Shown here in pieces: positions 1 through 64,000 of a stretch of 64,000 bases of DNA. Source of the stretch: Fibrobacter sp. UBA4223 (GTDB taxonomy: Bacteria; Fibrobacterota; Fibrobacteria; Fibrobacterales; Fibrobacteraceae); assembly GCA_002382975.1 (NCBI GenBank), contig DFTB01000016.1:73999-137998 (forward strand). The letters are read 5' to 3'. Position 1 is the stretch's first letter. The number at the start of each line of letters is the position of its first letter. A model generated the notes under the pieces. That model worked only from the letters and a program-made list of their open reading frames with translations. It was not told where the DNA came from and did no database searches. A program made the position numbers and the translations under genes.

Positions 1-1122
1 GGCAGATTTGTCCATAGCGGCATGCCATAGATAAAGCACCCCAGCCGTCTTACAATTCTCGAAATTGTTGTCCAGGCACCAAGCGGCCCCCTTCAAGTTT
101 TCAGAGCCAAGCGCAGAACTGTCGGCATACCGCAAGTTCTGCCCCATCCACAATTGATCTCCTATTTGCACCTGGGTATAGACCTCTCCATCGCGGGCAT
201 CGGTAAAGGTTTCCAAATCTCCCTTAAAGGAATAGGCAATCGCACCGCTAGAATTAACAAAAGCACTGCTAGAAGACCCTTCTCCGTAGCCATAATACTG
301 GCGTTGTTCGTCGCATTGTTGCTGGAACATGGCGACAACATCGTCTATACCAGAAACGGCTATTTCGAGTTCAGTTTTATAAGAGACCTGGGTATCGCTA
401 CAGACCGCCTCCTTAGCAGAGCCGCTACCCTGTTGCATACTGCAAATGCCAGCAACAAGCATCTTATTGGACGAAGTAGCCGTACTATTGATCAGGACCT
501 TCCCTTTTTCAATAGTGGCGGCATGCTTGTAAGTAACGCCATTGGAGGTCAATTTCATCAAAGCAACGTCGCCCGACTTTGACACCTCACAAGAAAATTC
601 CGGTTCGCTGGAATCCGACGAAAAGATTGAATCATAATTCAGCGGATTGTCCCCCTTTGAACTACTAGACAGTGTGTGTTCTAGCGAATCTAGGGTATTT
701 TCCAAAGAGTCCAGATCTTTACGGGTCTTTATCTTGGTATCATCAGCCGATTCACAAGCATCTTTAAAAGTCTTCTTAAATTTTTCGAAGAAGCTCTCGG
801 ACATTTCCTCCCTACTTATAGCCACCACAGATTCCGCATCGCACAAAACTTCGCCGTAATCAGAGTCTCCCTTCAGTTCCTTGCAATTTTCATCAACCAC
901 ACGTGGGTTGTTGCTTTCGACGGTTTGAATCATTTTCCCGCCCCGAAGTTCAACTGTCGTCTTGGTGACCACCCCGTTGAAAGAGGATTCCATGACGAGC
1001 GGTTTTTCGGATTTTACCACACATCTCAGGGTATCGGGCGCGGCATTGTTCGAACTGTCGCCACAGGCTACAATTCCGAGAGTCAGAAACAGAGGTATAA
1101 AACATTTATAACTCAAGGGCAT
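1..1122 (-). CDS. FISUMP-domain lipoprotein, C-terminus cut by window edge
   Basis: The gene runs off the left edge; the first 374 codons are present. ATG at 1122 follows an AAGGAG ribosome site. Residues 1-20 are a lipoprotein signal ending in GIVAC, so the protein should be lipidated on Cys20 and exported to the envelope. Residues 21-300 are polar with scattered Cys and a Ser-rich stretch. From about residue 305 it reads DARDGEVYTQVQIGDQLW followed by GQNLRYA, the start of a FISUMP domain, which is characteristic of Fibrobacter surface proteins; its molecular role is unknown. Downstream of the start lies a 46-nt gap to the next minus-strand gene. Family assignment is firm, function is not known. 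Confidence 0.85.
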   Translation of the reverse strand, partial: MPLSYKCFIPLFLTLGIVACGDSSNNAAPDTLRCVVKSEKPLVMESSFNGVVTKTTVELRGGKMIQTVESNNPRVVDENCKELKGDSDYGEVLCDAESVVAISREEMSESFFEKFKKTFKDACESADDTKIKTRKDLDSLENTLDSLEHTLSSSSKGDNPLNYDSIFSSDSSEPEFSCEVSKSGDVALMKLTSNGVTYKHAATIEKGKVLINSTATSSNKMLVAGICSMQQGSGSAKEAVCSDTQVSYKTELEIAVSGIDDVVAMFQQQCDEQRQYYGYGEGSSSSAFVNSSGAIAYSFKGDLETFTDARDGEVYTQVQIGDQLWMGQNLRYADSSALGSENLKGAAWCLDNNFENCKTAGVLYLWHAAMDKSA

Positions 1123-1168
1123 CGATTCTCCTTTAATTCCACTCACTCCAAAGATAAATTATTCCAAA

Positions 1169-1762
1169 CTATTTCTTCTTGAATCTGAGATAAAGCCCCT
1201 CTACATACGAAAGGAAAGCCTTAAAAAGAGACAATCCCTCAAGACTGTCGGAAAAATATTCCACATCGATATTCTCGGGCGCAGAAGCCTCTGCATTTTC
1301 CATGTCGGTAGTTACCTGCACATAGTTGGAAGGATCCGCCACTACTAGCACCAGCAGAGTATAATCGTTTGTAACAGGGACTGTAAAATCCAACACAAAA
1401 TCCAGCACCAGTCGTCTATTTTCTACCGAAGCCTTGAAGGAGCGAATCTTTTCCACCTTCAGGAATTCAGAACCGCACTGGATATAGTTGAAATAATTCG
1501 CCTTGGAGGCCTCGCCGAAAACAACGGGTCTTAAAGCATCGCTTTCCTTGGCCGACAGTTTTCCATCTCCGTCCGCATCTACAGAGGCGACAGTCGCCAT
1601 GCTGTAGACTTCGTCGTAAACCCACCGGTTTTCAACACCAGAAAGGCCCTTTTCGTTAAACAGGACCTTTACTGTGGCATCTACAAACACGTGAGGATGG
1701 GCCATGGCCACAGAAGCGCATAGCCCGAGCAACAAAAGGATAATTTTAGAACGCAAGAACAA
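1169..1762 (-). CDS. DUF1007 family exported protein
   Basis: The sequence begins with a hydrophobic signal (IILLLLGLCASVAMA) followed directly by HPHVFVDA, the hallmark of DUF1007 proteins, which are often found beside metal (nickel/cobalt/zinc) transport genes. A DADGDGKLSAKESDA segment resembles an EF-hand-like calcium loop, also usual in the family. No ATG precedes the signal peptide; TTG at 1762 or 1756, overlapping the end of the upstream PEGA gene by about 17 nt, is the most economical start, although the frame stays open to a TTG at 1804. The overlap suggests translational coupling with the PEGA gene. The role is unknown; a periplasmic location is inferred. Confidence 0.72.
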   Translation of the reverse strand: MFLRSKIILLLLGLCASVAMAHPHVFVDATVKVLFNEKGLSGVENRWVYDEVYSMATVASVDADGDGKLSAKESDALRPVVFGEASKANYFNYIQCGSEFLKVEKIRSFKASVENRRLVLDFVLDFTVPVTNDYTLLVLVVADPSNYVQVTTDMENAEASAPENIDVEYFSDSLEGLSLFKAFLSYVEGLYLRFKKK

Positions 1763-3404
1763 AGCCTGCAACCAATAGGCCGACTCCCACAACCCCAAGT
1801 CCAATGCCTATACCGGCCTTGGTATCGCCTTTCTTGTTCAGGTCGTGGTTGTCCTTCACCATTTTCTGGGTATCGGGACTTTCAAAAGCCGACATTCCGT
1901 AAGCCTTCTTTTTGTCGGCAGCGTCACTCCAGTCCTTTTCGGCCAAGTACCACATGACACCGCCAGCGATAATGGGAACGATGGAGCTCCACAAGAGCCC
2001 GCGACCAATGCGACGCTTGCTGCGTTCATCGTTAAAGGCGTTCTGCTCTTCGATTAAGGCAAGGTCGTCCAGAATGGGTTCCATTTCCACGTTAATCAGG
2101 TTCGGCATGAACGCCTTGATTTCGGTGACAATGGTGGTATCTCGGTAGCCTACCTTTCTAAAGTAAAGGCTTGTCTTTGCCTGGGGGCGAATTCCGTCAA
2201 CCACCACGTCTGTCATGTAGTGGGGCATAATGTTCACCGTAGGCACCTCGTTGATGAACACTTCTACCGCTTCGGGGTCGGTGTTCAAGGTCAACCTGGT
2301 GGAGGGTCGTTCTACCGGAATCTCTATGCGGTTCAGGCTGTCGGAATTGATGCGGACCACGGCGGTGCCCCACCATTCCACGCCTTTCAGCACCTGCATC
2401 ACCGAAATGGTGTACTTGCCCGGAGCAATGCGCTTGATGGTATCCGGCGCCACCTGCTTGATAGGAATGCCGTTCACAAAAAGGGAACAAGCAGCCGGGA
2501 CCGACGTCACAAAGAGGTTTGCGCTTCCCGGCGGATAGAGTTCCATCTCCTCTTCGTCATCCACATATTCGGGAACCACGTAGTTCGAAAGACCAAGGTC
2601 GATCATCTCGTCGTCTTCCATGTTGTAGAGACGACGCAGGTCCAAACGGTAAATCTTGATGAAGGGGTTTGCGGAATCGGCGGCAATACTGTCCTGAATC
2701 TCTTGCTGGCGGATTTCCTCTTCGACACGGGCAATTTCTTCTAGTTTCATGCGAGTGTCTTCTTTCTGGAGGGCGGTCTCGAAGTCGTCGTCGGCACCGT
2801 CGTCAGCATCTTCTTGGGGCTGTTCCTGAGGTTGCTCTGCCGGAGTGGTGTCCGCCACGGCCACAGGAGCGGCCGGAGCCGGTGTCGCTACGGAATCGGC
2901 TTCATCGTCTTCTTCGTCTTCCTGGTGCTGGCCATTGCTTTCTTCCATAGCAGCAATAGTCGCCTCTTGCAACTTTTCCAAATTTTTCTGTTCGTCTGCG
3001 TTTGGACGCTTCAGATAGACAGTGTCACTTTCAATCTTTACAAAGATGGCCTCTTGTTCCACAGAATCGCCCATGATCCAGTAACGGACGGGGACTTCAC
3101 GACCAGCAGCAGGCTTGGCGACGGTATCAACAGGGGCTTTTGCGCTATCAAGCTTTGCAAAGGGGTCGACGGGTTTTTCGGCAGGTTTTGCAGCCGGAGC
3201 TGCCTCTGTAGCCACCGGAGCGGATTCTGTAGCTGCTGGAGTGGATTCTGCCACAGGGGCAGGTGCAGCAGGTTCCGAGACTTGCGCAGGAGCCTCAGCA
3301 GCAGGAGCGGACGATTCAGGGACATTATCCCAGTCGTCTTCGTCGGCCAAGGCGGGCAAAGCCGTCACAAAGGCCAAAAAGAGCACGCAAATACGATTCC
3401 ACAT
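1746..3404 (-). CDS. PEGA-domain exported protein with C-terminal membrane segments
   Basis: 552 residues. An N-terminal signal peptide (MWNRICVLFLAFVTALPALA) is followed by about 80 residues of Pro/Ala-rich linker and a second acidic, Gln-rich low-complexity stretch near residues 150-240. From about residue 295 there are two successive beta-rich modules that look like PEGA domains (LFVTSVPAACSLFVNG... and LTLNTDPEAVEVFINEVP), generally linked to surface or cell-wall-associated proteins. Near the C-terminus are two hydrophobic segments (GLLWSSIVPIIAGGVMWYL and a final GIGLGVVGVGLLVAGFVLAF) that could anchor it in the membrane. It overlaps the DUF1007 gene and is probably cotranscribed with it. 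Specific function is unknown. Confidence 0.75.
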   Translation of the reverse strand: MWNRICVLFLAFVTALPALADEDDWDNVPESSAPAAEAPAQVSEPAAPAPVAESTPAATESAPVATEAAPAAKPAEKPVDPFAKLDSAKAPVDTVAKPAAGREVPVRYWIMGDSVEQEAIFVKIESDTVYLKRPNADEQKNLEKLQEATIAAMEESNGQHQEDEEDDEADSVATPAPAAPVAVADTTPAEQPQEQPQEDADDGADDDFETALQKEDTRMKLEEIARVEEEIRQQEIQDSIAADSANPFIKIYRLDLRRLYNMEDDEMIDLGLSNYVVPEYVDDEEEMELYPPGSANLFVTSVPAACSLFVNGIPIKQVAPDTIKRIAPGKYTISVMQVLKGVEWWGTAVVRINSDSLNRIEIPVERPSTRLTLNTDPEAVEVFINEVPTVNIMPHYMTDVVVDGIRPQAKTSLYFRKVGYRDTTIVTEIKAFMPNLINVEMEPILDDLALIEEQNAFNDERSKRRIGRGLLWSSIVPIIAGGVMWYLAEKDWSDAADKKKAYGMSAFESPDTQKMVKDNHDLNKKGDTKAGIGIGLGVVGVGLLVAGFVLAF

Positions 3405-3421
3405 ACCTTAAAGATATATTA

Positions 3422-4198
3422 TTAAAGACCTGTTGGTCGGGGCGTTTTTTGGATTTTTGCACAATAAATAGGTCCAGACCCGTTTGTCCTGTCGGGCAAA
3501 ATGTGGACCCCGAACTCAGTGCGCTCCGCGCCTTCCGGAATATCCGAGATTTCAACAGCGCAAGCCTCGAGGCGTTTTTTCAGGATTCTTGAAACCACAC
3601 CGTCGTTTTCCAAGGGAGAAAGCGCACAGGTGCCGTAAACAAGAACTCCTCCCGGGCGTAACGCATCTATGGCCGAAGCCAAGAGGGAGCCCTGTTCCAC
3701 CGACAGCCTCTTGATCCGCTTTGCGGACCAGACTTCCAGGTGGGCAGGAGAGTTCAACACATGCCGGTCCGAAGAGCAAGGGGCGTCCAGCAGAATCCGG
3801 TCAAAAGATTCCTTCTTGTGAAGGCCGAATTTGACACCGTCGTAACCCGAAACACTGATAATGCTTCGCCAGTCCTTGGGCAAAGAGTTTTCCAAAACAT
3901 GCTTAAGGCGTTCCCGTCTGTCTGGCGAGCGATCGTTACACTGCAAGGAACCCTGTCCTTGAAGCATAGAGGCGATTATCAGGGATTTTCCGCCGGGGGC
4001 GGCACACATGTCCAGAACATCCATTCCAGGCTCCACCCCTAGGGCCTTTGCGGCAAAGACAGAGGCCTTGTCCAGGTAATACGGTTCGAGGCCTTCTCCG
4101 AACTGCAACGTCTCAAAACAGGACTCCCCCTTGAGGGAATCCAGCAGGGCCGGCCAGCGGTCGCCAAACAATTTCTCGTAGTAATCGAAAAATTCCAT
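3422..4198 (-). CDS. RsmB/NOP-family RNA (cytosine-5) methyltransferase
   Basis: 258 residues. The SAM-binding motif DMCAAPGGKS (about residue 63), the catalytic motif DAPCSSDRHVL and the second cysteine motif GTCALSPLEND identify a NOL1/NOP2/Sun-type m5C methyltransferase; the DAPCSSDRHVL form is close to the NSUN4 branch. It lacks the N-terminal NusB-like domain and the C-terminal extension of E. coli RsmB/RsmF, so it is a catalytic core only, presumably acting on rRNA. It lies 17 nt from the start of the PEGA gene and 26 nt from the ybaK stop, all on the same strand, so it may be part of one transcription unit. The exact target cytosine cannot be told from sequence. Confidence 0.88.
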   Translation of the reverse strand: MEFFDYYEKLFGDRWPALLDSLKGESCFETLQFGEGLEPYYLDKASVFAAKALGVEPGMDVLDMCAAPGGKSLIIASMLQGQGSLQCNDRSPDRRERLKHVLENSLPKDWRSIISVSGYDGVKFGLHKKESFDRILLDAPCSSDRHVLNSPAHLEVWSAKRIKRLSVEQGSLLASAIDALRPGGVLVYGTCALSPLENDGVVSRILKKRLEACAVEISDIPEGAERTEFGVHILPDRTNGSGPIYCAKIQKTPRPTGL

Positions 4199-4224
4199 GA
4201 AACCAACCCTTAGCTACCAAAGAC

Positions 4225-4725
4225 TCAGTCCTCGGGCGCAGTGGGAGGCACGCGAGCAATCACCCCCACTGTTCCGCGGGTTGCCTTGACCAAATCTGCC
4301 GGGGCAATCTTCAACTGCAAGCCTCGTTCACCGGCACTCACATAGATGAATGGGAACTGCAGGGCGGTTTCGTGAATGAAAATGGGAAAATTCTTCTTGA
4401 GGCCGAGAGGGCTGCAACCGCCCCGGATGTAGCCTGTCAGCGGGGTCAAGTCCTTCAAGGGAACGGTATCGATTTTCTTGTTGCCGCTGACCTTGGCGGC
4501 CCCCTTCAAGTCCACTTCCAAATTACCGGGAACGACGCATATCAGATAGCCAATTTTGTCGCCATGGACTAGGATTGTCTTGAAAACCTGGTTGATGTCT
4601 TCGCCCAGGCTGTCCGCCACGTGTTGGGCGCCCAAGTCGTTTTCGTCCACCTTATAAGGGATCAGCTCGTACTGGATCTTTAGACGGTCCAAGATTCGGG
4701 CAGCGTTTGTCTTCTTGATATCCAT
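4225..4725 (-). CDS. ybaK: Cys-tRNA(Pro) deacylase, YbaK/EbsC family
   Basis: 166 residues from ATG 4725, which has a GAGGA ribosome site; the longer open frame upstream only reads through the thiC leader on the other strand and is ignored. The protein matches the YbaK family throughout: NAARILDRLKIQYELIPY at the start, VFKTILVHGD, KVSGNKKI and the GYIRGGCSPLG loop typical of the editing pocket. YbaK hydrolyses Cys mischarged onto tRNA-Pro, acting in trans after prolyl-tRNA synthetase. It is divergent from thiC, with the TPP riboswitch between them. Confidence 0.92.
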   Translation of the reverse strand: MDIKKTNAARILDRLKIQYELIPYKVDENDLGAQHVADSLGEDINQVFKTILVHGDKIGYLICVVPGNLEVDLKGAAKVSGNKKIDTVPLKDLTPLTGYIRGGCSPLGLKKNFPIFIHETALQFPFIYVSAGERGLQLKIAPADLVKATRGTVGVIARVPPTAPED

Positions 4726-4767
4726 AAATGTCCTCGGAGGGAAAGATAAAATTTTATATTGTGGAAA

Positions 4768-6460
<1,693 letters not shown>

Positions 6461-6489
6461 GGACGCACATGCGCCGAGTCGAAGCGCTC

Positions 6490-6924
6490 CTACTCTAGCA
6501 TAATCGTGAAGGGTCCGTCGTTTACGAGGCTCACCTGCATATCGGCGCCGAAGCGTCCCGTTTCAACAACGGGGATTTCTTTTTTGCACTGGGCGATGAT
6601 GTATTCGTAGAGCTCGTTTGCGAGTGTGGGGTTGCCGGCGCCGTTGAATGTGGGACGGTTGCCCTTGTTGCAGTTCGCGTACAGCGTGAACTGCGAGACC
6701 AGCAGGAGCTCGCCGCCTACGTCCTTGATAGAAAGATTCGTCTTGCCGTTTTCGTCGGCGAAGATGCGGAGCGCTAGCATCTTGCGGATAAGCCTGTCGG
6801 CTATTTCCTTGGTATCGTCTTCACCTACGCCGATGAGAATCATGTAGCCTTTGCCGATTTTCCCGACAGTTTCGCCTGCAATATCCACCTGGGCGTTCAA
6901 CACTCGCTGAATCAAGAATTTCAT
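6490..6924 (-). CDS. dtd: D-aminoacyl-tRNA deacylase
   Basis: 144 residues, full length for DTD. It removes D-amino acids from mischarged tRNAs in the cytosol. Typical features are the [13 protein letters not shown] start, the SQFTLYA motif near residue 78 and the C-terminal NDGPFT motif, equivalent to the cross-subunit Gly-cisPro motif that gives chirality selection. The gene starts one nucleotide after the stop of tcdA and faces thiC tail to tail, with 29 nt between the stops. Confidence 0.95.
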
Positions 6925-6925
6925 A

Positions 6926-7759
6926 TTACTCCGCGCTGGCTAACGCCTTCTTGTAGATGTCCTGCATCACGAGGCCCGCAATCATGAATCCGAAAATGGC
7001 AGTGGAGTGCGCCATGGTGCCGTTGATTTGCGCCTTACTGCTGCACCATTCGTGATCGACCAGGTTTGCATTCTGGAGTTCGGCTTCGCTCCTTTCGTGA
7101 CGCACCTTGGGGCACATGCAGGCGTCGGTGCCACAAGAGGAATTCTTGCCGCGGTTTTTCAGGAGTTCGTCGCTGTAGACGCACAGCACTTTTTTCTTGA
7201 GCGCCATTTTCTTTTTCTTGAACTTGTCGCGGAGCGCGCGGGCGAGCGGGCAACCGGCGACTTTCCTGAATTCGGCGACCTTGATTCGCGTGGGGTCCAT
7301 CTTGAGGGCTGCCCCCATTGAAGAAAATACTGTGGCCTTTGTGCGCGTGGCGTGCCACAACAGCTGCATCTTGTTTTCGAGGCTGTCGATGGCATCGATG
7401 ATGTAGTCGAATGTGTCCAGTTGGAATTTGTCCGTATTCGCTTCTTCGTAGATATCTTGCAGTGCGATAATGTTGGCGTGGGGGTTGATTTCGAGCAGGC
7501 GATTTTTCAACACGTCCACCTTGACTTGCCCCACGGTTTTCGTAGTGGCCATCAGTTGACGGTTCACGTTGGTAACGCACACGCGGTCAGAATCGACGAG
7601 TACGAGTTCCTTGATGCCGGAACGCACCAGGCTTTCTGCGCACCAGCTGCCGACTCCGCCGAGACCGAAGATGATGACGCGCTTCTGGTAGATGTCGCCC
7701 ATCACGTCGTCCCCGAGCAGGAGCGATGTGCGGTTGAAGATGCCTTTCTCGATTCCCAT
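6926..7759 (-). CDS. tcdA: tRNA threonylcarbamoyladenosine dehydratase (TcdA/CsdL), ThiF family
   Basis: 277 residues from ATG 7759 ([16 protein letters not shown]); a TTG at 7795 would overlap sufS and adds no homologous sequence. The E1-like nucleotide-binding motif [15 protein letters not shown], the [15 protein letters not shown] segment and the later YSDELL region are characteristic of TcdA, which cyclises t6A37 of tRNAs to ct6A using ATP. In E. coli the same gene (csdL) lies with the cysteine desulfurase csdA; here it directly follows sufS, a comparable pairing. Cytosolic. Confidence 0.92.
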
Positions 7760-7787
7760 AATAAGCTTTGCGCGGTCTCGCGGTGAA

Positions 7788-9014
7788 CTATGCAAACAGG
7801 CGAATAACGCGCTTGATGCCTGCGATAAAGCGGTCGATGTCGCGCTTCAGGGTGTACGCGCCGAAACTGAGCCGAAGCGTGGCGTCGACGCCGAAGCGGT
7901 CCATCACGGGTTGGGCGCAGTGGTGCCCGCTACGCACCGCAACGTTTTCTTCGTCGAGAATCATGGCGGCGTCGCTGACGGCGATGCCGTCCAGCGTGAT
8001 GCTGATGAGGGCGCCGCGTTCCTTCGGGTTCCCGAAAATCTTCACCTGCGGAATCTGCGTGAGCTGTTCCAAGGCGTACTGCGTAATTTCTTCTTCGTGC
8101 TTGCGGATGTTTTCGATGCCAACCGCGTTAATCCATTCGATAGCCTTGCCGAGGCCGATGACTTCGGCGATCATGGGCGTGCCTGCCTCAAAGCGGGCGG
8201 GAACATCGGCGTAAGTCGTCTTTTCGAAAGTCACGTTCTTGATCATTTCGCCACCGCCGTGCCAGGGGGGCATGCTGTCGAGAACTTCGTACTTGCCGTA
8301 GAGTACGCCTACGCCTGTGGGGCCGTACATTTTGTGTCCGCTGAAGGCGAGAAAATCGCAGTCCAGTTTTTGCACGTCAATCTTGATGTGGCTGGAACTC
8401 TGGGCGGCGTCAATCAGAATCTTTGCCTGCGGGGCGAGACCCCGCACGGTCTTGATGATTTCTGCAATCGGGTTCACGGTGCCAACGGAATTGCTCACGT
8501 GGGCGACGGCCACCATCTTGGTGCGTGGAGTGAGTAATCCGGGTAGTGCCGCCAAATCCAAATCGCCGTTATCCAAAACGGGAATCACCTTGATCTTGGC
8601 ACCCTTCATTTCGGCAACCAGCTGCCAGCTTACGATGTTTGCATGGTGCTCCAGGCCGCTAATCAAAATTTCGTCGCCCGCTTCGAAGAACTTGCGACCG
8701 TAACTCCACGCCACCAGATTGATGCTTTCGGTGGTGCCGCGGGTGAACACGATTTCGTCTTCGGTTTTCGCGTTAATAAATTTTGCGACATTCTTGCGGG
8801 TGGCTTCGAATGCTTCGGTGGTGCGGGCGCTCAGACGGTACACGCCGCGCTTCACGGAACTGTAGTGCTCGCGGTAAAAGTCGTCCATCGCGTCAATGAC
8901 GCACGCGGGCTTTTGCGTGGTGGCCGTGCTATCCAAAAAGGCAAGGGGCTTTGCATCCTTATCGCCTGCGACAAGCATCGGGAATTCGCTACGGATTTTT
9001 TCTGCATCAATCAT
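7788..9014 (-). CDS. sufS: Cysteine desulfurase, SufS/CsdA type
   Basis: 408 residues, type II cysteine desulfurase. PLP lysine K228 lies in FSGHKMYGPTG; the persulfide cysteine C366 lies in VRSGHHCAQPV, the short-loop form of SufS/CsdA rather than the IscS loop. LDSTATTQKP and TRGTTESINLVA are further family motifs. It supplies sulfur for Fe-S clusters or tRNA modification and normally needs a SufE partner; a SufE gene is present separately at 36290. The next gene, tcdA, begins 28 nt downstream, suggesting a csdA-csdL-like unit. No sufBCD is seen nearby. Confidence 0.94.
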   Translation of the reverse strand: MIDAEKIRSEFPMLVAGDKDAKPLAFLDSTATTQKPACVIDAMDDFYREHYSSVKRGVYRLSARTTEAFEATRKNVAKFINAKTEDEIVFTRGTTESINLVAWSYGRKFFEAGDEILISGLEHHANIVSWQLVAEMKGAKIKVIPVLDNGDLDLAALPGLLTPRTKMVAVAHVSNSVGTVNPIAEIIKTVRGLAPQAKILIDAAQSSSHIKIDVQKLDCDFLAFSGHKMYGPTGVGVLYGKYEVLDSMPPWHGGGEMIKNVTFEKTTYADVPARFEAGTPMIAEVIGLGKAIEWINAVGIENIRKHEEEITQYALEQLTQIPQVKIFGNPKERGALISITLDGIAVSDAAMILDEENVAVRSGHHCAQPVMDRFGVDATLRLSFGAYTLKRDIDRFIAGIKRVIRLFA

Positions 9015-9042
9015 GGGCCCAAATATAGAAAATAGGGTGGGT

Positions 9043-9083
9043 TCAGTTGATAGTTATTAGTTAGTAGTTACTAGTTACTAGCA
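9043..9083. repeat. Low-complexity TAGTTAGTAGTTACTAG tract
   Basis: Degenerate 6-8 nt units (TTGATAGTTATTAGTTAG, TAGTTACTAGTTACTAG) fill the space between the sufS start and the FISUMP gene. It resembles the other dispersed intergenic tracts in this window in being built of slightly varied short words. Confidence 0.6.
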
Positions 9084-9134
9084 TCATCAGGGTGGAACTT
9101 TTATATATTTACACCGCAAAAAAAGAGGGTTACA

Positions 9135-10520
9135 ATGAAAATTCTTAGAGGCTTGTTAAGTGTAGGAGTTCTTGCCCTGGGCGTTACAACTGCTTTTGCC
9201 CAAGAGGCATTTCGCGAAGCGATAGACAACCAGGATATCGCCACCGCTAAAAAAATGGTGAAGAACAACGAAATAGAAGAAATCTATTGCGGCAAGTTGA
9301 ATGCCAACGACGCCGTAGCCATCTTCGAGAAAATTTTCAAGTCCATGCCCGACGAATCCTTTGCCCAGTGCCCGTCGCAGTTTGCCTACGGCTACGGAGC
9401 AAAAGTCTGCGCCAACGCCAAGACGATGAATGCCTGTAGCGAAGTGGTAAGCTACCTGCTCATGGAAGGAACAGCGGGCAACGCTAACGCCCTGGAGGCT
9501 TTAGACAAGGTGGTCAAGGCAGCCCTCAAAACCAAGGCTTTTGCCAAGCCCGTCAAGGAACAGGTGGACACCACCACATGGGTGGCCTGCCCCAAGAAAG
9601 GCAAGGACAAGGAATTCTGCAAGTTGCAGTGCGAAACCCAGGCCGATTCCCTGAACGACGAAGCCCGCAAGCAGACCTGCGCCACGAAGCCCGAACATTT
9701 CATCGAAACCACCATTACCGTCACCAAGCCCTCTCCCCTCTACGAAAAAATCCGCACGGGACTTACGGAAGGCTACTGGAAATCCCCCATGACCGTGGCG
9801 GAAAATTTTTCCAAATTGATTCAGGCAAACGCAAAGGCCCTTTCTATTGCAGACTCGACTATCCCGAACATCGCCTACGTAAATCGCTGGGCCGACAAGC
9901 ACAAGGCCGATTCTACGGAACTGCCCGGTGGCGAACTGTTCCGGTTCTGCACCGCCTGGCAACCGGCGGTAGATTCCATCTTGGCTTCGAAAGAATTTGA
10001 AACCCGCTGCCCCGTATTCGAGTACTTTACAGACAACCGCGACGGACAGACCTACAAGGTCAAGGAAATCAACGGCACAAAGTGGTTCGTGCAGAACCTG
10101 AACTTTGCCATGGAAGAAGGCTCCATGTGCTACGACCGCGAAGACGACAACTGCAAGGTCTATGGACGCCTCTACACCCAAGAGGCCGCCCAAAAGGCCT
10201 GCCCCGAAGGAACCAGACTTTCTACGGACGAAGACTGGAAAATGCTGGAGATTTATGCCGGTGGTGCCAACACCGCCGCAGAACGTCTCCGCAGTAACGG
10301 AAGCGACAACTATGCCTTTACCGCCCTGTTCGGAGGCTACGCCAACAAGAACAACATCTCGGTCATCGTCGGCGAAGGCGCCTATTTCTGGACAAACCAG
10401 GACGGTGGCGACGGCCGAGGCGTAGCACGCTCCATGTTCAGCACAGACAAGGAAGTGTCCTCTATCTCCGTAGACAAGAAATTCTCCCTGTCGGTCCGCT
10501 GCGTGGTGAATAATGAGTAA
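9135..10520 (+). CDS. Exported FISUMP-domain protein
   Basis: 461 residues with a clear signal peptide (MKILRGLLSVGVLALGVTTAFA, then QEAF). Residues 25-290 are a Cys-containing, mostly helical-looking region of unknown type. From about residue 300 it has the FISUMP domain: NRDGQTYKVKEINGTKWFVQNLNF, a paired-Cys loop, ACPEGTRLSTDEDWKMLE and a C-terminal FSLSVRCV strand. The last residues (NNE) are encoded by the beginning of a TGAGTTGTGAG repeat tract, so the stop codon may have been set by that repeat. No lipobox is seen, so periplasmic or surface location is inferred. Function unknown. Confidence 0.85.
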   Translation: MKILRGLLSVGVLALGVTTAFAQEAFREAIDNQDIATAKKMVKNNEIEEIYCGKLNANDAVAIFEKIFKSMPDESFAQCPSQFAYGYGAKVCANAKTMNACSEVVSYLLMEGTAGNANALEALDKVVKAALKTKAFAKPVKEQVDTTTWVACPKKGKDKEFCKLQCETQADSLNDEARKQTCATKPEHFIETTITVTKPSPLYEKIRTGLTEGYWKSPMTVAENFSKLIQANAKALSIADSTIPNIAYVNRWADKHKADSTELPGGELFRFCTAWQPAVDSILASKEFETRCPVFEYFTDNRDGQTYKVKEINGTKWFVQNLNFAMEEGSMCYDREDDNCKVYGRLYTQEAAQKACPEGTRLSTDEDWKMLEIYAGGANTAAERLRSNGSDNYAFTALFGGYANKNNISVIVGEGAYFWTNQDGGDGRGVARSMFSTDKEVSSISVDKKFSLSVRCVVNNE

Positions 10521-10566
10521 TGAGTTGTGAGTTGTGAGTTTTGAGTAGTGAGTTTTGAGTAGTGAG
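10513..10566. repeat. TGAGTTGTGAGTT-type repeat tract
   Basis: Short units of the kind TGAGTTGTGAGTT and TTGAGTAGTGAG repeat about six times with small changes, starting inside the last codons of the FISUMP gene. Confidence 0.75.
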
Positions 10567-10645
10567 TTCTTATAATCGCGCCTTCGGCGCCTGATTGACA
10601 ACCAATTTCACATTCCATACTTCACGTAAAACTTCTTGTTTCTAT

Positions 10646-10708
10646 CAGCCCTAACACCTACAACCTACTACCTAACCCCTATCACCTAACCCCTAGATCC
10701 TAACCCCT
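10646..10708. repeat. CCTAACCCCTA-type repeat tract abutting the epmA start
   Basis: Units such as ACACCTACAACCTACTACC and TAACCCCTATCACC run up to 8 nt before the epmA ATG. There is no Shine-Dalgarno sequence; the C-rich tract takes its place. The same kind of sequence lies at 11698-11729, 24606-24638 and 52055-52094. Confidence 0.75.
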
Positions 10709-10715
10709 TCCCACC

Positions 10716-11666
10716 ATGTTCTCTCCTACCTGCAATCGCGAAACCTGGATAAAGCGTCAAGACCTGATGCGTAAGGTTCGTGCTTTCTTCGAAGCTCGCG
10801 GGGTTTTGGAAGTGGAAACGCCGGTGCTGTCCAACGCTTGCGGCACCGACCCGCAGTTGGATTACTTCGAGATTGAATCGCCCCACCGTTTCATGATGAC
10901 CAGTCCGGAATTCCATATGAAACGCCTACTCTCGGCAGGTTTCGGCGACATCTTCCAGATTACCAAGTCCTTTCGTAAGGACGAATTCGGCGCACATCAT
11001 AACAACGAATTCAGCATGGTGGAATGGTATCGTGTGGGCATGCCTCAGGAACAATTGATGGACGAGGTGGAAACCCTGGTCTCGGAGATTCTCGGGAAAC
11101 CCCTCAACGCCCGCCGCACCCGCTGGATTGATGCCTTCAGGAATTATGCCGGAGTGAACCCCCTTACCGCCACCGACGGAGACTTCGTCGCAGCCTGCAG
11201 GTCCAAAGACATTCCCCTCCCAGCCGCCTCTACAGGCATGTCCCGGGAAGACTGGTGGGACTACCTGATGGTCTTTGCCGTAGAGCCGGCGTTAGCAAAG
11301 AACGGCCCGGAATTCATTTTGGATTACCCCCAGTCCCAGGCGGCTCTCGCCCAGACCTATGTAGGCGAAGACGACTACACCTGGGCCAGGCGGTTTGAGC
11401 TGTTTGTAGATCAAGTGGAACTTTGCAACGGCTATACGGAACTGACCGATGCCAAGGAACAGCGCAGGCGTTTCGAGGCCGACCTTGAAATCCGCCGTAG
11501 CATGAACAAACCTTTGCCACCGATAGACGAAAACTTCTTGCAGGCGCTGGAATCGGGGATGCCCGCCTGCTCCGGCGTGGCTTTGGGCCTAGACCGGCTC
11601 TTTATGCTGGCCTTGAACAAGGCAGAAATCAAAGACGTGATTCTTTTCCCAAGCCCGATTGCGTAA
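10716..11666 (+). CDS. epmA: Elongation factor P--(R)-beta-lysine ligase EpmA (GenX/PoxA)
   Basis: 316 residues, a class II lysyl-tRNA synthetase catalytic domain without the anticodon-binding domain, as in EpmA. Motif 2 reads FRKDEFGAHHNNEFSMVEWYR-like, with SPEFHMKRLL before it, and motif 3 is GVALGLDRLFMLAL; ELCNGYTELTD is also family-typical. EpmA attaches (R)-beta-lysine to a conserved Lys of EF-P, which relieves ribosome stalling on polyproline. No efp or epmB is in the window. The ATG at 10716 has no recognisable ribosome site; the upstream sequence is a CCTAACCCCTA repeat tract. Confidence 0.93.
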   Translation: MFSPTCNRETWIKRQDLMRKVRAFFEARGVLEVETPVLSNACGTDPQLDYFEIESPHRFMMTSPEFHMKRLLSAGFGDIFQITKSFRKDEFGAHHNNEFSMVEWYRVGMPQEQLMDEVETLVSEILGKPLNARRTRWIDAFRNYAGVNPLTATDGDFVAACRSKDIPLPAASTGMSREDWWDYLMVFAVEPALAKNGPEFILDYPQSQAALAQTYVGEDDYTWARRFELFVDQVELCNGYTELTDAKEQRRRFEADLEIRRSMNKPLPPIDENFLQALESGMPACSGVALGLDRLFMLALNKAEIKDVILFPSPIA

Positions 11667-11696
11667 GGCAATCTCGAACATCTTGTCCCCCGCGGC

Positions 11697-11730
11697 CCTA
11701 AAACCTACAACCTATTACCTAACCCCTAAT
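11697..11730. repeat. CCTAACCCCTA-type repeat tract
   Basis: ACCTACAACCTATTACCTA and TAACCCCTA units sit between the convergent epmA and thioredoxin genes and run to the thioredoxin stop. Confidence 0.65.
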
Positions 11731-12233
11731 AGCTTCTCTATCCGCCGCCGTAGCTCCGACTCGCTGGCATCGCCCACAAACACCTTGTCGATGTTGTCCT
11801 CTTTGTCCACCAGGTAGCTTACGGGAATGACTCCCGGATTCCCGAGAGCGTTCATGGCGTCGTAGTTCCAGTGGACCACGGTCCAGGGCATTTCCTTAGC
11901 CTTCTTGAATCGGGCCATCACTTTCAGGTTCTCGTCTTCGTCAATCATCAAGATTTTTAACCCCCTGGAGCCGTATTCCTGATGGAATTTCTGGAGCATG
12001 GGGATTTCCATGAGGCAACCAGGGCACCAGCTGGCACTCAAAACGATAAGCGTAGCAGTCCCCTTTTCACTTGCGTAGTCCGTCCGGCTGCCATCAGCCT
12101 TCAGTGCCTCAAAGTTCACTACCGTCTTTGGGATTTCCCGAAAAGACCGTTCCAGGGAAACGGTGCGGTACAGGTAGATTCCCCCTAGCAAAACAAGGGG
12201 AATCAAAGCCCATTTTAGTGTAGAAATACGCAT
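11715..12233 (-). CDS. TlpA-like thioredoxin-fold protein, membrane-anchored
   Basis: 172 residues. A single N-terminal hydrophobic segment (WALIPLVLLGGIYLY) anchors it facing the periplasm. The thioredoxin-like domain has the redox motif SASWCPGCLMEIPMLQ and the cis-Pro loop GNPGVIPVSYLVDKE. Such proteins reduce or transfer disulfides on exported proteins or in cytochrome c assembly; the partner cannot be told. It converges with epmA and is divergent from pilT, sharing a 51-nt intergenic region with it. Confidence 0.85.
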   Translation of the reverse strand: MRISTLKWALIPLVLLGGIYLYRTVSLERSFREIPKTVVNFEALKADGSRTDYASEKGTATLIVLSASWCPGCLMEIPMLQKFHQEYGSRGLKILMIDEDENLKVMARFKKAKEMPWTVVHWNYDAMNALGNPGVIPVSYLVDKEDNIDKVFVGDASESELRRRIEKLLGVR

Positions 12234-12284
12234 TATGCCGTAGAATTTATGAAATTTCGCTCCTTTTTAGTTATATTCTTGAAT

Positions 12285-13352
12285 ATGGCATACAATATTC
12301 AAGAACTTCTTTCTGAAATGGTCAAACGCGGAGCCTCCGACTTGCATATCACGGCAGGTTCCCCTCCCCTACTCCGTATCTCCGGCAAGCTCACTCCTAT
12401 CGGAGCCGACAAGCTGAAACCGGACGAAACCATGCGCATGACCTACAGCCTCATGAACGAGATGCAGAAGAAGACCTTCGAACAGCAGAAGGAATGCGAT
12501 TTCTCCTTCGGTATTGCAAACCTTGCCCGTTTCCGTGCCAATGCCTACCTACAGCGCGGTTGCGTGGCCCTCGCCCTCCGTATCATTCCGCTAGATATCC
12601 GCACCTTCAAGGACCTGGGTCTCCCGAAAATTTTGGCCGAGTTCACCACCCGTCCCTCGGGCCTGGTCCTGGTGACCGGTGCCACCGGTTCCGGTAAGTC
12701 CACGACCCTTGCAGCCATGATTGACAAGATCAACAAGGAACGCCACGACCACATTCTCACCGTAGAAGACCCCATCGAATTTTTGCACAAGCACCAGGGT
12801 TGCATGGTGAACCAGCGCGAAGTGGGAAGCGACACCAACAGTTTCGCCCAGGCACTGAAGATGGCCCTCCGTCAGGACCCCGACGTGGTGCTCATCGGCG
12901 AAATGCGTGACCTGGAAACCATCCGTGCCGCCCTTACCATCGCTGAAACAGGCCACTTGGCCTTCGCGACACTCCACACCAACTCCTGCGTGCAGACCAT
13001 CAACCGTATCGTGGACGCTTTCCCCAAGGGCGAACAACAAACGGTGCGCACCCAGCTGTCTTTTGTGCTCCAGGGTGTGATATGCCAGACTCTGGTTCCC
13101 CGCATTGGCGGCGGTCGTGTCATGGCCTACGAAATCATGAACGTGACTCCCGGTATCCGAGCCCTAATTCGCGACGACAAGGTACACCAGATCGAATCCA
13201 TGATCGAAATCGGCCAGAAGTTCGGCATGAACACCATGAACATGTGTCTCTGCGAATTGGTCAAGAACCGCAAGGTGGACCGTTTCGAAGCCCTTTCCCG
13301 CTCCCCCAGCCCCGATCAGCTGGAACAACTGTTCGTGAAGGAAGGTGTGTAA
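12285..13352 (+). CDS. pilT: Type IV pilus retraction ATPase PilT
   Basis: 355 residues from ATG 12285 (MAYNIQELLSEMVKRGASDLHI, the usual PilT start); the frame extends 12 codons upstream but without family sequence. Walker A GATGSGKSTT, Asp box ILTVEDPIEF, Walker B VVLIGEMRDLETI and His box GHLAFATLHTN are all present. PilT is a hexameric cytoplasmic ATPase that depolymerises type IV pili, powering twitching or adhesion. It is followed after 3 nt by pilC, so the two are surely one operon. No pilB or pilin gene is in the window. Confidence 0.96.
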   Translation: MAYNIQELLSEMVKRGASDLHITAGSPPLLRISGKLTPIGADKLKPDETMRMTYSLMNEMQKKTFEQQKECDFSFGIANLARFRANAYLQRGCVALALRIIPLDIRTFKDLGLPKILAEFTTRPSGLVLVTGATGSGKSTTLAAMIDKINKERHDHILTVEDPIEFLHKHQGCMVNQREVGSDTNSFAQALKMALRQDPDVVLIGEMRDLETIRAALTIAETGHLAFATLHTNSCVQTINRIVDAFPKGEQQTVRTQLSFVLQGVICQTLVPRIGGGRVMAYEIMNVTPGIRALIRDDKVHQIESMIEIGQKFGMNTMNMCLCELVKNRKVDRFEALSRSPSPDQLEQLFVKEGV

Positions 13353-13355
13353 CCT

Positions 13356-14558
13356 ATGCCAGAGTTTTTGTACAAGGCCCAAAATACCCAGGGCAACGTT
13401 TTCCAAGGCTCCCTAGAAGCCAAGGACAAGGCCGAAGCCGAGTCCATGCTCCTGCGGCGCAGGCTTGTCATCACAAGTCTGAAAAAGAAGCCTACCGAAA
13501 TCAAGATTAAGATTGGTTCCGGCATCAAGCATGCTGACATCGCTAGGTTTACCCGAATGTTTTCGTCCATGAGTTCGGCGGGCCTCCCTATGCTCCAATG
13601 CTTGAATATTTTGGAAGAACAGTGCGAAAACCCGGAACTTAAGTCCGTTATTCACAAAATCACTCAGTCCATCAACGGCGGTTCCTCTTTGGCAGATGCT
13701 CTGGCCCAGCACCCCAAGGTGTTCGGTCCCCTGTACACCAACATGGTGGCGGCAGGCGAAGCGGGCGGTATCTTGGATGGCATCCTTGCTCGTCTAGCAG
13801 AAACTCTCGAAAACCAGGAACGCCTGAAGCGCAAGGTGAAAAAGGCCTTGACCTACCCGGTGATGTTGGTGATCGTGGGTATCTTGGTGGTGATTGCCCT
13901 TATGACCTTCGTGGTGCCTACCTTCGCTGAACAGTTTGCCGCCCTCGATGCGGAACTCCCAGCACCAACGCAAGTTGTTATGAGCATATCCGATTTCATT
14001 CGCGATAATGCGGCCTTCATGGTGATAGGTGTCGTCATCCTCATCGTCGGGTTCAAGATGTCTATGAAAGTCCCGTCTGTCAAGTTTGCATGGGATGGCT
14101 TTATGCTGAAGGTCCCCAAACTAGGAGACCTCCAAATCAAATCTACGACGGCCAGTTTTGCCAGAACTTTGGGAACACTCCTAAACGCTGGTGTATCCAT
14201 CATGGATTCTTTGAAGGTGGTGTCCTCCACCGTGAGCAACAAGGTAGTGGAAAAATCCATCAACAAGATTTCCATCGGCATCGCTGGCGGTAAGTCCATC
14301 GCCGAGCCCATGACAGAAGTCGGCATTTTCCCACCCATGGTTATTCAGATGACTGGCGTGGGTGAAAAGACCGGTAACCTGGGAGGCATGCTTTTGAAGC
14401 TCGCCGACTTCTACGACGAAGAAGTGGACGCCGCCGTGGACGCCGTGGTGGGCATGATGGAACCGATGATTATCGTGTTCCTGGGCGGCGCCGTCGGTGG
14501 CTTGCTGATTGCTATGTATATGCCTATGTTCTCCATGGGCGACGCCATCAAGGGCTAA
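13356..14558 (+). CDS. pilC: Type IV pilus inner-membrane platform protein PilC
   Basis: 400 residues, normal length for PilC/GspF. It opens with MPEFLYKAQNTQGN and contains two T2SSF domains, each with an ARFTRMFSSMSSAGLPMLQCL-like and ASFARTLGTLLNAGVSI block, and three strong hydrophobic segments near residues 165-190, 220-240 and the C-terminus. It couples the cytoplasmic ATPases to pilus assembly and retraction. Directly downstream of pilT with a 3-nt gap. Confidence 0.95.
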   Translation: MPEFLYKAQNTQGNVFQGSLEAKDKAEAESMLLRRRLVITSLKKKPTEIKIKIGSGIKHADIARFTRMFSSMSSAGLPMLQCLNILEEQCENPELKSVIHKITQSINGGSSLADALAQHPKVFGPLYTNMVAAGEAGGILDGILARLAETLENQERLKRKVKKALTYPVMLVIVGILVVIALMTFVVPTFAEQFAALDAELPAPTQVVMSISDFIRDNAAFMVIGVVILIVGFKMSMKVPSVKFAWDGFMLKVPKLGDLQIKSTTASFARTLGTLLNAGVSIMDSLKVVSSTVSNKVVEKSINKISIGIAGGKSIAEPMTEVGIFPPMVIQMTGVGEKTGNLGGMLLKLADFYDEEVDAAVDAVVGMMEPMIIVFLGGAVGGLLIAMYMPMFSMGDAIKG

Positions 14559-14792
14559 TAAACTGCGTAATACTTCGTTACTCCCCCTCTCGCCATAGGT
14601 TTTCTACGGCTTCGGGGGTCGTTGCCTCGTCTTACTTGTTTCTTATCCCTCGTACGCTATGCGGAGTTGTCTCGCTCGGTTTTGCGGTTTTCAATAAAAA
14701 CACACTTGATACAGTTTTGTAAAAACAACATTTAGAACACTAACCTGCGCCTTGAAACGATTGTATATTATGGGAAAAAGAGAGGTAATCCC

Positions 14793-15737
14793 ATGAAAAC
14801 GAAATTCATTCTCCCGATTATTGCGATAGGTCTGTTTGCCGCATGCTCCGACGACAGTAGCAGCGGTAATCCCACAGAACCAGGTACCAATCCGACCGTA
14901 GAATCCTCCGCATCGGAAGAAACACCCAGTTCCGATTCCACTCCTCTCGAACCCTTCCGCAAAGAAGTGGAAAATACAATTCCAAACAACACCGCCACCG
15001 AAGTCGAAGACTTCGCCGACTACAAGTATTATGGCGCAGAACTCACCGGCAAGGACCAGTTCACCTACGGGCGCTTCGAGGCCCGCATGAAAATGGTTTC
15101 CATCTCCGGTTCCGTAAGTTCCATGTTCCTCTACTACGATCCGTCTTATCTGCTTGGTAACGAGCCGTGGAACGAAATCGACATCGAAGTCCTCGGAACC
15201 AACCCGGGAATGTGGCAGTCCAACTTGATTACCCGTCTGCCGGACGAAGACAAGAAAAATCCGAAAATCACATCGGAATACAAGACCGGGTTCGGATTCA
15301 ATTCTACCGAAGACTTCCACCTGTTCGCCTTCGTGTGGACTCCCGAATATATTTCCTGGGAAATAGACAGCGTAGAAATCCGTCGTGATGTCATTGGCAT
15401 GGATAAAGGCCAAGTGGAATTCATGACCCTCCAGCAATCCCTCCGCTTCAACCTGTGGGCATCAAAAAGCGCCGGCTGGACAGGAAAATTCACCGGCGCC
15501 GAACTGGCCGATGGTCCAGTGGCGCAAGAGATTGACTATGTCCGCGTATACAGTTATGACACAGAAACCAAGACTTTCACCAAGTCCTGGCAAGACGATT
15601 TCGACGGTGACGCCCTTGATACAAGGCACTGGAGCAAGGGCAACTGGGAAATGGAAAATGTCATGCTCTCGGCCAACAACATCGTAGTAGAAGACGGCAA
15701 GTGCAAGTTGTTGATTTCACGAGTCAAAGAAGAATAA
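14793..15737 (+). CDS. Circularly permuted GH16 beta-glucanase (lichenase-like), lipoprotein
   Basis: 314 residues. The signal ends in LFAAC, so Cys18 is probably lipidated; a Ser/Thr/Pro-rich linker reaches residue 70. The GH16 core starts at about residue 78 with the strand YGRFEARMKM, the catalytic motif EIDIE at residues 128-132 (E128 nucleophile, E132 acid/base by family knowledge) and GLRFNLWAS-type and DYVRVYSY segments. The piece that normally begins the fold (WQDDFDGDALDTRHWSKGNW) is at the C-terminus, residues 262-314. This order is the circular permutation known from the F. succinogenes 1,3-1,4-beta-glucanase. Unlike that enzyme it is lipid-anchored and ends right after the core, with no Pro-rich tail. 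Substrate is inferred to be mixed-linkage beta-glucan. Confidence 0.9.
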   Translation: MKTKFILPIIAIGLFAACSDDSSSGNPTEPGTNPTVESSASEETPSSDSTPLEPFRKEVENTIPNNTATEVEDFADYKYYGAELTGKDQFTYGRFEARMKMVSISGSVSSMFLYYDPSYLLGNEPWNEIDIEVLGTNPGMWQSNLITRLPDEDKKNPKITSEYKTGFGFNSTEDFHLFAFVWTPEYISWEIDSVEIRRDVIGMDKGQVEFMTLQQSLRFNLWASKSAGWTGKFTGAELADGPVAQEIDYVRVYSYDTETKTFTKSWQDDFDGDALDTRHWSKGNWEMENVMLSANNIVVEDGKCKLLISRVKEE

Positions 15738-15766
15738 CGCACAAACTTTTGCTCCTCCAAAAAGTT

Positions 15767-15795
15767 CCCCGGGCACGCAAGTGCTCGGGGTTTTT
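15767..15795 (+). terminator. Rho-independent terminator after the GH16 gene
   Basis: CCCCGGGCAC, GCAA loop, GTGCTCGGGG (nine of ten pairs) followed by TTTTT. Confidence 0.9.
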
Positions 15796-15846
15796 GCTTT
15801 TCAAAAATTTTAGCGGAGTATTGACGTTCCAGCAAAGAAATCCGAA

Positions 15847-17313
15847 TTACTTTTTCAGCAAGAATCCCGAAACGGATTTTTCCCGAACAAAGGTCTTCTG
15901 GGCAATTTCCTGAACGTCGGCGGCGGTAACCTTCGATAGTTCATCGGCCCAGTTCAAGAAAATATTGTAGTCCCCGTACATTTCGTACCAGGCGAGCATG
16001 GTGGCCACGTTCTCCATGTCCGTCAGGCTACGGACCAGGGCCGCATAGGAATGGTTCTTGACCTTTTCAAAGTCGCGGGCACTCAGAGGCTCGGTCTTCA
16101 GTTTTTCCAGTTCTTCCCAGACAATCTGCTCCACCTTGGCCTCGTCTGCATCTGGGCGCAGGTTCACATGGACTCCGAATTCGGAGACGTACTTGTTGGG
16201 GCTGTTGCTGGAGCGGATACCGACAGCAAGTTTTTCCTGCTCCACCAGGCGTCTATAGAGCCTGCCGGAACGACCGTTCAAAACACCTTCGATGATATCA
16301 AGAGCGTAAAGGCTCTTGTCGCCCACTTCTGCCGTCTTGAAAACCAGGTCATACATGTTGGGAGCATCGGGACGTTTGACCACCAGACGCTTTTCGCCGG
16401 CCTGCTCCGGGTCACGGATGGTAAGCGGCGGGAACGCCTCCCCTGCAGGAATACCCGAGAAATACTTCTTGACCATTTCCATGGTGGCCGTCGTGTCCAA
16501 ATCCCCCGCCAGCACAAGGATAGCGTTACGGGGCTTGTAATACTTGCGATAGTGTTCCGCCGCCATTTCCCGAGTCAAGTTGTCAATGTCACTAGGCCAG
16601 CCGATGGTGGGCACGCGGTAAGGGAAAGCCTCGTAAATCATGGAGTTCAAGGTCTCGATGTAGCGGCCGGCAGGCTTGTCGTCGTAACGCATGCGTCTTT
16701 CTTCGCGGACCACGGAACGCTCCGAATAGAATTCCCGCAGTACGGCGTTCTGCATACGGTCCGCTTCCAGCCACATGAACAATTCGATTTTGTCCTTGGG
16801 AAGCGTCACGATGTAAGCCGTCATCAGGTCAGAAGTGAATGCGTTGAGGCCTGTGCCGCCTGCCGCCTGGTAGGCGCTCCACAGTTCATCCTTCACGAAA
16901 ATCTTGCGGTGTTCGTTCACCACGGAATCGTGTTCCGCAGTAAGCCGATTGACCGTAGCGGTATCCCCGGCCAGTTTCGCCGGGCGAATCAGCGCCTGCA
17001 GAGAATCCTGTACCGCCATGAACCGGGCATCGGCAACGCTGTCGGTAATGCCCACCTTGTGCGTGCCCTTGAAAAGTTCGTGCTCCAACATGTGGGCAAG
17101 TCCGGACTTGCCCGGAACTTCGTGGACGGACCCCGTCACATAGAAAAGCCTGCAGCTCACCGTAGGTGCCTGGGAGTTCGGGTGCAACAGGACCGTAAGG
17201 CCGTTATCCAGCACTTCCTTGTGGACCGGCATGTTCACTGCGGCATGAGCGGACCCTGCCACAAAGGCCAAGGCGCATGCCCCACGCAAAAAATTCTTGA
17301 AACAATTTTTCAT
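15847..17313 (-). CDS. M16-family zinc metallopeptidase, exported
   Basis: 488 residues from ATG 17313, which starts a good signal peptide (FLRGACALAFVAGSAHAA); the longer open frame upstream is not supported. The inverted zinc motif HMLEH (in SGLAHMLEHELFKGT) is intact and SERSVVREERRMR supplies the downstream Glu region. It carries a helical insertion after the zinc motif (about residues 75-125). The C-terminal half is the non-catalytic M16_C domain, so this is one complete two-domain unit, like the periplasmic insulinase-type peptidases; many of these act in pairs but no second M16 gene is adjacent. It reads toward the GH16 gene, with the terminator between them. Confidence 0.9.
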   Translation of the reverse strand: MKNCFKNFLRGACALAFVAGSAHAAVNMPVHKEVLDNGLTVLLHPNSQAPTVSCRLFYVTGSVHEVPGKSGLAHMLEHELFKGTHKVGITDSVADARFMAVQDSLQALIRPAKLAGDTATVNRLTAEHDSVVNEHRKIFVKDELWSAYQAAGGTGLNAFTSDLMTAYIVTLPKDKIELFMWLEADRMQNAVLREFYSERSVVREERRMRYDDKPAGRYIETLNSMIYEAFPYRVPTIGWPSDIDNLTREMAAEHYRKYYKPRNAILVLAGDLDTTATMEMVKKYFSGIPAGEAFPPLTIRDPEQAGEKRLVVKRPDAPNMYDLVFKTAEVGDKSLYALDIIEGVLNGRSGRLYRRLVEQEKLAVGIRSSNSPNKYVSEFGVHVNLRPDADEAKVEQIVWEELEKLKTEPLSARDFEKVKNHSYAALVRSLTDMENVATMLAWYEMYGDYNIFLNWADELSKVTAADVQEIAQKTFVREKSVSGFLLKK

Positions 17314-17421
17314 GGGATGAATTATAGAATTTTTAGAGGAACTGCTAAACCTTGCCGAGGGGGTGCTGGAAGACCACGCAGTGGGCTGCAAGCAGGGGGA
17401 GGCCTCCCCCACCACCTAATA

Positions 17422-17459
17422 CAAAAAGAAAGCACCCCGCCCGATTAGGAGCAGGGTGC
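17422..17459 (-). terminator. Terminator 3 of the rplT repeat array
   Basis: Minus strand: 11-bp stem GCACCCTGCTC with GGGCGGGGTGC, then CTTTCTTTTTG. It occupies the same position as terminators 1 and 2 in its repeat unit but with a different stem sequence. Confidence 0.85.
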
Positions 17460-17815
17460 AATTTCTCGCGTTTGTTCAGCTAGTCGTGCTGCTTTTCTCT
17501 GGGAGATCCCCGCCTGCGCGGGGATGACAACACTAGATTAGGCAGCCTTCACAGTTTCCACGACCTTGGCGAATGCTTCGGGATCGGCGACGGCAGTATG
17601 ATGACCGTTCGGCTCCTCATTGGGCGACGCTTCTCCGGAATCGCCTCACTCTCGCCTACATCGCCAGCTTGCGCTTGGCGACTCCGGCTCACGGAAATGA
17701 CCGTTCGGCTCCTCATTGGGTGACGATTCTCCGGAATCGCCTCACTCTCGCCTTCGCGGCTTGTCAATACAAGCCGCTCATGCTCACCATGGCCGACGCC
17801 TTAACCCGTTCAAAC

Positions 17816-17848
17816 AAAAAGTCCCCCGCCGTTTTACCGGCAGGGGAC
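17816..17848 (-). terminator. Terminator 2 of the rplT repeat array
   Basis: Minus strand: 11-bp stem GTCCCCTGCCG with CGGCGGGGGAC, then TTTTTG. The stem differs in sequence from terminators 1 and 3 although the flanking 136 nt are practically identical. Confidence 0.88.
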
Positions 17849-18102
17849 AATTTCTCGCGTTTGTTCAGCTAGTCGTGCTGCTTTTCTCTGGGAGATCCCC
17901 GCCTGCGCGGGGATGACAACACTAGATTAGGCAGCCTTCACGGTTTCCACGACCTTGGCGAATGCTTCGGGATCGGCGACGGCAGTATGATGACCGTTCG
18001 GCTCCTCATTGGGCGACGCTTCTCCGGAATCGCCTCACTCTCGCCTTCGCGGCTTGTCAATACAAGCCGCTCATGCTCACCATGGCCGACGCCTTGGAAT
18101 GC

Positions 18103-18133
18103 AAAAAGCGCCCCGCTTTTTCAAGCGGAGCGC
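18103..18133 (-). terminator. Terminator 1, end of the infC-rpmI-rplT operon
   Basis: Minus strand: 11-bp stem GCGCTCCGCTT with AAGCGGGGCGC, then TTTTTGC. It lies 79 nt past the true rplT stop and is the first terminator the operon transcript meets. Confidence 0.9.
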
Positions 18134-18211
18134 AATTTCTCGCGTTTGTTCAGCTAGTCGTGCTGCTTTTCTCTGGGAGATCCCCGCCTGCGCGGGGATG
18201 ACAACACTAGA

Positions 18212-18562
18212 TTAGGCAGCCTTCACAGTTTCCACGACCTTGGCGAATGCTTCGGGATCGGCGACGGCCATGTCAGCAAGAACCTTGCGGTTCAGCTGGA
18301 TGCCCGACTTGGAAAGCTTGAAGATGAACTGGCTGTAGCTGATGCCGTGTTCGCGGACAGCAGCGTTCAAGCGGGTGATCCACAGAGTGCGGAAATCGCC
18401 CTTCTTGTCGCGGCGGTGAGCGTAGGCATACTGACCGGCGTGGGCTACGGCGTCAATGGCAAGGCGGAGGTTGCTCTTGCGACGGCCATAGAAACCCTTG
18501 GCGGCCTTGAGGATTTTTTTGCGGCGTTCGCGGGAAGGAACTCTGGTTTTAGCGCGTGGCAT
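18212..18562 (-). CDS. rplT: Ribosomal protein bL20
   Basis: 116 residues, full length. The N-terminus ([20 protein letters not shown]) and the [17 protein letters not shown] segment are typical of L20, which binds 23S rRNA early in 50S assembly. It is last in infC-rpmI-rplT, 11 nt after rpmI. Its last 18 codons are duplicated twice downstream as part of a repeat array. Confidence 0.98.
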
Positions 18563-18573
18563 TCTTACACTCC

Positions 18574-18771
18574 TTATGCTTGGACAAGCAGACGCTTGAC
18601 ATGGTAAACATCGACTTTCTTAACGAGAGCGCCCTTACGCAGGTTACGCTTACGCTTGGTGGTCATCTTGGCAAGAATGTGGCGCATACCAGCACGCTTG
18701 AACTTGACGTGGCCGGAGCCAGTCACGCGGAAGCGCTTTTTTGCACCGCTGTGTGTTTTCATTTTAGGCAT
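18574..18771 (-). CDS. rpmI: Ribosomal protein bL35
   Basis: 65 residues: [20 protein letters not shown] is the standard L35 start, followed by a basic [12 protein letters not shown] segment. Middle gene of the infC-rpmI-rplT operon, 15 nt after infC. Confidence 0.98.
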
Positions 18772-18786
18772 TTTTACCTCTTGGGT

Positions 18787-19410
18787 TTAAGTTGAAGCCT
18801 CACCTGCTGCCTTTGGCTCGGTTACGGGCTTTGGTGCCTGGTCCTGCTTTTTGGCAGAGCCTGCACCGCGTTTTGGACCATAGATAGAGAGCATGGTGTT
18901 GCCTTCCACCCGTGAATCCATTTCCAAATCGCCAAACTGGAGCAACTCTTCTTTAGCGCGCTCCATCAGGCGCTTGCCGTAGTCCATGTGCGCCATCTCG
19001 CGCCCACGGAACTGCATAATCAGTTTCACCTTCATACCGTCTTGAAGGAACTCGGAGGCCTGCTTGATCCGGTACTGGTAGTCGTTCTCGGCGGTCTTCG
19101 GGTGCATCTTGATTTCTTTCAGCTTCACCACGTGCTGCTTCGCCTTGGCGGCCTTGGCCTTCTTGATTTGCTCGAACTTGAACTTGCCGTAGTTGATGAT
19201 GCGGCATACCGGCGGCTTGGCGTTGGGAGACACCTCCACCAGGTCCAGTCCGGCGTCCTTTGCCATCTGCAGCGCCTTGCTCGTCTCGATGATGACGGCC
19301 TCGCCGTCCTCCTTCACCAGTCGAATGGGCGAAATGTGGATGTCCTCGTTGATACGAGTTCCGTCACTCTGACGGTTGGGCATGCGGCGGTCGCGCGGAT
19401 TAGGATACAA
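18787..19410 (-). CDS. infC: Translation initiation factor IF-3, probable UUG start
   Basis: 207 residues. The family start region RINEDIHISPIRLV and the linker and C-domain (KFKFEQIKKAKAAKAKQ, EIKMHPKTAENDY, RGREMAHMDYG) are clear; a charged Ala/Pro/Lys tail follows the normal end. UUG at 19410 has AGGAG six nucleotides upstream, whereas the in-frame AUG at 19383 has no ribosome site. Rare start codons on infC are known from other bacteria, where IF-3 represses its own synthesis by rejecting non-AUG starts, so the same autoregulation is likely. First gene of infC-rpmI-rplT; divergent from tRNA-Gly. Confidence 0.95.
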   Translation of the reverse strand: MYPNPRDRRMPNRQSDGTRINEDIHISPIRLVKEDGEAVIIETSKALQMAKDAGLDLVEVSPNAKPPVCRIINYGKFKFEQIKKAKAAKAKQHVVKLKEIKMHPKTAENDYQYRIKQASEFLQDGMKVKLIMQFRGREMAHMDYGKRLMERAKEELLQFGDLEMDSRVEGNTMLSIYGPKRGAGSAKKQDQAPKPVTEPKAAGEAST

Positions 19411-19514
19411 GTAAGCTCCTCGGTATAAGGTTAATGTGGGGCAAAATTTAGTAAGATTCAGAAAAATTTCCAACAAGTTTTGGGCCAACCCCTTTAAAAA
19501 ACGCCCGATTTTTG

Positions 19515-19520
19515 TATAAT
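19515..19520 (+). promoter_or_regulatory. -10 box of the tRNA-Gly promoter
   Basis: A consensus TATAAT lies 11 nt before the mature tRNA 5' end. A convincing -35 is not visible (TTTAAA-like sequence at the right distance). Confidence 0.6.
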
Positions 19521-19531
19521 TGTGCTTGCTC

Positions 19532-19603
19532 GCGGCGGTAGCTCAATGGTAGAGCCTTAGCCTTCCAAGCTAATGGTTGCCGGTTCGATCCCGGTCCGCC
19601 GCT
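19532..19603 (+). tRNA. tRNA-Gly, anticodon TCC
   Basis: 72-nt cloverleaf: acceptor GCGGCGG pairs with CCGCCGC, D arm GCTC...GAGC, anticodon arm TTAGC-CTTCCAA-GCTAA with anticodon TCC, T arm GCCGG-TTCGATC-CCGGT, discriminator T. CCA is not encoded. A terminator follows immediately. Confidence 0.97.
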
Positions 19604-19607
19604 CTTG

Positions 19608-19636
19608 GACCCCTCTTCGGAGGGGTTCTTTTTTTT
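19608..19636 (+). terminator. Terminator of tRNA-Gly
   Basis: Stem ACCCCTC, TTCG loop, GAGGGGT, followed by TCTTTTTTTT. Confidence 0.93.
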
Positions 19637-19664
19637 GCGTCCCAGTGTTTTTTTACGAGAAAGA

Positions 19665-21071
19665 CTAGAACAGGTCGTCACCCTTGACTTCGGCCTGGGC
19701 GATGCCGCTATACATGCTGCGTTTTAGCCCGTAGGTGGTGATAAAGACCAGGTGCAGGGCCTTTTTGGTCTTGGTCTCCGTCCTGAAAGTCTCCATCTTG
19801 TTTCGCAAGGCCAAGTCGTATTCTTTATCAATTGTAAATTCAGACTGTGAAAACTTCATTTCGCACAGGTCGATAATCCTGTCGCGGCGTTCGATGACCA
19901 GGTCAATTTGCGCGCCGGGCTCCCCCTTGCTGGACCACGACGATCTTTCGGTAAGGACTCCCGCGATGCCGAGCTTGTCCTTGATTTTGTCGATATGGTC
20001 CTTGCAGACCTGTTCGAAGGAATACCCGCACCACGCCCGTTTCGCCGGATTGTCCAGCGTATTCTGCCAGTAGTTCTCGTCCTTGCCGTTTTGGTCTTTC
20101 AAAAACCGGAAGTAGAAAAGGGTGTAGTAGTCGGCGAGCTGGTAAGTCATCTGTTTCTTCTTGTTGCCGTAGTAGTTGTAGGGGCGAATGAATCCTGAAT
20201 TGGAGAGGTTGTCGAGAATCTTTGTAAGCGTTCCGTTTTCGGGCAACTTTGTCGCTTCGGAAATTTCTTTCTTGGTGAGTCCCTTGTTCTTTTGGGAAAG
20301 CGCCTCCACGACCTTGACGTGCGCGTCCGCATTTTTGAACAACGTTGCGTAAAGGTTGTTGAACTCGTTCCAAAGCTTTCCGTGCGGCTTGAAAAACAGC
20401 TCGTCGATGTTCTGCGCCAGGGTTAGTTCCTTTTGCAAGTGGCTCAGGTAGAAGGGGATTCCTCCCATGACCATGTAGAGCTGGATGATGTCGTAGCGGT
20501 TCCAGACGATACCCTTGTCGTTCAGGAATTCTTCGATCTCCCCCAGAGTAAAGGGCTCAAGAAAAATGCGGCCAGTGGCGCGGTTGTAAAGTCCGCCGAC
20601 ATTGTTTAAAATGTTGTCCGTAAGCCATGTGGTTGCCGAACCGCATACAATCAGCAAAATGTTGTTGTCCCAGGCGGCGTAGCCGTTCCAAAAGACTTCG
20701 AACGCTCTCAAGAAGTCGGATTTCTGGGAATCCATCCACGGCATTTCGTCAAAGAACACGACCAACTTTTCACCCGTATTCTTTTTTTCTAGCCCCGCCT
20801 GCAAAAGCGAAAACGCGTCAAGCCAAGTCCTGGGAACCCGCGACTCGGCAAAGTATTTTTGCAGGGCGAGGCCGAAGTTCGCAAGCTGCATCTCCTTGCT
20901 GCCGTCGCAAATGCCCGTCACCTGAAAGTCGAAAGTGTTGTCGAAATATTCCCGAATCAGGTATGTCTTGCCCACACGTCGGCGGCCATAGACCACGACA
21001 AAATCGGAGCGCTTGGATTCGACGAACCGGTCAAGCCTGCGGATTTCCTTTTTCCTGCCGATAATGCGCAT
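19665..21071 (-). CDS. ATP-binding protein with DUF234-type C-terminus (COG1672-like)
   Basis: 468 residues. N-terminal STAND/ATPase_2-like domain: Walker A VVYGRRRVGKTYLI, Walker B KLVVFFDEMPWMD, sensor LLIVCGSATTWL and the RIFLEPFTLGEIEEFL segment typical of this family. A winged-helix-like region (KKEISEATKLPENGTLTKIL) follows, then a C-terminal DUF234 domain, GAQIDLVIERRDRIIDLCEMKFS, that has the D...ExK spacing of PD-(D/E)XK nucleases. The family is widespread in bacteria and archaea and poorly characterised; it is often in accessory regions. It stands alone here. A perfect 17-bp inverted repeat lies upstream of its start. Confidence 0.85.
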   Translation of the reverse strand: MRIIGRKKEIRRLDRFVESKRSDFVVVYGRRRVGKTYLIREYFDNTFDFQVTGICDGSKEMQLANFGLALQKYFAESRVPRTWLDAFSLLQAGLEKKNTGEKLVVFFDEMPWMDSQKSDFLRAFEVFWNGYAAWDNNILLIVCGSATTWLTDNILNNVGGLYNRATGRIFLEPFTLGEIEEFLNDKGIVWNRYDIIQLYMVMGGIPFYLSHLQKELTLAQNIDELFFKPHGKLWNEFNNLYATLFKNADAHVKVVEALSQKNKGLTKKEISEATKLPENGTLTKILDNLSNSGFIRPYNYYGNKKKQMTYQLADYYTLFYFRFLKDQNGKDENYWQNTLDNPAKRAWCGYSFEQVCKDHIDKIKDKLGIAGVLTERSSWSSKGEPGAQIDLVIERRDRIIDLCEMKFSQSEFTIDKEYDLALRNKMETFRTETKTKKALHLVFITTYGLKRSMYSGIAQAEVKGDDLF

Positions 21072-21091
21072 TTACACCCCTGTTTTACGAT

Positions 21092-21186
21092 TTCTTGTCT
21101 AAATATATAAAATCATTTGGCTTTTAGACCAAATTTACAATAATTCTTGTCTAAATCTTTAATTTCAACAAAGATTTAGACAAGAA
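21092..21186. promoter_or_regulatory. Inverted and direct repeats of TTCTTGTCTAAAT upstream of the ATPase gene
   Basis: A perfect inverted repeat has 17-nt arms at 21144-21160 and 21170-21186 (arm TTCTTGTCTAAATCTTT) around a 9-nt spacer. A third copy of TTCTTGTCTAAAT lies at 21092-21104, 20 nt before the ATPase start. The rest of the 300-nt gap to the TIGR02147 gene is very AT-rich with no gene seen. Operator or intergenic terminator are both possible. Confidence 0.55.
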
Positions 21187-21369
21187 ATAAACCAATTCCA
21201 CATCTAAAACTATAATTTTCAGCAAAAAAGATTATTTTTCGCCAAGTATATTCCATATTTATAAAAATTTTTATTGAAATTTATAAAAATTGGCTATTTT
21301 TATAGGAATTTTAAGTTTTTTATATTCCAACTATTGCAAAATAATTTTTTAGAGTATATATTTGGAGGC

Positions 21370-22224
21370 ATGAGACCCATTATTGAATACATCGACTACC
21401 GGGAATGCATCCGGGATTATTACGAAGAGAGAAAGGCCCGCAAGGGTTTTTCGTGGGCCTCATTTGCGGAGAGCGCCGGACTTTCGTCCCCCGTGTTTTT
21501 GCAATATGTTTGCGAAGGCAAGAAAAACCTGGGGGAGCGTTCCGCCCCGCAAGTGGCAAGCGCCATGGGTCTTGCCGGTTTCGAGTCCACCTTCTTTTGC
21601 AAGCTGGTGGCCCTGGACAACGCAAAGAAGGAAAGCGACAAGAAGGGCATCCTGGAAGAAATCGCTGAGTTGGCCCGCATCCACAAGGTGAAGCTGGTCA
21701 CCGCCGAGGAATACCAATTTTTCAAGTCGTGGAAGAATTCCCTTATCCGTGAACTCGCTCCCGCCATGGATGGCGCGACCCCGAAAGAGATTTCCAGGGC
21801 CACCCGCTACCGCGTAAAGACCGGCGAAGTCCGGGAGATTCTGGACTTTTTGCAGGAGGCGGGTTACCTGACCCAAGACGAACAGGGCCATTACCGGCAG
21901 GCCGACCGTTCGCTCCGCATGAGCCACCCCTCCCGCAGCACCAAGACCGTCCAGAAAGCCGTGGCCCACGACCTGCAGGTGCAAATGGCGGAACTCGCCG
22001 TGGACACCCTGAAAAACGACCCCGCCCAAGACCGTAACATTACCGGTTTGACTCTAGGTATAACCCGCGAAGCCTACGCCAAAATTGTAGAGGAACTGGC
22101 CGAGTGCCGTCGCCGTATCGTGGCCATTGCCACCGAAAGCGCCAAGACCGAAGAAGTTTACCGCCTGAACATGCAGCTGTTCCCGCTGACCAACATGGCG
22201 ACACCTTTAAAACAACCCCTTTAA
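21370..22224 (+). CDS. TIGR02147 family protein (Fibrobacter paralogous family)
   Basis: 284 residues from ATG 21370 with a GGAGG site seven nt upstream. The N-terminus IIEYIDYRECIRDYYEERK and the SWASFAESAGLSSPVFLQYV helix-turn-helix-like stretch are typical of TIGR02147, a family greatly expanded in Fibrobacter and regarded as regulatory because of a possible DNA-binding N-terminus and the EISRATRYRVKTGEVREIL winged-helix-like middle. The next gene, a large lipoprotein, starts 15 nt after its stop, so they form an operon; regulator-lipoprotein pairing is a common context for the family, as I recall it. The ligand and targets are unknown. Confidence 0.85.
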   Translation: MRPIIEYIDYRECIRDYYEERKARKGFSWASFAESAGLSSPVFLQYVCEGKKNLGERSAPQVASAMGLAGFESTFFCKLVALDNAKKESDKKGILEEIAELARIHKVKLVTAEEYQFFKSWKNSLIRELAPAMDGATPKEISRATRYRVKTGEVREILDFLQEAGYLTQDEQGHYRQADRSLRMSHPSRSTKTVQKAVAHDLQVQMAELAVDTLKNDPAQDRNITGLTLGITREAYAKIVEELAECRRRIVAIATESAKTEEVYRLNMQLFPLTNMATPLKQPL

Positions 22225-22239
22225 CCAAAGGAGGAGAAA

Positions 22240-24519
22240 ATGAACAAGCTCCTAAAATTATCCCTTTCCACCGCCTGCATTTTTGCGGCCTGCGGAGACA
22301 GCGACAAGGATTCCGGCGTAGCCGGCGGTTCTGTCGAGGACGGTGAAATCATTGCCGAAGAAATCGTACCCATTGAGAACAAGACGATTTCCGGCGTATC
22401 CCAGAAGGGGCCCTTCGTAGAAGGGGCCAGCGTGACCGTACAGGAACTGGAGGGCAAGACCCTCGCCCAAACCGGCCGCAGTTACGAGGGCAAGATCAAG
22501 GGCGACCGCGGAGAATTCTCCGTCGATGTGATCAACCTGGAATCCCAATTCGCCCTGCTGAAGGCCAACGGTTTCTACCTCAACGAAGTGACCGGCAAGG
22601 AATCCGAATCCCAGGTGACACTTTACGCCTTTACAGACCTGAGCAACCGAAGCCAGGTAAACGTGAACCTGCTCACCCACCTGGAGCACGAGCGTTCCCT
22701 CTACCTGCTAAAGAACAACGACCTCACCGTCAAGAATGCGAAGGAACAGGCCGAAAATGAAATTCTCGCCTCCTTCGGAATCCAGGGCGACTTCGGAAGT
22801 TCCGAAGACATGAACATCTTCGGCACGAGCGACGGAAGCGCAGCTCTGCTTGCCATAAGCACCTTGATGCAAAGCGACCTGAAGGAAGGGGCCTTCAGCA
22901 AGAGATTGGCGGACTACGCCAGCGATATCGAGGCCGACGGCGTGTGGGACAACGAAAAGGTTCAGACCGCCATCGCCGACTGGGCCGCAAAAACCAGCCT
23001 GAAGGGAGGCCTTGCTAGCATCCGCAAGAACATCGAGGATTGGGAACTTTCCGACAAGGTTCCCGCATTCGAGAAGTACGTGAACAGCTTCTGGTGGGAA
23101 AACTTCAAGCTGGGCACCTGCAACAGCAAGCGTGAAGGCGAAGTCAAGAAGAACGGCAATTCTTCTAGCGCCCTGAAGGACATGGAGTTCATCTGCCTCG
23201 ACGGGGCCTGGCTGGAAGCCACCGACTTCTCGAAGGACACCCACAGTTGGAAAGCCGGAAAAGAAGGGGAATCCCGCTATGGCGACTCCGTCACCACCAA
23301 CTGCTACGTGTTTGAAGAAGGCACGTGGCGTGACGCCAACGATTCCGACTGCAGCCTGAAACTGGACGGTTGTACCGAAGCCAAGGAAGGGACCGTCGGA
23401 AAGGGCAGCGACAAGACCTGGTACATTTGCAGGGACAATAGCTGGGAAGAAGCCTCCACCATGGAGAAAGACACCTACGGCTGGAAAGACGCCACCGAAG
23501 GAGACATCAAGAAAGGCGACGTGACGGACACCGTCTATGTGTTCAACGGCAAGAAATGGAATGTCGCAGATGAAATCGAATCCGTGCTGGGCGGTTGCGT
23601 GAAGGCTACGGCAGATTCTGTAGGTAAGGTTAAAAACACCTGGTATATCTGCAAGGACGGCGAATGGACCGAAGCCAAGCAAATCGAATACGATACCTAC
23701 GGCTGGGAAGCGGGCAAAGACGGAGACGCCAAACAAGGCGATGTTTACAGCAGCACCTGCTATGTATATGACGGTGACGCCTGGCGTCAGGGCGACTACA
23801 ATGATTGCAATCTGGGCATGGGTGGATGCACGAAGGCTCGTCTGAATGAAGAGAGCGAAGCCAATAACGGCGAAAAGTACGTCTGCACCGACATTTCCGG
23901 GGCTGGCACCTACAGCTGGAAAATCAAGTACACCCCCGCTGGAACTTGTGCACCCAACAAAACCAACATTTACAAGGGAGAATCGGTAAACTGGGTGTTC
24001 ACGCCGGTTTCGCCCAGTGGAAGCTCTGTAACCGAAATGATGGAATATCAGAATTTTGTTAAAAGTCTCACTTGCGACTGGACATTGAATGGCGCCACCC
24101 CGGCATCTTCTAGCGGCAAGTGCGGTTCCGACGGAAAGACAGCGACTGCAACATACTCAACCACCGGGAACTTCTCCGCCTCGGTCAAACTGGGCGAAAA
24201 GACCATCAACTGCGGAAGCGTGCAGGTGACTGGCGCTCCGCTGACAGGTTGCACCTGCGAAGCCAGCGAAACCACCCCAGATGTTGGCAATACCGTCACC
24301 TGGACCGTAAGCGGATGTCATGCCCTTGCACACATTACGTCCTACGCTTGGACAGAGGCCACAGGCACTGCGGGCACTGCAACAATGACATTCACCGAAA
24401 AAGGCCAAACCGCAAGCCCCACAGTCAAGGTTACCACCGCAGAAAACACTTCGGTAACCTTGACCTGCCCCACGGTCAAGGCAGTTGATTCCAACGCTCC
24501 GGAATATACGAACCCTTAA
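22240..24519 (+). CDS. Large modular lipoprotein with Trp/Cys repeats
   Basis: 759 residues with a GGAGG ribosome site. The signal ends FAAC, giving a lipidated Cys18. Residues 50-300 include a carboxypeptidase-regulatory-like beginning (ISGVSQKGPFVEGASVTVQEL) known in Fibrobacter lipoproteins. Residues 300-560 hold at least three Cys-rich modules of about 60 residues, each with a CxEAKxGTV...TWYICxDxxW core followed by DTYGWxxxxEGDxKxGD, possibly degenerate FISUMP-related units. The C-terminal 200 residues are Thr/Ser/Cys-rich beta modules (PKD/Ig-like in appearance). Surface location is inferred; substrate unknown. Followed by a strong terminator. Confidence 0.8.
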   Translation: MNKLLKLSLSTACIFAACGDSDKDSGVAGGSVEDGEIIAEEIVPIENKTISGVSQKGPFVEGASVTVQELEGKTLAQTGRSYEGKIKGDRGEFSVDVINLESQFALLKANGFYLNEVTGKESESQVTLYAFTDLSNRSQVNVNLLTHLEHERSLYLLKNNDLTVKNAKEQAENEILASFGIQGDFGSSEDMNIFGTSDGSAALLAISTLMQSDLKEGAFSKRLADYASDIEADGVWDNEKVQTAIADWAAKTSLKGGLASIRKNIEDWELSDKVPAFEKYVNSFWWENFKLGTCNSKREGEVKKNGNSSSALKDMEFICLDGAWLEATDFSKDTHSWKAGKEGESRYGDSVTTNCYVFEEGTWRDANDSDCSLKLDGCTEAKEGTVGKGSDKTWYICRDNSWEEASTMEKDTYGWKDATEGDIKKGDVTDTVYVFNGKKWNVADEIESVLGGCVKATADSVGKVKNTWYICKDGEWTEAKQIEYDTYGWEAGKDGDAKQGDVYSSTCYVYDGDAWRQGDYNDCNLGMGGCTKARLNEESEANNGEKYVCTDISGAGTYSWKIKYTPAGTCAPNKTNIYKGESVNWVFTPVSPSGSSVTEMMEYQNFVKSLTCDWTLNGATPASSSGKCGSDGKTATATYSTTGNFSASVKLGEKTINCGSVQVTGAPLTGCTCEASETTPDVGNTVTWTVSGCHALAHITSYAWTEATGTAGTATMTFTEKGQTASPTVKVTTAENTSVTLTCPTVKAVDSNAPEYTNP

Positions 24520-24543
24520 GATAACGACCAAGTAACTCAATGG

Positions 24544-24568
24544 GGCGGACGCAAGTCCGCCTTTTTTT
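24544..24568 (+). terminator. Terminator after the TIGR02147-lipoprotein operon
   Basis: GGCGGAC, GCAA loop, GTCCGCC, then seven T. Confidence 0.95.
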
Positions 24569-24604
24569 CATTCATTTAATTTTCTAGATTTGCGTTTCGA
24601 AGTC

Positions 24605-24639
24605 CTAGCTCCTAACCCCTAAATCCTAGCCCCTACCCC
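24605..24639. repeat. CCTAACCCCTA-type repeat tract abutting a start codon
   Basis: TCCTAGCTCCTAACCCCTAA-like units run directly into the ATG at 24640; no ribosome site is present. Confidence 0.7.
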
Positions 24640-25800
24640 ATGCTATTCGAACAAGCCATTGCCCACCAGATTCCGAACTACACCCGCGAAGCCGATTCCC
24701 TCCGCGGGGAATCCCTTGCCATGCTGGACTACAAGGACGAGCTCCGCGTCAAGGATGCCGCCATCCGGGAATTCTGGGACGTGAACCGCCTGGCCGGCAA
24801 CCCCCAGAAGGTGGTGGCAAGCCCCATGCCCCGCGGCTACCGTACCACCAGCAAGAGACGCGTGCACATGGAACCGGGCAACCTGCAGTTCGACCGTCAG
24901 GATTCCCTGCTGGAGCCCGACGAACACAACCGTATCTACGACTTTCTGTTTGAAAAGTTGATTACGCCGGCCTACAAGCCCCTGGCCTACGCCCTGAACT
25001 GGATTATCATTCGCGGCACCTACCAGTACCGGGTGGTGATTTTCAACATCAAGAAGGTTGACGCCAGCATCGTGCGCAAGCTGAAGCTGATTGCCGACGC
25101 CCTGCAAAAATCGCCTTTCCACGTGACGGCGGCTCACGCCTACGTAGATACCACCGAATCGGATTACTACCTGGAATCCAAACGCCCTACCGAAGGCCTG
25201 AACTTCAAGCAGCTTTACGGCCCGCGGGAACTTTCGCTCCCTCTCGGCAAGTTCAGCCTCCGCTACCCCGTAACCGGTTTCAGCCAGATTAACGAAAGCC
25301 AGATCCACAACCTGATCAAGGCGGCGAGCCGCCTGCTCAGCCTCGGTAAAGAAGACCACTTTCTGGACCTGTACTGCGGTTACGGCCTGTTCAGCTTTGC
25401 TCTAGGCGAAGCCGCCAAGTCGGTACTGGGCGTGGAATGGGAAGGCACTTCCATCGACTGCGCGAAGGCCTCGGCCAGGCACCTCAAAAAATCCTACCGC
25501 TTTATCGCCGGAAAGATTGACGAAGAGTTCGTGCAGACAAGGCTTCCGCGACCCGTGCCGAACGAGCCCGAAAAAATCCTGCTGGACCCGCCCCGAAAGG
25601 GCTGCGAACCTGGCGTAATCCACGCTCTTGCCATGCGAAAGCCAATACGCATCGCCCACGTGTTCTGCGGCACCGACGAGATTCCCGCCTCCCTGAAGGA
25701 ATGGGAACGTTACGGCTACCGCGTGCGCGAGGTGCAGCCCCTGGACCTGTTCCCCGGAACGCCGCACCTGGAAACCATCGTGATGCTGGAACGAAAGTAG
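24640..25800 (+). CDS. TrmA/RumA-type RNA (uracil-5) methyltransferase
   Basis: 386 residues. Motifs: LDLYCGYGLFSFALG (SAM binding, about residue 246), KILLDPPRKGCEPGVI (motif IV) and the closing PHLETIVMLER with the catalytic-base Glu. The expected nucleophile motif SCNPxT is altered to HVFCGTDEIP, keeping the Cys. There is no TRAM domain and no N-terminal Fe-S cysteine set, so it is closer to a minimal TrmA-like enzyme. It probably makes m5U in tRNA or rRNA; the target is uncertain because of the changed motif. Its 5' flank is a CCTAACCCC repeat tract without a ribosome site. Confidence 0.82.
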   Translation: MLFEQAIAHQIPNYTREADSLRGESLAMLDYKDELRVKDAAIREFWDVNRLAGNPQKVVASPMPRGYRTTSKRRVHMEPGNLQFDRQDSLLEPDEHNRIYDFLFEKLITPAYKPLAYALNWIIIRGTYQYRVVIFNIKKVDASIVRKLKLIADALQKSPFHVTAAHAYVDTTESDYYLESKRPTEGLNFKQLYGPRELSLPLGKFSLRYPVTGFSQINESQIHNLIKAASRLLSLGKEDHFLDLYCGYGLFSFALGEAAKSVLGVEWEGTSIDCAKASARHLKKSYRFIAGKIDEEFVQTRLPRPVPNEPEKILLDPPRKGCEPGVIHALAMRKPIRIAHVFCGTDEIPASLKEWERYGYRVREVQPLDLFPGTPHLETIVMLERK

Positions 25801-25896
25801 ACGAGAGAACGCCCTGCGGGCTACAGACGAGAGACGAAAGATTATAAGAAGACGTCATTAGATTTCGGCACAATGGCCGGAATGACGCATAAGAAG
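25798..25896. repeat. TAGACGAGAGA repeat with hairpins
   Basis: TAGACGAGAGAACG, a small GCCCTGCGGGC hairpin, then CAGACGAGAGACGAAAGA: the same plan as the left arm of the palindrome at 53009-53125. It overlaps the stop of the preceding gene. A further palindrome (CGTCATT...AATGACG with inner CGGC/GCCG) follows at 25853-25889. Confidence 0.65.
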
Positions 25897-25909
25897 AATC
25901 AAGGCATAT

Positions 25910-27115
25910 ATGTCTAACGAAAATGTGACAATCAAAACAGCCGACAAGAATCCCGCACTTTGGACCCGGAACTTCGTGACGGTGGCCGCCGCGAACTTTC
26001 TGCTGTTTTTCAGTTTTTACCAGTTGCTGCCGATTCTGCCGCTCTACATTATCGAGAGGTTCCAGACCGACAACGCCACGGCAGGGTTCATTATTTCGCT
26101 TTACACCATCGGGGCGCTGGCCTGCAGGCCCTTCGCCGGTTTTTTGGTGGATACCCTCAGCCGTAAGCCTCTCTACTTCTGGACGTTCTTCGCCTTTACC
26201 GCGTGTTTTCTGGGCTACAAGACGGTGGCCTTCTTGCCCATCCTTGCCGCCGTACGTTTTGCCCACGGGCTTTTCTTCGGAATTTCCAGCACGGCGAGCA
26301 ACACCGTGGCCATCGACGCCCTGCCCGCGAGCCGTCGCGGCGAAGGTATCGGCTACTTCGGCATCAGCGTGAACCTGGCTTTCGCCACAGGCCCCATGAC
26401 CGGCATGTTCCTGTACGAGGCCTTCGGCGACACCATCGTGTTTATCATTTCCATCGCACTCTGCATCATCGGCCTTGTCCTGGTGCAAACATTAAACGTT
26501 CCTCGCAAGGAGAAGAAGCCCCACGCGCCCCTTTCGCTGGACCGGTTTTTCTTGACCCGCGCCGTCCCGCAGTTTGCAAACTTTATCTTCGTGGGTTTTG
26601 CCTACGGGCCCGTGACCAACTACATCGCGCTCTACGCACAGGAACTGGGCATCGGCGGCTCCGGCTGGTTCTACGCCCTGATTGCGGCGGGCCTTATTTT
26701 GAACCGAGTGATGACGGGGCGGCTCATCGACAAGGGCTACCTGATTCACCTGGTGGGTACGGGCATGACCCTGAACGTGGTGGCCTATTTTATCTTGGCC
26801 TTCAGCCACTCCCCCATCACCTTCTTTGTGGCGGCATTCCTGATTGGCACAAGCCTCGGGCTTATATTCCCGGGGTATCAGACCATGTGCGTGAACCTGG
26901 CACGCCACGACCAGCGGGGCACGGCCAACAGCACCTACCTCTCCGGCTGGGATATCGGCATTGGGGCTGGCATTTTGGCGGGCGGCTCCATGGCGGAGCA
27001 TTTCGGAAACCACCAGCCCGTATTCTTGGCCTGCGCCGTGGCGCTGGTGATTGCGGATATCCTCTACTTCGCCTGGACTTCAAGGCATTACTTGAAGAAC
27101 AAGCTGGAAGGGTAG
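25910..27115 (+). CDS. MFS transporter
   Basis: 401 residues with about 12 hydrophobic segments. The loop between helices 2 and 3 reads GFLVDTLSRKPLYF, the MFS motif A region; a long basic loop (NVPRKEKKPHAPLSLDRF) separates the two halves near residue 205. It is closest in appearance to the uncharacterised YfcJ/YhhS-like drug or arabinose efflux group of MFS. Substrate cannot be inferred. Inner membrane. Confidence 0.85.
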   Translation: MSNENVTIKTADKNPALWTRNFVTVAAANFLLFFSFYQLLPILPLYIIERFQTDNATAGFIISLYTIGALACRPFAGFLVDTLSRKPLYFWTFFAFTACFLGYKTVAFLPILAAVRFAHGLFFGISSTASNTVAIDALPASRRGEGIGYFGISVNLAFATGPMTGMFLYEAFGDTIVFIISIALCIIGLVLVQTLNVPRKEKKPHAPLSLDRFFLTRAVPQFANFIFVGFAYGPVTNYIALYAQELGIGGSGWFYALIAAGLILNRVMTGRLIDKGYLIHLVGTGMTLNVVAYFILAFSHSPITFFVAAFLIGTSLGLIFPGYQTMCVNLARHDQRGTANSTYLSGWDIGIGAGILAGGSMAEHFGNHQPVFLACAVALVIADILYFAWTSRHYLKNKLEG

Positions 27116-27162
27116 TTCCATTTATGAATTCAGATTTCGGATTTAGGAATTATATTTAAGTT

Positions 27163-27783
27163 ATGAAACCTTGGAAGTTGCTCAAGACGGAATACCTGGT
27201 AGATGCCCCCTGGCTGAAAGTGGCCAAGGAGACCTGCGAACTGCCGAACGGCAAGGTCATCGACGATTTCTATACGCTTTGGCAGCCGGACTGGGTGCTG
27301 ATTCTTGCCCGTACCGCCCAGGGCAAGTGGGTCATGACGGAACAATACCGCCACGGCACCGGAAAAATCGCCCTGGAGTTCCCTGCAGGAATCATCGACA
27401 AGGGCGAAACGCCGGAGCAGGCCGCCCTCCGGGAACTGCAGGAAGAATGCGGGTACACGTTAATTCGGAATTCAGAATTCGGAATTCGGAGTGATATAAA
27501 AAAAGAAAATAGCCCTTCCAAGACTAATTCCGAAATCCGAAATTCCAACTCCGAACTATATATCGGCACTTTCCCGGTGAACCCGGACAGGCATCGCGGC
27601 GTATTTCACGTGGTGTTCATCGATGGAGTGGTCAAGGGCGGAAGCACCCACTTTGACAGTACCGAAGAAATCGAATCTCTGGAACTTTCCGACCAGGAAC
27701 TGCAGGCGAAAATGGCCGACGGCACCTTCTGCCACCCGCTGCAGATGGCGGGTTATTTGAAATACAGACTAATCAAAAAATAA
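27163..27783 (+). CDS. Nudix hydrolase with an in-frame repeat insertion
   Basis: 206 residues. The Nudix box is complete: GIIDKGETPEQAALRELQEECGY (GX5EX7REXXEEXG). The N-terminal WKLLKTEYLVDAPWLKVAKE and the VMTEQYRHGTG segment are like ADP-ribose or NDP-sugar pyrophosphatases. Right after the box, about 30 residues (IRNSEFGIRSDIKKENSPSK and on to NSEL) are encoded by GAATTCGGAATTCAGA-type DNA that matches the intergenic tract 40 nt upstream of the gene; the normal fold resumes at YIGTFPVNPDRHRG. The insertion keeps frame. Activity is probable since the metal site and C-terminal helix are intact. Confidence 0.88.
   Translation: MKPWKLLKTEYLVDAPWLKVAKETCELPNGKVIDDFYTLWQPDWVLILARTAQGKWVMTEQYRHGTGKIALEFPAGIIDKGETPEQAALRELQEECGYTLIRNSEFGIRSDIKKENSPSKTNSEIRNSNSELYIGTFPVNPDRHRGVFHVVFIDGVVKGGSTHFDSTEEIESLELSDQELQAKMADGTFCHPLQMAGYLKYRLIKK
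27455..27558. repeat. GAATTCGGAATTC-type repeat inserted inside the Nudix gene
   Basis: Left part: GGAATTCAGAATTCGGAATT words; right part: TCCGAAATCCGAAATTCC words, inverted relative to the left, so the segment can fold back on itself. Similar words (GAATTCAGATTTCGGATT) lie at 27124-27143 between the MFS and Nudix genes. Confidence 0.75.
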
Positions 27784-27796
27784 GGGAGATTCCCGC

Positions 27797-27837
27797 CTTG
27801 GTTCGACTTCGCTCACCACAAGTCGTGGGAATGACTT
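27797..27837. repeat. Dispersed TTCGACTTCGCTCACCAC repeat
   Basis: CGCCTTGGTTCGACTTCGC through GTGGGAATGAC, between the Nudix gene and the convergent gene. A close relative is at 52872-52914. Confidence 0.7.
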
Positions 27838-27841
27838 TGTA

Positions 27842-28570
27842 CTACCCGCGGGTGAGGCGGATCAGGAACTTGAAGGCTCCTCGGTCACCACCATCGTTGG
27901 CAGCGCCGTCTTCGACAAAGTCGTGTAAAGAAAAGGCAAAGGCAACCCCCAAGGACCAGGTTTCGCTCACCCACCAGTCCTTGCCCACTTCGTACTGCGT
28001 GAAGGCGGAAGCCACATCAATATCGCCATCGTCATCTCCGGATACCGCAAAAAAGGCATCCATGCCGCTGGAAAAGCCCACATAAAAGCCGTTCATCACG
28101 GAGCGGGGATTCCGGAAGGGATACACCATAAACCCAAGGCCCAAAGAGAAAGAAAAAGCATAACTGTCCAAGGATTTCTTTTCATCCGTGTTATACTTCG
28201 GGAGACTGATTCCAAAAAGGTTTATGCCTTCGCTGTAGGATTTTTCGGTATAATGATAGTCGGTTTCTCCGGAATAGGTCGCCAGTTCAAACCGGGAATG
28301 TAGCACGATTAAATTGGCAATGGACTTTCCGAACTTGAAATCGAAAAGGGGTGCAGACCAGCCCGAAAATTCCCGACTTGTGTTTTCTTCCCAGCTTCCG
28401 TCCGAATCTTCCTGGTAAGCCTTCAAATTCGTATAGGCCACGCCTGTCCCTGCACTAAAGAAGAATCCACGGTGCTCGTAGGGCGGCCGCGTCTTTTGGG
28501 GCTTGGTCTCTTGCCCCCACGAGGTCACCACAAGCAGAGCGACGATCGCTAATATCTTAAAGAACTTCAT
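27842..28570 (-). CDS. Exported envelope protein, paralog of the next gene upstream
   Basis: 242 residues. Signal peptide MKFFKILAIVALLVVTSWG; the mature part begins YEHRGFFFSAGTGVAYTNLK and ends FKFLIRLTRG. Alternating aromatic strands (FFFSAGTGVAYTN, VYPFRNPRSVMNGFYVGFSS, KDWWVSETWSLGVAFAF) suggest an outer-membrane beta-barrel of eight to ten strands. It shares its beginning, middle (GFG/MVYPFR, NGFFxGxSxG, GKDWWxxxxxSxGVxxxxA) and RLTRG end with the gene six nt upstream, so the two are tandem duplicates. Function unknown. Confidence 0.78.
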   Translation of the reverse strand: MKFFKILAIVALLVVTSWGQETKPQKTRPPYEHRGFFFSAGTGVAYTNLKAYQEDSDGSWEENTSREFSGWSAPLFDFKFGKSIANLIVLHSRFELATYSGETDYHYTEKSYSEGINLFGISLPKYNTDEKKSLDSYAFSFSLGLGFMVYPFRNPRSVMNGFYVGFSSGMDAFFAVSGDDDGDIDVASAFTQYEVGKDWWVSETWSLGVAFAFSLHDFVEDGAANDGGDRGAFKFLIRLTRG

Positions 28571-28576
28571 TGGCGA

Positions 28577-29350
28577 CTATCCCCGGGTAAGCCTGAACGA
28601 AAGGGATATCACATTATCATCATCGTGGGAGTCCACCGTATTCCAGACCAGGCCAGTCCGAGCATAGCCAAGGCTCACACCAATGGACAAGTGGTCGTTC
28701 ATCCACCAGTCCTTGCCCAGTTCCACCTGGAAGGCCGTTCCCGAATTGAAACTGACATCACGGGAACCTCCGTTGATCAGAGTTACAAACGCAGCATAAC
28801 CAACGGAACCTCCCAAAAAGAATCCGTTCAGGGCCGAATTCTTGTCGCGGAAAGGATAAATCGTGGAACCGAAACCGATGTAGGTCCTGAAATTATAGCC
28901 GTCAGAGGATTCCATCTCCTTGGTTTCGTCTTCGGTCACCTGCGCGGGGCATTTTTCATCGGCATCGCAAAACACACGATATTCCCGGTAACCGTAGTCC
29001 ATTGTTCCCGTAAAGAATCCCAAATTGAAAACCGTGTGGAAGGCAATCAGGTTGGCAAAAGCCGTACCGAACTTGAATTCAAAGACAGGGAATGTTCCGC
29101 CGTAGTACTCAAAATAATCTACATCGCGATTCCGGTAATCACTCCCGTAACCATCGTTGTAATGATCATGCTCTTCTTTGCTGTTCTTGTACCAGTTGTA
29201 GGCCGCTCCGAATGACACGCTGTTGTAAAACCCGCGATGCTCGCGAGGGGCGGGCTTGGCGACAGTCGGTTCCGAAGGCGCAGATTCAGACTGGGCAAAA
29301 ACCAGGCCCGCCACCATCAAGACTATAATCTCAAACAATTTACTTTTCAT
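28577..29350 (-). CDS. Exported envelope protein, tandem paralog
   Basis: 257 residues. Signal peptide (LFEIIVLMVAGLVFA), then PREHRGFYNSVSFGAAYNW; ends ISLSFRLTRG. Beta-barrel-like pattern and the shared motifs STIYPFRDKNSALNGFFLGG and LGKDWWMNDHLSIGVSLGYA link it to the following gene. It has a two-Cys loop (CDADEKC) the neighbour lacks. Probably the first gene of a two-gene operon. Function unknown. Confidence 0.78.
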   Translation of the reverse strand: MKSKLFEIIVLMVAGLVFAQSESAPSEPTVAKPAPREHRGFYNSVSFGAAYNWYKNSKEEHDHYNDGYGSDYRNRDVDYFEYYGGTFPVFEFKFGTAFANLIAFHTVFNLGFFTGTMDYGYREYRVFCDADEKCPAQVTEDETKEMESSDGYNFRTYIGFGSTIYPFRDKNSALNGFFLGGSVGYAAFVTLINGGSRDVSFNSGTAFQVELGKDWWMNDHLSIGVSLGYARTGLVWNTVDSHDDDNVISLSFRLTRG

Positions 29351-29395
29351 GAAACTCCCCTTAAAAACGGCAGTAATATAGTAAATGAGTGATGA

Positions 29396-29460
29396 GTGGT
29401 GAGGTTGTAGGCCGTAGGTTGTAGGTCGTAGGTTGTAGGTCGTAGGTATTAGGGTTGATG
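29396..29460. repeat. GTAGGTTGTAGGTCGTAGG repeat tract
   Basis: Seven-nt words GTAGGTT/GTAGGTC repeat about seven times upstream of the GH116 gene; this is the G-rich complement of the CCTACAACCTA tracts seen elsewhere. Confidence 0.8.
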
Positions 29461-29527
29461 CGGTCGGCTCTAACCTCTTATTTACTATCTTTCCATACCA
29501 TAAAAAACCTTAATACGGACATTCACT

Positions 29528-32500
29528 ATGAGCATCAAAGATTACCTCGCCGGCGCCAAACAGGCCGGTTCCGTCCAGAAGCTGATGACCCCGGGCCTCG
29601 CCGTGGAATTTATCCAGCCCTGGTACACCCCGCTTTCTACGACCCCTTCTACCACGGGTATTGCTGTCGGCGGTATCGGCTCCACATTCACCGCAACGCC
29701 TGCTGGCACCACTCCCGTGATGAACGTGATGCCGGGCGTGCAGGTCCGCACCGAAAAGCCCTCTGACCTCCGTTTCAACAACTTCTTCTTCAAGGAAGCG
29801 GTCTTAAGCGCAAGGGCACCCCTTGTGATTGGCAACTTCGCCGCATTCGGCATCTACAACAACAACTTCCCGCTCCTCGATGCAAACGGCGCGCGCGTTT
29901 TCGGCGATGCCGACATGAAGGACCAGAAGAAGGCAGAAGCCAAGCTCAACAAGGTTCTTGCCGACAAGACTCTTTTGGCAACGAACAAGGCCGCCTTTGA
30001 ACGCTGGCACATCCAGTTCAGCGACCGCACCCAGGCTTTGATTGCTGCAGGCAAGGACACCGCCGCCATCAACCGCGCCGTTCTCATTGATTTCTTCGAT
30101 GGCATGATTGGTGAAAAGGCAGCCCGCGAAGGCGCCCTCACCGCCGCCTGGGCAAACGACTCCGAATTCCTCGGCCAGCCGGGCTACGACGCCGCCAAGA
30201 TGAAATATACCGCCCTCTACCCCGTGAGCGAAACCGTTTACGAAGGCAAGGGTGTCGCTATCACCAAGACCCAGTCCAGCTACGTGACCCCGGGTGATGA
30301 ACGCCTCTCCAGCCTCCCCGTGAACGCCACCGTGTTCACTCTCGAAAATAACACCAAGGAAACCCGCGAAGTGACGATTGTCCAGATTCAGGACAGCATC
30401 ACGGGTTACATGGCCAAGAAGGACCGCCAGGGCGTTCAGGACTCCAGTTTTGTGCTGGTGCCGTCTGCTCGTTTCCCGAAGGGCGTGCAGTTTGACAAGG
30501 AACTCAAGGATGGCCGCTCTGTGCGCGGTATCGAATTTTTCAACGAAAAGGCTCTCGCCGAAAGCGACTTCAACGGTTGCATGGGCGTGTCCGTCGCCTG
30601 GAACAAGAAGGATAACCTGAACGTTTCCGTGAAGCCCATGTTCTACCAGGACGATGCCGCCTCTGTGCTGAAGGGCGCTCTCCAGAGCGGTCGCGTTGCA
30701 GGCTCTTGGGTCAAGAACGTTTACAGCGGTCGTGAAACGATTGCAGGCGCCGTCGCCGTGACTGCCGTTTTGAAGCCGAAGCAGAAGGTCAGCTTCCAGT
30801 TCAACCTGGTGCTGGATTTTCCCGAAATCAAGCTGAACAAGCTCACTTCCACCAAGAAGTACACCGCTTTCTTCCCAGAAGCATACGGCCGTGTGGGTGC
30901 CGTTCTGGAAGAAGCCCTCGCCGCCGACAAGAACTTTGACGCTCGCCTCAAGGCATTCGAAGCACTCGTGCCGAAGAAGGCCGTGGCCAAGCTCTACAAG
31001 ACCGCCGCCAAGCAGGCCGAATTCAAGAGCCTCGCTATCAACACCCTCAGCTTCCTCGCCGAAGCCACCGTGTGGGACAAGGACGACCGTTTCTTGGTTC
31101 GCGAATGCGCCGACTATCCGTTCTTCAACTCCCTGGACGTTTACTTCTACGGAAGCTTCAGCCTGATGGCCCTGATGCCGCGCCTCGACGGCGTAGTGAT
31201 GAAGCGCTTCGGCGACGCCATTCTCGCCGTAAACAACAACCGCCGCCGCCACCACGAATATGTGAACCTCCCCTACGCCGACCTCCCGGACCCGAAACTG
31301 GAAGGTCCCCGCGCCGTTCGTGGTGCCGTGATTCACGACCTGGGAAGTCCCTTCGATGCCGAACCCGATGCCTACGACTGGCACAACGTGAAGGAATGGA
31401 AGGATCTCGCTCCGAAGTATGTTTTGATGGTTCTCCGTCATTACGTGAAGACGCAGGACAAGCAGAACTTGCAGGATTGCAAGGAAGCTGTCTATGCCGC
31501 CATGCAGTACCTCGAGAAGATGGTGAACGAGGGCGAAAACTTCCCGCTCACCCACGGTACCGACGACACCTTCGACAACCTCTCCAGCCACGGCATTTCC
31601 GTGTACTGCGGTAGCCTCTGGATTGCTGGCCTCCGCGCTGCAGCAAAGATTGCCGAAATCCTCGGCGACAAGGCACAAGCCGACACCTGGAACGCGAAGG
31701 CCGACGCCGCCAACAAGGAATTCGAGGTCGCCCTGTGGGACGAAGCCGAAGGCTACTACCACTTCTTCGTGACCCCGATGGAAGCGAAGGACGTTGTAGC
31801 TGACAAGCTCCCGCAACTCGCCGACGCCATCAAGGATACGCTCGCCATCGACGGCACCAACGTGAAGGCAGCCCTCAAGACCATCAACGAATGGCTGAAC
31901 TCCGGCAAGATTCCGAGCGACGTGGAGCTTTCCAAGAACGAACTCCGCGGCCTCAAGAAGGCATGGCTCACCGCCCAGTGCAAGGACGCATTCACTGCCA
32001 GCTGGAACGCAAAGATTGCGAACGACTGCGACGACGTATTCGCCGACACGATGCTCGCCGACACGTATCTCCGTCTGCTCGACCTCAAGCCCATCAGCGA
32101 CGAGAAGAAGGCGAAAGCCAACCTGCTCCGCGTCTACAACACGAACTACAAGGCCAACAGCCCGCTCATCGGTGCCGCCAACCTGGTTCGTAAGGACGGC
32201 TCTCCGCTGGATGAATTCAACTTCCAGGCTCACGACGTATGGATCGGCATCCAGTACAGCATTATGTGCGCCATGATGCACCACGGCCTCGAAAAGCAGG
32301 CTGCTGACATGGGTGACTCCATGATCCGCAACCTCTACGAAGAAGCCCGCATCCCGTTCGCTGCACCGGAAGGATTCAACGGTTCCTGCCGCCTGCACCC
32401 GGAAGCGCTGGTGAAGGCCTTCGGCCTCAGCGCTACCGCCGCCGACAAGATGCACAAGGAACTCCTGAAGAAGGGCGCCCTGCTTGCAGATTCCCGCATC

Positions 32501-32671
32501 AGCCCGAAGCTCCCGCGCAACCTGCCCGCCTTCACCAAGGCATTCGGCAGCATCGCGAAGGCCAACAAGGTTGAAGCAAGCGCGCTATTCATGCTGCTCC
32601 ACAGCACGGCACTCAAGTACACCGCCGGCAAGTACTTCCGCCCCGGCATGGTGTTCGCTTTGGTGTGGTAG
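29528..32671 (+). CDS. GH116-type glycoside hydrolase (GBA2-like)
   Basis: 1047 residues, no signal peptide, so cytoplasmic. The N-terminal half is beta-rich with the GIAVGGIGSTFTATPAGTTP segment that corresponds to the GGIGxG region of GBA2-like enzymes. The C-terminal (alpha/alpha)6 domain has ECADYPFFNSLDVYFYGSFS (probable nucleophile Glu), VIHDLGSP...YDWHN, THGTDDTFDNLSSHGISVYCGSLW (probable acid/base Asp), DTMLADTYLRL and DVWIGIQYS...MIRNLYEEARIPFAAPEGFN, the successive conserved blocks of GH116. Family members are beta-glucosidases, xylosidases or glucosylceramidases. An intracellular enzyme that trims imported beta-linked oligosaccharides fits a fibre degrader; the exact substrate is not known. 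Confidence 0.85.
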   Translation: MSIKDYLAGAKQAGSVQKLMTPGLAVEFIQPWYTPLSTTPSTTGIAVGGIGSTFTATPAGTTPVMNVMPGVQVRTEKPSDLRFNNFFFKEAVLSARAPLVIGNFAAFGIYNNNFPLLDANGARVFGDADMKDQKKAEAKLNKVLADKTLLATNKAAFERWHIQFSDRTQALIAAGKDTAAINRAVLIDFFDGMIGEKAAREGALTAAWANDSEFLGQPGYDAAKMKYTALYPVSETVYEGKGVAITKTQSSYVTPGDERLSSLPVNATVFTLENNTKETREVTIVQIQDSITGYMAKKDRQGVQDSSFVLVPSARFPKGVQFDKELKDGRSVRGIEFFNEKALAESDFNGCMGVSVAWNKKDNLNVSVKPMFYQDDAASVLKGALQSGRVAGSWVKNVYSGRETIAGAVAVTAVLKPKQKVSFQFNLVLDFPEIKLNKLTSTKKYTAFFPEAYGRVGAVLEEALAADKNFDARLKAFEALVPKKAVAKLYKTAAKQAEFKSLAINTLSFLAEATVWDKDDRFLVRECADYPFFNSLDVYFYGSFSLMALMPRLDGVVMKRFGDAILAVNNNRRRHHEYVNLPYADLPDPKLEGPRAVRGAVIHDLGSPFDAEPDAYDWHNVKEWKDLAPKYVLMVLRHYVKTQDKQNLQDCKEAVYAAMQYLEKMVNEGENFPLTHGTDDTFDNLSSHGISVYCGSLWIAGLRAAAKIAEILGDKAQADTWNAKADAANKEFEVALWDEAEGYYHFFVTPMEAKDVVADKLPQLADAIKDTLAIDGTNVKAALKTINEWLNSGKIPSDVELSKNELRGLKKAWLTAQCKDAFTASWNAKIANDCDDVFADTMLADTYLRLLDLKPISDEKKAKANLLRVYNTNYKANSPLIGAANLVRKDGSPLDEFNFQAHDVWIGIQYSIMCAMMHHGLEKQAADMGDSMIRNLYEEARIPFAAPEGFNGSCRLHPEALVKAFGLSATAADKMHKELLKKGALLADSRISPKLPRNLPAFTKAFGSIAKANKVEASALFMLLHSTALKYTAGKYFRPGMVFALVW

Positions 32672-32693
32672 CCGTCGCCCTCGACGCGTAATT

Positions 32694-32722
32694 GTCATCC
32701 CCGCGAAAGCGGGGATCTCCAT
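32694..32722. repeat. GTCATCCCCGCG-type palindromic repeat
   Basis: TGTCATCCCCGCGAAAGCGG then GGATCTCC; the same palindrome with a CGCAGGCGG centre is in the rplT 3' UTR copies and, in variant form, at 51905. Confidence 0.8.
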
Positions 32723-32733
32723 AAACTTTAAAC

Positions 32734-32760
32734 AGGTGTCCCAGCGGGGCACCTTTTTTT
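32734..32760 (+). terminator. Terminator after the GH116 gene
   Basis: AGGTGTCCC, AGC loop, GGGGCACCT, followed by TTTTTT. Confidence 0.9.
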
Positions 32761-32766
32761 ATTCCA

Positions 32767-33471
32767 TCATTTTGTAACAATCCTCATCCTGTTACCCTGA
32801 TTAATTCTGTCGTCAATAACAAGAAGATTGGCCTGATCAAAAGGCGAAACCAATTTTATCTTGAACGCGAACTGTGACATACAGGTACAATCAGAACTTG
32901 ACGTAGCCGTCTCAACAACAGGCTTTACATGCATCTCCGTTTCGTCCATGGTCACTTCAAGAGTAGGCTTGAGCAACTGCCTTGTCATTCCGGCAAAGCC
33001 GCCTATCTCTTCGCAAGGCATTCTCACATTTTGCACAAGGTATGTAGCTGAATCATTTTCAACAGTCATGATGGCAACAGGCGGTAAAGCCTGATCACCG
33101 CCAGAATCACCGTCCAAAATGACATCGCCCGACGAATTGTTGTTCTGGCAAGAACCGCCCATGTTGTCCACCACCTGACAGGGAACATCGTCACTCGCCG
33201 AAGAAGATTCAGCTACCGTACTAGATTCTGGGCCTGCCTCACTTGATTCCGGATTAGCGCCACTCGACTCTGGAACCACCGCAGACGAAGACTCCCCAGT
33301 GGATTCGGCAGAAGATTCTGCAACTTGCGCACTGGAAGATTCCTCCGCCAAGCTGGACGACTCGGCAATTCCTGAACTAGATGACAGTTCCGGCCCTGTC
33401 GAAGACGACTCTTTTCCACAAGCCCAAAGCACTAGCGACAACGCAGCACTCATTGCCAGTATATTTTTCAT
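32767..33471 (-). CDS. Ser-rich lipoprotein
   Basis: 234 residues. Signal ending VLWAC gives a lipidated Cys18. Residues 20-95 are a Ser/Glu/Ala-rich linker with repeated SSS clusters, a hallmark of Fibrobacter surface proteins. The C-terminal 140 residues contain six Cys (PCQVV, GSCQN, MPCEE, DCTCMS), probably disulfide-linked, and no domain I recognise. It is alone, between two terminators. Function unknown. Confidence 0.75.
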   Translation of the reverse strand: MKNILAMSAALSLVLWACGKESSSTGPELSSSSGIAESSSLAEESSSAQVAESSAESTGESSSAVVPESSGANPESSEAGPESSTVAESSSASDDVPCQVVDNMGGSCQNNNSSGDVILDGDSGGDQALPPVAIMTVENDSATYLVQNVRMPCEEIGGFAGMTRQLLKPTLEVTMDETEMHVKPVVETATSSSDCTCMSQFAFKIKLVSPFDQANLLVIDDRINQGNRMRIVTK

Positions 33472-33499
33472 AATGCGCCTCCCTATCTATTCTCAATAT

Positions 33500-33530
33500 A
33501 AAAAAAGAAACCCCGCTTGCGCGAGGTCTC
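33500..33530 (-). terminator. Terminator after the pentapeptide-repeat gene
   Basis: Minus strand: GAGACCTCGC, GCAA loop, GCGGGGTTTC (ten pairs with wobbles), then TTTTTTT. Confidence 0.88.
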
Positions 33531-33551
33531 AAATCCGTTAATCAGGAACGA

Positions 33552-34976
33552 CTAGAAATCGTCATCGTCAGAGTGTTTTTTCTTCTTTTTCTTTTTCTTC
33601 TTAGGCATGGCGTCTTCGGCAACCTTGTCTCCCTGCTTCTTGTTCACCACCACTTCGGCAGCCTTTTCACCGGGCTTGGTGAAGCCGAACTGACGGGGGT
33701 CAAAGCCCTTGGGGAACTTGGTCTTGTTGTCGTAGATAACGCGTTTTGCAGTGAACTTTTCAATCTTCGCGTTGCTCAGGTCGGCACCGGAGAAGTCCAC
33801 GTCTTCCATCTTGGTATCGGCGTCGATCTTGACACCCTGGAGGTTCGCATTCAAGAAGCTCACCTTGATGAGCTTTGCACCGGCAAGGCTCGTGCCAGAC
33901 ATCTGGGCCAGCTGGAAGTCGGAGCGTTCGATGGTGGAGTTGGCGAAGTTGCTCTTGGTGAGATCGGCCTTATCGAAGATGCTCTTGAAGATGTAGGCAC
34001 CGTCGAAGACGCTCTTCACCAGGTCGGCTTCCTTGAAGATGTTCTTTTCAACAGAGGCGTCGTAGAAAGAGGCCTTGCCGAGCTTGGCCTTTTCGAAGTC
34101 GTTCTTGGCCACGGAACTCTTGTCGAACACCACGCCGGTCAAGTCCTGCTTGCCGAACTGCATGTTCTTCACTGTAGCCTGGGCGAACTTGGCACGCTGG
34201 AGCTGGGTCTTGGACAGGTCCACGTCGTTAAAGGTGGTCAGGGAGAGGTCAGCGTCCTGCATGTTCACGTTCTTGAATTCGGCACCGCTGAACTCGGCCT
34301 GAGAAAGACCTGCCTTCACAAAGATAACGTCCACCAGGTCCGTGCCCTTGAAGTTGGCGGCAATCAGGTTACAACCCGTAAAGTCCGTGTGGTTCAGGGT
34401 AGCCTTGCGGAAGTCGCTGTTAGCCATCAAGGAACGGGCGAAGTTGGTGTTGGTGAGGTTAGCCTTGGAGAAATCGGCACGGGTAAGGTCCACTTCGTTC
34501 ACGGAGGCCATGGTCATGTCTGACTTGCTGAAGTCCGTTTCTTCGGAGACCTTCATCATGTCAAGACGAGCATTCTTAAGATTGGTCTTGGGGAACTGGC
34601 TGTCCAGGAGCGTTGCACGGTAGAGGTTGGCCTCTTCCATGTCGGCACCTTCGAAGCTGGAGCTACGGATGTCGGCACCGCTGATGACCACGCCCTTGAG
34701 TACGGCATTGTTGAAGTTCGCTTCGCTAATCACGGCGTTCTGGAAAGACACGCCGGAGAGGTTCGCACCCTTGAAGTTCGGCTTTTCGCCAGCGGCACGC
34801 TGGAAGTCCGTAACGTTCTTGACTGCCTTGGCATTGCTGAAATTAAAGCCGTCAATACGCTTGTCGCGGAAAGAAATGTTGAGGTCCTTGCCGGACCATT
34901 CACTCTGAGCAAAGCCGCTCATGGCAAGTGCGCCCACAAGGCAAAGGCCAAACTTCGAAATTTTCATCATATTCAT
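33552..34976 (-). CDS. Exported pentapeptide-repeat protein
   Basis: 474 residues from ATG 34976, eight nt after AGGGA; a GTG six nt further up is also open. Signal peptide ISKFGLCLVGALAMSGFAQS. From about residue 60 to 420 the chain is an almost unbroken run of A(D/N/K)(L/F)xx pentapeptides (e.g. ANLYRATLLDSQFPKTNLKN, ADLTKSNFANSTIERSDF), which should form a right-handed quadrilateral beta-helix of roughly 18 coils. The end is a polylysine stretch followed by HSDDDDF. Function of exported members is unknown; no transmembrane segment besides the signal is seen. Confidence 0.9.
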   Translation of the reverse strand: MNMMKISKFGLCLVGALAMSGFAQSEWSGKDLNISFRDKRIDGFNFSNAKAVKNVTDFQRAAGEKPNFKGANLSGVSFQNAVISEANFNNAVLKGVVISGADIRSSSFEGADMEEANLYRATLLDSQFPKTNLKNARLDMMKVSEETDFSKSDMTMASVNEVDLTRADFSKANLTNTNFARSLMANSDFRKATLNHTDFTGCNLIAANFKGTDLVDVIFVKAGLSQAEFSGAEFKNVNMQDADLSLTTFNDVDLSKTQLQRAKFAQATVKNMQFGKQDLTGVVFDKSSVAKNDFEKAKLGKASFYDASVEKNIFKEADLVKSVFDGAYIFKSIFDKADLTKSNFANSTIERSDFQLAQMSGTSLAGAKLIKVSFLNANLQGVKIDADTKMEDVDFSGADLSNAKIEKFTAKRVIYDNKTKFPKGFDPRQFGFTKPGEKAAEVVVNKKQGDKVAEDAMPKKKKKKKKKHSDDDDF

Positions 34977-35044
34977 ATACACGTTCCCTTTATGGAAAAT
35001 CCAAAATAACGGATACCCCTAAAATAAATAAAAAAATTCAGATA

Positions 35045-35083
35045 AAGGCAAGAAAAATGTAAAACAATGCTATTTTTTGCCTT
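35045..35083 (+). promoter_or_regulatory. Hairpin directly before the FAD-oxidoreductase start
   Basis: AAGGCAAGAAAAA pairs with TTTTTTGCCTT across a 16-nt loop, ending three nt before the ATG at 35087. No ribosome site separates it from the start, so it may limit initiation, or act as an upstream terminator. Confidence 0.4.
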
Positions 35084-35086
35084 GAA

Positions 35087-36280
35087 ATGTCAAATTTCGC
35101 TCAAAAAGAGTACGATGTCATAGTCTGCGGGGCCGGTCCTGCCGGGCTGATGGCGGCCTGCACCCTAGGGTACTTGACCGGCACTGCCAGACGGATTCTT
35201 CTTTTGGACAAGAAAGCCCCCTGGAAGGAACCCATCTTTTGTGCAGAGGCTGTTTCTGCTGATAGGCTTGCGGCCCTTTGGCCCATTGACCCTGCCTTTG
35301 TGCGGGGCAAACTTTCGGGCATTTACTTTACCTCGCCCAAGCGTTACCGCGCCGAGTTCTACAGCAAGGACTGCGGCCTTATTCTCAACAGGGCCCTGTT
35401 CCACAAAAGCATCGCCGATTCTGCAAAGAACCACGGGGTAGAATGCCATTTTGACACCCTTATCCACAAGCTGGAACGCACCGAGACTGGCTGGAACATA
35501 GAGGTTTCGCAGGGCGACGAATCCGTCACCCTGTCGGCAAAGACCATCATTGACGCCTCGGGCCCCGGGTGCAGGCTCACCAGGAACATCGCCTGCCTTG
35601 ACGGAATCGAGTCCGGCGATACGGACCTGGAAACAGGGATTTTCGCCGTAGCAGACGGAATCAAGCACAGCCCCGAGCACATCGAGCTGTTCTTCGGTAG
35701 CGAATTCCAGGACGGTTACGGCTGGATTTTCCCCCGAGACGGCAAAGAAGTGAACATCGGTTTCGTGCTGGGCAAGACCGTAAAGAACGGAGAGCCCCTG
35801 CGCCAGAAACTCATGAATTTTATCGCCAAAAATTACCCGGAGGCGACAGTGAAGGCCGTCTATGGCGGCATGATCGCCTGCGGGCAGTCCGACAAGCCTC
35901 TCGCCAAGTGCGGGCTTTTCAAGGCGGGCGATGCCGCCAGCTGCGTGAACCCCATCAGCCGGTCGGGCATCGTGGAATCCCTGATCAGCGGAAAGATTGC
36001 CGCCGAAGCGGTGGACCAGTGGCTCAAGGACAGCGGAGAAAATCGAGAAGCCATCGAGGCCTCTACCCTCACCCGCTGGATGGAAGCCCTGGGCAAGAGC
36101 CACAAGCAAATCGCCAACGCCAAGGCGGGTTTCAACAGCATTACCGATGACCAGCTGGACAAGGCCGCCAAGCGGCTCTCCAGGCTGCCCCGCGAAAAAC
36201 AGACCCTGGTCCGCATTTTCTGGAACGTGCTCTGGTCCTGCCCCTCAGTCATCTGGAAAATGCGCTCGTTCTTGCGTTAA
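35087..36280 (+). CDS. FAD-dependent oxidoreductase, geranylgeranyl-reductase-like
   Basis: 397 residues. N-terminal FAD-binding motif YDVIVCGAGPAGLMAA, a second motif TIIDASGPGCR, and the C-terminal FAD motif GLFKAGDAASCVNPISRSGI place it in the geranylgeranyl reductase/PHBH-like flavoprotein group (COG0644). GYGWIFPRDGKEVNIGF is typical of that group. Such enzymes saturate isoprenoid chains or modify quinones and fatty acids; the substrate is unknown. It precedes sufE by nine nt and a one-helix membrane protein, forming a three-gene operon. Confidence 0.82.
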   Translation: MSNFAQKEYDVIVCGAGPAGLMAACTLGYLTGTARRILLLDKKAPWKEPIFCAEAVSADRLAALWPIDPAFVRGKLSGIYFTSPKRYRAEFYSKDCGLILNRALFHKSIADSAKNHGVECHFDTLIHKLERTETGWNIEVSQGDESVTLSAKTIIDASGPGCRLTRNIACLDGIESGDTDLETGIFAVADGIKHSPEHIELFFGSEFQDGYGWIFPRDGKEVNIGFVLGKTVKNGEPLRQKLMNFIAKNYPEATVKAVYGGMIACGQSDKPLAKCGLFKAGDAASCVNPISRSGIVESLISGKIAAEAVDQWLKDSGENREAIEASTLTRWMEALGKSHKQIANAKAGFNSITDDQLDKAAKRLSRLPREKQTLVRIFWNVLWSCPSVIWKMRSFLR

Positions 36281-36289
36281 GGTCGAACC

Positions 36290-36736
36290 ATGCCAGAATC
36301 TATCCAGGAACGACAAGACGCACTCCGGGCGAAATTCGCAAGCTTTACAGACGCCGACGGCAAGTGGGAATACCTGCTGACTCTCGCCCGCAACCACAAG
36401 GGAATGGACCCCGCCCTCAAGGCTGAAAAGTTTATCATCCAGGGCTGCGCCTCCACCATGTACTTGGTGCCGAACTTTAACGGCGAGGTCATCCATTTCG
36501 AAATGGACGTAGAAGGCGGAACCACCAACCCGCTGATTAGCCGTGGCCTTGGAGCGCTGGCATTACAGATTTACAACGACCAGACGCCGTCTGCTATTTT
36601 GTCTGTAAACCCGGAATTCTTTAGGGACATCGGCCTGAACGTAGGGCTCTCCCCCACCCGGAGCAACGGCTTTGCAAGCCTCGTGAAACAGATTTATTTA
36701 TATGCCCGCGTCTTTGACGCACTATCCAAAAGGTAA
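36290..36736 (+). CDS. sufE: SufE-family sulfur acceptor
   Basis: 148 residues. The motif FIIQGCASTMYLVP contains the sulfur-accepting Cys53, equivalent to Cys51 of E. coli SufE; GLGALALQIYNDQTP and the C-terminal SPTRSNGFASLVKQI also match. SufE takes persulfide from SufS and passes it to the SufBCD scaffold. The sufS gene is 27 kb away in this window (7788-9014). Tight spacing with both neighbours. Confidence 0.93.
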   Translation: MPESIQERQDALRAKFASFTDADGKWEYLLTLARNHKGMDPALKAEKFIIQGCASTMYLVPNFNGEVIHFEMDVEGGTTNPLISRGLGALALQIYNDQTPSAILSVNPEFFRDIGLNVGLSPTRSNGFASLVKQIYLYARVFDALSKR

Positions 36737-36745
36737 GGTAGAATC

Positions 36746-37348
36746 ATGTTCAGTTTCTTAAACGGAAAAAGCCCTTTTGACGAAGCAGAAGAAAAACTAG
36801 AAGCCGGGGAAACCGTCAACGGAAGGCCCAAGATGCCAAGCGGCCCTATCATGGGCTGGCAGGACGGACTCTTCTTGCTGGTGGTTATCGGCCTGATCGT
36901 GGGCGGCTACCAGTATTACCAGCATTCCAAGACCGAAAGCGCCGAGACCTTCGCCCGCTGCAATGCCCTTTTTGACGAGGCGGCCACGAACCCCGAAAAA
37001 TACCTGGATGCAGAAGCCTGCTTCGACAGCACTTGGGACCTGGGATTTGTAAGCGATACCATGGAAGTGCTCCGCCAGAACCGCATGGGCGAAATCCTGG
37101 ACAAGCGGAACGCCCAGAAGGATGTGCTGGAAGATGCCAAGGACGCTCTTAGCCAGAAGGATACTGCCAAGGCGGTGGAAATTGTCCGCGGTTACCAGGG
37201 GGCCATGTTCCTAAGGAACTACGACAAGGAAGACTGGGAAAAGATTGCGAAGTTCGAAGTTGCTGCTCCGGGCGATTCGAATGCCACGGCGGCTGATTCG
37301 AGCGCTACGACAGCAAACAACGGTGCAGCCGAAGCAAAGGCCCAGTAA
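36746..37348 (+). CDS. Single-span membrane protein of unknown function
   Basis: 200 residues. A charged N-terminus with GPIMGWQD precedes one transmembrane helix (GLFLLVVIGLIVGGYQYYQ, about residues 41-60); the rest is a soluble, mainly helical domain with two Cys (ARCNALF, AEACFDS), then an Ala/Ser/Thr-rich tail. Third gene of the FAD-oxidoreductase-sufE operon, nine nt after sufE. I do not recognise a family. Confidence 0.75.
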   Translation: MFSFLNGKSPFDEAEEKLEAGETVNGRPKMPSGPIMGWQDGLFLLVVIGLIVGGYQYYQHSKTESAETFARCNALFDEAATNPEKYLDAEACFDSTWDLGFVSDTMEVLRQNRMGEILDKRNAQKDVLEDAKDALSQKDTAKAVEIVRGYQGAMFLRNYDKEDWEKIAKFEVAAPGDSNATAADSSATTANNGAAEAKAQ

Positions 37349-37386
37349 CCGAGTTTAATCATTTTTGACAACATATATTATATATG

Positions 37387-37412
37387 AAAAGAGCGTCTAA
37401 TGGCGCCTTTTT
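37387..37412 (+). terminator. Probable terminator of the sufE operon
   Basis: AAAAGAGCGTC, TAAT loop, GGCGCCTTTTT: five firm pairs extended by A-T pairs, then T-run. A second AT hairpin (AAAAAATTGCA / TGCAATTTTTT, 37428-37455) follows and could act in either direction. Confidence 0.6.
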
Positions 37413-37477
37413 ATTACACGCAATGTAAAAAAATTGCATTTATTTGCAATTTTTTGAATTTTTTTTGAAGAGACCCC

Positions 37478-37506
37478 TTGCCGAGGTTAACTTGTATTGA
37501 TATCTT
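37478..37506 (+). promoter_or_regulatory. Promoter of the trpL-trpE transcript
   Basis: TTGCCG, 17-nt spacer, TATCTT. Only seven nt separate the -10 box from the leader-peptide ATG, so transcription would start at or next to the AUG. The trpB leader has the same arrangement (TTGCCA-17-TAAATT-7-ATG). Confidence 0.65.
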
Positions 37507-37513
37507 TGTGCCC

Positions 37514-37570
37514 ATGATGAACTTTGTGACATGTGCAACCCTTAACCGTCGTTGGTGGCGCGGACTCTAA
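37514..37570 (+). CDS. trpL: trp leader peptide upstream of trpE
   Basis: 18 codons: MMNFVTCATLNRRWWRGL, with tandem Trp codons at 14-15. It is followed by mutually exclusive hairpins, as in classical ribosome-mediated attenuation: stalling at the Trp codons when charged tRNA-Trp is scarce should favour the antiterminator and let transcription enter trpE. The start is ATG 37514, a second in-frame ATG follows at once. It is too short for routine gene calling. Confidence 0.9.
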   Translation: MMNFVTCATLNRRWWRGL

Positions 37571-37574
37571 CATA

Positions 37575-37648
37575 GAGCCCGGTATTTGTCGCAAATCACC
37601 CAAGATTTTAAGCAAAGGCTTCCGGACTCACGGAGGCCTTTCTCTTTT
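37575..37648 (+). promoter_or_regulatory. trpE attenuator (antiterminator and terminator)
   Basis: Terminator: AAAGGCTTCCG, GACTCA loop, CGGAGGCCTTT (11 pairs, one wobble), then TCTCTTTT. GAGCCCGG at 37575-37582, just past the leader stop, can pair with CCGGACTC (37622-37629) that contains part of the terminator's 5' arm and loop, giving the alternative antiterminator with one mismatch. Confidence 0.88.
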
Positions 37649-37737
37649 ACCAAAATCATTGAAATCCTCCGGAAACCAAAGCCTTTGCGAAACCCTAAAC
37701 CAGGAACGCAAACAAGTTTATAAACCAGAGGATCAAA

Positions 37738-39186
37738 ATGACCAACAAGATCAAGCACATTACAGAACAACCGGGTTACGAGCCGCGTACCGACAGCATC
37801 TACGTGGCACTGCCCGGTGAACGTTACACCCCGTTTTCGCTGGGCAAGAAGCTGGGCGCGAAGGCAATCTTTGAATCGGCGAGTTTTTCGCATGGCCGTA
37901 GCCGCTATTCTACCTTGATGATAGATGAGGGCTTCCGTCTACGCCAGAACGACAAGGACGTGAGCATCATCATCGACGGCAAGGAAAGCACCTTCCTCAA
38001 GGAAGGCGAGGGCGATATTCTCGATGCCCTCACGCTGATTTCTGCCGAAAACACGGTGCCGCCCAACCAGATTCCGATTCCCTCTTCGGGCGTGGGCTAC
38101 CTGGGCTACGAATTCTGCGCCCGCTGCGATACCATTCGCCTTGCCCCGCAGGTCGATGAACTCAACATTCCCGAAGCGGAATTTTTGGTGGGTCACATCT
38201 ACATCGTGTTCGACCACTTTACCGAAAAGCTTCACTTGTTCGCCCTGAACTACGAAGAACACCAGATTGACCTGAAGGTTGCCATCGAGAACGTAAAAGC
38301 ACGTCTTGCCGATTTGGACTTCAGTTACCTCGCTCCCGAACCGCAGTACAGCAAGGGAATTACGATGACTGACCTGGAACAGTCCCGCAAGGAATACGTA
38401 GAAAAGGTCGAAGCCTTGCAGAAGCATATTGTCGCAGGCAACATCGTGCAGGCCGTGCCTTCCCGCCGCATCCAGTTTGCAAGCGACATCGCGGCACTGG
38501 ATATTTACCGCAGGCTCCGTACGGTGAACCCGTCTCCGTACATGTTCTTCCTGGATTATGGCACGCATCAGTTTATCGGTGCCTCGCCCGAAAGCCTCGT
38601 GCGCGTGCGTGACGGTATCGCTACCATTCACCCGATTGCAGGTACCCGTCGCCGCGGTAAGGATGACGCCGAAGACGAAGCCCTGATGAAGAACCTGAAG
38701 GGCGACCCGAAGGAACGCGCCGAACACCTGATGCTCGTGGATTTGGCCCGTAACGACCTCGGTCGCGTCTGCGAAGCCGGTACGGTGGAAACCACCAAGT
38801 ATATGGAATGCGAAAAGTTCAGCCACGTGATTCACCTGGTCTCTGACGTGCAGGGCCGTGTGGCGAAAAACAAGAAGGCCATTGAAGTGCTGCGTTCCAG
38901 CTTCCCGGCAGGTACGGTGAGCGGCGCTCCGAAAATCAGCGCGATTGAAATTCTTTCTGGCCTCGAGAAGGTCAAGCGCCGCTTCTACGCTGGTGCGGTA
39001 GGTTACATGGAATCCGACGGCGACTTGGATTTCTGTATCGCTATCCGTTGCTGCCTCAAGCAGGGCAAGACCATCAGCCTGCAGGCCGGTGGTGGCATTG
39101 TCGCGGCCAGCAACGCCGACCGCGAATTTGAAGAAACGAATGAAAAGCTCGGAGCAATCAGAGCTGTACTGGAGGGGGAAAATTAG
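37738..39186 (+). CDS. trpE: Anthranilate synthase component I
   Basis: 482 residues. Chorismate-binding enzyme blocks are complete: GYLGYEFC, NIVQAVPSRRIQF, SPYMFFLDYGTHQFIGASPE, HPIAGTRRRG, LVDLARNDLGRVC, FPAGTVSGAPKISAIEI and IAIRCCLKQGKTISLQAGGG. It forms anthranilate from chorismate with ammonia from the TrpG half of the next gene. It is under a trpL attenuator. A 150-nt repeat-filled gap separates it from trpGD. Confidence 0.96.
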   Translation: MTNKIKHITEQPGYEPRTDSIYVALPGERYTPFSLGKKLGAKAIFESASFSHGRSRYSTLMIDEGFRLRQNDKDVSIIIDGKESTFLKEGEGDILDALTLISAENTVPPNQIPIPSSGVGYLGYEFCARCDTIRLAPQVDELNIPEAEFLVGHIYIVFDHFTEKLHLFALNYEEHQIDLKVAIENVKARLADLDFSYLAPEPQYSKGITMTDLEQSRKEYVEKVEALQKHIVAGNIVQAVPSRRIQFASDIAALDIYRRLRTVNPSPYMFFLDYGTHQFIGASPESLVRVRDGIATIHPIAGTRRRGKDDAEDEALMKNLKGDPKERAEHLMLVDLARNDLGRVCEAGTVETTKYMECEKFSHVIHLVSDVQGRVAKNKKAIEVLRSSFPAGTVSGAPKISAIEILSGLEKVKRRFYAGAVGYMESDGDLDFCIAIRCCLKQGKTISLQAGGGIVAASNADREFEETNEKLGAIRAVLEGEN

Positions 39187-39191
39187 ACGAA

Positions 39192-39325
39192 AATAGTCAT
39201 GAGTCATCAGTTATGAGTTATCAGTATATAGTTTGGCGCCAAAGGCGCGATTATTAAAACTCAAAACTCAAAGACGCGTAGCGTCGACTCACAACCCACA
39301 ACTCACCCCACCAATCACTAACCAC
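39192..39325. repeat. Low-complexity repeats between trpE and trpGD
   Basis: TCATGAGTCATCAGTTATGA-type units, then AAAACTCAAAACTCAAAG, a GGCGCCAAAGGCGCG hairpin and ACTCACAACCCACAACTCACC units. No promoter or ribosome site is recognisable. Confidence 0.7.
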
Positions 39326-39336
39326 AGAGTTTAACT

Positions 39337-40932
39337 ATGATCATCATCATCGACAACTACGATTCTTTTACTTACAACGTCTACCAGGCGCTTGCAAAAA
39401 TCACTAACGAAGAAATCCGAGTGCTCCGTAGCCGCGAATGCACCATCGCCGACATCGAAAAGCTCTCCCCGAGCCGCCTTATTGTGAGCCCGGGCCCGGG
39501 CCGCCCCGAAGACGCCGGCATCTCCGTGGAAGCCATCAAGCACTTTGCGGGCAAGCTCCCGATTCTCGGTGTGTGCCTCGGCCACCAGGCTATCGGTTAT
39601 GCTTTCGGCGCAAAGATTGTGCAGGCCAAGTTCATCAAGCACGGCATCGCCGAAGAAATCGACCTCGACGGCAAGGGTCTTTTCCGCACTATCGGCAAGA
39701 AGAACATCTTCACGCGTTACCACAGCCTGGTCGTTGACGAAGCGACGCTTTCGCCGGACTTCGAAGTGACCGCCCGTGCTACCGACGGCGACATCATGGG
39801 CATTCGCCACAAGACACTCCCCATTGAAGGCGTGCAGTTCCACCCGGAATCTATCGCCAGCGGCCGCGCTGATGAATTCTTCAAGGCGTTCCTGAATTAC
39901 CGTCGCGAACCGCTTGACGTGCGCGGCATTTTGAATACGCTTACCGAAGGCAAGGACTTGAGCCGCGAAACCGCCGAGATGTTCATGGAAGACTTGACCG
40001 ACGGCATCATGGACGAACGCCAGATGGCCGCAATCCTGACCGCACTTTCGAGCAAGGGCCCTGTTGCCGACGAAATCGCCGGTTGTGCGAAGGTTTTGAG
40101 CAGCAAGAAGCGCAAGTTCCCCTACAGCGGCGACGAACTCACCGACATTGTGGGTACCGGCGGCGACGGCAAGGGCAGCTTTAACGTGAGCTCGCTTTCT
40201 GGCCTGATTGCTGCAACTTGCGGTGCAAAGATTGCGAAGCACGGCAACCGCGCGGTTTCTAGCAAGTCCGGTGCCGCCGACTTCTACACCGCGGCAGGCT
40301 TCAAGCTCGACATGACTCCGGACAAGGCTGCGAGCGTCATCAACAAGACGAACTTCGTATTCCTCATGGCTCCGGTCTACCACAGTGCCATGCGCTTTGC
40401 GGGCCCGGTTCGCGGCGTTCTCGGCGTGAAGACCATCATGAACCTGCTCGGCCCCCTCACGAACCCGGCCGAAGCCAAGTACCTGATGCTCGGCGTCTAC
40501 AGCACGACCGTGCTGGAACCCTTCACCAAGGCGGCGAAGGCCCTCGGCGCAAAGCGTGTGATGGTCGCCATCAGTGACGACGGCTATGACGAAATTTCTC
40601 CCTGCATGCCGACGACCATCGCCGAAATCCTGGAAGATGGCGAGTACAAGACTTACCGCATCGACCCCAAGGACTTCGGCATCCCCTCCGTGGATCCCGA
40701 AGACCTCGCCGGCGGTACGGGTGTCGACAACTTCAACCTCGCTCTCGACGTGCTGAACGGCAAGGGCCGCCCGGGCATCAAGTACGCCTGCGCCCTGAAC
40801 GCCGGTGCCGCCCTCTACATCAGCAAGAAGGCAGCCAGCATCAAGGAAGGCTTCGACAAGGCCATGAAGGCTATGGAAGACGGCTCTGTGCTGAAGAAGA
40901 TCGAGGAAGTGAAGGTGGCGACGAACTCGTAA
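39337..40932 (+). CDS. trpGD: Fused anthranilate synthase component II / anthranilate phosphoribosyltransferase
   Basis: 531 residues. Residues 1-190 are a class I glutamine amidotransferase: DNYDSFTYN, SPGPGRPEDAG, catalytic Cys in GVCLGHQAIGYAFG, and the His-Glu pair in VQFHPESIAS. From about residue 197 it is TrpD: DIVGTGGDGKGSFNVSSLSG (PRPP site), KHGNRAVSSKSGAADFYTAAG and GPLTNPAEAKYLMLGVY. The fusion supplies ammonia to TrpE and then adds phosphoribose to anthranilate. TrpG-TrpD fusions are known in enterobacteria. Confidence 0.96.
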   Translation: MIIIIDNYDSFTYNVYQALAKITNEEIRVLRSRECTIADIEKLSPSRLIVSPGPGRPEDAGISVEAIKHFAGKLPILGVCLGHQAIGYAFGAKIVQAKFIKHGIAEEIDLDGKGLFRTIGKKNIFTRYHSLVVDEATLSPDFEVTARATDGDIMGIRHKTLPIEGVQFHPESIASGRADEFFKAFLNYRREPLDVRGILNTLTEGKDLSRETAEMFMEDLTDGIMDERQMAAILTALSSKGPVADEIAGCAKVLSSKKRKFPYSGDELTDIVGTGGDGKGSFNVSSLSGLIAATCGAKIAKHGNRAVSSKSGAADFYTAAGFKLDMTPDKAASVINKTNFVFLMAPVYHSAMRFAGPVRGVLGVKTIMNLLGPLTNPAEAKYLMLGVYSTTVLEPFTKAAKALGAKRVMVAISDDGYDEISPCMPTTIAEILEDGEYKTYRIDPKDFGIPSVDPEDLAGGTGVDNFNLALDVLNGKGRPGIKYACALNAGAALYISKKAASIKEGFDKAMKAMEDGSVLKKIEEVKVATNS

Positions 40933-41081
40933 AGTTCACCTAATCGTCATGGCGGGCTTGGCAAAGAGGGATAGTTATAACCAAAACCTATAACTCGCGC
41001 CATATAAAAAGTATTGGACGCCCGGAAACGAGCGTTCTATATTTGCGTCCGAAAAAAAACATTTGGCAAGGCAGGTGTAGA

Positions 41082-42290
41082 ATGGAAAAACGTACAGGCT
41101 TGTTTACGAATGCCGTCATCTGGTTCGGCGTCGCAGTTTCCGTTTCCGAAATTGAGGCAGGTATAGAAATCGGTACCGAGGCTGCTCCGGGTTCCCTGTG
41201 GTTGCCTCTGGTTCTCGGGCATATCGTCGGCGGAATATTCCTGTTCTTCGTGGGGCTTATCGGCGCTCGTATCCGCCTGAATGCCATGGAAACAACAGCC
41301 TCTGTCTACGGGACATACGGCTCCAAGTTCTTTGCGTCGCTGAACCTTTTCCAGCTGGTGGCCTGGATTGCCGTGCTGAACGCCCAGGGCGCTACCGTGC
41401 TCGCGGGCCTGGACCTTCCGATTTCGTTCCCGTTGACCTGCGTGCTGCTGGCGGTGCTTATCGCGCTCTGGGTTTTCGTGGGTCTGCGTCGTTTTGCGAA
41501 GGTCACTACCATCGTGATGGCGGTGCTCGTCGTCTTGCTTGCCGCCTTGACGGTTAAGTTGTTCGGAACAGGCTCGATTTTTGCAGAAATACCCTCTGCC
41601 TCCGGAGTAAACAGTGCCGCAGGCCATAGCCTCGGTTTCTGGAACATCTTCGAAATCTCCATGGCCTTGCCTCTTTCTTGGCTTCCGGTAATTTCGGACT
41701 ACACCAAAGATGTAGAAAAGCCGGTGCGCGCTACGGCGGTTTCTGCCATCGCTTACTCCATCGCCAGCTTCTGGATGTACTTTATCGGGCTTGAAATTGC
41801 AAGCGCCGGTGTCGGAAACGATATCGCCCAGGCAATTCTCCTGGCGGGCCTTGGAATCCCCGGAATCATCATCGTGGTGCTTTCGACGGTCACCACCAAT
41901 TTCCTTGCGGCAAATTCCGCAGGTGAATCGGCAAAGGCTATCGTCCACAAACTCAATCCGAAAATCACAGGCGTTGTGGTAAGCGCCGTCAGCGCCGTTC
42001 TTGCCATCTCCGGAATCATGGACCACTACATCAGTTTCCTCTACCTCATCGCTTCGGTCTTTGCGCCCATGGCCGCCGTTCTTCTGGTGTCGTTCTTTTT
42101 GGACAAACAAGGACGAACCGGCAAGGCGTTCTGGCTCTGGAATCTTTTCGCCTGGCTTGCTGGCTTTGTCGTTTACCAGGTAACGGTCCATTTAGAGTCC
42201 GTGTTCCTTGGACCTACACTCATAACCGTTATCGTATCCGCCGCAATTTCCTATATTTGGGTCTTGAAAAACAAGGTTAAATCGGCGTAA
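41082..42290 (+). CDS. cytX: CytX-like permease of the purine-cytosine/NCS1 family
   Basis: 402 residues from ATG 41082; about 12 hydrophobic segments. IWFGVAVSVSEIEAGIEIGT at the start and MALPLSWLPVISDYTKDVEKP in the middle are typical of CytX, a putative hydroxymethylpyrimidine transporter elsewhere linked to thiamine genes and TPP riboswitches. Here there is no TPP element upstream, and the next gene, two nt away, is a pyridoxamine-type kinase, so a vitamin B6 vitamer or another pyrimidine is equally possible as substrate. Inner membrane. Confidence 0.8.
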   Translation: MEKRTGLFTNAVIWFGVAVSVSEIEAGIEIGTEAAPGSLWLPLVLGHIVGGIFLFFVGLIGARIRLNAMETTASVYGTYGSKFFASLNLFQLVAWIAVLNAQGATVLAGLDLPISFPLTCVLLAVLIALWVFVGLRRFAKVTTIVMAVLVVLLAALTVKLFGTGSIFAEIPSASGVNSAAGHSLGFWNIFEISMALPLSWLPVISDYTKDVEKPVRATAVSAIAYSIASFWMYFIGLEIASAGVGNDIAQAILLAGLGIPGIIIVVLSTVTTNFLAANSAGESAKAIVHKLNPKITGVVVSAVSAVLAISGIMDHYISFLYLIASVFAPMAAVLLVSFFLDKQGRTGKAFWLWNLFAWLAGFVVYQVTVHLESVFLGPTLITVIVSAAISYIWVLKNKVKSA

Positions 42291-42292
42291 CC

Positions 42293-43126
42293 ATGCCACA
42301 AAAAAAGATTGCGTTAATCAATGACATTACAGGTTTCGGACGGTGCTCCATCGCCGTCATGGCGCCTGTGGTTTCGGCCATGAAAATCCAGGCCGTTGCC
42401 GTGCCTACTGCAATCCTTTCGGCCCATACGCAGTTTCCGGAATACTACTTTGACGATTACACTCCCCGCATGCGGGACTACATCGACACCTACAAGAAAC
42501 TGGACATGTCCTTCGACGCCATCGCCACGGGATTTTTGGGCTCCGAAGAGCAGGTGGACATCGTCGTCGATTTTATCAAGACCTTCAAGAAGGATGGCGT
42601 ATTCACCCTGGTGGACCCGGTGATGGGCGACTACGGACGTCTTTACAAGACCTACACGCCGGCCCTCTGCAACAAGATGAAAGACCTGATCCGCCACGCA
42701 GATATCTTGACGCCCAACCTGACGGAGCTCTGCTCCCTGATGGACGTGGACTATCGGGATGGCGATTTTTCGCCTGCCGAACTGGAAGCCATGTGCCAGC
42801 AGCTGAGTTTCCAAGGGCCCAAGCACATCGTGGTTACGGGAATCCACCACGACAAGCAAATCATGAACTTTGTTTTCAGCCGTGGCGAGACGCCCAAGAC
42901 CATCATGGTGGACCGCATCGGAGGCGACCGGAGCGGAACCGGAGACGTGATTAGCGCCGTCATTGCTGGCATGTACCTGAACGGGCACGGTTTCTACGAC
43001 TCCGTGAAACGGGCCACCGAATTCGCCTCCAAGTGCATTTCCTATTGCGAAAAGAACAACGTGCCCACCCATTGGGGGCTTAGCGTCGAGATGTACCTTC
43101 GCGACCTGACGGAGGAGGATAAATGA
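42293..43126 (+). CDS. pdxY: Pyridoxal/pyridoxamine kinase, ribokinase family
   Basis: 277 residues. The beginning INDITGFGRCSIAVMAPVVSAMKIQAVAVPTA-type sequence and VDPVMGDYGRLY match pyridoxamine kinases; the anion hole and catalytic base are in GDRSGTGDVISAVIAGMYL. It phosphorylates B6 vitamers at the 5' hydroxyl with ATP. ThiD-type HMP kinase is a less likely alternative. It sits between the CytX-like permease and a radical SAM gene, which it overlaps by four nt (ATGA). Confidence 0.85.
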   Translation: MPQKKIALINDITGFGRCSIAVMAPVVSAMKIQAVAVPTAILSAHTQFPEYYFDDYTPRMRDYIDTYKKLDMSFDAIATGFLGSEEQVDIVVDFIKTFKKDGVFTLVDPVMGDYGRLYKTYTPALCNKMKDLIRHADILTPNLTELCSLMDVDYRDGDFSPAELEAMCQQLSFQGPKHIVVTGIHHDKQIMNFVFSRGETPKTIMVDRIGGDRSGTGDVISAVIAGMYLNGHGFYDSVKRATEFASKCISYCEKNNVPTHWGLSVEMYLRDLTEEDK

Positions 43127-43782
43127 TTTTATATACGGTTACCGGAAAGGTGGGACAGGCGGGCTACCTGAACCTCAAGGACAGCGGCAATTTGAAGGGC
43201 AAGAACGTCTATGTAAACATCACCAACCGTTGCCCCTGTAGCTGCGTCTTTTGCCTGCGCCAGACCAAGAAGATGATGGAAGGGAACTCCCTCTGGCTCA
43301 AGGGCGGCGAGCCCAGCGTAGAGACCGTGATGGAAGAATTCGACGCTTTTGACCTTTCCGTCATTCACGAGCTGATTTTCTGCGGTTTCGGTGAGCCTCT
43401 GGAGCGCATCGACGATGTGTGCAAAATCATTGACCAGCTGAAGGCGAAATACCCGAACCTGAAGGTCCGAGTGAACACCAACGGACTTGCAAACCTGATC
43501 CACGGGAAAGACATAACGCCTGAACTGAAAGGCCGTTTCGACACCGTCTCCATCTCATTGAACGCACCGGATGCCGAAGAATTTTTGGCCCTTACACGGT
43601 CCAAGTTCGGCATTCAATCCTACGACGCCCTGAAGGACTTCGCCGTCAAGGCAAAGCAGTACGTGCCGAACGTGGTCTTGACCGTCGTGGAGAAGGTCAT
43701 GTCCGAAGAGAAAATCGAAATCTGCCGCAAGACCTGCAAAGAGCTGGGCGTCACGCTCCGAGTGAGGCCTTTTGAAGACTAA
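43123..43782 (+). CDS. Radical SAM protein, TatD-associated type (TIGR04038-like)
   Basis: 219 residues. The cluster motif CPCSCVFC contains CX3CX2C, preceded by VYVNITNRC; CGFGEPLERIDDV is the SAM-binding GxGE-like motif and VRVNTNGLANLIHG follows. The small size and NITNRCPCSCVFCLRQTK fit the family often found next to TatD nucleases, but no tatD is here. The reaction is unknown. Translational coupling to the kinase (ATGA) and to trpCF (11-nt overlap) puts it inside the trp operon. Confidence 0.8.
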   Translation: MILYTVTGKVGQAGYLNLKDSGNLKGKNVYVNITNRCPCSCVFCLRQTKKMMEGNSLWLKGGEPSVETVMEEFDAFDLSVIHELIFCGFGEPLERIDDVCKIIDQLKAKYPNLKVRVNTNGLANLIHGKDITPELKGRFDTVSISLNAPDAEEFLALTRSKFGIQSYDALKDFAVKAKQYVPNVVLTVVEKVMSEEKIEICRKTCKELGVTLRVRPFED

Positions 43783-45277
43783 CGAAGATATTCTAGCCAA
43801 AATTGTCCGGATGCGCCGCGAGGATATCGAACGGCTAGGTCTGAATTTCGGCATTAAAATCCCTGAAAAGCGTCGCGTTGGCCACACGGAATTTCTCGGC
43901 AATGCGGGTGCCATTCTGGAAGTCAAGCGCGCATCGCCTTCAAAGGGCGATATTGCACCGGACCTGGATCCGGTAGGGCTTGCAACGACTTACGCCGAGG
44001 CCCACGCCCAGGCAGTGTCGGTGCTGACCGAGGGAAACTTTTTCAAGGGTTCACTCCGCGACTTGATTGCGGTAGCCGACCTGATGGAAAAGCGCCGCCA
44101 GCAGGGCTTGCACGCCTGCGCCGTGCTCCGCAAAGATTTCTTGCTCTACGAAGACGAAATCGACATCGCCTACCGTTGCGGCGCCGATGCGGTGCTCTTG
44201 ATTGCGCGCATTCTGGATGACGAACAGCTTGTACGCATGGCGAAGCGTGCGCAGTCTTTCGATATGCAGGCTTTTGTAGAAGTCCGTGAAAAGGACGATT
44301 TCCGCAAGCTTTCGGTTGTCACGAGCGCACTCGGTGCAGGCGCCGCAAAAACCATTGTCGCAGGCGTGAACTCCCGCGACCTGGCCACTTTCCGCACCGA
44401 CCTGCTGATTCCCGCGTCGGTGCGTAGCAAACTCCCGGCGAAGGCTGTCTTTGAGTCCGGCATTTTGAGTGCTGGCGACGCTGCCTATGCCCGTAGTCTC
44501 GGGTTTACGGGAATCCTCGTAGGCGAAGCTGTGGCCAAGAATCCGCCCCTTGCTAAAGAAGTTGTGGTCGCGTTCGAAAGCGGGTGCGAAAATGCCCGCG
44601 GTAAGTTCTGGAAAAAGTTTGCGGAACGACGCGCTACCCGCCGCCCGCTCGTTAAAATCTGCGGCATCACCCGGGTCGAAGATGGCATGCTTGCCGCCGA
44701 ACTGGGCGCCGACATGCTGGGATTCGTGTTCAGCAACACCAAGCGCCTCACCACCGAAGAATTCGTGCGCAGTTTTAAGGAGAGATTGCTTCGCTCCGCT
44801 CGCAATGACAAATCAGAAACCCCGATTCTTGTTGGCGTCATTACCGACCCAAATTCAGAGGAAGGCAAGACCGCTATCAAACTCGCCCGTGAAGGCATCC
44901 TTGACGCAGTCCAGTTCCACGGAATTGAACCATCAGCAGCCGACACCGGCCTCGCCCACTACTGCGCCGCCCGCATTGGCTCTCCCGAAGATTTCCAGAC
45001 CGTCGCCGACCTCCGCACCCACGGCGAGCCCCGCATTCTCCTAGACGCGAAAGTGGAAGGCATTCCCGGCGGCACAGGAAAGACCATTCCCGAATCATTA
45101 CTGCGTGAAAAAGCTGGCGATTTGCCGCTTTGGCTCGCAGGCGGCATCACCCCCGAAAATGTCGACACGATTTGCGAGAAATTCCACCCCGAACTAATCG
45201 ATGTCTCCAGCGGTGTCGAAGACGCTCCGGGAATCAAAAACAGCGAAAAGCTGAAGGCACTTTTCGCTGCGTTGTAG
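43772..45277 (+). CDS. trpCF: Fused indole-3-glycerol-phosphate synthase / phosphoribosylanthranilate isomerase
   Basis: 501 residues. TrpC part (1-265): ILEVKRASPSKGDI, VLTEGNFFKGSL, RKDFLLYEDEI and VFESGILSAGDA. TrpF part (from about 285): PLVKICGITRVEDG, DAVQFHG, LLDAKVEGIPGGTGKT and WLAGGITPENVD. The start is TTG 43772, five nt after GAGG and overlapping the radical SAM stop; no earlier ATG fits. Residues around 340-350 (KERLLRSARNDKS) are encoded by a dispersed GATTGCTTCGCTCCGCTCGC repeat inserted in frame. TrpF precedes TrpC in the pathway. A terminator follows. Confidence 0.95.
   Translation: MKTNEDILAKIVRMRREDIERLGLNFGIKIPEKRRVGHTEFLGNAGAILEVKRASPSKGDIAPDLDPVGLATTYAEAHAQAVSVLTEGNFFKGSLRDLIAVADLMEKRRQQGLHACAVLRKDFLLYEDEIDIAYRCGADAVLLIARILDDEQLVRMAKRAQSFDMQAFVEVREKDDFRKLSVVTSALGAGAAKTIVAGVNSRDLATFRTDLLIPASVRSKLPAKAVFESGILSAGDAAYARSLGFTGILVGEAVAKNPPLAKEVVVAFESGCENARGKFWKKFAERRATRRPLVKICGITRVEDGMLAAELGADMLGFVFSNTKRLTTEEFVRSFKERLLRSARNDKSETPILVGVITDPNSEEGKTAIKLAREGILDAVQFHGIEPSAADTGLAHYCAARIGSPEDFQTVADLRTHGEPRILLDAKVEGIPGGTGKTIPESLLREKAGDLPLWLAGGITPENVDTICEKFHPELIDVSSGVEDAPGIKNSEKLKALFAAL
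44782..44812. repeat. GATTGCTTCGCTCCGCTCGC-type repeat inside trpF
   Basis: The segment GAGATTGCTTCGCTCCGCTC followed by GCAATGACAA is a form of a common intergenic repeat; a related copy lies in inverse orientation at 58468-58495 (CATTGCGAGCGAAGCGCGGC). Here it encodes part of TrpF without shifting the frame. Confidence 0.8.
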
Positions 45278-45306
45278 TCTATTAAGTTGCAATCTTATAA
45301 AAAAGA

Positions 45307-45340
45307 AACCGTCGACTTTGATTGAGTCGGCGGTTTTTGC
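45307..45340 (+). terminator. Terminator after trpCF
   Basis: AACCGTCGACT, seven-nt loop, AGTCGGCGGTT, then TTT. It is also the end point for the convergent transglutaminase-like gene. Confidence 0.85.
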
Positions 45341-45366
45341 CTTTTGGAAACATCTAGAAATGTTTA

Positions 45367-46758
45367 CTACGGAATATCGTTGGGTACGATTCCGTACTCA
45401 CGGACCGCTTCAATGTCAATCAGTTCCGCATCACCGGATTCGAAGCTGCCCGCATCAAGCTGTTCATTGAACTTTTCAATGCCCGAACTGTTGGCATAGG
45501 CAAATGTCGAAGTTCCACCAATCAGCGTTGTCTCCACAAAATCCAACGTATTACTATTCTTGTCAGTGCGCCACCCCACAAAAGCGTGTTCAGGGATATT
45601 GACAATGAATACCTGCATTCCCAGTGCTTCCAAGATGGAGGCGAACAAAACAGCAGTTTCAATGCACAGACCATCGCGGCTTCGGAGGACCTCGATGGGG
45701 TAGTTTATTTTTTGTCCTGTACTTCCTGCACCGTTGTTCTGGAGATAAGTGATTTTTCTTGCTTGCAGGACTTCGTACACAGCCTGGACTACACGCTTGG
45801 AACTCTCAGCAACTGTTTCGTCGTCGCTGTATTTCTGGTAAACTTTTACGGAGCCTTCCGGAAGTTTCTTCTTCAGGTCGTTCAGGATGTTCGGAATGGA
45901 ATCCATGTTGGGAGTGACCCAAGCCGCAAACCACCAGTTTCTGTTTTTCACACCTTGTAGTTCACTGCCATTGACCTGCACAGGATAGAGTGTGGTCGGC
46001 TCGGATGCGGAATAGAACAGGATTTCATGGTCGTTTTCCAGTGCGTAGGCACGAATCTGGATATTGACCTTTTCGGGAGCGGTAAGTTTGACAGCTTTAG
46101 TCATGTCAAAGGTTAAAGGCGGAGCGAATACATCCGTTGTGTCGGGATTCACAATGCCAGAAACACTTCCCGTATCCGTCCAGTCGGTGATCCAGGCCTT
46201 GACCATGATTTTTTTCCAGCTGCAGGGTTCAGTGTCAAAAATGGATATGGCTGAAGGACATTCATTGCGAACTATTACGGACACAGGCACCGGATAGATA
46301 TCGCCACTACTATTCACGTAATCCTTGTACATCAGCGGGTACTGGTTTGCAAAGGCAAGATTAATCCCTTCTTTGACGGTCCATTTGTAGGCATCAAGCT
46401 GCTTTATGATGCTTTGGCTGTAAATGTCATAATAGACAGAATCGTAAAGAGCCGCGTAGAGTGAATCGTAATCCGCCTGCTTGAGGCTATCAACCAGCGC
46501 TTGCCTGGTGGAATCCATCCATGCCGTACCGAAAGCATTGTCAAAGAGAATTTTATAGACGGTATCCACATACGGTTTCGCGTAAAGGGTGTCCCAAAGG
46601 GACTCCGTCACCTCGGACCTGATGGCCGTGGCAAGCGAGTCCACGTTCACTTCTTCGGCATCGCGACCGTCGGCCCCGTTCTCGCCGGAGCAAGCCTGTA
46701 ATAAAGCGCCAAGGAGGGTGAGTACTCCTGCAATGTACTTGAAAGAAAGTCTTTTCAT
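45367..46758 (-). CDS. Lipoprotein with transglutaminase-like domain
   Basis: 463 residues. Signal ending LLQAC gives lipidated Cys23; then SGENGADGRD, the usual collagen-like start of Fibrobacter/Bacteroidetes lipoproteins. Residues 40-140 are a Tyr/Asp-rich helical stretch. From about residue 345 RSRDGLCIETAVLFASILEA and NIPEHAFVGW supply the Cys and His of a transglutaminase-like (papain fold) domain, with the acidic residue probably in TLDFVET. It may be a protease or amide-modifying enzyme. Last of four closely spaced minus-strand envelope genes. Confidence 0.82.
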   Translation of the reverse strand: MKRLSFKYIAGVLTLLGALLQACSGENGADGRDAEEVNVDSLATAIRSEVTESLWDTLYAKPYVDTVYKILFDNAFGTAWMDSTRQALVDSLKQADYDSLYAALYDSVYYDIYSQSIIKQLDAYKWTVKEGINLAFANQYPLMYKDYVNSSGDIYPVPVSVIVRNECPSAISIFDTEPCSWKKIMVKAWITDWTDTGSVSGIVNPDTTDVFAPPLTFDMTKAVKLTAPEKVNIQIRAYALENDHEILFYSASEPTTLYPVQVNGSELQGVKNRNWWFAAWVTPNMDSIPNILNDLKKKLPEGSVKVYQKYSDDETVAESSKRVVQAVYEVLQARKITYLQNNGAGSTGQKINYPIEVLRSRDGLCIETAVLFASILEALGMQVFIVNIPEHAFVGWRTDKNSNTLDFVETTLIGGTSTFAYANSSGIEKFNEQLDAGSFESGDAELIDIEAVREYGIVPNDIP

Positions 46759-46769
46759 GTTGGTCCTCC

Positions 46770-47339
46770 TTAATACAAATCTTCGTACTCGTCCTCTTCT
46801 TTTACAGGGGCAGGAGCCTCTTCCTTAATCGGAACAGAAGGTTCTTCTTTTACCGCAGGCGATTTCTCAACTGGAGCAGGCACCTTTTCTTTCGCAGTCT
46901 CCTCACGAGGTTCGCTTTCTACGGGTTTAGACGGTGAAGCGGCAGGTGCGACTGGTGCAACATAAGCCGGATCTGGCTCACTCAGCGTCCTGACTTCTTC
47001 TTGCTTGGCCTGCGGATACTGCTGCGAATACCTTGCATGGCGTTCTTCGGCCTTATATTTTTCGCATCTGTTATGATGATAATAATAGGCAGTGTACTTT
47101 CCTGTAGCTGCATCAAAAATCAGTGGCGTCCAAAAAAACGGAGCCCCTAGAACAAAATCCAAGAATAACATTCCACCACGAAAGCCTTTTTCATAGCAGA
47201 CCGTACGTTCACTTTCGGCAGCAATCAAGCCCGCATATTCATCGCGGTTCATATCAGGATTATGAACCGGAAATACGGTTGCACAAGATGTAAGAACCAT
47301 GCTTGCCAAGAGAATTGCACAAGTAATAAAACTTTTCAT
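46770..47339 (-). CDS. Small lipoprotein with Pro/Glu/Lys-rich tail
   Basis: 189 residues from ATG 47339, with AAGGAG upstream. Lipobox LTSC at about residue 19, then ATVFPVHNPD. The middle (GFRGGMLFLDFVLGAPFFWTPLIFDAATGKY) resembles small lipoproteins that associate with the inner face of the outer membrane. The last 80 residues are repeats of PAPV/KEE type ending DEYEDLY. Function unknown. Third in a four-gene run. Confidence 0.75.
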   Translation of the reverse strand: MKSFITCAILLASMVLTSCATVFPVHNPDMNRDEYAGLIAAESERTVCYEKGFRGGMLFLDFVLGAPFFWTPLIFDAATGKYTAYYYHHNRCEKYKAEERHARYSQQYPQAKQEEVRTLSEPDPAYVAPVAPAASPSKPVESEPREETAKEKVPAPVEKSPAVKEEPSVPIKEEAPAPVKEEDEYEDLY

Positions 47340-47348
47340 CAACGCTCC

Positions 47349-48173
47349 TTAATACAGGTACCATTCCCATTCAAGATTGTAATTTTTATTATTATCCGAT
47401 TGTTGTTTTACATCGGTAGATTTCAAATAACCTACGTTGGACACAGTCACGCAGTTACCCGATGTATAAATATCGTTTGACGAAACATCCACATCAATGA
47501 CCTTGGGACAGACCTCTATCTGGTCGACTCCTTTATTGATGGTTACGGTCTTAGATACAGAACCACTCCAAGAACGGGTATCTTCCTTACTGATAAAAGT
47601 CGTTGTCGATATGGTTTGTCCCGCATTACCATCACTATAGGTATAAATGTTGAATGACACCGCGGGATCTCCGGCATTATCAAAACCATCCCAGTCACTA
47701 GAAACCTGCTTGTAGGAGGTCAATGTAATTTTCATCGTCTTAGATGCAGTCAAGTAATATACAGCACTAGAACTGCTAGAATAGTAAGAAGAACTACTGT
47801 ACCTGGATGACGAACTGCTGTAAACATAGGCGCACTGATAACCATAATAAGTGCAGCAGTAATCAGCGCTATAGTCACCCGTACCATAATAACACTTATC
47901 CGCGTCACTCATATAGCTAGAGCTAGAATAATAACTACACCGCTCTCCATAATATGTACAACAGTAGTCATCACTATAAGTACTTATGCCCCTGCGGCAT
48001 TTTTCTTCTTCGCTCACAGAATTCTCCGCCCTTTGGCTTTCGTTATATTTCTGCTCAGCAAGCTCTTCGGCCTCGTTTAAGTCTTCTTCGGCAACCTCAA
48101 AAGGACTTTCCTCACTGCAGGCAACAAAGAGGAACACAAACATTAACAGAGTTATGTATTTAAGTGCTTTCAT
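47349..48173 (-). CDS. Lipoprotein with duplicated Cys/Tyr motif and Ser-rich linkers
   Basis: 274 residues from ATG 48173 behind a GGGAGG ribosome site. Lipobox FVAC (Cys19). Residues 55-115 hold two copies of a motif of the form KC..G...YS.DYCCTYYG..C.Y, each followed by SSSS; then a second Ser/Tyr linker. The C-terminal 140 residues look like a beta-sandwich (SKTMKITLTSYKQVSSDWDG, VTINKGVDQIEVCPKVIDV). The Cys-pair motif recurs in Fibrobacter surface proteins; function unknown. It overlaps no neighbour and starts 13 nt after the stop of the barrel gene. Confidence 0.75.
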   Translation of the reverse strand: MKALKYITLLMFVFLFVACSEESPFEVAEEDLNEAEELAEQKYNESQRAENSVSEEEKCRRGISTYSDDYCCTYYGERCSYYSSSSYMSDADKCYYGTGDYSADYCCTYYGYQCAYVYSSSSSRYSSSSYYSSSSSAVYYLTASKTMKITLTSYKQVSSDWDGFDNAGDPAVSFNIYTYSDGNAGQTISTTTFISKEDTRSWSGSVSKTVTINKGVDQIEVCPKVIDVDVSSNDIYTSGNCVTVSNVGYLKSTDVKQQSDNNKNYNLEWEWYLY

Positions 48174-48186
48174 TTTTCCCTCCCCA

Positions 48187-49779
48187 TTACCAGGCGACAT
48201 CCAGATTCAGCCGCCACGTGTCAATTCCGTTATGGTAGGCTTCTATTTCATCCACATTTGTTCGGATCGAGGCCACCAGAATTTGCCACTGTATCGTCAC
48301 ATAACGGTAGAGTTCCAAGCCGATTCCTAGGTAGTCAACAAATTCCCAATCGGCATAAGACGCTTCTCCCCAGTATTCGTAAGATGTTTCTGAACTTTGG
48401 GTGTAATTGTAATATTGACCACTATAGTAGTCGTAATCCTGAACCGTCCAATCCCAGTCCGCATAATAGTGGTTCAACCATGCATAAATCGGTTTACGAA
48501 TATGCGTGGAGATACTTACAAATGGGCTCACATGCGTTATTTTCCCAAGCGGGATTCCAAAACGGAATTGCAATGGGATTTCCGCCATTATCGTATAGTA
48601 ATCAATTTCACCATCGCCTCGGCCAATATTATAGATATACAAGTCATCTTCGTCGATTGTATAATCACCGTGATGGAATAGGACGTTTAACCCCGTCTGG
48701 AACGAGCCAAACCGGTATAGATACCACCGCAATAAGAAGCCTAGGCTCACACCAATATGATCAGTAGACAAGCCATCACCGGAAGAAATAAAAGGACGAT
48801 CTATCGAATTTACTCGATAGTTGGCCACTTCCTTTTCATTGAACATTTCCATAGCTAACGAAACACCTATGTAAAATTTTTGCGTGGGCGGAATCGGGTT
48901 CTCTACTTTTTCTGGCGTTTTAGCCGTATCAGCCTTAGCCGTATCAGCCTTTGGTTCATTCACGGTCACCATCGCCGTATCAGCAAGGGTGTCGGCCTTC
49001 GGTTCTTCTACAACAACCTTTACCGTATCCACGACAACGGCAATCTGATTTCCGCTAGACAAGTCCACAATTTTCACCGTAACAAATTTTTCACCGGCAA
49101 GGTTCACCGAAAGGGAACAAGGACTAGCCTCCGGTTTTTTGTTGCAGTAGCCAAAAATGCCGTCGGCAACCTTTTGGGAAACATTTTCCCGCGCTAAAGT
49201 TTTTTCCGCAGCGGCGATACTGTCCGATTTTGCCTTTTCCGCCAACTTGCGGTCCTGTTCCAAATAAGCCTTGCATCGGCACTGGGTTTCAATCTTTAAG
49301 CATATCGTGTCGGATTGCTGCTCTGCATTACACATTTCACAGAAACCTTGACATTCTTCGCTCATCGGAGGCAAAAGTGAAACGGAATTCTTCACGGAGT
49401 CCGCTTTTGCCGCGTTGTTACCTTTCTTGCCACGGACATGACCCAACCGGCCTTCGTTGACCGTCACCTCGTAATTACAGGAATCACTCTTGCAGTTGTT
49501 CAATATCAACTGAGCCAACATGCCGGAATCTTCTTTTTGCAAAGAATCACGAATTTCCATTGCTTTTTTGATAGAATCTGCCCTGGCTACAGCAGAAATG
49601 GAATCCTGCCGTATACTATCCAAAATAGCCGGACAGTTCCCGCACACCTGATCGATTTTGGCACAGGACGCCCCTTCGGGATTTCTGGAGCAATCCACAC
49701 AAAACTGTACGCAAAGACCCTCCGCAAAGGAGACTGTCGCGACCAGCATAAAAACCAGACCAAATAAGATTTTACCCAT
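48187..49779 (-). CDS. Exported protein with C-terminal outer-membrane beta-barrel
   Basis: 530 residues from ATG 49779 (GAGG six nt upstream); the upstream in-frame extension is unsupported. Signal peptide ILFGLVFMLVATVSFA. Residues 20-290 are Cys-rich (GLCVQFCVDC, ECQGFCEMCN, CRCKAYL) and helical, ending in a DTA/EPKADTAK linker. From about residue 305 strands such as KFYIGVSLAMEMFNEKE, LGFLLRWYLYRFGSFQTGLN and YVTIQWQILVASI, and a terminal Trp, suggest a beta-barrel of 8-10 strands. Probably first gene of the four-gene envelope operon 49779-45367. Function unknown. Confidence 0.78.
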   Translation of the reverse strand: MGKILFGLVFMLVATVSFAEGLCVQFCVDCSRNPEGASCAKIDQVCGNCPAILDSIRQDSISAVARADSIKKAMEIRDSLQKEDSGMLAQLILNNCKSDSCNYEVTVNEGRLGHVRGKKGNNAAKADSVKNSVSLLPPMSEECQGFCEMCNAEQQSDTICLKIETQCRCKAYLEQDRKLAEKAKSDSIAAAEKTLARENVSQKVADGIFGYCNKKPEASPCSLSVNLAGEKFVTVKIVDLSSGNQIAVVVDTVKVVVEEPKADTLADTAMVTVNEPKADTAKADTAKTPEKVENPIPPTQKFYIGVSLAMEMFNEKEVANYRVNSIDRPFISSGDGLSTDHIGVSLGFLLRWYLYRFGSFQTGLNVLFHHGDYTIDEDDLYIYNIGRGDGEIDYYTIMAEIPLQFRFGIPLGKITHVSPFVSISTHIRKPIYAWLNHYYADWDWTVQDYDYYSGQYYNYTQSSETSYEYWGEASYADWEFVDYLGIGLELYRYVTIQWQILVASIRTNVDEIEAYHNGIDTWRLNLDVAW

Positions 49780-49864
49780 GGGCATCCTCAAACTGCGGAG
49801 CCCGCCGTACCCGGAGCACTTTCGCCACAACAAAAAAAAGGTGTGGAACCGCAAGCACCCTAAA

Positions 49865-49981
49865 CAGCTGAGGTAACGACCAAGTAACCCAATCGTCTAA
49901 AAGGCACAAACGACCCACACCAAGCGGCGTGAGGTTTCGGCCTTATCCCTAGACGATGAAATTTTGGTCGTTTTCCAGCTG
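49865..49981. ncRNA. Candidate structured RNA or palindromic element: 117-nt nested hairpin
   Basis: Successive nested pairings: CAGCTG with CAGCTG (49865/49976), AACGACCAA with TTGGTCGTT (49875/49964), ATCGTCTA with TAGACGAT (49892/49950), AAGGC with GCCTT (49901/49940) and an inner CCCAC/GTGAGG stem. About 35 pairs in strict nesting is well beyond chance. On the minus strand it would be in the 5' leader of the barrel gene (86 nt before its ATG); on the plus strand it precedes the tandem trp leaders. The word TAACGACCAAGTAAC also occurs at 24522. The rest of the gap to 50130 has no gene I can support. Confidence 0.55.
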
Positions 49982-50129
49982 TCTGAATAAGAGCGAACTC
50001 TAAACTATGTCGTCATAAATATAAGCAAAAAACGGCTAAAAGGAGTCATTTTTTCGACAAATGGGGCTAAACAGGCCCCAAATTGCGTTTTTTGACAAAA
50101 AACTTTTACAAAAATAGATCCGTAACCTA

Positions 50130-50158
50130 TTGACAGACAACGAATTAGTATATATATT
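50130..50158 (+). promoter_or_regulatory. Promoter upstream of the first (Trp-free) leader
   Basis: TTGACA, 17-nt spacer, TATATT; 12 nt later comes the ATG of the leader ORF at 50171. Confidence 0.65.
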
Positions 50159-50170
50159 GAGGTCATTAAG

Positions 50171-50236
50171 ATGAATTTGGCAATCCGCTTTGACGCTAGC
50201 GCCGCTATCGACGAGGTTCTCAAAGAAGGGATTTAG
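50171..50236 (+). CDS. Leader-peptide-like ORF without Trp codons
   Basis: 21 codons plus stop. It aligns with the trpB leader peptide: MNLAIRFDASAA here against MNAVIRFNRWWW there, so the Trp run is replaced by small residues. A shared TTTTCATC(C/A)AGTGTTT and a terminator follow. It appears to be a duplicated trp leader that has lost its sensing codons, or senses something else. Translation is not proven. Confidence 0.6.
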   Translation: MNLAIRFDASAAIDEVLKEGI

Positions 50237-50264
50237 GTATTGCCATTTTCATCCAGTGTTTAAA

Positions 50265-50297
50265 AAGGCGCTCGGTGTTCCCGACGCCTTATTTTTT
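50265..50297 (+). terminator. Terminator of the Trp-free leader unit
   Basis: AAGGCG-C-TCGG, TGTTC loop, CCGACGCCTT (one bulge), then ATTTTTTG. AGCGCC inside the leader ORF (50189-50194) can pair with GGCGCT (50267-50272), a possible antiterminator. Confidence 0.8.
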
Positions 50298-50319
50298 GTG
50301 TTATTTTGTGAGGAATCCC

Positions 50320-50348
50320 TTGCCAATGGGGTCGTGACTTCCTAAATT
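50320..50348 (+). promoter_or_regulatory. Promoter of the trpL-trpB transcript
   Basis: TTGCCA, 17-nt spacer, TAAATT, then seven nt to the leader ATG; same geometry as the trpE leader promoter. Confidence 0.6.
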
Positions 50349-50355
50349 TTGGCAC

Positions 50356-50412
50356 ATGAAGATGAATGCAGTAATCCGTTTCAACCGTTGGTGGTGGGGC
50401 TCTACGAAATAG
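50356..50412 (+). CDS. trpL: trp leader peptide upstream of trpB
   Basis: 18 codons: MKMNAVIRFNRWWWGSTK, with three consecutive Trp codons at 12-14. Followed by antiterminator and terminator sequences as for trpE, so trpBA should be induced when charged tRNA-Trp is low. It is shorter than usual gene-calling cutoffs. Confidence 0.92.
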   Translation: MKMNAVIRFNRWWWGSTK

Positions 50413-50498
50413 AGTCCGGTTTGCTGTTTTCATCAAGTGTTTGCAACCAAGAATTGAAAAAGGCTTTCGGACTCCCGAAGGCCTTTAATTTTTTTTCC
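50412..50498 (+). promoter_or_regulatory. trpB attenuator (antiterminator and terminator)
   Basis: Terminator: AAAGGCTTTCGG, ACTC loop, CCGAAGGCCTTT (12 pairs, one wobble), then AATTTTTTTT. GAGTCCG (50412-50418), starting at the leader stop, pairs perfectly with CGGACTC (50468-50474) to give the alternative antiterminator. Confidence 0.9.
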
Positions 50499-50535
50499 CG
50501 AGAACCTTTAACCAATAAGAATAAACCTTAAAATA

Positions 50536-50576
50536 GATCCTTCGACTTCGGGCTTCGCCCTTCGCTCAGGATGACA
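50536..50576. repeat. ATCCTTCGACTTCGGGCTTC-type repeat between attenuator and trpB
   Basis: GATCCTTCGACTTCGGGCTT, CGCCCTTCGCTCAGGATGAC: a palindrome-like member of the dispersed ...GGATGAC family, placed between the trp attenuator and the trpB start. Confidence 0.75.
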
Positions 50577-50594
50577 CTTTAACAAAAACAACTA

Positions 50595-51869
50595 ATGACT
50601 ATGATTACCTCTGACAACGGTTTCTTTGACAAGTTCGGCGGCAAGTACGTTGCCGAAATCATCCGCCGTCCGCTCGACGACCTGGAAGCGGCCTTCAACA
50701 AGTACATCCATGATCCGGAATTCCTTGAAGAGCTCCATATCATCCAGCGCGACTACATTGGCCGCGAAACGCCGCTGTATTACGCTCCGACGGCAACGGA
50801 ACTGTTGGGTGGCGCGCAGATCTACATCAAGCTGGAAGGTCTCGCCAACACGGGCGCCCACAAGATCAACAACGCCATCGGCCAGTGCCTTTTGGCGAAG
50901 AAGATGGGCAAGACCCGCATCATTGCCGAAACGGGTGCCGGTCAGCACGGGCTCGCTACCGCAGCGGCCTGCGCAAAACTTGGCCTTGAATGCGTTGTTT
51001 ATATGGGCGAAGTCGATGTACGTCGCCAGCAACCCAACGTGGCCACCATGGAAATGTACGGTGCCAAGGTGGTGCCGGTTACCAGCGGTAGCCGCACCCT
51101 TAAGGATGCTGTGAACGAAGCCATGCGCGACTGGGCTACGAATTTCAAGAACACGCACTATGTGCTCGGTTCCGCCCTCGGCCCTGCTCCGTTCCCTGAT
51201 ATCGTTCGCACCTTCCAGTCGATTATCGGTGAAGAAGTCAAACGCCAGGCTGCCGAACGCAACATTGATATTGCAGCCGTTGTCGCTTGCGTTGGTGGCG
51301 GCAGCAATTCTATTGGCGTATTCACACCGTTTATCGAAGACAAGAATGTACGCCTAATCGGTGCAGAAGCCGGCGGAATCGGCCCGAACAAGGGTGAAAA
51401 CGCCGCCCGCATGACAGGTAACGCGAGCCGCGAAGGCATTCTGCAGGGTTATAAGAGTCGCTTCCTCATTGATGAAGACGGTCAGTCGCTGCCGACCCGT
51501 TCCATTTCGGCAGGCCTCGACTATATGGGAATCGGCCCGCAGCTCGCTGCCCTCGGCGAATCTGGCCGCGTGGAATTCACGGCAATCCTCGACAAGGAAG
51601 CTCTTGAAGCGGTCAAGTTCTTTGCCCGCAACGAAGGCATTCTCTTCGCCCTCGAAAGTGCTCACGCCGGCGCCGCCGCCATGAAGATTGCGAAGGAACT
51701 TCCTAAGGACAAGGCGCTGGTCATCAACATGAGCGGCCGCGGTGACAAGGACATCTTTATCACGAGCCCGGTGTTCCGCCCCGAAAAGTGGAAGGAATTC
51801 CTGAAGGCGGAACTTGTTCGCCTTGAAAACAACGAGGACATCCACGACGCGGAGAGTATGAGGCTATGA
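50595..51869 (+). CDS. trpB: Tryptophan synthase beta chain
   Basis: 424 residues. The PLP lysine is in NTGAHKINNAIGQC, the phosphate-binding loop in VACVGGGSNSIG, and AETGAGQHGLATA, SAGLDYMGIGP and ALESAHAGAA are standard. It condenses indole with serine. The last residues (DAESMRL) and the stop run into a TATGAGGCTATGAGC repeat, so the C-terminus may have been extended by it. Controlled by the trpL attenuator 100 nt upstream; trpA follows after a repeat-filled 225-nt gap. Confidence 0.97.
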   Translation: MTMITSDNGFFDKFGGKYVAEIIRRPLDDLEAAFNKYIHDPEFLEELHIIQRDYIGRETPLYYAPTATELLGGAQIYIKLEGLANTGAHKINNAIGQCLLAKKMGKTRIIAETGAGQHGLATAAACAKLGLECVVYMGEVDVRRQQPNVATMEMYGAKVVPVTSGSRTLKDAVNEAMRDWATNFKNTHYVLGSALGPAPFPDIVRTFQSIIGEEVKRQAAERNIDIAAVVACVGGGSNSIGVFTPFIEDKNVRLIGAEAGGIGPNKGENAARMTGNASREGILQGYKSRFLIDEDGQSLPTRSISAGLDYMGIGPQLAALGESGRVEFTAILDKEALEAVKFFARNEGILFALESAHAGAAAMKIAKELPKDKALVINMSGRGDKDIFITSPVFRPEKWKEFLKAELVRLENNEDIHDAESMRL

Positions 51870-52094
51870 GCTATGAGGTCGCTCGTAAACTCGCTTTGAG
51901 GAATGTCATCCTCGCGCAGGCGAGGATCCGCTCGCATTTTCAGCGGATGTTCGCCTCCGCGAACATGACAAATTATATCCCAATCTTAAAACCTTTTAAT
52001 CGCGGCAATGCCGCCCTATAATCAAAAAAAAGTCTGTAATGCCAAATCCCGAAACCATAACCTAAAACCTATCACCTACAACCTAACACCTATC
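51865..52094. repeat. Repeat-filled gap between trpB and trpA
   Basis: GTCATCCTCGCGCAGGCGAG (palindrome, 51905), a CAGCGGATGTTCGCCTCCGC palindrome-like tail, and from 52055 ACCTAAAACCTATCACCTAC-type units that end one nt before the trpA ATG. No ribosome site for trpA and no promoter is recognisable. Confidence 0.7.
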
Positions 52095-52847
52095 ATGAAC
52101 CTAATGTCTCATCTCATTGCCGGGTTTCCGGACGCAGAAACTTCTATCGCCATCGCCGACGCTCTTGTGAAGGGTGGCGCCAACATCCTTGAAATTCAGC
52201 TGGCCTTCAGCGACCCCAGCGCCGACGGTCCGGCGATTCAGACGGCATCGACCATTGCGCTGGAAAAGGGCTACTCCACCAAGCAGGGACTTGCCATCGT
52301 GAAGCAGATTCACGAACGCCATCCCGAGACGCCCATCTACATCATGACCTACGGCTCCCTGGCTTTTACGCCAGGCGTCGAAAATTTCGTCAAGATGTGC
52401 AAGGACGCCGGCGTTTCCGCCTGCATCATTCCGGACTTGCCGTTTGACGGAGACGAAGGTTTGACCGAGGCTTGCAAGAAGCACGGTCTTGAAAACATCC
52501 CGGTGGCCGCACCCTCCATGACGAAGGAACGCCTCGAAACCATGGCTTCCAAGGGTTTCAAGTACATCTATGCCGCACTCCGTGCGGGCACGACCGGCAG
52601 CGAGACGACTATTGACCAGGCGACCCTGGACTTTATCGATACCGTCGGTAAGGGTGGCGCCAAGGTGCTGGGCGGTTTCGGCATCCGCAATGGCGAACAG
52701 TCCAAGGTTCTCAGCAAGCATGTGTACGCCGTTGTTGCGGGCTCCGTGTTCGTGAACATCGTGCTCTCTAACGAAGATAGCGCCGAAGGTCGTAAAAAGG
52801 CCATCGCCGAAATCGAGGCGAAGGCTAAAGAGATTTCGGGGTCTTGA
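52095..52847 (+). CDS. trpA: Tryptophan synthase alpha chain
   Basis: 250 residues from ATG 52095. The catalytic Glu and Asp are in EIQLAFSDPSADGPAIQ; IPDLPFDGDEG and VLGGFGIRNGEQ match the family. It starts immediately at the first beta strand (MNLMSHLIAGFPDAETS), lacking the usual 15-20 residue N-terminal helix; the frame continues upstream through repeat DNA but without family sequence. It releases indole from indole-glycerol phosphate and channels it to TrpB. Confidence 0.94.
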   Translation: MNLMSHLIAGFPDAETSIAIADALVKGGANILEIQLAFSDPSADGPAIQTASTIALEKGYSTKQGLAIVKQIHERHPETPIYIMTYGSLAFTPGVENFVKMCKDAGVSACIIPDLPFDGDEGLTEACKKHGLENIPVAAPSMTKERLETMASKGFKYIYAALRAGTTGSETTIDQATLDFIDTVGKGGAKVLGGFGIRNGEQSKVLSKHVYAVVAGSVFVNIVLSNEDSAEGRKKAIAEIEAKAKEISGS

Positions 52848-52859
52848 TACGCCGAGATG

Positions 52860-52967
52860 ATAGCGGATCCTCGCCTTGGTTCGACTTCGCTCACCACAGG
52901 TCGCGAGGATGACGAGTTTGTTCGCGAGGATGACGAGATTGTTCGCGAGGATGACGAGAAATACCGC
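52860..52967. repeat. GGATGACGAG tandem repeats downstream of trpA
   Basis: A TTCGACTTCGCTCACCAC element (52872-52914) is followed by about three units of GTTCGCGAGGATGACGAG. Part of the 315-nt gap between trpA and purF, which contains only repeats and a terminator. Confidence 0.75.
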
Positions 52968-53008
52968 GGGGTCTTAGGGGCAGGGCCCCTAGGCGTGGGG
53001 GTAGCGAA

Positions 53009-53125
53009 ATAATAGACGAAAGAACGGCGCAGAGCGCCTATAGACGAAAGACGATAGCTTTTCACCGTATCTTTCGTCATTCGTCTATAGCGAAGCCGGA
53101 AGCGAAGCGTTCTTTCGTCTATTAT
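53009..53125. repeat. 117-nt palindromic element of TAGACGAAAGA units
   Basis: Outer arms of 18 nt pair perfectly (53009-53026 with 53108-53125, arm ATAATAGACGAAAGAACG). Inner arms CTATAGACGA (53038) and TCGTCTATAG (53081) also pair, and each side has its own small hairpin. A half element of the same design is at 25798. Confidence 0.8.
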
Positions 53126-53130
53126 GTAGC

Positions 53131-53153
53131 GAGGGGGATTCTTCCCCCTTTTT
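53131..53153 (+). terminator. Terminator between trpA and purF
   Basis: AGGGGGA, four-nt loop, TCCCCCT, TTTT; oriented for plus-strand transcripts coming from trpBA. Confidence 0.75.
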
Positions 53154-53161
53154 AATATGGA

Positions 53162-54646
53162 CTATTCCTTGTCTTTCTTGGAGTGGCAAGCGCACTCGCC
53201 GCCTTCGCAGGGGCAGTGGTAGCAGTCGCCGGTCTCCGCGTAGTCCTTGCCGGTCCAGCAGAAGGTGCAGAGCTGTTCGGCCGGGAGCCCGATGGCGTGT
53301 ATCAGGTCGTCGATACGCTGGAACGCAAGGGTCGTGAGGTTCAGCTTCTGGCGGATGTATTCCACCATGCCCTTGTAGGCATCGCTATCGGGGTCGGTGT
53401 ATTTTTCCAAGTCCGGATGTTCGCCTTCCTGGTCGCGGATGTAGCGGCGGGTAATCAGGTCGTATTCGTTCTTGCTGCGGGAAAAGTTGATGAACTTGCA
53501 GGGGAACACGAGAGGCGGGCAGGCGATACGCATGTGGGTTTCTTTACAGCCCAGGGAGTAGAGCTTTTGGGCCTGCTTGCCGAGCTGGGTGCCACGGACG
53601 ATGGAGTCGTCGCAGAACACCAGACGGCGGTCCTTGATGAGCCCCGGAATGGGGATGAGTTTCATGGAGGCCACGCGCTCGCGCTGTTTCTGGTCTTGCG
53701 GCATAAAGGAGCGGGCCCAGGTCGGCGTGTACTTGACGAAGGGGCGGGCGAACTTGATGCCTGCCTCGTGGGCGTAGCCGAGGGCGTGGGAAGTTCCGGA
53801 GTCGGGAATTCCGCAGGCGGCGTCGGCTTCGGTGGGAGTGCGCTTTGCAAGGGCGGAGCCGCAGCGGTAGCGGGTCATTTCCACGTTGCGTCCTTCGTAG
53901 CAGGAGGCAGGGTAACCGTAATAGACCCAGAGGAAAGAGCAGATGGCCATCTTGTCGCCGGGCTTGACCAGCGTGGTGTCGCCATCGGGAGTGAGCTCCA
54001 CCACTTCGCCCGGGCCCAGGTCGCGCACGTGTTCGTAGCCCAGGTTCTGGAGGGCGCAGCTCTCTTGCAGGGCAATCATGGCGCCGTCTTTTTTGCCCAG
54101 CACGATAGGCGTGCGGCCCCACCTGTCGCGGCTGGCGTAGAACTTGCCTTTTTCGTCCATCAAAAGGATGGAGCAGCTACCCTTGACTTTTTCGTGGACA
54201 TACTTGAGACCGTCGACGATGGAATCCTGAGTGGCAATGAGGGCGGACACCACTTCGGTGGGCCCCACCATTCCACTGGTGGTGGAATACTGGAGCTGCA
54301 TGCAGTTGTTCTTGAACAGTTCGTTCTTGATTTCTTCGATATTCGTAATCAAGCCCACAGTCACGATGGCGAACGTACCGAGCTTGGAGGTCATGACCAG
54401 CGGCTGCGGGTCTGTATCCGAAATAACGCCAATGCCCATGTTGCCCGAGAAGGAGGCCAGGTCGTGCTCGAACTTGCTGCGGAAGGGAGTGTTCTGGATG
54501 TTGTGGATGGAGCGGTGGAAAGTTCCGTTGGATTTCAGCACCGCCATGCCGCCGCGATGCGTTCCGAGATGTGAATGGTAGTCGGTCCCGAAAAAGAGGT
54601 CACTGACACAATCTTCTTTAGAAACCACTCCGCAAAAGCCACCCAT
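53162..54646 (-). CDS. purF: Amidophosphoribosyltransferase
   Basis: 494 residues from ATG 54646. The glutaminase nucleophile is Cys5 after a four-residue leader (MGGF|CGVV), the form processed in PurF. The PRPP-binding motif is VFCDDSIVRGTQ. CSFLWVYYG and, near the end, LCTFCWTG supply Cys residues at positions expected for the 4Fe-4S cluster of the B. subtilis-type enzyme. The C-terminus adds a 25-residue Cys/His-rich tail (GDCYHCPCEGGECACHSKK) that is not usual. First committed step of purine synthesis. It stands alone. Confidence 0.93.
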   Translation of the reverse strand: MGGFCGVVSKEDCVSDLFFGTDYHSHLGTHRGGMAVLKSNGTFHRSIHNIQNTPFRSKFEHDLASFSGNMGIGVISDTDPQPLVMTSKLGTFAIVTVGLITNIEEIKNELFKNNCMQLQYSTTSGMVGPTEVVSALIATQDSIVDGLKYVHEKVKGSCSILLMDEKGKFYASRDRWGRTPIVLGKKDGAMIALQESCALQNLGYEHVRDLGPGEVVELTPDGDTTLVKPGDKMAICSFLWVYYGYPASCYEGRNVEMTRYRCGSALAKRTPTEADAACGIPDSGTSHALGYAHEAGIKFARPFVKYTPTWARSFMPQDQKQRERVASMKLIPIPGLIKDRRLVFCDDSIVRGTQLGKQAQKLYSLGCKETHMRIACPPLVFPCKFINFSRSKNEYDLITRRYIRDQEGEHPDLEKYTDPDSDAYKGMVEYIRQKLNLTTLAFQRIDDLIHAIGLPAEQLCTFCWTGKDYAETGDCYHCPCEGGECACHSKKDKE

Positions 54647-54779
54647 GTTGGACTCCTTGTCGTAAAAAAGGGATTTTGTGCGGAAAAAATTAGAAAAAAT
54701 GTCCAACCCAAGGGGTCTTTCATTCAAAAGCACTGTTTACTATCTTTGAGAGTGGAAATTCTTTTACAAGGAGTGGAAA

Positions 54780-55613
54780 ATGAAGAAACTCGTCCAGTTT
54801 TTTGCTATCGGCTTGATACTCATGGCGATAACGGCATGCTCCCCCACTCTCCACTCCATGGGTGCGGCCTCCATGCCCGCTCCCGTGACCCACAGGGCCA
54901 CCTCGGATAGCGCAGTCTCCGAAGTCGAAGTGGCGGCCTCCGGATTCTGGGCCCACAACGGCGACGCGGACAACATCAAACAGATGAACGGCGGCGGCGG
55001 TAATGTGAGCGCTACCTACCGCCTGGGAAGCGTCTTTTTCGTGAGTGCCGCAGTGGGCGGCTACGGCGGATCCCTCAAGTTCAGCTGTGACGAAGACGCC
55101 GACTGCAACGACATAGTCACCTTCACCAACGAAGAGAAGCAGAAGTCCTACAGCATCAACGGGTCTGACAACTACAACGACTGGCTGAAAACCGGCGAAG
55201 GCAAAAAGTCCTACGGTTTCTGGAACCTGCAGGAACGTATCTTGCTAGGAATTGACGCCAACCTGGGCAAGTATATCATTCTGGGCGTGGCCGGCGGTAT
55301 CCAGGCCTACCAGGGAGACTCCGACTACGACGACGTCCGTGAAGACCTGGGCGACATCGGCTATATCGACAACTCCGACGCGAGAAACGGGTTTGCGCCT
55401 GCATCGGCCTGGTGGATTGGCGTGCGTTTCGGCAAGAACGGAAAGTTCGGGAACTTCACCATCGAATTCGACGACGTGTACAAGGGCACTATCGGGGACT
55501 GGGTCGGAGCCCGCAAGTACACCTACGCCCACCCCACCGGATTTTTCCTGGGGGTGACCGAAGGCGACCTGATTTCTTTGGGCGTGTTCGCGGGCAAGCA
55601 GTTCGTGTTCTAG
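54780..55613 (+). CDS. Lipoprotein with beta-barrel-like C-terminal part
   Basis: 277 residues with an AAGGAG ribosome site. Lipobox ITAC (Cys20). From about residue 50 it has regular alternating strands (GNVSATYRLGSVFFVSAAVGG, RILLGIDANLGKYIILGVAGG, FGNFTIEFDDVYKG, GVFAGKQFVF), ending in Phe, as in small outer-membrane barrels. No family recognised. Divergent from purF. Confidence 0.75.
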   Translation: MKKLVQFFAIGLILMAITACSPTLHSMGAASMPAPVTHRATSDSAVSEVEVAASGFWAHNGDADNIKQMNGGGGNVSATYRLGSVFFVSAAVGGYGGSLKFSCDEDADCNDIVTFTNEEKQKSYSINGSDNYNDWLKTGEGKKSYGFWNLQERILLGIDANLGKYIILGVAGGIQAYQGDSDYDDVREDLGDIGYIDNSDARNGFAPASAWWIGVRFGKNGKFGNFTIEFDDVYKGTIGDWVGARKYTYAHPTGFFLGVTEGDLISLGVFAGKQFVF

Positions 55614-55710
55614 GGGTTGGTTAGCCCCTTTTTCAGCATCTCCATAATGCAGTGGTATGCCTGCGTGTATTCTATCTGCATGATGGTGGTAATCTTGTTG
55701 GCTGCGGGGT

Positions 55711-55772
55711 TTGATATCAAAAATTTGACATCAATTTCAACTTGGCAAGGTGGTCAAAATTTTTGGCCACCT
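55711..55772. repeat. Two palindromes 3' of the first DUF1016 gene
   Basis: TTGATATCAAA / TTTGACATCAA (55711-55734, one wobble) and AGGTGGTCAAAA-T-TTTTGGCCACCT (55748-55772, 12-nt arms, one wobble), the latter followed by CCTTTTTC. The second has a twin 3' of the other DUF1016 locus (57185). The surrounding 230 nt contain a start-less minus-strand frame of about 45 codons ending at 55610 that looks like a gene remnant. Confidence 0.75.
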
Positions 55773-55846
55773 CCTTTTTCGGAAAAAAAATAGGCCCCAA
55801 TGTAATCATATGTGCATAATTTGCACGCATGATTTCTCATGCCAGT

Positions 55847-56899
55847 TCACCCGACCGCTGGTAAAGCACGATTTTGCTCAGCATTAAACGCCCTCACCTC
55901 ATCCGTAAGGACTTTCTGCAACTCAGCCTTAGGTAACAACAATTGATAATCAGCAACACCAATGGGCTTATCGACACCATCTAGAGAAAGTTCAACCTCA
56001 ACGGAATCTTTTGTTGCGCATAAAATAATTCCTATAGACCTATTTTCATCTTCACCACGTTCCAGACGATCTAATAAAGACAGATAGAAATTCATTTTAC
56101 CAACATATTCCGGCTTAAATTCGCCAATTTTCAGGTCTATAGCCACAAGACTTCTTAACTGGCGATTAAAGAAAAGCATATCGACCTTTCTTATTTTACC
56201 ATTGTATTCCAAAACATGTTGATTTCCAATAAAGGCAAAGCCCTTGCCCAACTCAAGAAGGAACTGCTTAACTTTTTCAACCAGTTTCTTTTCAAGTTCA
56301 ACTTCCTCTAAGGAATCGGTTACGCCTAAAAAACCAAGGTTATACGAACTTCGGAATGTTTCGTTCGCAAATTCGACCTGGTTCTCAGGAAGGGTCTTTT
56401 TGAAATTATTTGCCGGGTTGCTCAAAACGGCATGTTCGTACATTTGCATTTGAACGGCATTAACAAGTAAATCGCGAGGCCAGCCCTTAGAAACGCATTC
56501 CGTTGCATAAAAAAGCGCACGGTCATCATCACCCGCCACAAAACGCATCAGTAACAGTATATGTCCCCAAGGCAAAAGTGCAACAGCCTGTTGCACTTTT
56601 GGCGCACTAAGACTAAAACGCTCATAAAATTTTTTCATATCCCACAAACTTCGCGGAGACAACCCCATATCAGGAAAACGTTCCTTCAAATCAACCGAAA
56701 GACGTTTGACAACGGCGTTTCCATGCTTACTTTCCAGTTTCCGTTCATGAAGCAGTTTACCTATTTCCCAATAGGCGGTATTCTCGCTCGCATTGAGTTG
56801 GCGGGCGATGCTTATCCTGGTTTCGTTAATTACTGCGACAGCCTGTCGCAGAATTTCATTGTATTCAGATTCTTGTTGTTTTACGGGCTTTTTGGCCAT
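55847..56899 (-). CDS. DUF1016 (YhcG-type) protein with PD-(D/E)XK nuclease fold
   Basis: 350 residues. N-terminal DUF1016_N domain (INETRISIARQLNASENTAYWEIGKLLHERKLESKHGN, read in parts; then LSPRSLWDMKKFYERF and VALLPWGHILLLMRF) and C-terminal DUF1016 nuclease-like domain: GKGFAFIGNQHVLEYNGK, KVDMLFFNRQLRSLVAIDLKIGEFKPEYVGKMNFYLS, giving the D...DLK core of PD-(D/E)XK folds. The family is common in accessory regions and its role is unsettled; a link to restriction-type functions has been suggested. Two perfect palindromes lie inside the coding sequence (56573, 56833) and one 42 nt before the start. AT-rich compared with genes to the left. Confidence 0.88.
   Translation of the reverse strand: MAKKPVKQQESEYNEILRQAVAVINETRISIARQLNASENTAYWEIGKLLHERKLESKHGNAVVKRLSVDLKERFPDMGLSPRSLWDMKKFYERFSLSAPKVQQAVALLPWGHILLLMRFVAGDDDRALFYATECVSKGWPRDLLVNAVQMQMYEHAVLSNPANNFKKTLPENQVEFANETFRSSYNLGFLGVTDSLEEVELEKKLVEKVKQFLLELGKGFAFIGNQHVLEYNGKIRKVDMLFFNRQLRSLVAIDLKIGEFKPEYVGKMNFYLSLLDRLERGEDENRSIGIILCATKDSVEVELSLDGVDKPIGVADYQLLLPKAELQKVLTDEVRAFNAEQNRALPAVG
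56573..56601. repeat. 29-nt perfect palindrome inside the DUF1016 gene
   Basis: Arms of 14 nt (CAAAAGTGCAACAG and its complement) around one central C. It encodes KVQQAVAL, just before the conserved LPWGH motif. Confidence 0.85.
56833..56851. repeat. 19-nt palindrome inside the DUF1016 gene
   Basis: Arms CTGCGACAG and complement around a central C; it encodes RQAVA near the N-terminus. Same core as the palindromes at 56941 and 58094. Confidence 0.8.
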
Positions 56900-56940
56900 A
56901 AAAAGTTCCTTTTTTTGAGCATTTTGAGCAATACAGGGTC

Positions 56941-56967
56941 AAAACTGCGACATGCTGTCGCAGTTTT
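56941..56967. repeat. 27-nt palindrome before the DUF1016 start
   Basis: Arms AAAACTGCGACA and complement around TGC, 42 nt upstream of the ATG at 56899. The 360-nt gap to the next gene otherwise holds a terminator, a repeat and the palindrome at 57185. Confidence 0.85.
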
Positions 56968-57010
56968 CGGTGTTTTCTTCCTTTTTCCGCACTTATCCTC
57001 CTTTGGGGTA

Positions 57011-57049
57011 AAAAAAAGACCGCCCCGCCTGCGCGGATAGCGATCTTTT
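57011..57049 (-). terminator. Probable terminator downstream of the interrupted DUF1016 locus
   Basis: Minus strand: AAGATCGC...CCGC-GCAG-GCGG...GGTCTT followed by eight T, a two-part stem about 210 nt past the stop at 57261. Confidence 0.6.
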
Positions 57050-57143
57050 AATACCACCTTTTCTGGTGCAGGGGGTAATATACAAAAATGGGGCGAGAAA
57101 AGCAACTTTTTTGAAAGGGGGAAGCCTCCCCCTCTAACAGGCC

Positions 57144-57171
57144 CTCAGTCGCCGGCCCGCAACGCCCCGGC
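57144..57171. repeat. Left copy of a 28-29 nt inverted repeat bracketing the island
   Basis: CTCAG(T)CGCCG(G)CCCGCAACGCC-type sequence; its last 16 nt (57156-57171) occur as a perfect reverse complement at 63941-63956, and most of the rest also matches there. It is followed by TTTTT and could double as a terminator. Confidence 0.7.
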
Positions 57172-57184
57172 TTTTTCATGTACA

Positions 57185-57209
57185 AGGTAGTCAAAATTTT
57201 TGACTACCT
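57185..57209. repeat. 25-nt perfect palindrome 3' of the interrupted DUF1016 locus
   Basis: Arms AGGTAGTCAAAA and complement around a T, then CTTTTTC. It differs from its twin at 55748 by an A for G and matching change on the other arm, and lies 51 nt past the gene stop. Confidence 0.85.
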
Positions 57210-57260
57210 CTTTTTCACTTTTAATTACGGCGAATTCGCCACAATTAAAGGAAACTTCAT

Positions 57261-58088
57261 TTACAGTCCCATCTCCTTCACCTCCCTAATCAAGAAGTTT
57301 TCTAATTGTTGCCTGTCGGGAAGTTGAAGCTTGTATGTTGAGACAAACAGTTTCTCGTCCATGCCGTTTAATACATATTGGACCATTTTCGGTCCTTTTT
57401 CCGTACAGAGTAAAATCCCGATCGGGGGATTGTCCCCGTCCACCATCTCACAATCCTTGAAATAAGAGATGTAGGCGTTCAATTGAGCGGCATGCTCAAT
57501 GCGAAACTTGCCGACCTTCAATTCCACAATTACATTGCAGTGCAACAGACGATTGTAAAGAACCAAATCGATAAAATAATACTCGTCGTCAATGATGATG
57601 CGTTTTTGTCTGGCCTCGAAGCAGAACCCTTTGCCCATCTCCAACAGGAACTCCTGCAAATGATCCATGATTGCTTGCTCCAATTCTGTTTCGGAGAATT
57701 CATCCTTGGCATCCAGATCTAAAAAATCAAGAGTATACGCATCTTTAACCGACAAGACCGCGTCAGCACCACCTTTTTCCACCCGTTGCAACAGTAGTTC
57801 CGGCTTTTTGCTAACCCCACTTCTGAAATAGAGCTTCGTATCAATTTGTCGGCGAAGTTCCCTCACGCTCCATGTGCCCTTGATGCATTCCAATTCGTAA
57901 AAGAAGCGTTCCATTGGATCGGCGATGGAAAGAATTTCCCTAATATGGGTGAATGACAAATGGGTCAGCAGAATTTCTGGCGGCGTCATGAATTTGTGAT
58001 TCACTGAATCACAAATCTCGTTGGAGCGCTCTTTTCCAACATTATTCAAGCTCTGAGTGCTGATTGGATACTTAGAATTGTCAATCAT
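57261..58088 (-). CDS. DUF1016 (YhcG-type) protein, 3' part of an interrupted gene
   Basis: 275 residues. It begins in the linker of the family (TPPEILLTHLSFTHIREILS, then RFFYELECIKGTWSVRELRRQI) and continues through the complete PD-(D/E)XK-like domain: GKGFCFEARQKRIIIDDEYYFIDLVLYNRLLHCNVIVELKVGKF (D...ELK core) to the normal end. The N-terminal DUF1016_N half is encoded by the next ORF upstream in the same frame; only a TAA separates them, directly followed by this ATG. A perfect palindrome (57992-58016) encodes ICDSVNHKF near the start. Either a pseudogene by one nonsense mutation or a split two-protein form. Confidence 0.8.
   Translation of the reverse strand: MIDNSKYPISTQSLNNVGKERSNEICDSVNHKFMTPPEILLTHLSFTHIREILSIADPMERFFYELECIKGTWSVRELRRQIDTKLYFRSGVSKKPELLLQRVEKGGADAVLSVKDAYTLDFLDLDAKDEFSETELEQAIMDHLQEFLLEMGKGFCFEARQKRIIIDDEYYFIDLVLYNRLLHCNVIVELKVGKFRIEHAAQLNAYISYFKDCEMVDGDNPPIGILLCTEKGPKMVQYVLNGMDEKLFVSTYKLQLPDRQQLENFLIREVKEMGL
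57992..58016. repeat. 25-nt perfect palindrome in the DUF1016 linker
   Basis: Arms ATTTGTGATTCA and complement around a C. Outer seven nt of each arm are the same as in the palindrome at 58094; the inner five differ on both arms in a compensating way. Confidence 0.9.
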
Positions 58089-58418
58089 TTACAATTTGTG
58101 CGACACTGTCGCACAAATCTGTGGATACCTAATGTAAAACAATCGGCATATATTAAGCATTGAACGGTCTAGCCCCTTGATGGACAACTTGTCCGCCAAA
58201 TTCTGCAATAGGCGGACCCCGTACTTCGCTCGGTCGCTCCCCTCTTGCTCATATTCGACTATATAGCAGCCGATAGCCCAATTTCGTATTGTCAGCAGCT
58301 GGTTTACGGCACCCTTGGCAACGGAACTTGTCGCGTTATGGACATTTTTTACCCGTTCTGCAAGGTTTTCAAAAGTTGTTCCGTCAGCCTTGCCGATAGG
58401 CGACACACGCTTATTCAT
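58089..58418 (-). CDS. DUF1016_N fragment, 5' part of the interrupted gene
   Basis: 109 residues with an AAGGAG ribosome site before ATG 58418. VNQLLTIRNWAIGCYIVEYEQEGSDRAKYG, then LADKLSIKGLDRSMLNICRLFYIRYPQI is the first half of the DUF1016_N domain; in intact relatives the chain continues through a linker to the LSF/LPWxH helix and the nuclease domain. Here it stops at TAA right after ICATVSHKL, in the same frame as the following ORF. The palindrome at 58094-58118 encodes these last residues. Confidence 0.75.
   Translation of the reverse strand: MNKRVSPIGKADGTTFENLAERVKNVHNATSSVAKGAVNQLLTIRNWAIGCYIVEYEQEGSDRAKYGVRLLQNLADKLSIKGLDRSMLNICRLFYIRYPQICATVSHKL
58094..58118. repeat. 25-nt perfect palindrome at the DUF1016 interruption
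   Basis: Arms ATTTGTGCGACA and complement around a C, three nt before the interrupting TAA. Shares TGCGACA with the palindromes at 56833 and 56941. Confidence 0.9.
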
Positions 58419-58465
58419 CTTTCACTCCTTCCGCCCACAAGCATAAAAAGGCGGGGCTTAACTGG

Positions 58466-58500
58466 TTGTCATTGCGAGCGAAGCGCGGCAATCCCTCACT
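58466..58500. repeat. CATTGCGAGCGAAGCGCGGC-type repeat
   Basis: Inverse copy of the repeat family found inside trpF (44782). It lies between the DUF1016 locus and the end of the AAA operon. Confidence 0.7.
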
Positions 58501-58665
58501 GCGCCCACACATATACACATTCGAGCACTATAAATATAAACTTTCTAGGGGTGAATGTCAAGAGTTTTTTGGAAAATTTTTGAAAGAGAGATGCGCCCTT
58601 CTCGGCAAAGCCTTGCCCCGTAACGGCCCGACTGACACATTAAAAGATATAACATAAAAGGGGCT

Positions 58666-58688
58666 TATAGCCCCTTTATAATAATTTT
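58666..58688 (-). terminator. Terminator of the four-gene AAA operon
   Basis: Minus strand: AAAGGGGCT, ATA loop, AGCCCCTTT followed by TATG; ten nt after the stop of the zinc-ribbon gene. Symmetrical enough to act both ways. Confidence 0.75.
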
Positions 58689-58697
58689 TAAAACAGA

Positions 58698-59741
58698 TTA
58701 ATCCTTGATGAGACGAACATAGAAATAAAGGCCCTCTACCGCAGATCGATTATCCCAACGATCAAAACTGATATAAGTACTGGAGCGATCTATTTCCCAA
58801 CCAGTTTCATAAAAGTGATTTTTATTTTTTTGATTTGTCCATTTTAACCACCATTTAGTATTTTCCCCCCGAGAGGAAAAAGGAATCAAAAATCCACAAC
58901 GATACCCTCCCGGCAATGCAGAAAATCCATAGGTATCTAGACCTCTCCCTTCCTCAACATCAACATTGATATCCTTATAGAATTCTTTCATCGAATCATC
59001 CACATCTTCATCACCCATATTGGTCCATTTATTTGACTTCAAATGCGGAATGGCTGACTTACAACGTTTTTCTTTAATGATAAATTTTTCCATAGATGTC
59101 ACTTCTTCAATCGAAGGCAAGTGCCACCCTTCAGGGACTGCTTTAGCCAAAGCATTAAGAGAATACATATACCCATATTTGTCAAGATACTTATAATCAT
59201 TTTCATAAACACAACATCCTTCACCAACATCATATTTCAAGTTTTCCGCCAACCAAACTTGGTCGCCAATCTTACAAGTCTTGTACACTTGTCCATCGCG
59301 AGGATCTTTGAAGGTTCCCTTTCCATCACCAACAACAACATCCGTCTTTAACCCAATCGCATCGGTAATCAAAGAAATCATCTTCGCAGCAGAATCCCCA
59401 TTTATTCCGAATTTATCACATAGGACATTTGCCGATTCTTGTACAATCGCACCTTGTTCTTCGGAGGGCATATCCAAAGCTGAACTTAAGCGATCAGGAA
59501 TATTTTTTATTTGAAGCAACTTAATAACATCGCGGTCATCAGCATACATTTCGGGCCAATCCCCCATATAACGATCTAGGCGATTGTTATTCTCTTCTTT
59601 GAATATGGACGGACCATATTCGTCAACGAATTCTTTTAGAAACTCGTCAATTGTTTTTGGAGTTTTCGGCACTTCCGTACCGCAAAACGGGCATACTGCC
59701 CATTTTTCATTCAGTTCTTCACCGCATTTTGTACATTTCAT
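58698..59741 (-). CDS. Zinc-ribbon plus FISUMP-domain protein, cytoplasmic
   Basis: 347 residues from ATG 59741 with GGAG seven nt upstream. Residues 1-22 are a zinc ribbon (CTKCGEEL...CPFCGTE, two CxxC pairs). A helical middle of about 120 residues follows, with no signal peptide. From about residue 145 a FISUMP domain: DPRDGQVYKTCKIGDQVWLAENL (read as DPRDGQVY and IGDQVWLAENLKY), PEGWHLPSIEEVTSMEKFI, FSALPGGYRCG and YFYVRLIKD. FISUMP domains are otherwise exported in this window, so a cytoplasmic one fused to a zinc ribbon is unusual. Last of four genes, 35 nt after the previous one. Confidence 0.82.
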   Translation of the reverse strand: MKCTKCGEELNEKWAVCPFCGTEVPKTPKTIDEFLKEFVDEYGPSIFKEENNNRLDRYMGDWPEMYADDRDVIKLLQIKNIPDRLSSALDMPSEEQGAIVQESANVLCDKFGINGDSAAKMISLITDAIGLKTDVVVGDGKGTFKDPRDGQVYKTCKIGDQVWLAENLKYDVGEGCCVYENDYKYLDKYGYMYSLNALAKAVPEGWHLPSIEEVTSMEKFIIKEKRCKSAIPHLKSNKWTNMGDEDVDDSMKEFYKDINVDVEEGRGLDTYGFSALPGGYRCGFLIPFSSRGENTKWWLKWTNQKNKNHFYETGWEIDRSSTYISFDRWDNRSAVEGLYFYVRLIKD

Positions 59742-59776
59742 AAGAAACTCCTGTTTAATTGAATACTGTTTTAAAA

Positions 59777-61279
59777 TCAATCAAAAAGACTTAAAAAAGA
59801 ATCAAAACAATCTCCAACAAAATCACAAACAGAACTCACTACACTCCCAACGCCTTCTGCAACAGCACAGAACGCATCGCAAGCCACATCGCGAACCATT
59901 TGCGCACCCTTCACGACCGCCTTACATAGTGTAGCCGTGGCTGTGTAAGCAACAGCTCCAACTACAGCACCAGCAGCAGCGCCAACAAAAGGCATACCAA
60001 TAAGAGATGTTACAGCGGAGCCAACTGCCGCGCCAACACCTTCGGCAACAGCTAGTCCCGCAGCGGCCGATATCGTGGTCGCTTCAATTTCTTCTAGGCC
60101 CTCTTTAAGGCCTAACTCCCCATCAGCAATTTGAGACAATATCTTTATATCCTCAACGGCAACAAAGGCGACATTAGCAATAGTCGCTGCTGATGTTCCC
60201 TTAGGAATGAAAGTGATGACATCCTTCTCTACAGCGACTTTAACTGCACAAGTCGTCGCATCGAGCATTGCCGATGTCGCACCACCTTTGATCGCAGCCA
60301 AAGCAACATCTTCCGCTTCAACCTGTTCTCCATTTGCAAGTTTCGAGACTATCTCCATGCCTGCGCTCATGCCCGCACCTAGAACACCCGCGCAAGCGGC
60401 ACTTTTAGCAATGCCAACACTCAAGTCCCTCATCTTGTATTCGTTCCAATTCAAGAGATTGTCAAAATTGCCGCTCTGCGCCTCTTCTTGAATTTGCTTG
60501 GTCCGCTCATAAGATATAGGATTGCTTGTTGCACCACTGGGTGTCTCTATCTGATTTACAGCATTCTTTATGCTACCTTCCTGACCATCAGGAACAAGCC
60601 CCTTTTGTCCACGGTACCCCCCATCTTTCCGAAGAGCCTGATTTGTCGCCTCAGGAGTCTTACAATCTTTTGCCTGAAATTTTTGCGCATATTTTTGACC
60701 TGAATCAACATTATCTATGGCAATATCAACGCCCTTACGAGTATAACCATGGGATGAATCAGGTATACGTGCTACACGACCAGATTCCATTCTCGCCGTT
60801 TGGCTCATATTAAGAGTTTCGACATGATGTTGTTCAAAAATAAAGCCATGTAGATTCGGATTTTTACTAACCGTTCCAGATTGATTCATCATGGCCCGGG
60901 CCATCGCCTTATTGCTTTCGACTAGTTGCGAACTCAAGCTGTTCAGATAATTACAGGACATCACCGAGCCAACAGATGCACCCGATGCAACCGAATCTAT
61001 CTCCGACGCGAACCAATTGTATTTGTCTCGTCCTTGAGACATCGCCTTGGAAAGCGATTCCTTTTTCTCTCGCGTAACCTGTTGGCTTTTTAAGGCATCC
61101 CTGACAAAAGCATCAGCATCTTCTTTTGGCATATCAGGAAGACGCTTGCACAAGGCCTCTGCCATCCACTGTGTCGCATCTTCTCCTTGATGTGCAAGAG
61201 CCTCTTGTTCGAACTCTTTATATATCTTTCCGAACTCTTCTAGCTGCTCTTTATTCATGTCATAGTTTTGATCTGGCAT
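59777..61279 (-). CDS. Putative nuclease-like protein with C-terminal glycine/alanine zipper
   Basis: 500 residues, GGAGGG ribosome site. Residues 1-130 are helical and charged. At about 143-215, HGFIFEQHHVETLN, then KGVDIAIDN, then YAQKFQAKDC gives an E...D...QxK pattern resembling PD-(D/E)XK nucleases; this is my inference from motif spacing. The C-terminal 200 residues are hydrophobic and Gly/Ala-rich (AGVLGAGMSAGMEIV, AAAGLAVAEGVGAAVGSAV, VGAAAGAVVGAVAYTATATL), as in membrane-inserting glycine-zipper proteins. No signal peptide. Placed three nt after the AAA+ gene, it is the likely effector of the operon. Nothing more specific can be claimed. Confidence 0.65.
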   Translation of the reverse strand: MPDQNYDMNKEQLEEFGKIYKEFEQEALAHQGEDATQWMAEALCKRLPDMPKEDADAFVRDALKSQQVTREKKESLSKAMSQGRDKYNWFASEIDSVASGASVGSVMSCNYLNSLSSQLVESNKAMARAMMNQSGTVSKNPNLHGFIFEQHHVETLNMSQTARMESGRVARIPDSSHGYTRKGVDIAIDNVDSGQKYAQKFQAKDCKTPEATNQALRKDGGYRGQKGLVPDGQEGSIKNAVNQIETPSGATSNPISYERTKQIQEEAQSGNFDNLLNWNEYKMRDLSVGIAKSAACAGVLGAGMSAGMEIVSKLANGEQVEAEDVALAAIKGGATSAMLDATTCAVKVAVEKDVITFIPKGTSAATIANVAFVAVEDIKILSQIADGELGLKEGLEEIEATTISAAAGLAVAEGVGAAVGSAVTSLIGMPFVGAAAGAVVGAVAYTATATLCKAVVKGAQMVRDVACDAFCAVAEGVGSVVSSVCDFVGDCFDSFLSLFD

Positions 61280-61282
61280 ACC

Positions 61283-62791
61283 TTACCCTCCATTTTTACC
61301 AGCACAATTTGCTTCCATAAAGTCATACTTTTGAATATCCTTACGAAGTTCATCAATCTTATCCTTCAAAGTCACCGATATAGACTTCGTTTTCTTCACG
61401 GAATTCAGCAAATCATTCGTCGTTATAACAGGAACATCGTTTATAAAAGCCTCTTCGATAGCATTTTTTACGACTGCTTCCAAGTCAACGCCACTATAAC
61501 CATCTGTTTTCTTTGTCAAAGCAATAGTATCTATTTCAGAATTCCACTTACCTCTCTTTTCCAAGTGGATCCGCAAAATCGACCGACGCTCATCGGGGTC
61601 AGGCAAATCGACAAAGAACAATTCATCAAAACGACCACGACGCATAAATTCAGGTGGCATTTTTGCAATATTATTCGCCGTCGCCACAATAAAGACAGAA
61701 CTCTCCTTCTCTTGCATCCAAGTCAGGAACTGGCCAAACAAGCGTGTCGTCACCTCGTTTCCGCCAATAGAACTGCCTACACCGGCAAAAGCCTTTTCCA
61801 ATTCATCAATCCACAAAACACAGGGGCTAATCGCCTCGGCAAGCTTTAACGCCTTGCGCATGTTATTTTCCGATTCCCCCACATATTTTCCGAGCAACCG
61901 GCCGACATCCAAACGGACTAGAGGCAGTTCAAAAAGATTTGCCGTCGCCTTCGCAGTCAAGCTCTTTCCACAACCGGGCATACCCACAATGAGAATACCT
62001 TTAGGGACATCAACCCCAAACTTAATGGCGCGATCAAGATCCTTAAATATTTCCGCCTTGCGGCGCAGCCATTGCTTCAGATTATTTAATCCACCGATAT
62101 CATCAACCTTTTCATGGAAGTTAACGATTTCGAGCATACCGGCCTTTTTTACCAGTTGTTGTTTTTCGGTTATAATCAGCTGTTTATCGCTAGCCTTGAT
62201 ATCCCCACCATCTCTATAAGCAAGATTTAAAATCTGCTGTATCTGAAACTCGTTCAGTCCTTTAAATGATAGTGCAATTTCATCTACAACATCCGATTCA
62301 ACCTTTATATCAAGATCTTTCGCATAGTCAGCAACAATACCCTTGATTTCATTTAGATCCGGCAACGGAACATCAAAAATAGTGATGAGATTTTCCAGTT
62401 CCTCCGGAATCACCAACACTTCAGACACAATGAAAACTGTTTCGCGATAGCCTTCCCGATAAACATTATCTTCCGCTATTTTCTTGAGCAGGGCAATAAC
62501 TTTAGGATTCTTAAGTTCATTATGAACATCTTTTAGAATAACAAATGTTTCTCGGTCAAAGCCATAATCCATCGTCTGCTTCAAAAAGGATTCTAGTGAC
62601 GCTTCAAGCATCGGATGTTTATTCTGAAAATCAACAAATCCTAGCGCATTGTTAAATTCGACTTTCTTTGCTTTTTCGGAAACCTTGGATATAACATCAT
62701 CAATGACCTTAAAATCAAAATGATTGATGTATATAATCGGATGAAGAGCGTCTACGTAAGACGTCAATATATCAACAGCATTTTTCTGCAT
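61283..62791 (-). CDS. AAA+ ATPase, Ycf46-like
   Basis: 502 residues, GGAGGTG ribosome site. N-terminal 220 residues match the regulatory half of Ycf46-type proteins (VDALHPIIYINHFDF, FVILKDVHNELKNPKVIALL). The ATPase module has Walker A VGMPGCGKSLTAKA, VGRLLGKYVGESENNMRKAL, Walker B CVLWIDELEKAFAG, sensor 1 FIVATANNIAKMPPEFMRRGRFDELF with Arg fingers, and a SGVDLEAVV sensor 2 region. Such ATPases remodel or activate partner proteins. It is followed after three nt by the putative effector and preceded by the unknown protein two nt away. Confidence 0.88.
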   Translation of the reverse strand: MQKNAVDILTSYVDALHPIIYINHFDFKVIDDVISKVSEKAKKVEFNNALGFVDFQNKHPMLEASLESFLKQTMDYGFDRETFVILKDVHNELKNPKVIALLKKIAEDNVYREGYRETVFIVSEVLVIPEELENLITIFDVPLPDLNEIKGIVADYAKDLDIKVESDVVDEIALSFKGLNEFQIQQILNLAYRDGGDIKASDKQLIITEKQQLVKKAGMLEIVNFHEKVDDIGGLNNLKQWLRRKAEIFKDLDRAIKFGVDVPKGILIVGMPGCGKSLTAKATANLFELPLVRLDVGRLLGKYVGESENNMRKALKLAEAISPCVLWIDELEKAFAGVGSSIGGNEVTTRLFGQFLTWMQEKESSVFIVATANNIAKMPPEFMRRGRFDELFFVDLPDPDERRSILRIHLEKRGKWNSEIDTIALTKKTDGYSGVDLEAVVKNAIEEAFINDVPVITTNDLLNSVKKTKSISVTLKDKIDELRKDIQKYDFMEANCAGKNGG

Positions 62792-62793
62792 GG

Positions 62794-63741
62794 CTACACC
62801 TCCATATACAGAAGACTGTTGTTGTAGTTGTTTTTAAAGTCAATTCCCTTTAAGATGACAAACATATTGTTTACATCACCAGATCTTAATTCAGTTCCCT
62901 TGTCTTTTAATGCTCGAACCCTAGATTCGGAACCCATGGACAAAATCATAAACCGTTTTGTTTCATCAGGTTCAATATCTTTCCAATACGAATCTGTATT
63001 TTCAGAGAAAATTTTAAGATTATCCTTTAATATGCATTTCAAAGATTCTTCCTGAAGGAACTTACACATACAATTATAGATACGACGTTTATTCTCATAA
63101 TACCGACATTTCTCTATATCCCCATACTGAAGATCGACATCGAGAGACTCCTTGCCATCTGCCGCAACAATAAGCTCCGGCACATAATACTTACGAAGTT
63201 CGTCAAAGGATACGAAACAGAATAACGCCAACGGAGCCAAATTTTTCATCTTGTAAAAAAGATTTTCAAAATCTAAATCCAACATCCAACTAAAATCTTT
63301 AATCAGTATTTTAGTTGCCGCCTTGATTTTAGAATAATCTTCATTGTTTTCGACAATCTTATTCAACAACTCTTCGTAACGAGTTTGGTAACTCTTAAGA
63401 ACATCATATTCCTTATCCAAGCCATCTGCATATTTCTGATGAATGCTGTCATTATTTTTTTCATATTCAATAATTGTAAGGCTTTCCTTGATAACGTTTT
63501 CATCACATTCCACATTCAGAATTTTCGAAATCTGAACAACCAAGTCTTCATCAGAAGAAGATTTAATGTCGTTAATTTTTCCAAGTTCTTCTGCATAGCC
63601 CTGAACATCCAACCAACGGGTCAAAAGACCATTCTTATAGTAATTCAAAACATCCTGTATGCAGAAATGTTCGCGAAGATCATCCAAAGTCCTAATGGAA
63701 GAATTATCGCACTTTAAATTGAATTTGATTGTCTTGGCCAT
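62794..63741 (-). CDS. Unknown protein with conserved RTLDDL/DVLxYY N-terminal region
   Basis: 315 residues from ATG 63741 (AAGGA site); ten more codons are open upstream. The N-terminus reads MAKTIKFNLKCDNSSIRTLDD, LREHFCIQDVLNYYKNGLLT, RWLDVQGYAEEL. I recall this kind of N-terminal module from other uncharacterised bacterial proteins, but cannot name it. Residues 70-250 are helical and Lys/Glu-rich; the C-terminus (FMILSMGSESRVRALKDKGTELRSGDVNNMFVILKGIDFK) looks beta-rich. First gene of the operon. No signal peptide or membrane segment. Function unknown; sensor or adaptor is only a guess from position. Confidence 0.75.
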   Translation of the reverse strand: MAKTIKFNLKCDNSSIRTLDDLREHFCIQDVLNYYKNGLLTRWLDVQGYAEELGKINDIKSSSDEDLVVQISKILNVECDENVIKESLTIIEYEKNNDSIHQKYADGLDKEYDVLKSYQTRYEELLNKIVENNEDYSKIKAATKILIKDFSWMLDLDFENLFYKMKNLAPLALFCFVSFDELRKYYVPELIVAADGKESLDVDLQYGDIEKCRYYENKRRIYNCMCKFLQEESLKCILKDNLKIFSENTDSYWKDIEPDETKRFMILSMGSESRVRALKDKGTELRSGDVNNMFVILKGIDFKNNYNNSLLYMEV

Positions 63742-64000
63742 ATAGCATTCCTTTTTTTTGAATTTTCTCACTTCGTAAATAAATATATCACAAACCGTAA
63801 AGAAACGAACAAAAATTTACAACAAAAACTTCTTTCACAAAAAAAACATGCCCAATCAATAATAAAACAAGCAGTTTCTACCCAAAACACCAATTTTAAA
63901 TTATTCCAACTTGGAATAAATCGGATCAGCACCAGAATTCGCCGGGGCGTTGCGGGGGCGGCGTCTGAGCTCCCGCTAGTGATGTGAACCCCGAAAGTTG
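63742..64000. other. AT-rich 5' flank of the AAA operon and right island edge
   Basis: Very AT-rich to about 63920, with CCAACTTGGAATAAA-type symmetry near 63905, then abruptly GC-rich. The 29-nt inverted copy of the 57144 repeat is at 63941-63969. No gene is seen. Confidence 0.6.
63941..63969. repeat. Right copy of the inverted repeat bracketing the island
   Basis: GCCGGGGCGTTGCGGG is the exact reverse complement of 57156-57171; the following GGCGGCGTCTGAG continues the match to the left copy with a few changes. Confidence 0.7.

What the first reader, a model, noticed from the sequence alone, without database searches (positions are those of the whole stretch)
58698..63741. Tight four-gene operon: unknown N-module protein, Ycf46-like AAA+ ATPase, putative nuclease/glycine-zipper protein, zinc-ribbon-FISUMP protein
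Seen: four minus-strand genes with gaps of 2, 3 and 35 nt, one terminator, AT-rich, in an island beside two DUF1016 loci. Known: Ycf46-type AAA+ proteins remodel or activate partners; glycine zippers insert in membranes. Inference: a sensor/ATPase/effector arrangement, possibly defensive or toxic, with an E...D...QxK nuclease-like core coupled to a hydrophobic tail in the effector. I know of no described system with this gene set.
Basis: partly seen in the sequence, partly recalled or inferred. Interest (0 to 1): 0.78.

Follow-up and report, generated by a model that had tools for sequence, protein, structure and literature searches.

The report
Probable AAA–nuclease phage-defence operon
A Fibrobacter-like genome carries a compact gene set, recurring across many bacteria, that looks like a stand-alone antiviral alarm: an unknown adaptor, an ATP-driven protein remodeller, a predicted DNA-cutting enzyme with a membrane-seeking tail and, here, a receptor-like protein with a fast-changing face.

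Summary
The four tight minus-strand genes are real (gaps 2, 3, 35 nt; terminator-like hairpin; GC 36-46% against 50% or more in 23 of 28 earlier bins). Three form a recurrent cassette. Of 52 relatives in named species genomes, 31 have at least 3.5 kb on both sides; an AAA homologue lies within 2.5 kb of the effector in 30 of 31, the first gene's family in 26. It is patchy (1 of 167 same-phylum genomes), sometimes doubled or on plasmids, and preceded by a WYL regulator in 14 of 39. The effector core folds confidently (pLDDT 88) and resembles PD-(D/E)xK nucleases, with E, D, QxK invariant, then a glycine-zipper tail. [quoted passage not shown] invariance argues otherwise. Nine literature searches showed me no stand-alone three-gene form. 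Best reading: AAA-gated nuclease/membrane abortive defence, with FISUMP a possible variable receptor. No function was tested.

The parts
62794..63741 (-). NMOD: 315-aa protein of a family without a model in the libraries searched; first gene of the cassette; putative sensor/adaptor
   Evidence: No match at E<=1 in Pfam or NCBIfam, one weak row (0.043) in PADLOC; 147 homologues at E<=0.001; within 2.6 kb of EFF in 34 of 52 loci, 26 of 31 well-flanked
61283..62791 (-). AAA: 502-aa CDC48/SpoVK-type ATPase
   Evidence: PF00004 3.3e-30; CDC48-like chains in PDB; homologue within 2.5 kb of EFF in 45 of 52 loci, 30 of 31 well-flanked
62126..62791 (-). degenerate AAA-like N-terminal half of AAA (residues 1-222)
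   Evidence: hhalign N half against C half score 26.6 (probability only 7%), 60 column shuffles at most 20.6; exactly one Walker A per protein in 40 of 40
61607..61996 (-). active-type AAA domain (residues 266-395; Walker A GMPGCGKS at residue 270 by the pattern call)
59777..61279 (-). EFF: 500-aa predicted effector (helical N-terminus, nuclease-like core, hydrophobic tail)
60575..60853 (-). PD-(D/E)xK-type core of EFF (about residues 143-235; E149, D185, Q202xK204)
   Evidence: model m1cd377b90360 pLDDT 88.2, pTM 0.86; structural neighbours; invariant residues
59816..60424 (-). glycine-zipper hydrophobic tail of EFF (residues 286-488)
   Evidence: four segments with 19-residue hydropathy of 1.41-1.97; 13 small-xxx-small-xxx-small motifs after residue 270, 13 of 1000 shuffles reach this
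58698..59741 (-). FIS: 347-aa zinc-ribbon/helical/FISUMP protein; lineage-specific fourth gene, putative variable receptor
   Evidence: PF13240 6.8e-06 and PF09603 8.1e-18; subfamily P0241-P0257; contig-length coincidences with cassette genes
58734..59075 (-). highly variable outer part of the FISUMP domain (residues 223-336)
   Evidence: mean pairwise identity 20% against 73% (residues 1-140) and 65% (141-222) over 16 subfamily members; control
58657..58677 (-). terminator-like hairpin closing the operon

Best explanation
The first three genes are a stand-alone antiviral (or anti-mobile-element) cassette. NMOD senses or docks the trigger; the AAA protein (hexameric by analogy), one dead and one live AAA unit per subunit, remodels or releases the effector; EFF is a PD-(D/E)xK nuclease held at, or inserted into, the inner membrane by its glycine-zipper tail, and when released cuts nucleic acid and/or breaches the membrane, stopping phage growth or killing the infected cell. 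In this lineage the zinc-ribbon FISUMP protein is an added receptor that offers a variable binding face. Shown here: gene set, order, co-variation, predicted fold of the core, invariant catalytic-type residues, hydrophobic tail, patchy spread, WYL and CoCoNuT association. Inferred: antiviral role, cleavage activity, gating by the AAA protein, membrane step, receptor role.
For: Recurrent unit: AAA homologue within 2.5 kb of EFF in 45 of 52 loci and NMOD within 2.6 kb in 34 of 52; 30 and 26 of the 31 loci with at least 3.5 kb on both sides. NMOD-AAA-EFF order in 22 of 52, doubled in 3 more. Identity matrices of the three proteins co-vary (r 0.85-0.93, 0 of 2000 permutations as high; 24 loci plus window). 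NMOD-AAA gaps within 10 nt in 23 of 33 (script-called starts). EFF in 1 of 167 genomes of the window's phylum, yet in records titled as many other bacterial groups. On 15 plasmid records; two were read and carry vWA, CARF nuclease, PP2C, kinase and helicase genes in the same operon, one followed to ParA/McrB-like and DUF2357 genes. WYL regulator within 1 kb upstream in 14 of 39 loci with at least 1.2 kb upstream (8 of the 14 made the profile and were confirmed by Pfam); WYL regulators are published defence regulators (PMC9122601, abstract). Core: pLDDT 88, pTM 0.86; Foldseek's first eight rows are Hjc resolvases, Can2 and PaqCI; the 50 VIA rows are endonuclease-bearing viral polymerase chains (28), restriction enzymes, CARF nucleases and a few others. 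E149, D185, Q202 and K204 are among only 10 invariant columns of the core alignment.
Confidence: 0.6

Rival explanations
1. The nuclease fold is catalytically dead and serves only to bind nucleic acid; the harmful step is membrane insertion of the glycine-zipper tail (a pore-forming abortive effector), with the AAA protein acting as a chaperone that keeps it soluble.
For: The CoCoNuT paper calls the fold inactivated and the protein bacteriocin-like. The conserved set is E, D, QxK, not the classical D, (D/E)xK. The tail is rich in glycine zippers, and some homologues carry precomputed Pfam matches PF13488 or PF20721 (names Gly-zipper_Omp and C19orf12 recalled).
Against: E149, D185 and K204 are kept in all 57 locus rows that cover the core and in 120 of 120 database homologues; Q202 in 57 of 57 and 119 of 120. 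A dead scaffold would not be expected to hold exactly these four among 10 invariant columns of 158 (about 8e-6 by simple counting). QxK is used by active Mrr-type enzymes (recalled).
Confidence: 0.25
2. A housekeeping or stress module (protein quality control or membrane-protein remodelling) rather than a defence system.
For: CDC48/SpoVK-type ATPases are general remodellers (recalled); AAA relatives at about 39% identity occur in same-family genomes without EFF.
Against: Patchiness (1 of 167 same-phylum genomes), plasmid carriage, tandem duplicates, WYL regulators, integration into CoCoNuT operons.
Confidence: 0.1
3. It is simply a Type III-A CoCoNuT extension that has been cut from its parent system, without function of its own.
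For: The AAA/EFF pair occurs inside Type III-A CoCoNuT operons; L014 has McrB/ParA-like and DUF2357 genes directly upstream of the cassette and L037 a DUF2357-like ORF.
Against: 50 of 52 loci show none of nine CoCoNuT/TerY-P query proteins at E<=1e-4 in the DNA held (many loci are short, and phmmer misses distant forms). NMOD, present in 34 of 52 loci, was not found in the two plasmid operons read. Three co-varying genes over wide divergence imply selection.
Confidence: 0.05
4. The FISUMP gene is an unrelated downstream neighbour, not part of the system.
For: No FISUMP relative by phmmer in any of the 52 loci; the host genome has 43 FISUMP matches, so chance adjacency is possible; the 35-nt gap is wider than the others.
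Against: Its zinc-ribbon subfamily (P0241-P0257) shares exact longest-contig lengths with cassette genes in 4 of 17 cases: 36,372 (NMOD P0121/FIS P0243), 5,809 (NMOD P0124/FIS P0251), 17,484 (EFF P0003/FIS P0253), 5,931 (EFF P0005/FIS P0257); no terminator-like site was called before it on its strand.
Confidence: 0.25

Closest known systems
[quoted passage not shown]
   Same: Relatives of EFF (30% identity over 68-70% of it) and of AAA adjoin in such plasmid operons; the paper describes one dead and one live AAA unit and a PD-(D/E)xK-type fold for the partner.
   Different: Here no vWA, TerY-P, CARF, McrB or McrC partner is visible; NMOD precedes the AAA gene; EFF comes after AAA, not before; AAA lacks the biotin-carrier-like domain seen in the plasmid form; catalytic-type residues argued here to be intact.
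PD-(D/E)xK nucleases with QxK motif (Mrr-like, recalled) and CARF nucleases Can1/Can2
   Same: Predicted helix-three strands-helix-strand core with E, D, QxK; Can2 among the top structural rows.
   Different: No significant sequence-profile match to Mrr; no CARF domain found; fused to a hydrophobic glycine-zipper tail.
IetAS (PADLOC)
   Same: AAA ATPase plus second gene; the AAA domain matches PADLOC IetA at 6.6e-28.
   Different: NCBIfam cut-off not met (91.4 bits against 510); no subtilase partner (partner identity recalled).
vWA/MoxR ternary conflict systems and DGR-linked C-type-lectin antigen sensors (PMC7159879, PMC10907252; passages only)
   Same: NTPase + effector logic with a C-type-lectin-like accessory; a Leptotrichia homologue has an FGE-sulfatase domain fused to the AAA protein.
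   Different: No MoxR or vWA gene in the window operon; no reverse transcriptase found in this 65%-complete genome.

Membership tests
Type III-A CoCoNuT system | McrB-like GTPase and DUF2357 McrC partner in the operon | tested here: inconclusive
   None among the four genes or the three ORFs at 55.8-58.4 kb; the contig ends 259 bases upstream. In 50 of 52 other loci not found by phmmer.
Type III-A CoCoNuT system | SpoVK AAA + glycine-zipper/PD-(D/E)xK protein (optional extension) | tested here: met
TerY-P triad | TerY vWA, PP2C phosphatase, kinase | tested here: inconclusive
   None among the window operon's genes but the contig ends upstream; 0 of 52 loci by phmmer with the plasmid copies
PD-(D/E)xK nuclease superfamily | alpha-beta-beta-beta-alpha-beta core fold | tested here: met
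   confident predicted model with that order of elements and nuclease-type neighbours; individual scores modest, superfamily membership of the neighbours recalled
PD-(D/E)xK nuclease superfamily | conserved acidic/lysine catalytic set | tested here: met
   E149, D185, Q202xK204 in 57 of 57 covering rows
PD-(D/E)xK nuclease superfamily | cleavage activity | not testable with these tools
   needs biochemistry
Mrr_cat (PF04471) | sequence-profile match | tested here: not met
   no Pfam hit at E<=1; hhalign 15.6 within shuffle range
CDC48/SpoVK-type AAA ATPase | AAA domain with Walker A/B, plus second AAA unit | tested here: met
   PF00004, CDC48 chains, one Walker A in 40 of 40, N half resembles C half above 60 shuffles
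Ycf46 | match to a Ycf46-specific model | not tested
   no such model appeared in Pfam or NCBIfam output; the label is recalled
FISUMP (PF09603/TIGR02145) | score over curated cut-off | tested here: met
   65.8 against 33.9 bits; 115.8 against 41.65 bits
Diversity-generating retroelement target | reverse transcriptase and template repeat | tested here: inconclusive
   no RVT_1 match and no template-like copy, only matches of 32 and about 37 bases, but the genome is 65% complete
Anti-phage defence system | protects against phage | not testable with these tools
   needs plaque assays

The most novel reading that the evidence does not exclude
A stand-alone bacterial immune system in which a receptor with a fast-changing C-type-lectin-like (FISUMP) face, carried on an almost invariant zinc-ribbon adaptor, licenses an AAA remodelling motor to release a membrane-seeking nuclease; the receptor face varies without any visible diversity-generating retroelement, and similar adaptor-receptors are plugged into other NTPase systems in the same phylum.
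Probability: 0.22. Interest if true: 0.85.

Novelty: new variant of a known kind. Interest (0 to 1): 0.62.

Why it matters
It shows that a pair described in print as an optional extra of CoCoNuT systems is in this sample mostly found without them, with a third recurrent partner and often a WYL regulator, in a wide range of bacteria, which makes it testable as a minimal three-gene defence. It also questions the published view that the nuclease fold is inactivated. The window's version adds a possible variable receptor, which would bear on how bacteria without retroelements keep changing what their immune systems recognise.

Tried and rejected
Chance adjacency of the three core genes: rejected. 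Viral origin: EFF not confirmed in viral contigs (29 pattern stretches, none confirmed); one 4,561-base record named Bacteriophage sp. matches, its viral nature unproven. Known PADLOC system: no credible hit for NMOD or EFF. The whole-length EFF model (pLDDT 55) gave membrane and helical proteins in Foldseek, with Can2 and AgeI among the VIA rows; hence the domain was folded alone. PDB sequence searches with the EFF profiles found nothing convincing. Mrr profile comparison not significant. Hypervariability of FIS as special to this operon: weakened by the control, since generic FISUMP proteins also vary in the outer half (34% against 25% identity at scaffold identity 70-80%; 44 and 40 pairs). 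DGR: no reverse transcriptase, no template. Megablast of the operon in E. coli genomes: no match. AAA relatives at 35-39% identity in same-family genomes have no EFF in those genomes; in two of four regions read they sit beside ORFs of about 1,080-1,100 aa that look like helicases by eye, so the AAA family is wider than the cassette. Literature: nine searches of the held library; nothing I saw in listings or passages describes a stand-alone NMOD-AAA-EFF system; most subscription papers are missing, lists were capped, and no supplementary file was opened. Rows dropped: 36 of the 120 listed EFF homologues were used in A1; of the locus cores, exact duplicates and one short row were left out; of 285 flanking ORFs 174 were scanned, mostly the longer ones, picked by hand.
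Full report
What is there. Four minus-strand genes at 58698-63741: NMOD (62794-63741, 315 aa), AAA (61283-62791, 502 aa), EFF (59777-61279, 500 aa), FIS (58698-59741, 347 aa), with gaps of 2, 3 and 35 nt and a terminator-like hairpin at 58677-58657. GC is 36-46% over the last 8 kb against 50% or more in 23 of the 28 earlier 2-kb bins. The contig ends at the window's last base, so what lies upstream of NMOD is unknown. Downstream lie DUF1016/YhcG nucleases, one intact and one split between two ORFs.

Families. NMOD has no match at E<=1 in Pfam or NCBIfam, and EFF none of weight. AAA is a classic AAA ATPase (PF00004, 3.3e-30) closest to CDC48-type chains in the PDB. Forty of 40 long homologues have exactly one Walker A motif, and the N-terminal half resembles the C-terminal half in profile comparison (26.6 against at most 20.6 in 60 shuffles; the hhalign probability itself is low, 7%). 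This fits the published description of a tandem AAA with one dead unit. FIS has an N-terminal zinc ribbon (PF13240) and a FISUMP domain (PF09603, TIGR02145).

The cassette recurs. A protein search found 196 EFF relatives at E<=0.001, a lower bound because only 7,996 candidates were scored, and 147 NMOD relatives. A scan of species genomes gave 52 loci, by their titles from Bacillota, Bacteroidota, Synergistota, Spirochaetota, Campylobacterota, Fusobacteriota and Pseudomonadota (phylum names recalled; many are metagenome-assembled). An AAA homologue lies within 2.5 kb of EFF on the same strand in 45 of 52 and NMOD within 2.6 kb in 34 of 52; among the 31 with at least 3.5 kb on both sides, 30 and 26. 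The one of 31 without AAA, L032, has a short EFF; L058, counted as having AAA, has only pieces of both genes. Orders: NMOD-AAA-EFF in 22 of 52 and doubled in 3 more; AAA-EFF-NMOD in 3; EFF-AAA in 5; the rest mixed or cut off. With script-called starts, NMOD-AAA gaps are within 10 nt in 23 of 33 and AAA-EFF gaps within 60 nt in 36 of 41. Identity matrices of the three proteins in 24 loci plus the window correlate at 0.85-0.93, with 0 of 2000 permutations as high; shared vertical descent would also give this, and some of the 24 are near-duplicates. NMOD detection used a profile at E<=1e-5; distant NMODs in Helicobacter and Veillonella-type loci are weak, and some Helicobacter copies are fragmentary.

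Patchiness and company. EFF is in 1 of 167 genomes of the window's phylum, this one. It is on 15 of 72,556 plasmid records, Klebsiella, Enterobacter, Phytobacter and Raoultella. Two were read: EFF-AAA lies in an operon with vWA, CARF nuclease, PP2C, kinase and a helicase, and one was followed to ParA/McrB-like and DUF2357 genes, which is the Type III-A CoCoNuT layout. A WYL regulator lies within 1 kb upstream on the same strand in 14 of 39 loci with at least 1.2 kb upstream. Eight of these 14 made up the profile; I had picked them by position and size, and Pfam found WYL in 8 of 8. One of the other six is a 52-residue piece. Of 285 flanking ORFs I scanned 174: PADLOC rows include WYL, Type I R-M, Type II methylases, BnzB, TIR-TM, GajB, DRT, ThsB and MADS models (only the first 25 families of each list are shown). 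Several of these models may be catching housekeeping helicases or DNA polymerase I, which Pfam also lists among the same ORFs. A weak control, 39 ORFs of this window's first 52 kb, gave 14 families of one member each, such as DndA/SspA, mad2, PDC-S27 and E1-E2, and no WYL. There is no matched control, so I claim association with WYL regulators and CoCoNuT operons, not a measured enrichment. WYL regulators are published as regulators of phage defence (PMC9122601, abstract and section list; PMC9122588 and PMC9122589, listing only).

What is published. Section 10 of the CoCoNuT paper (PMC11090510, that section read whole) describes, inside Type III-A CoCoNuT operons, a SpoVK-like AAA next to a glycine-zipper protein with an inactivated PD-(D/E)xK fold, and remarks that such extensions could be stand-alone cassettes. 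My data agree on the pair and fold, differ on inactivation, and add the stand-alone form with NMOD. At E<=1e-4, none of nine CoCoNuT/TerY-P proteins from the plasmid copy is found in 50 of 52 loci; L014 has McrB/ParA-like and DUF2357 genes directly upstream of its cassette and L037 a DUF2357-like ORF. Many loci are short, so this is a lower bound on linkage.

The fourth gene. FISUMP was not found in the 52 loci by phmmer, and this genome has 43 FISUMP matches. But FIS belongs to a tight zinc-ribbon subfamily, P0241-P0257, whose longest-contig lengths coincide with those of cassette genes in 4 of 17 cases (36,372; 5,809; 17,484; 5,931 bases). I infer shared contigs; I could not read them. Within 16 members, mean pairwise identity is 73% over residues 1-140, 65% over 141-222 and 20% over 223-336. 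P0243, apparently on a contig with an NMOD of cluster P0121 (a 90% cluster whose representative is 99% identical to this NMOD), is 99%, 82% and 26% identical to FIS in these parts. Control: generic FISUMP proteins also vary there (at scaffold identity 70-80%, 34% against 25% here), so the variability belongs to the domain more than to this operon. FISUMP has been reported as a target domain of diversity-generating retroelements (PMC4159848 and PMC8143477, passages). No reverse transcriptase and no template-like copy were found in this 65%-complete genome. In another genome of the same genus, three FISUMP proteins with N-terminal CxxC pairs (by eye), with two other ORFs among them, follow two dynamin-like GTPases, one ending in an FGE-sulfatase domain (L102). 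A Leptotrichia AAA homologue ends in an FGE-sulfatase domain, and a Fredinandcohnia NMOD has a weak beta-propeller match below the curated cut-off. So receptor-like domains appear near this system more than once.

Mechanism. Most likely a trigger, read by NMOD (and FIS where present), makes the AAA assembly remodel or release EFF, whose tail takes it to the membrane and whose core cuts nucleic acid, ending the infection. Shown: parts, linkage, predicted fold, invariant residues. Inferred: everything dynamic. Rivals are a dead nuclease with a pore-forming tail, a stress module, a cut-off CoCoNuT extension, and FIS as a bystander.

Verdict. A genuine, recurrent and largely uncharacterised cassette; a new variant of a known kind, since its core pair is in print. 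The novel part is the stand-alone three-gene form, the case for an intact active site, and a possible variable receptor.

Noticed in passing
window 57261-58418: Second DUF1016/YhcG gene appears split: its N-terminal domain is shared between two abutting ORFs (58089-58418 and 57261-58088), beside an intact copy at 55847-56899.
   Followed up: partly
L102:75-8947: Locus in a genome of the same genus with two dynamin-like GTPases, one fused to an FGE-sulfatase domain, followed by three FISUMP proteins with N-terminal CxxC pairs: looks like another receptor-bearing NTPase conflict system.
   Followed up: partly
L056:12190-13173: A GTPase with interferon-inducible-GTPase-like (IIGP) and sub-threshold AIG1 matches lies next to the cassette and hits the EFF profile weakly (1e-7), possibly through a shared hydrophobic tail.
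   Followed up: no
L059:11754-14057: Leptotrichia AAA homologue carries a C-terminal FGE-sulfatase (C-type-lectin-like) domain.
   Followed up: partly
L045, L046, L049: Helicobacter loci keep EFF and AAA, but NMOD relatives come in fragments; the CoCoNuT paper reports similar fragmentation of CoCoNuT genes in Helicobacter.
   Followed up: no
P0001-P0009 (EFF relatives): The nine closest EFF relatives are about 110 residues longer; the five seen share a C-terminal module (GCYITTA...) that the window copy lacks.
   Followed up: no
L085, L086: AAA relatives (39% identity) in two same-family genomes sit beside ORFs of 1,079 and 1,099 aa; no EFF was found in those genomes; possibly a sister system with another partner.
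   Followed up: partly
MT839117.1 (4,561 bp, 'Bacteriophage sp.'): The only phage-collection record with an EFF relative (38% identity); unannotated and short.
   Followed up: no
L016, L034, L037: Two NMOD-AAA-EFF cassettes in tandem; in L016 and L034 one of the two belongs to a divergent subfamily.
   Followed up: partly
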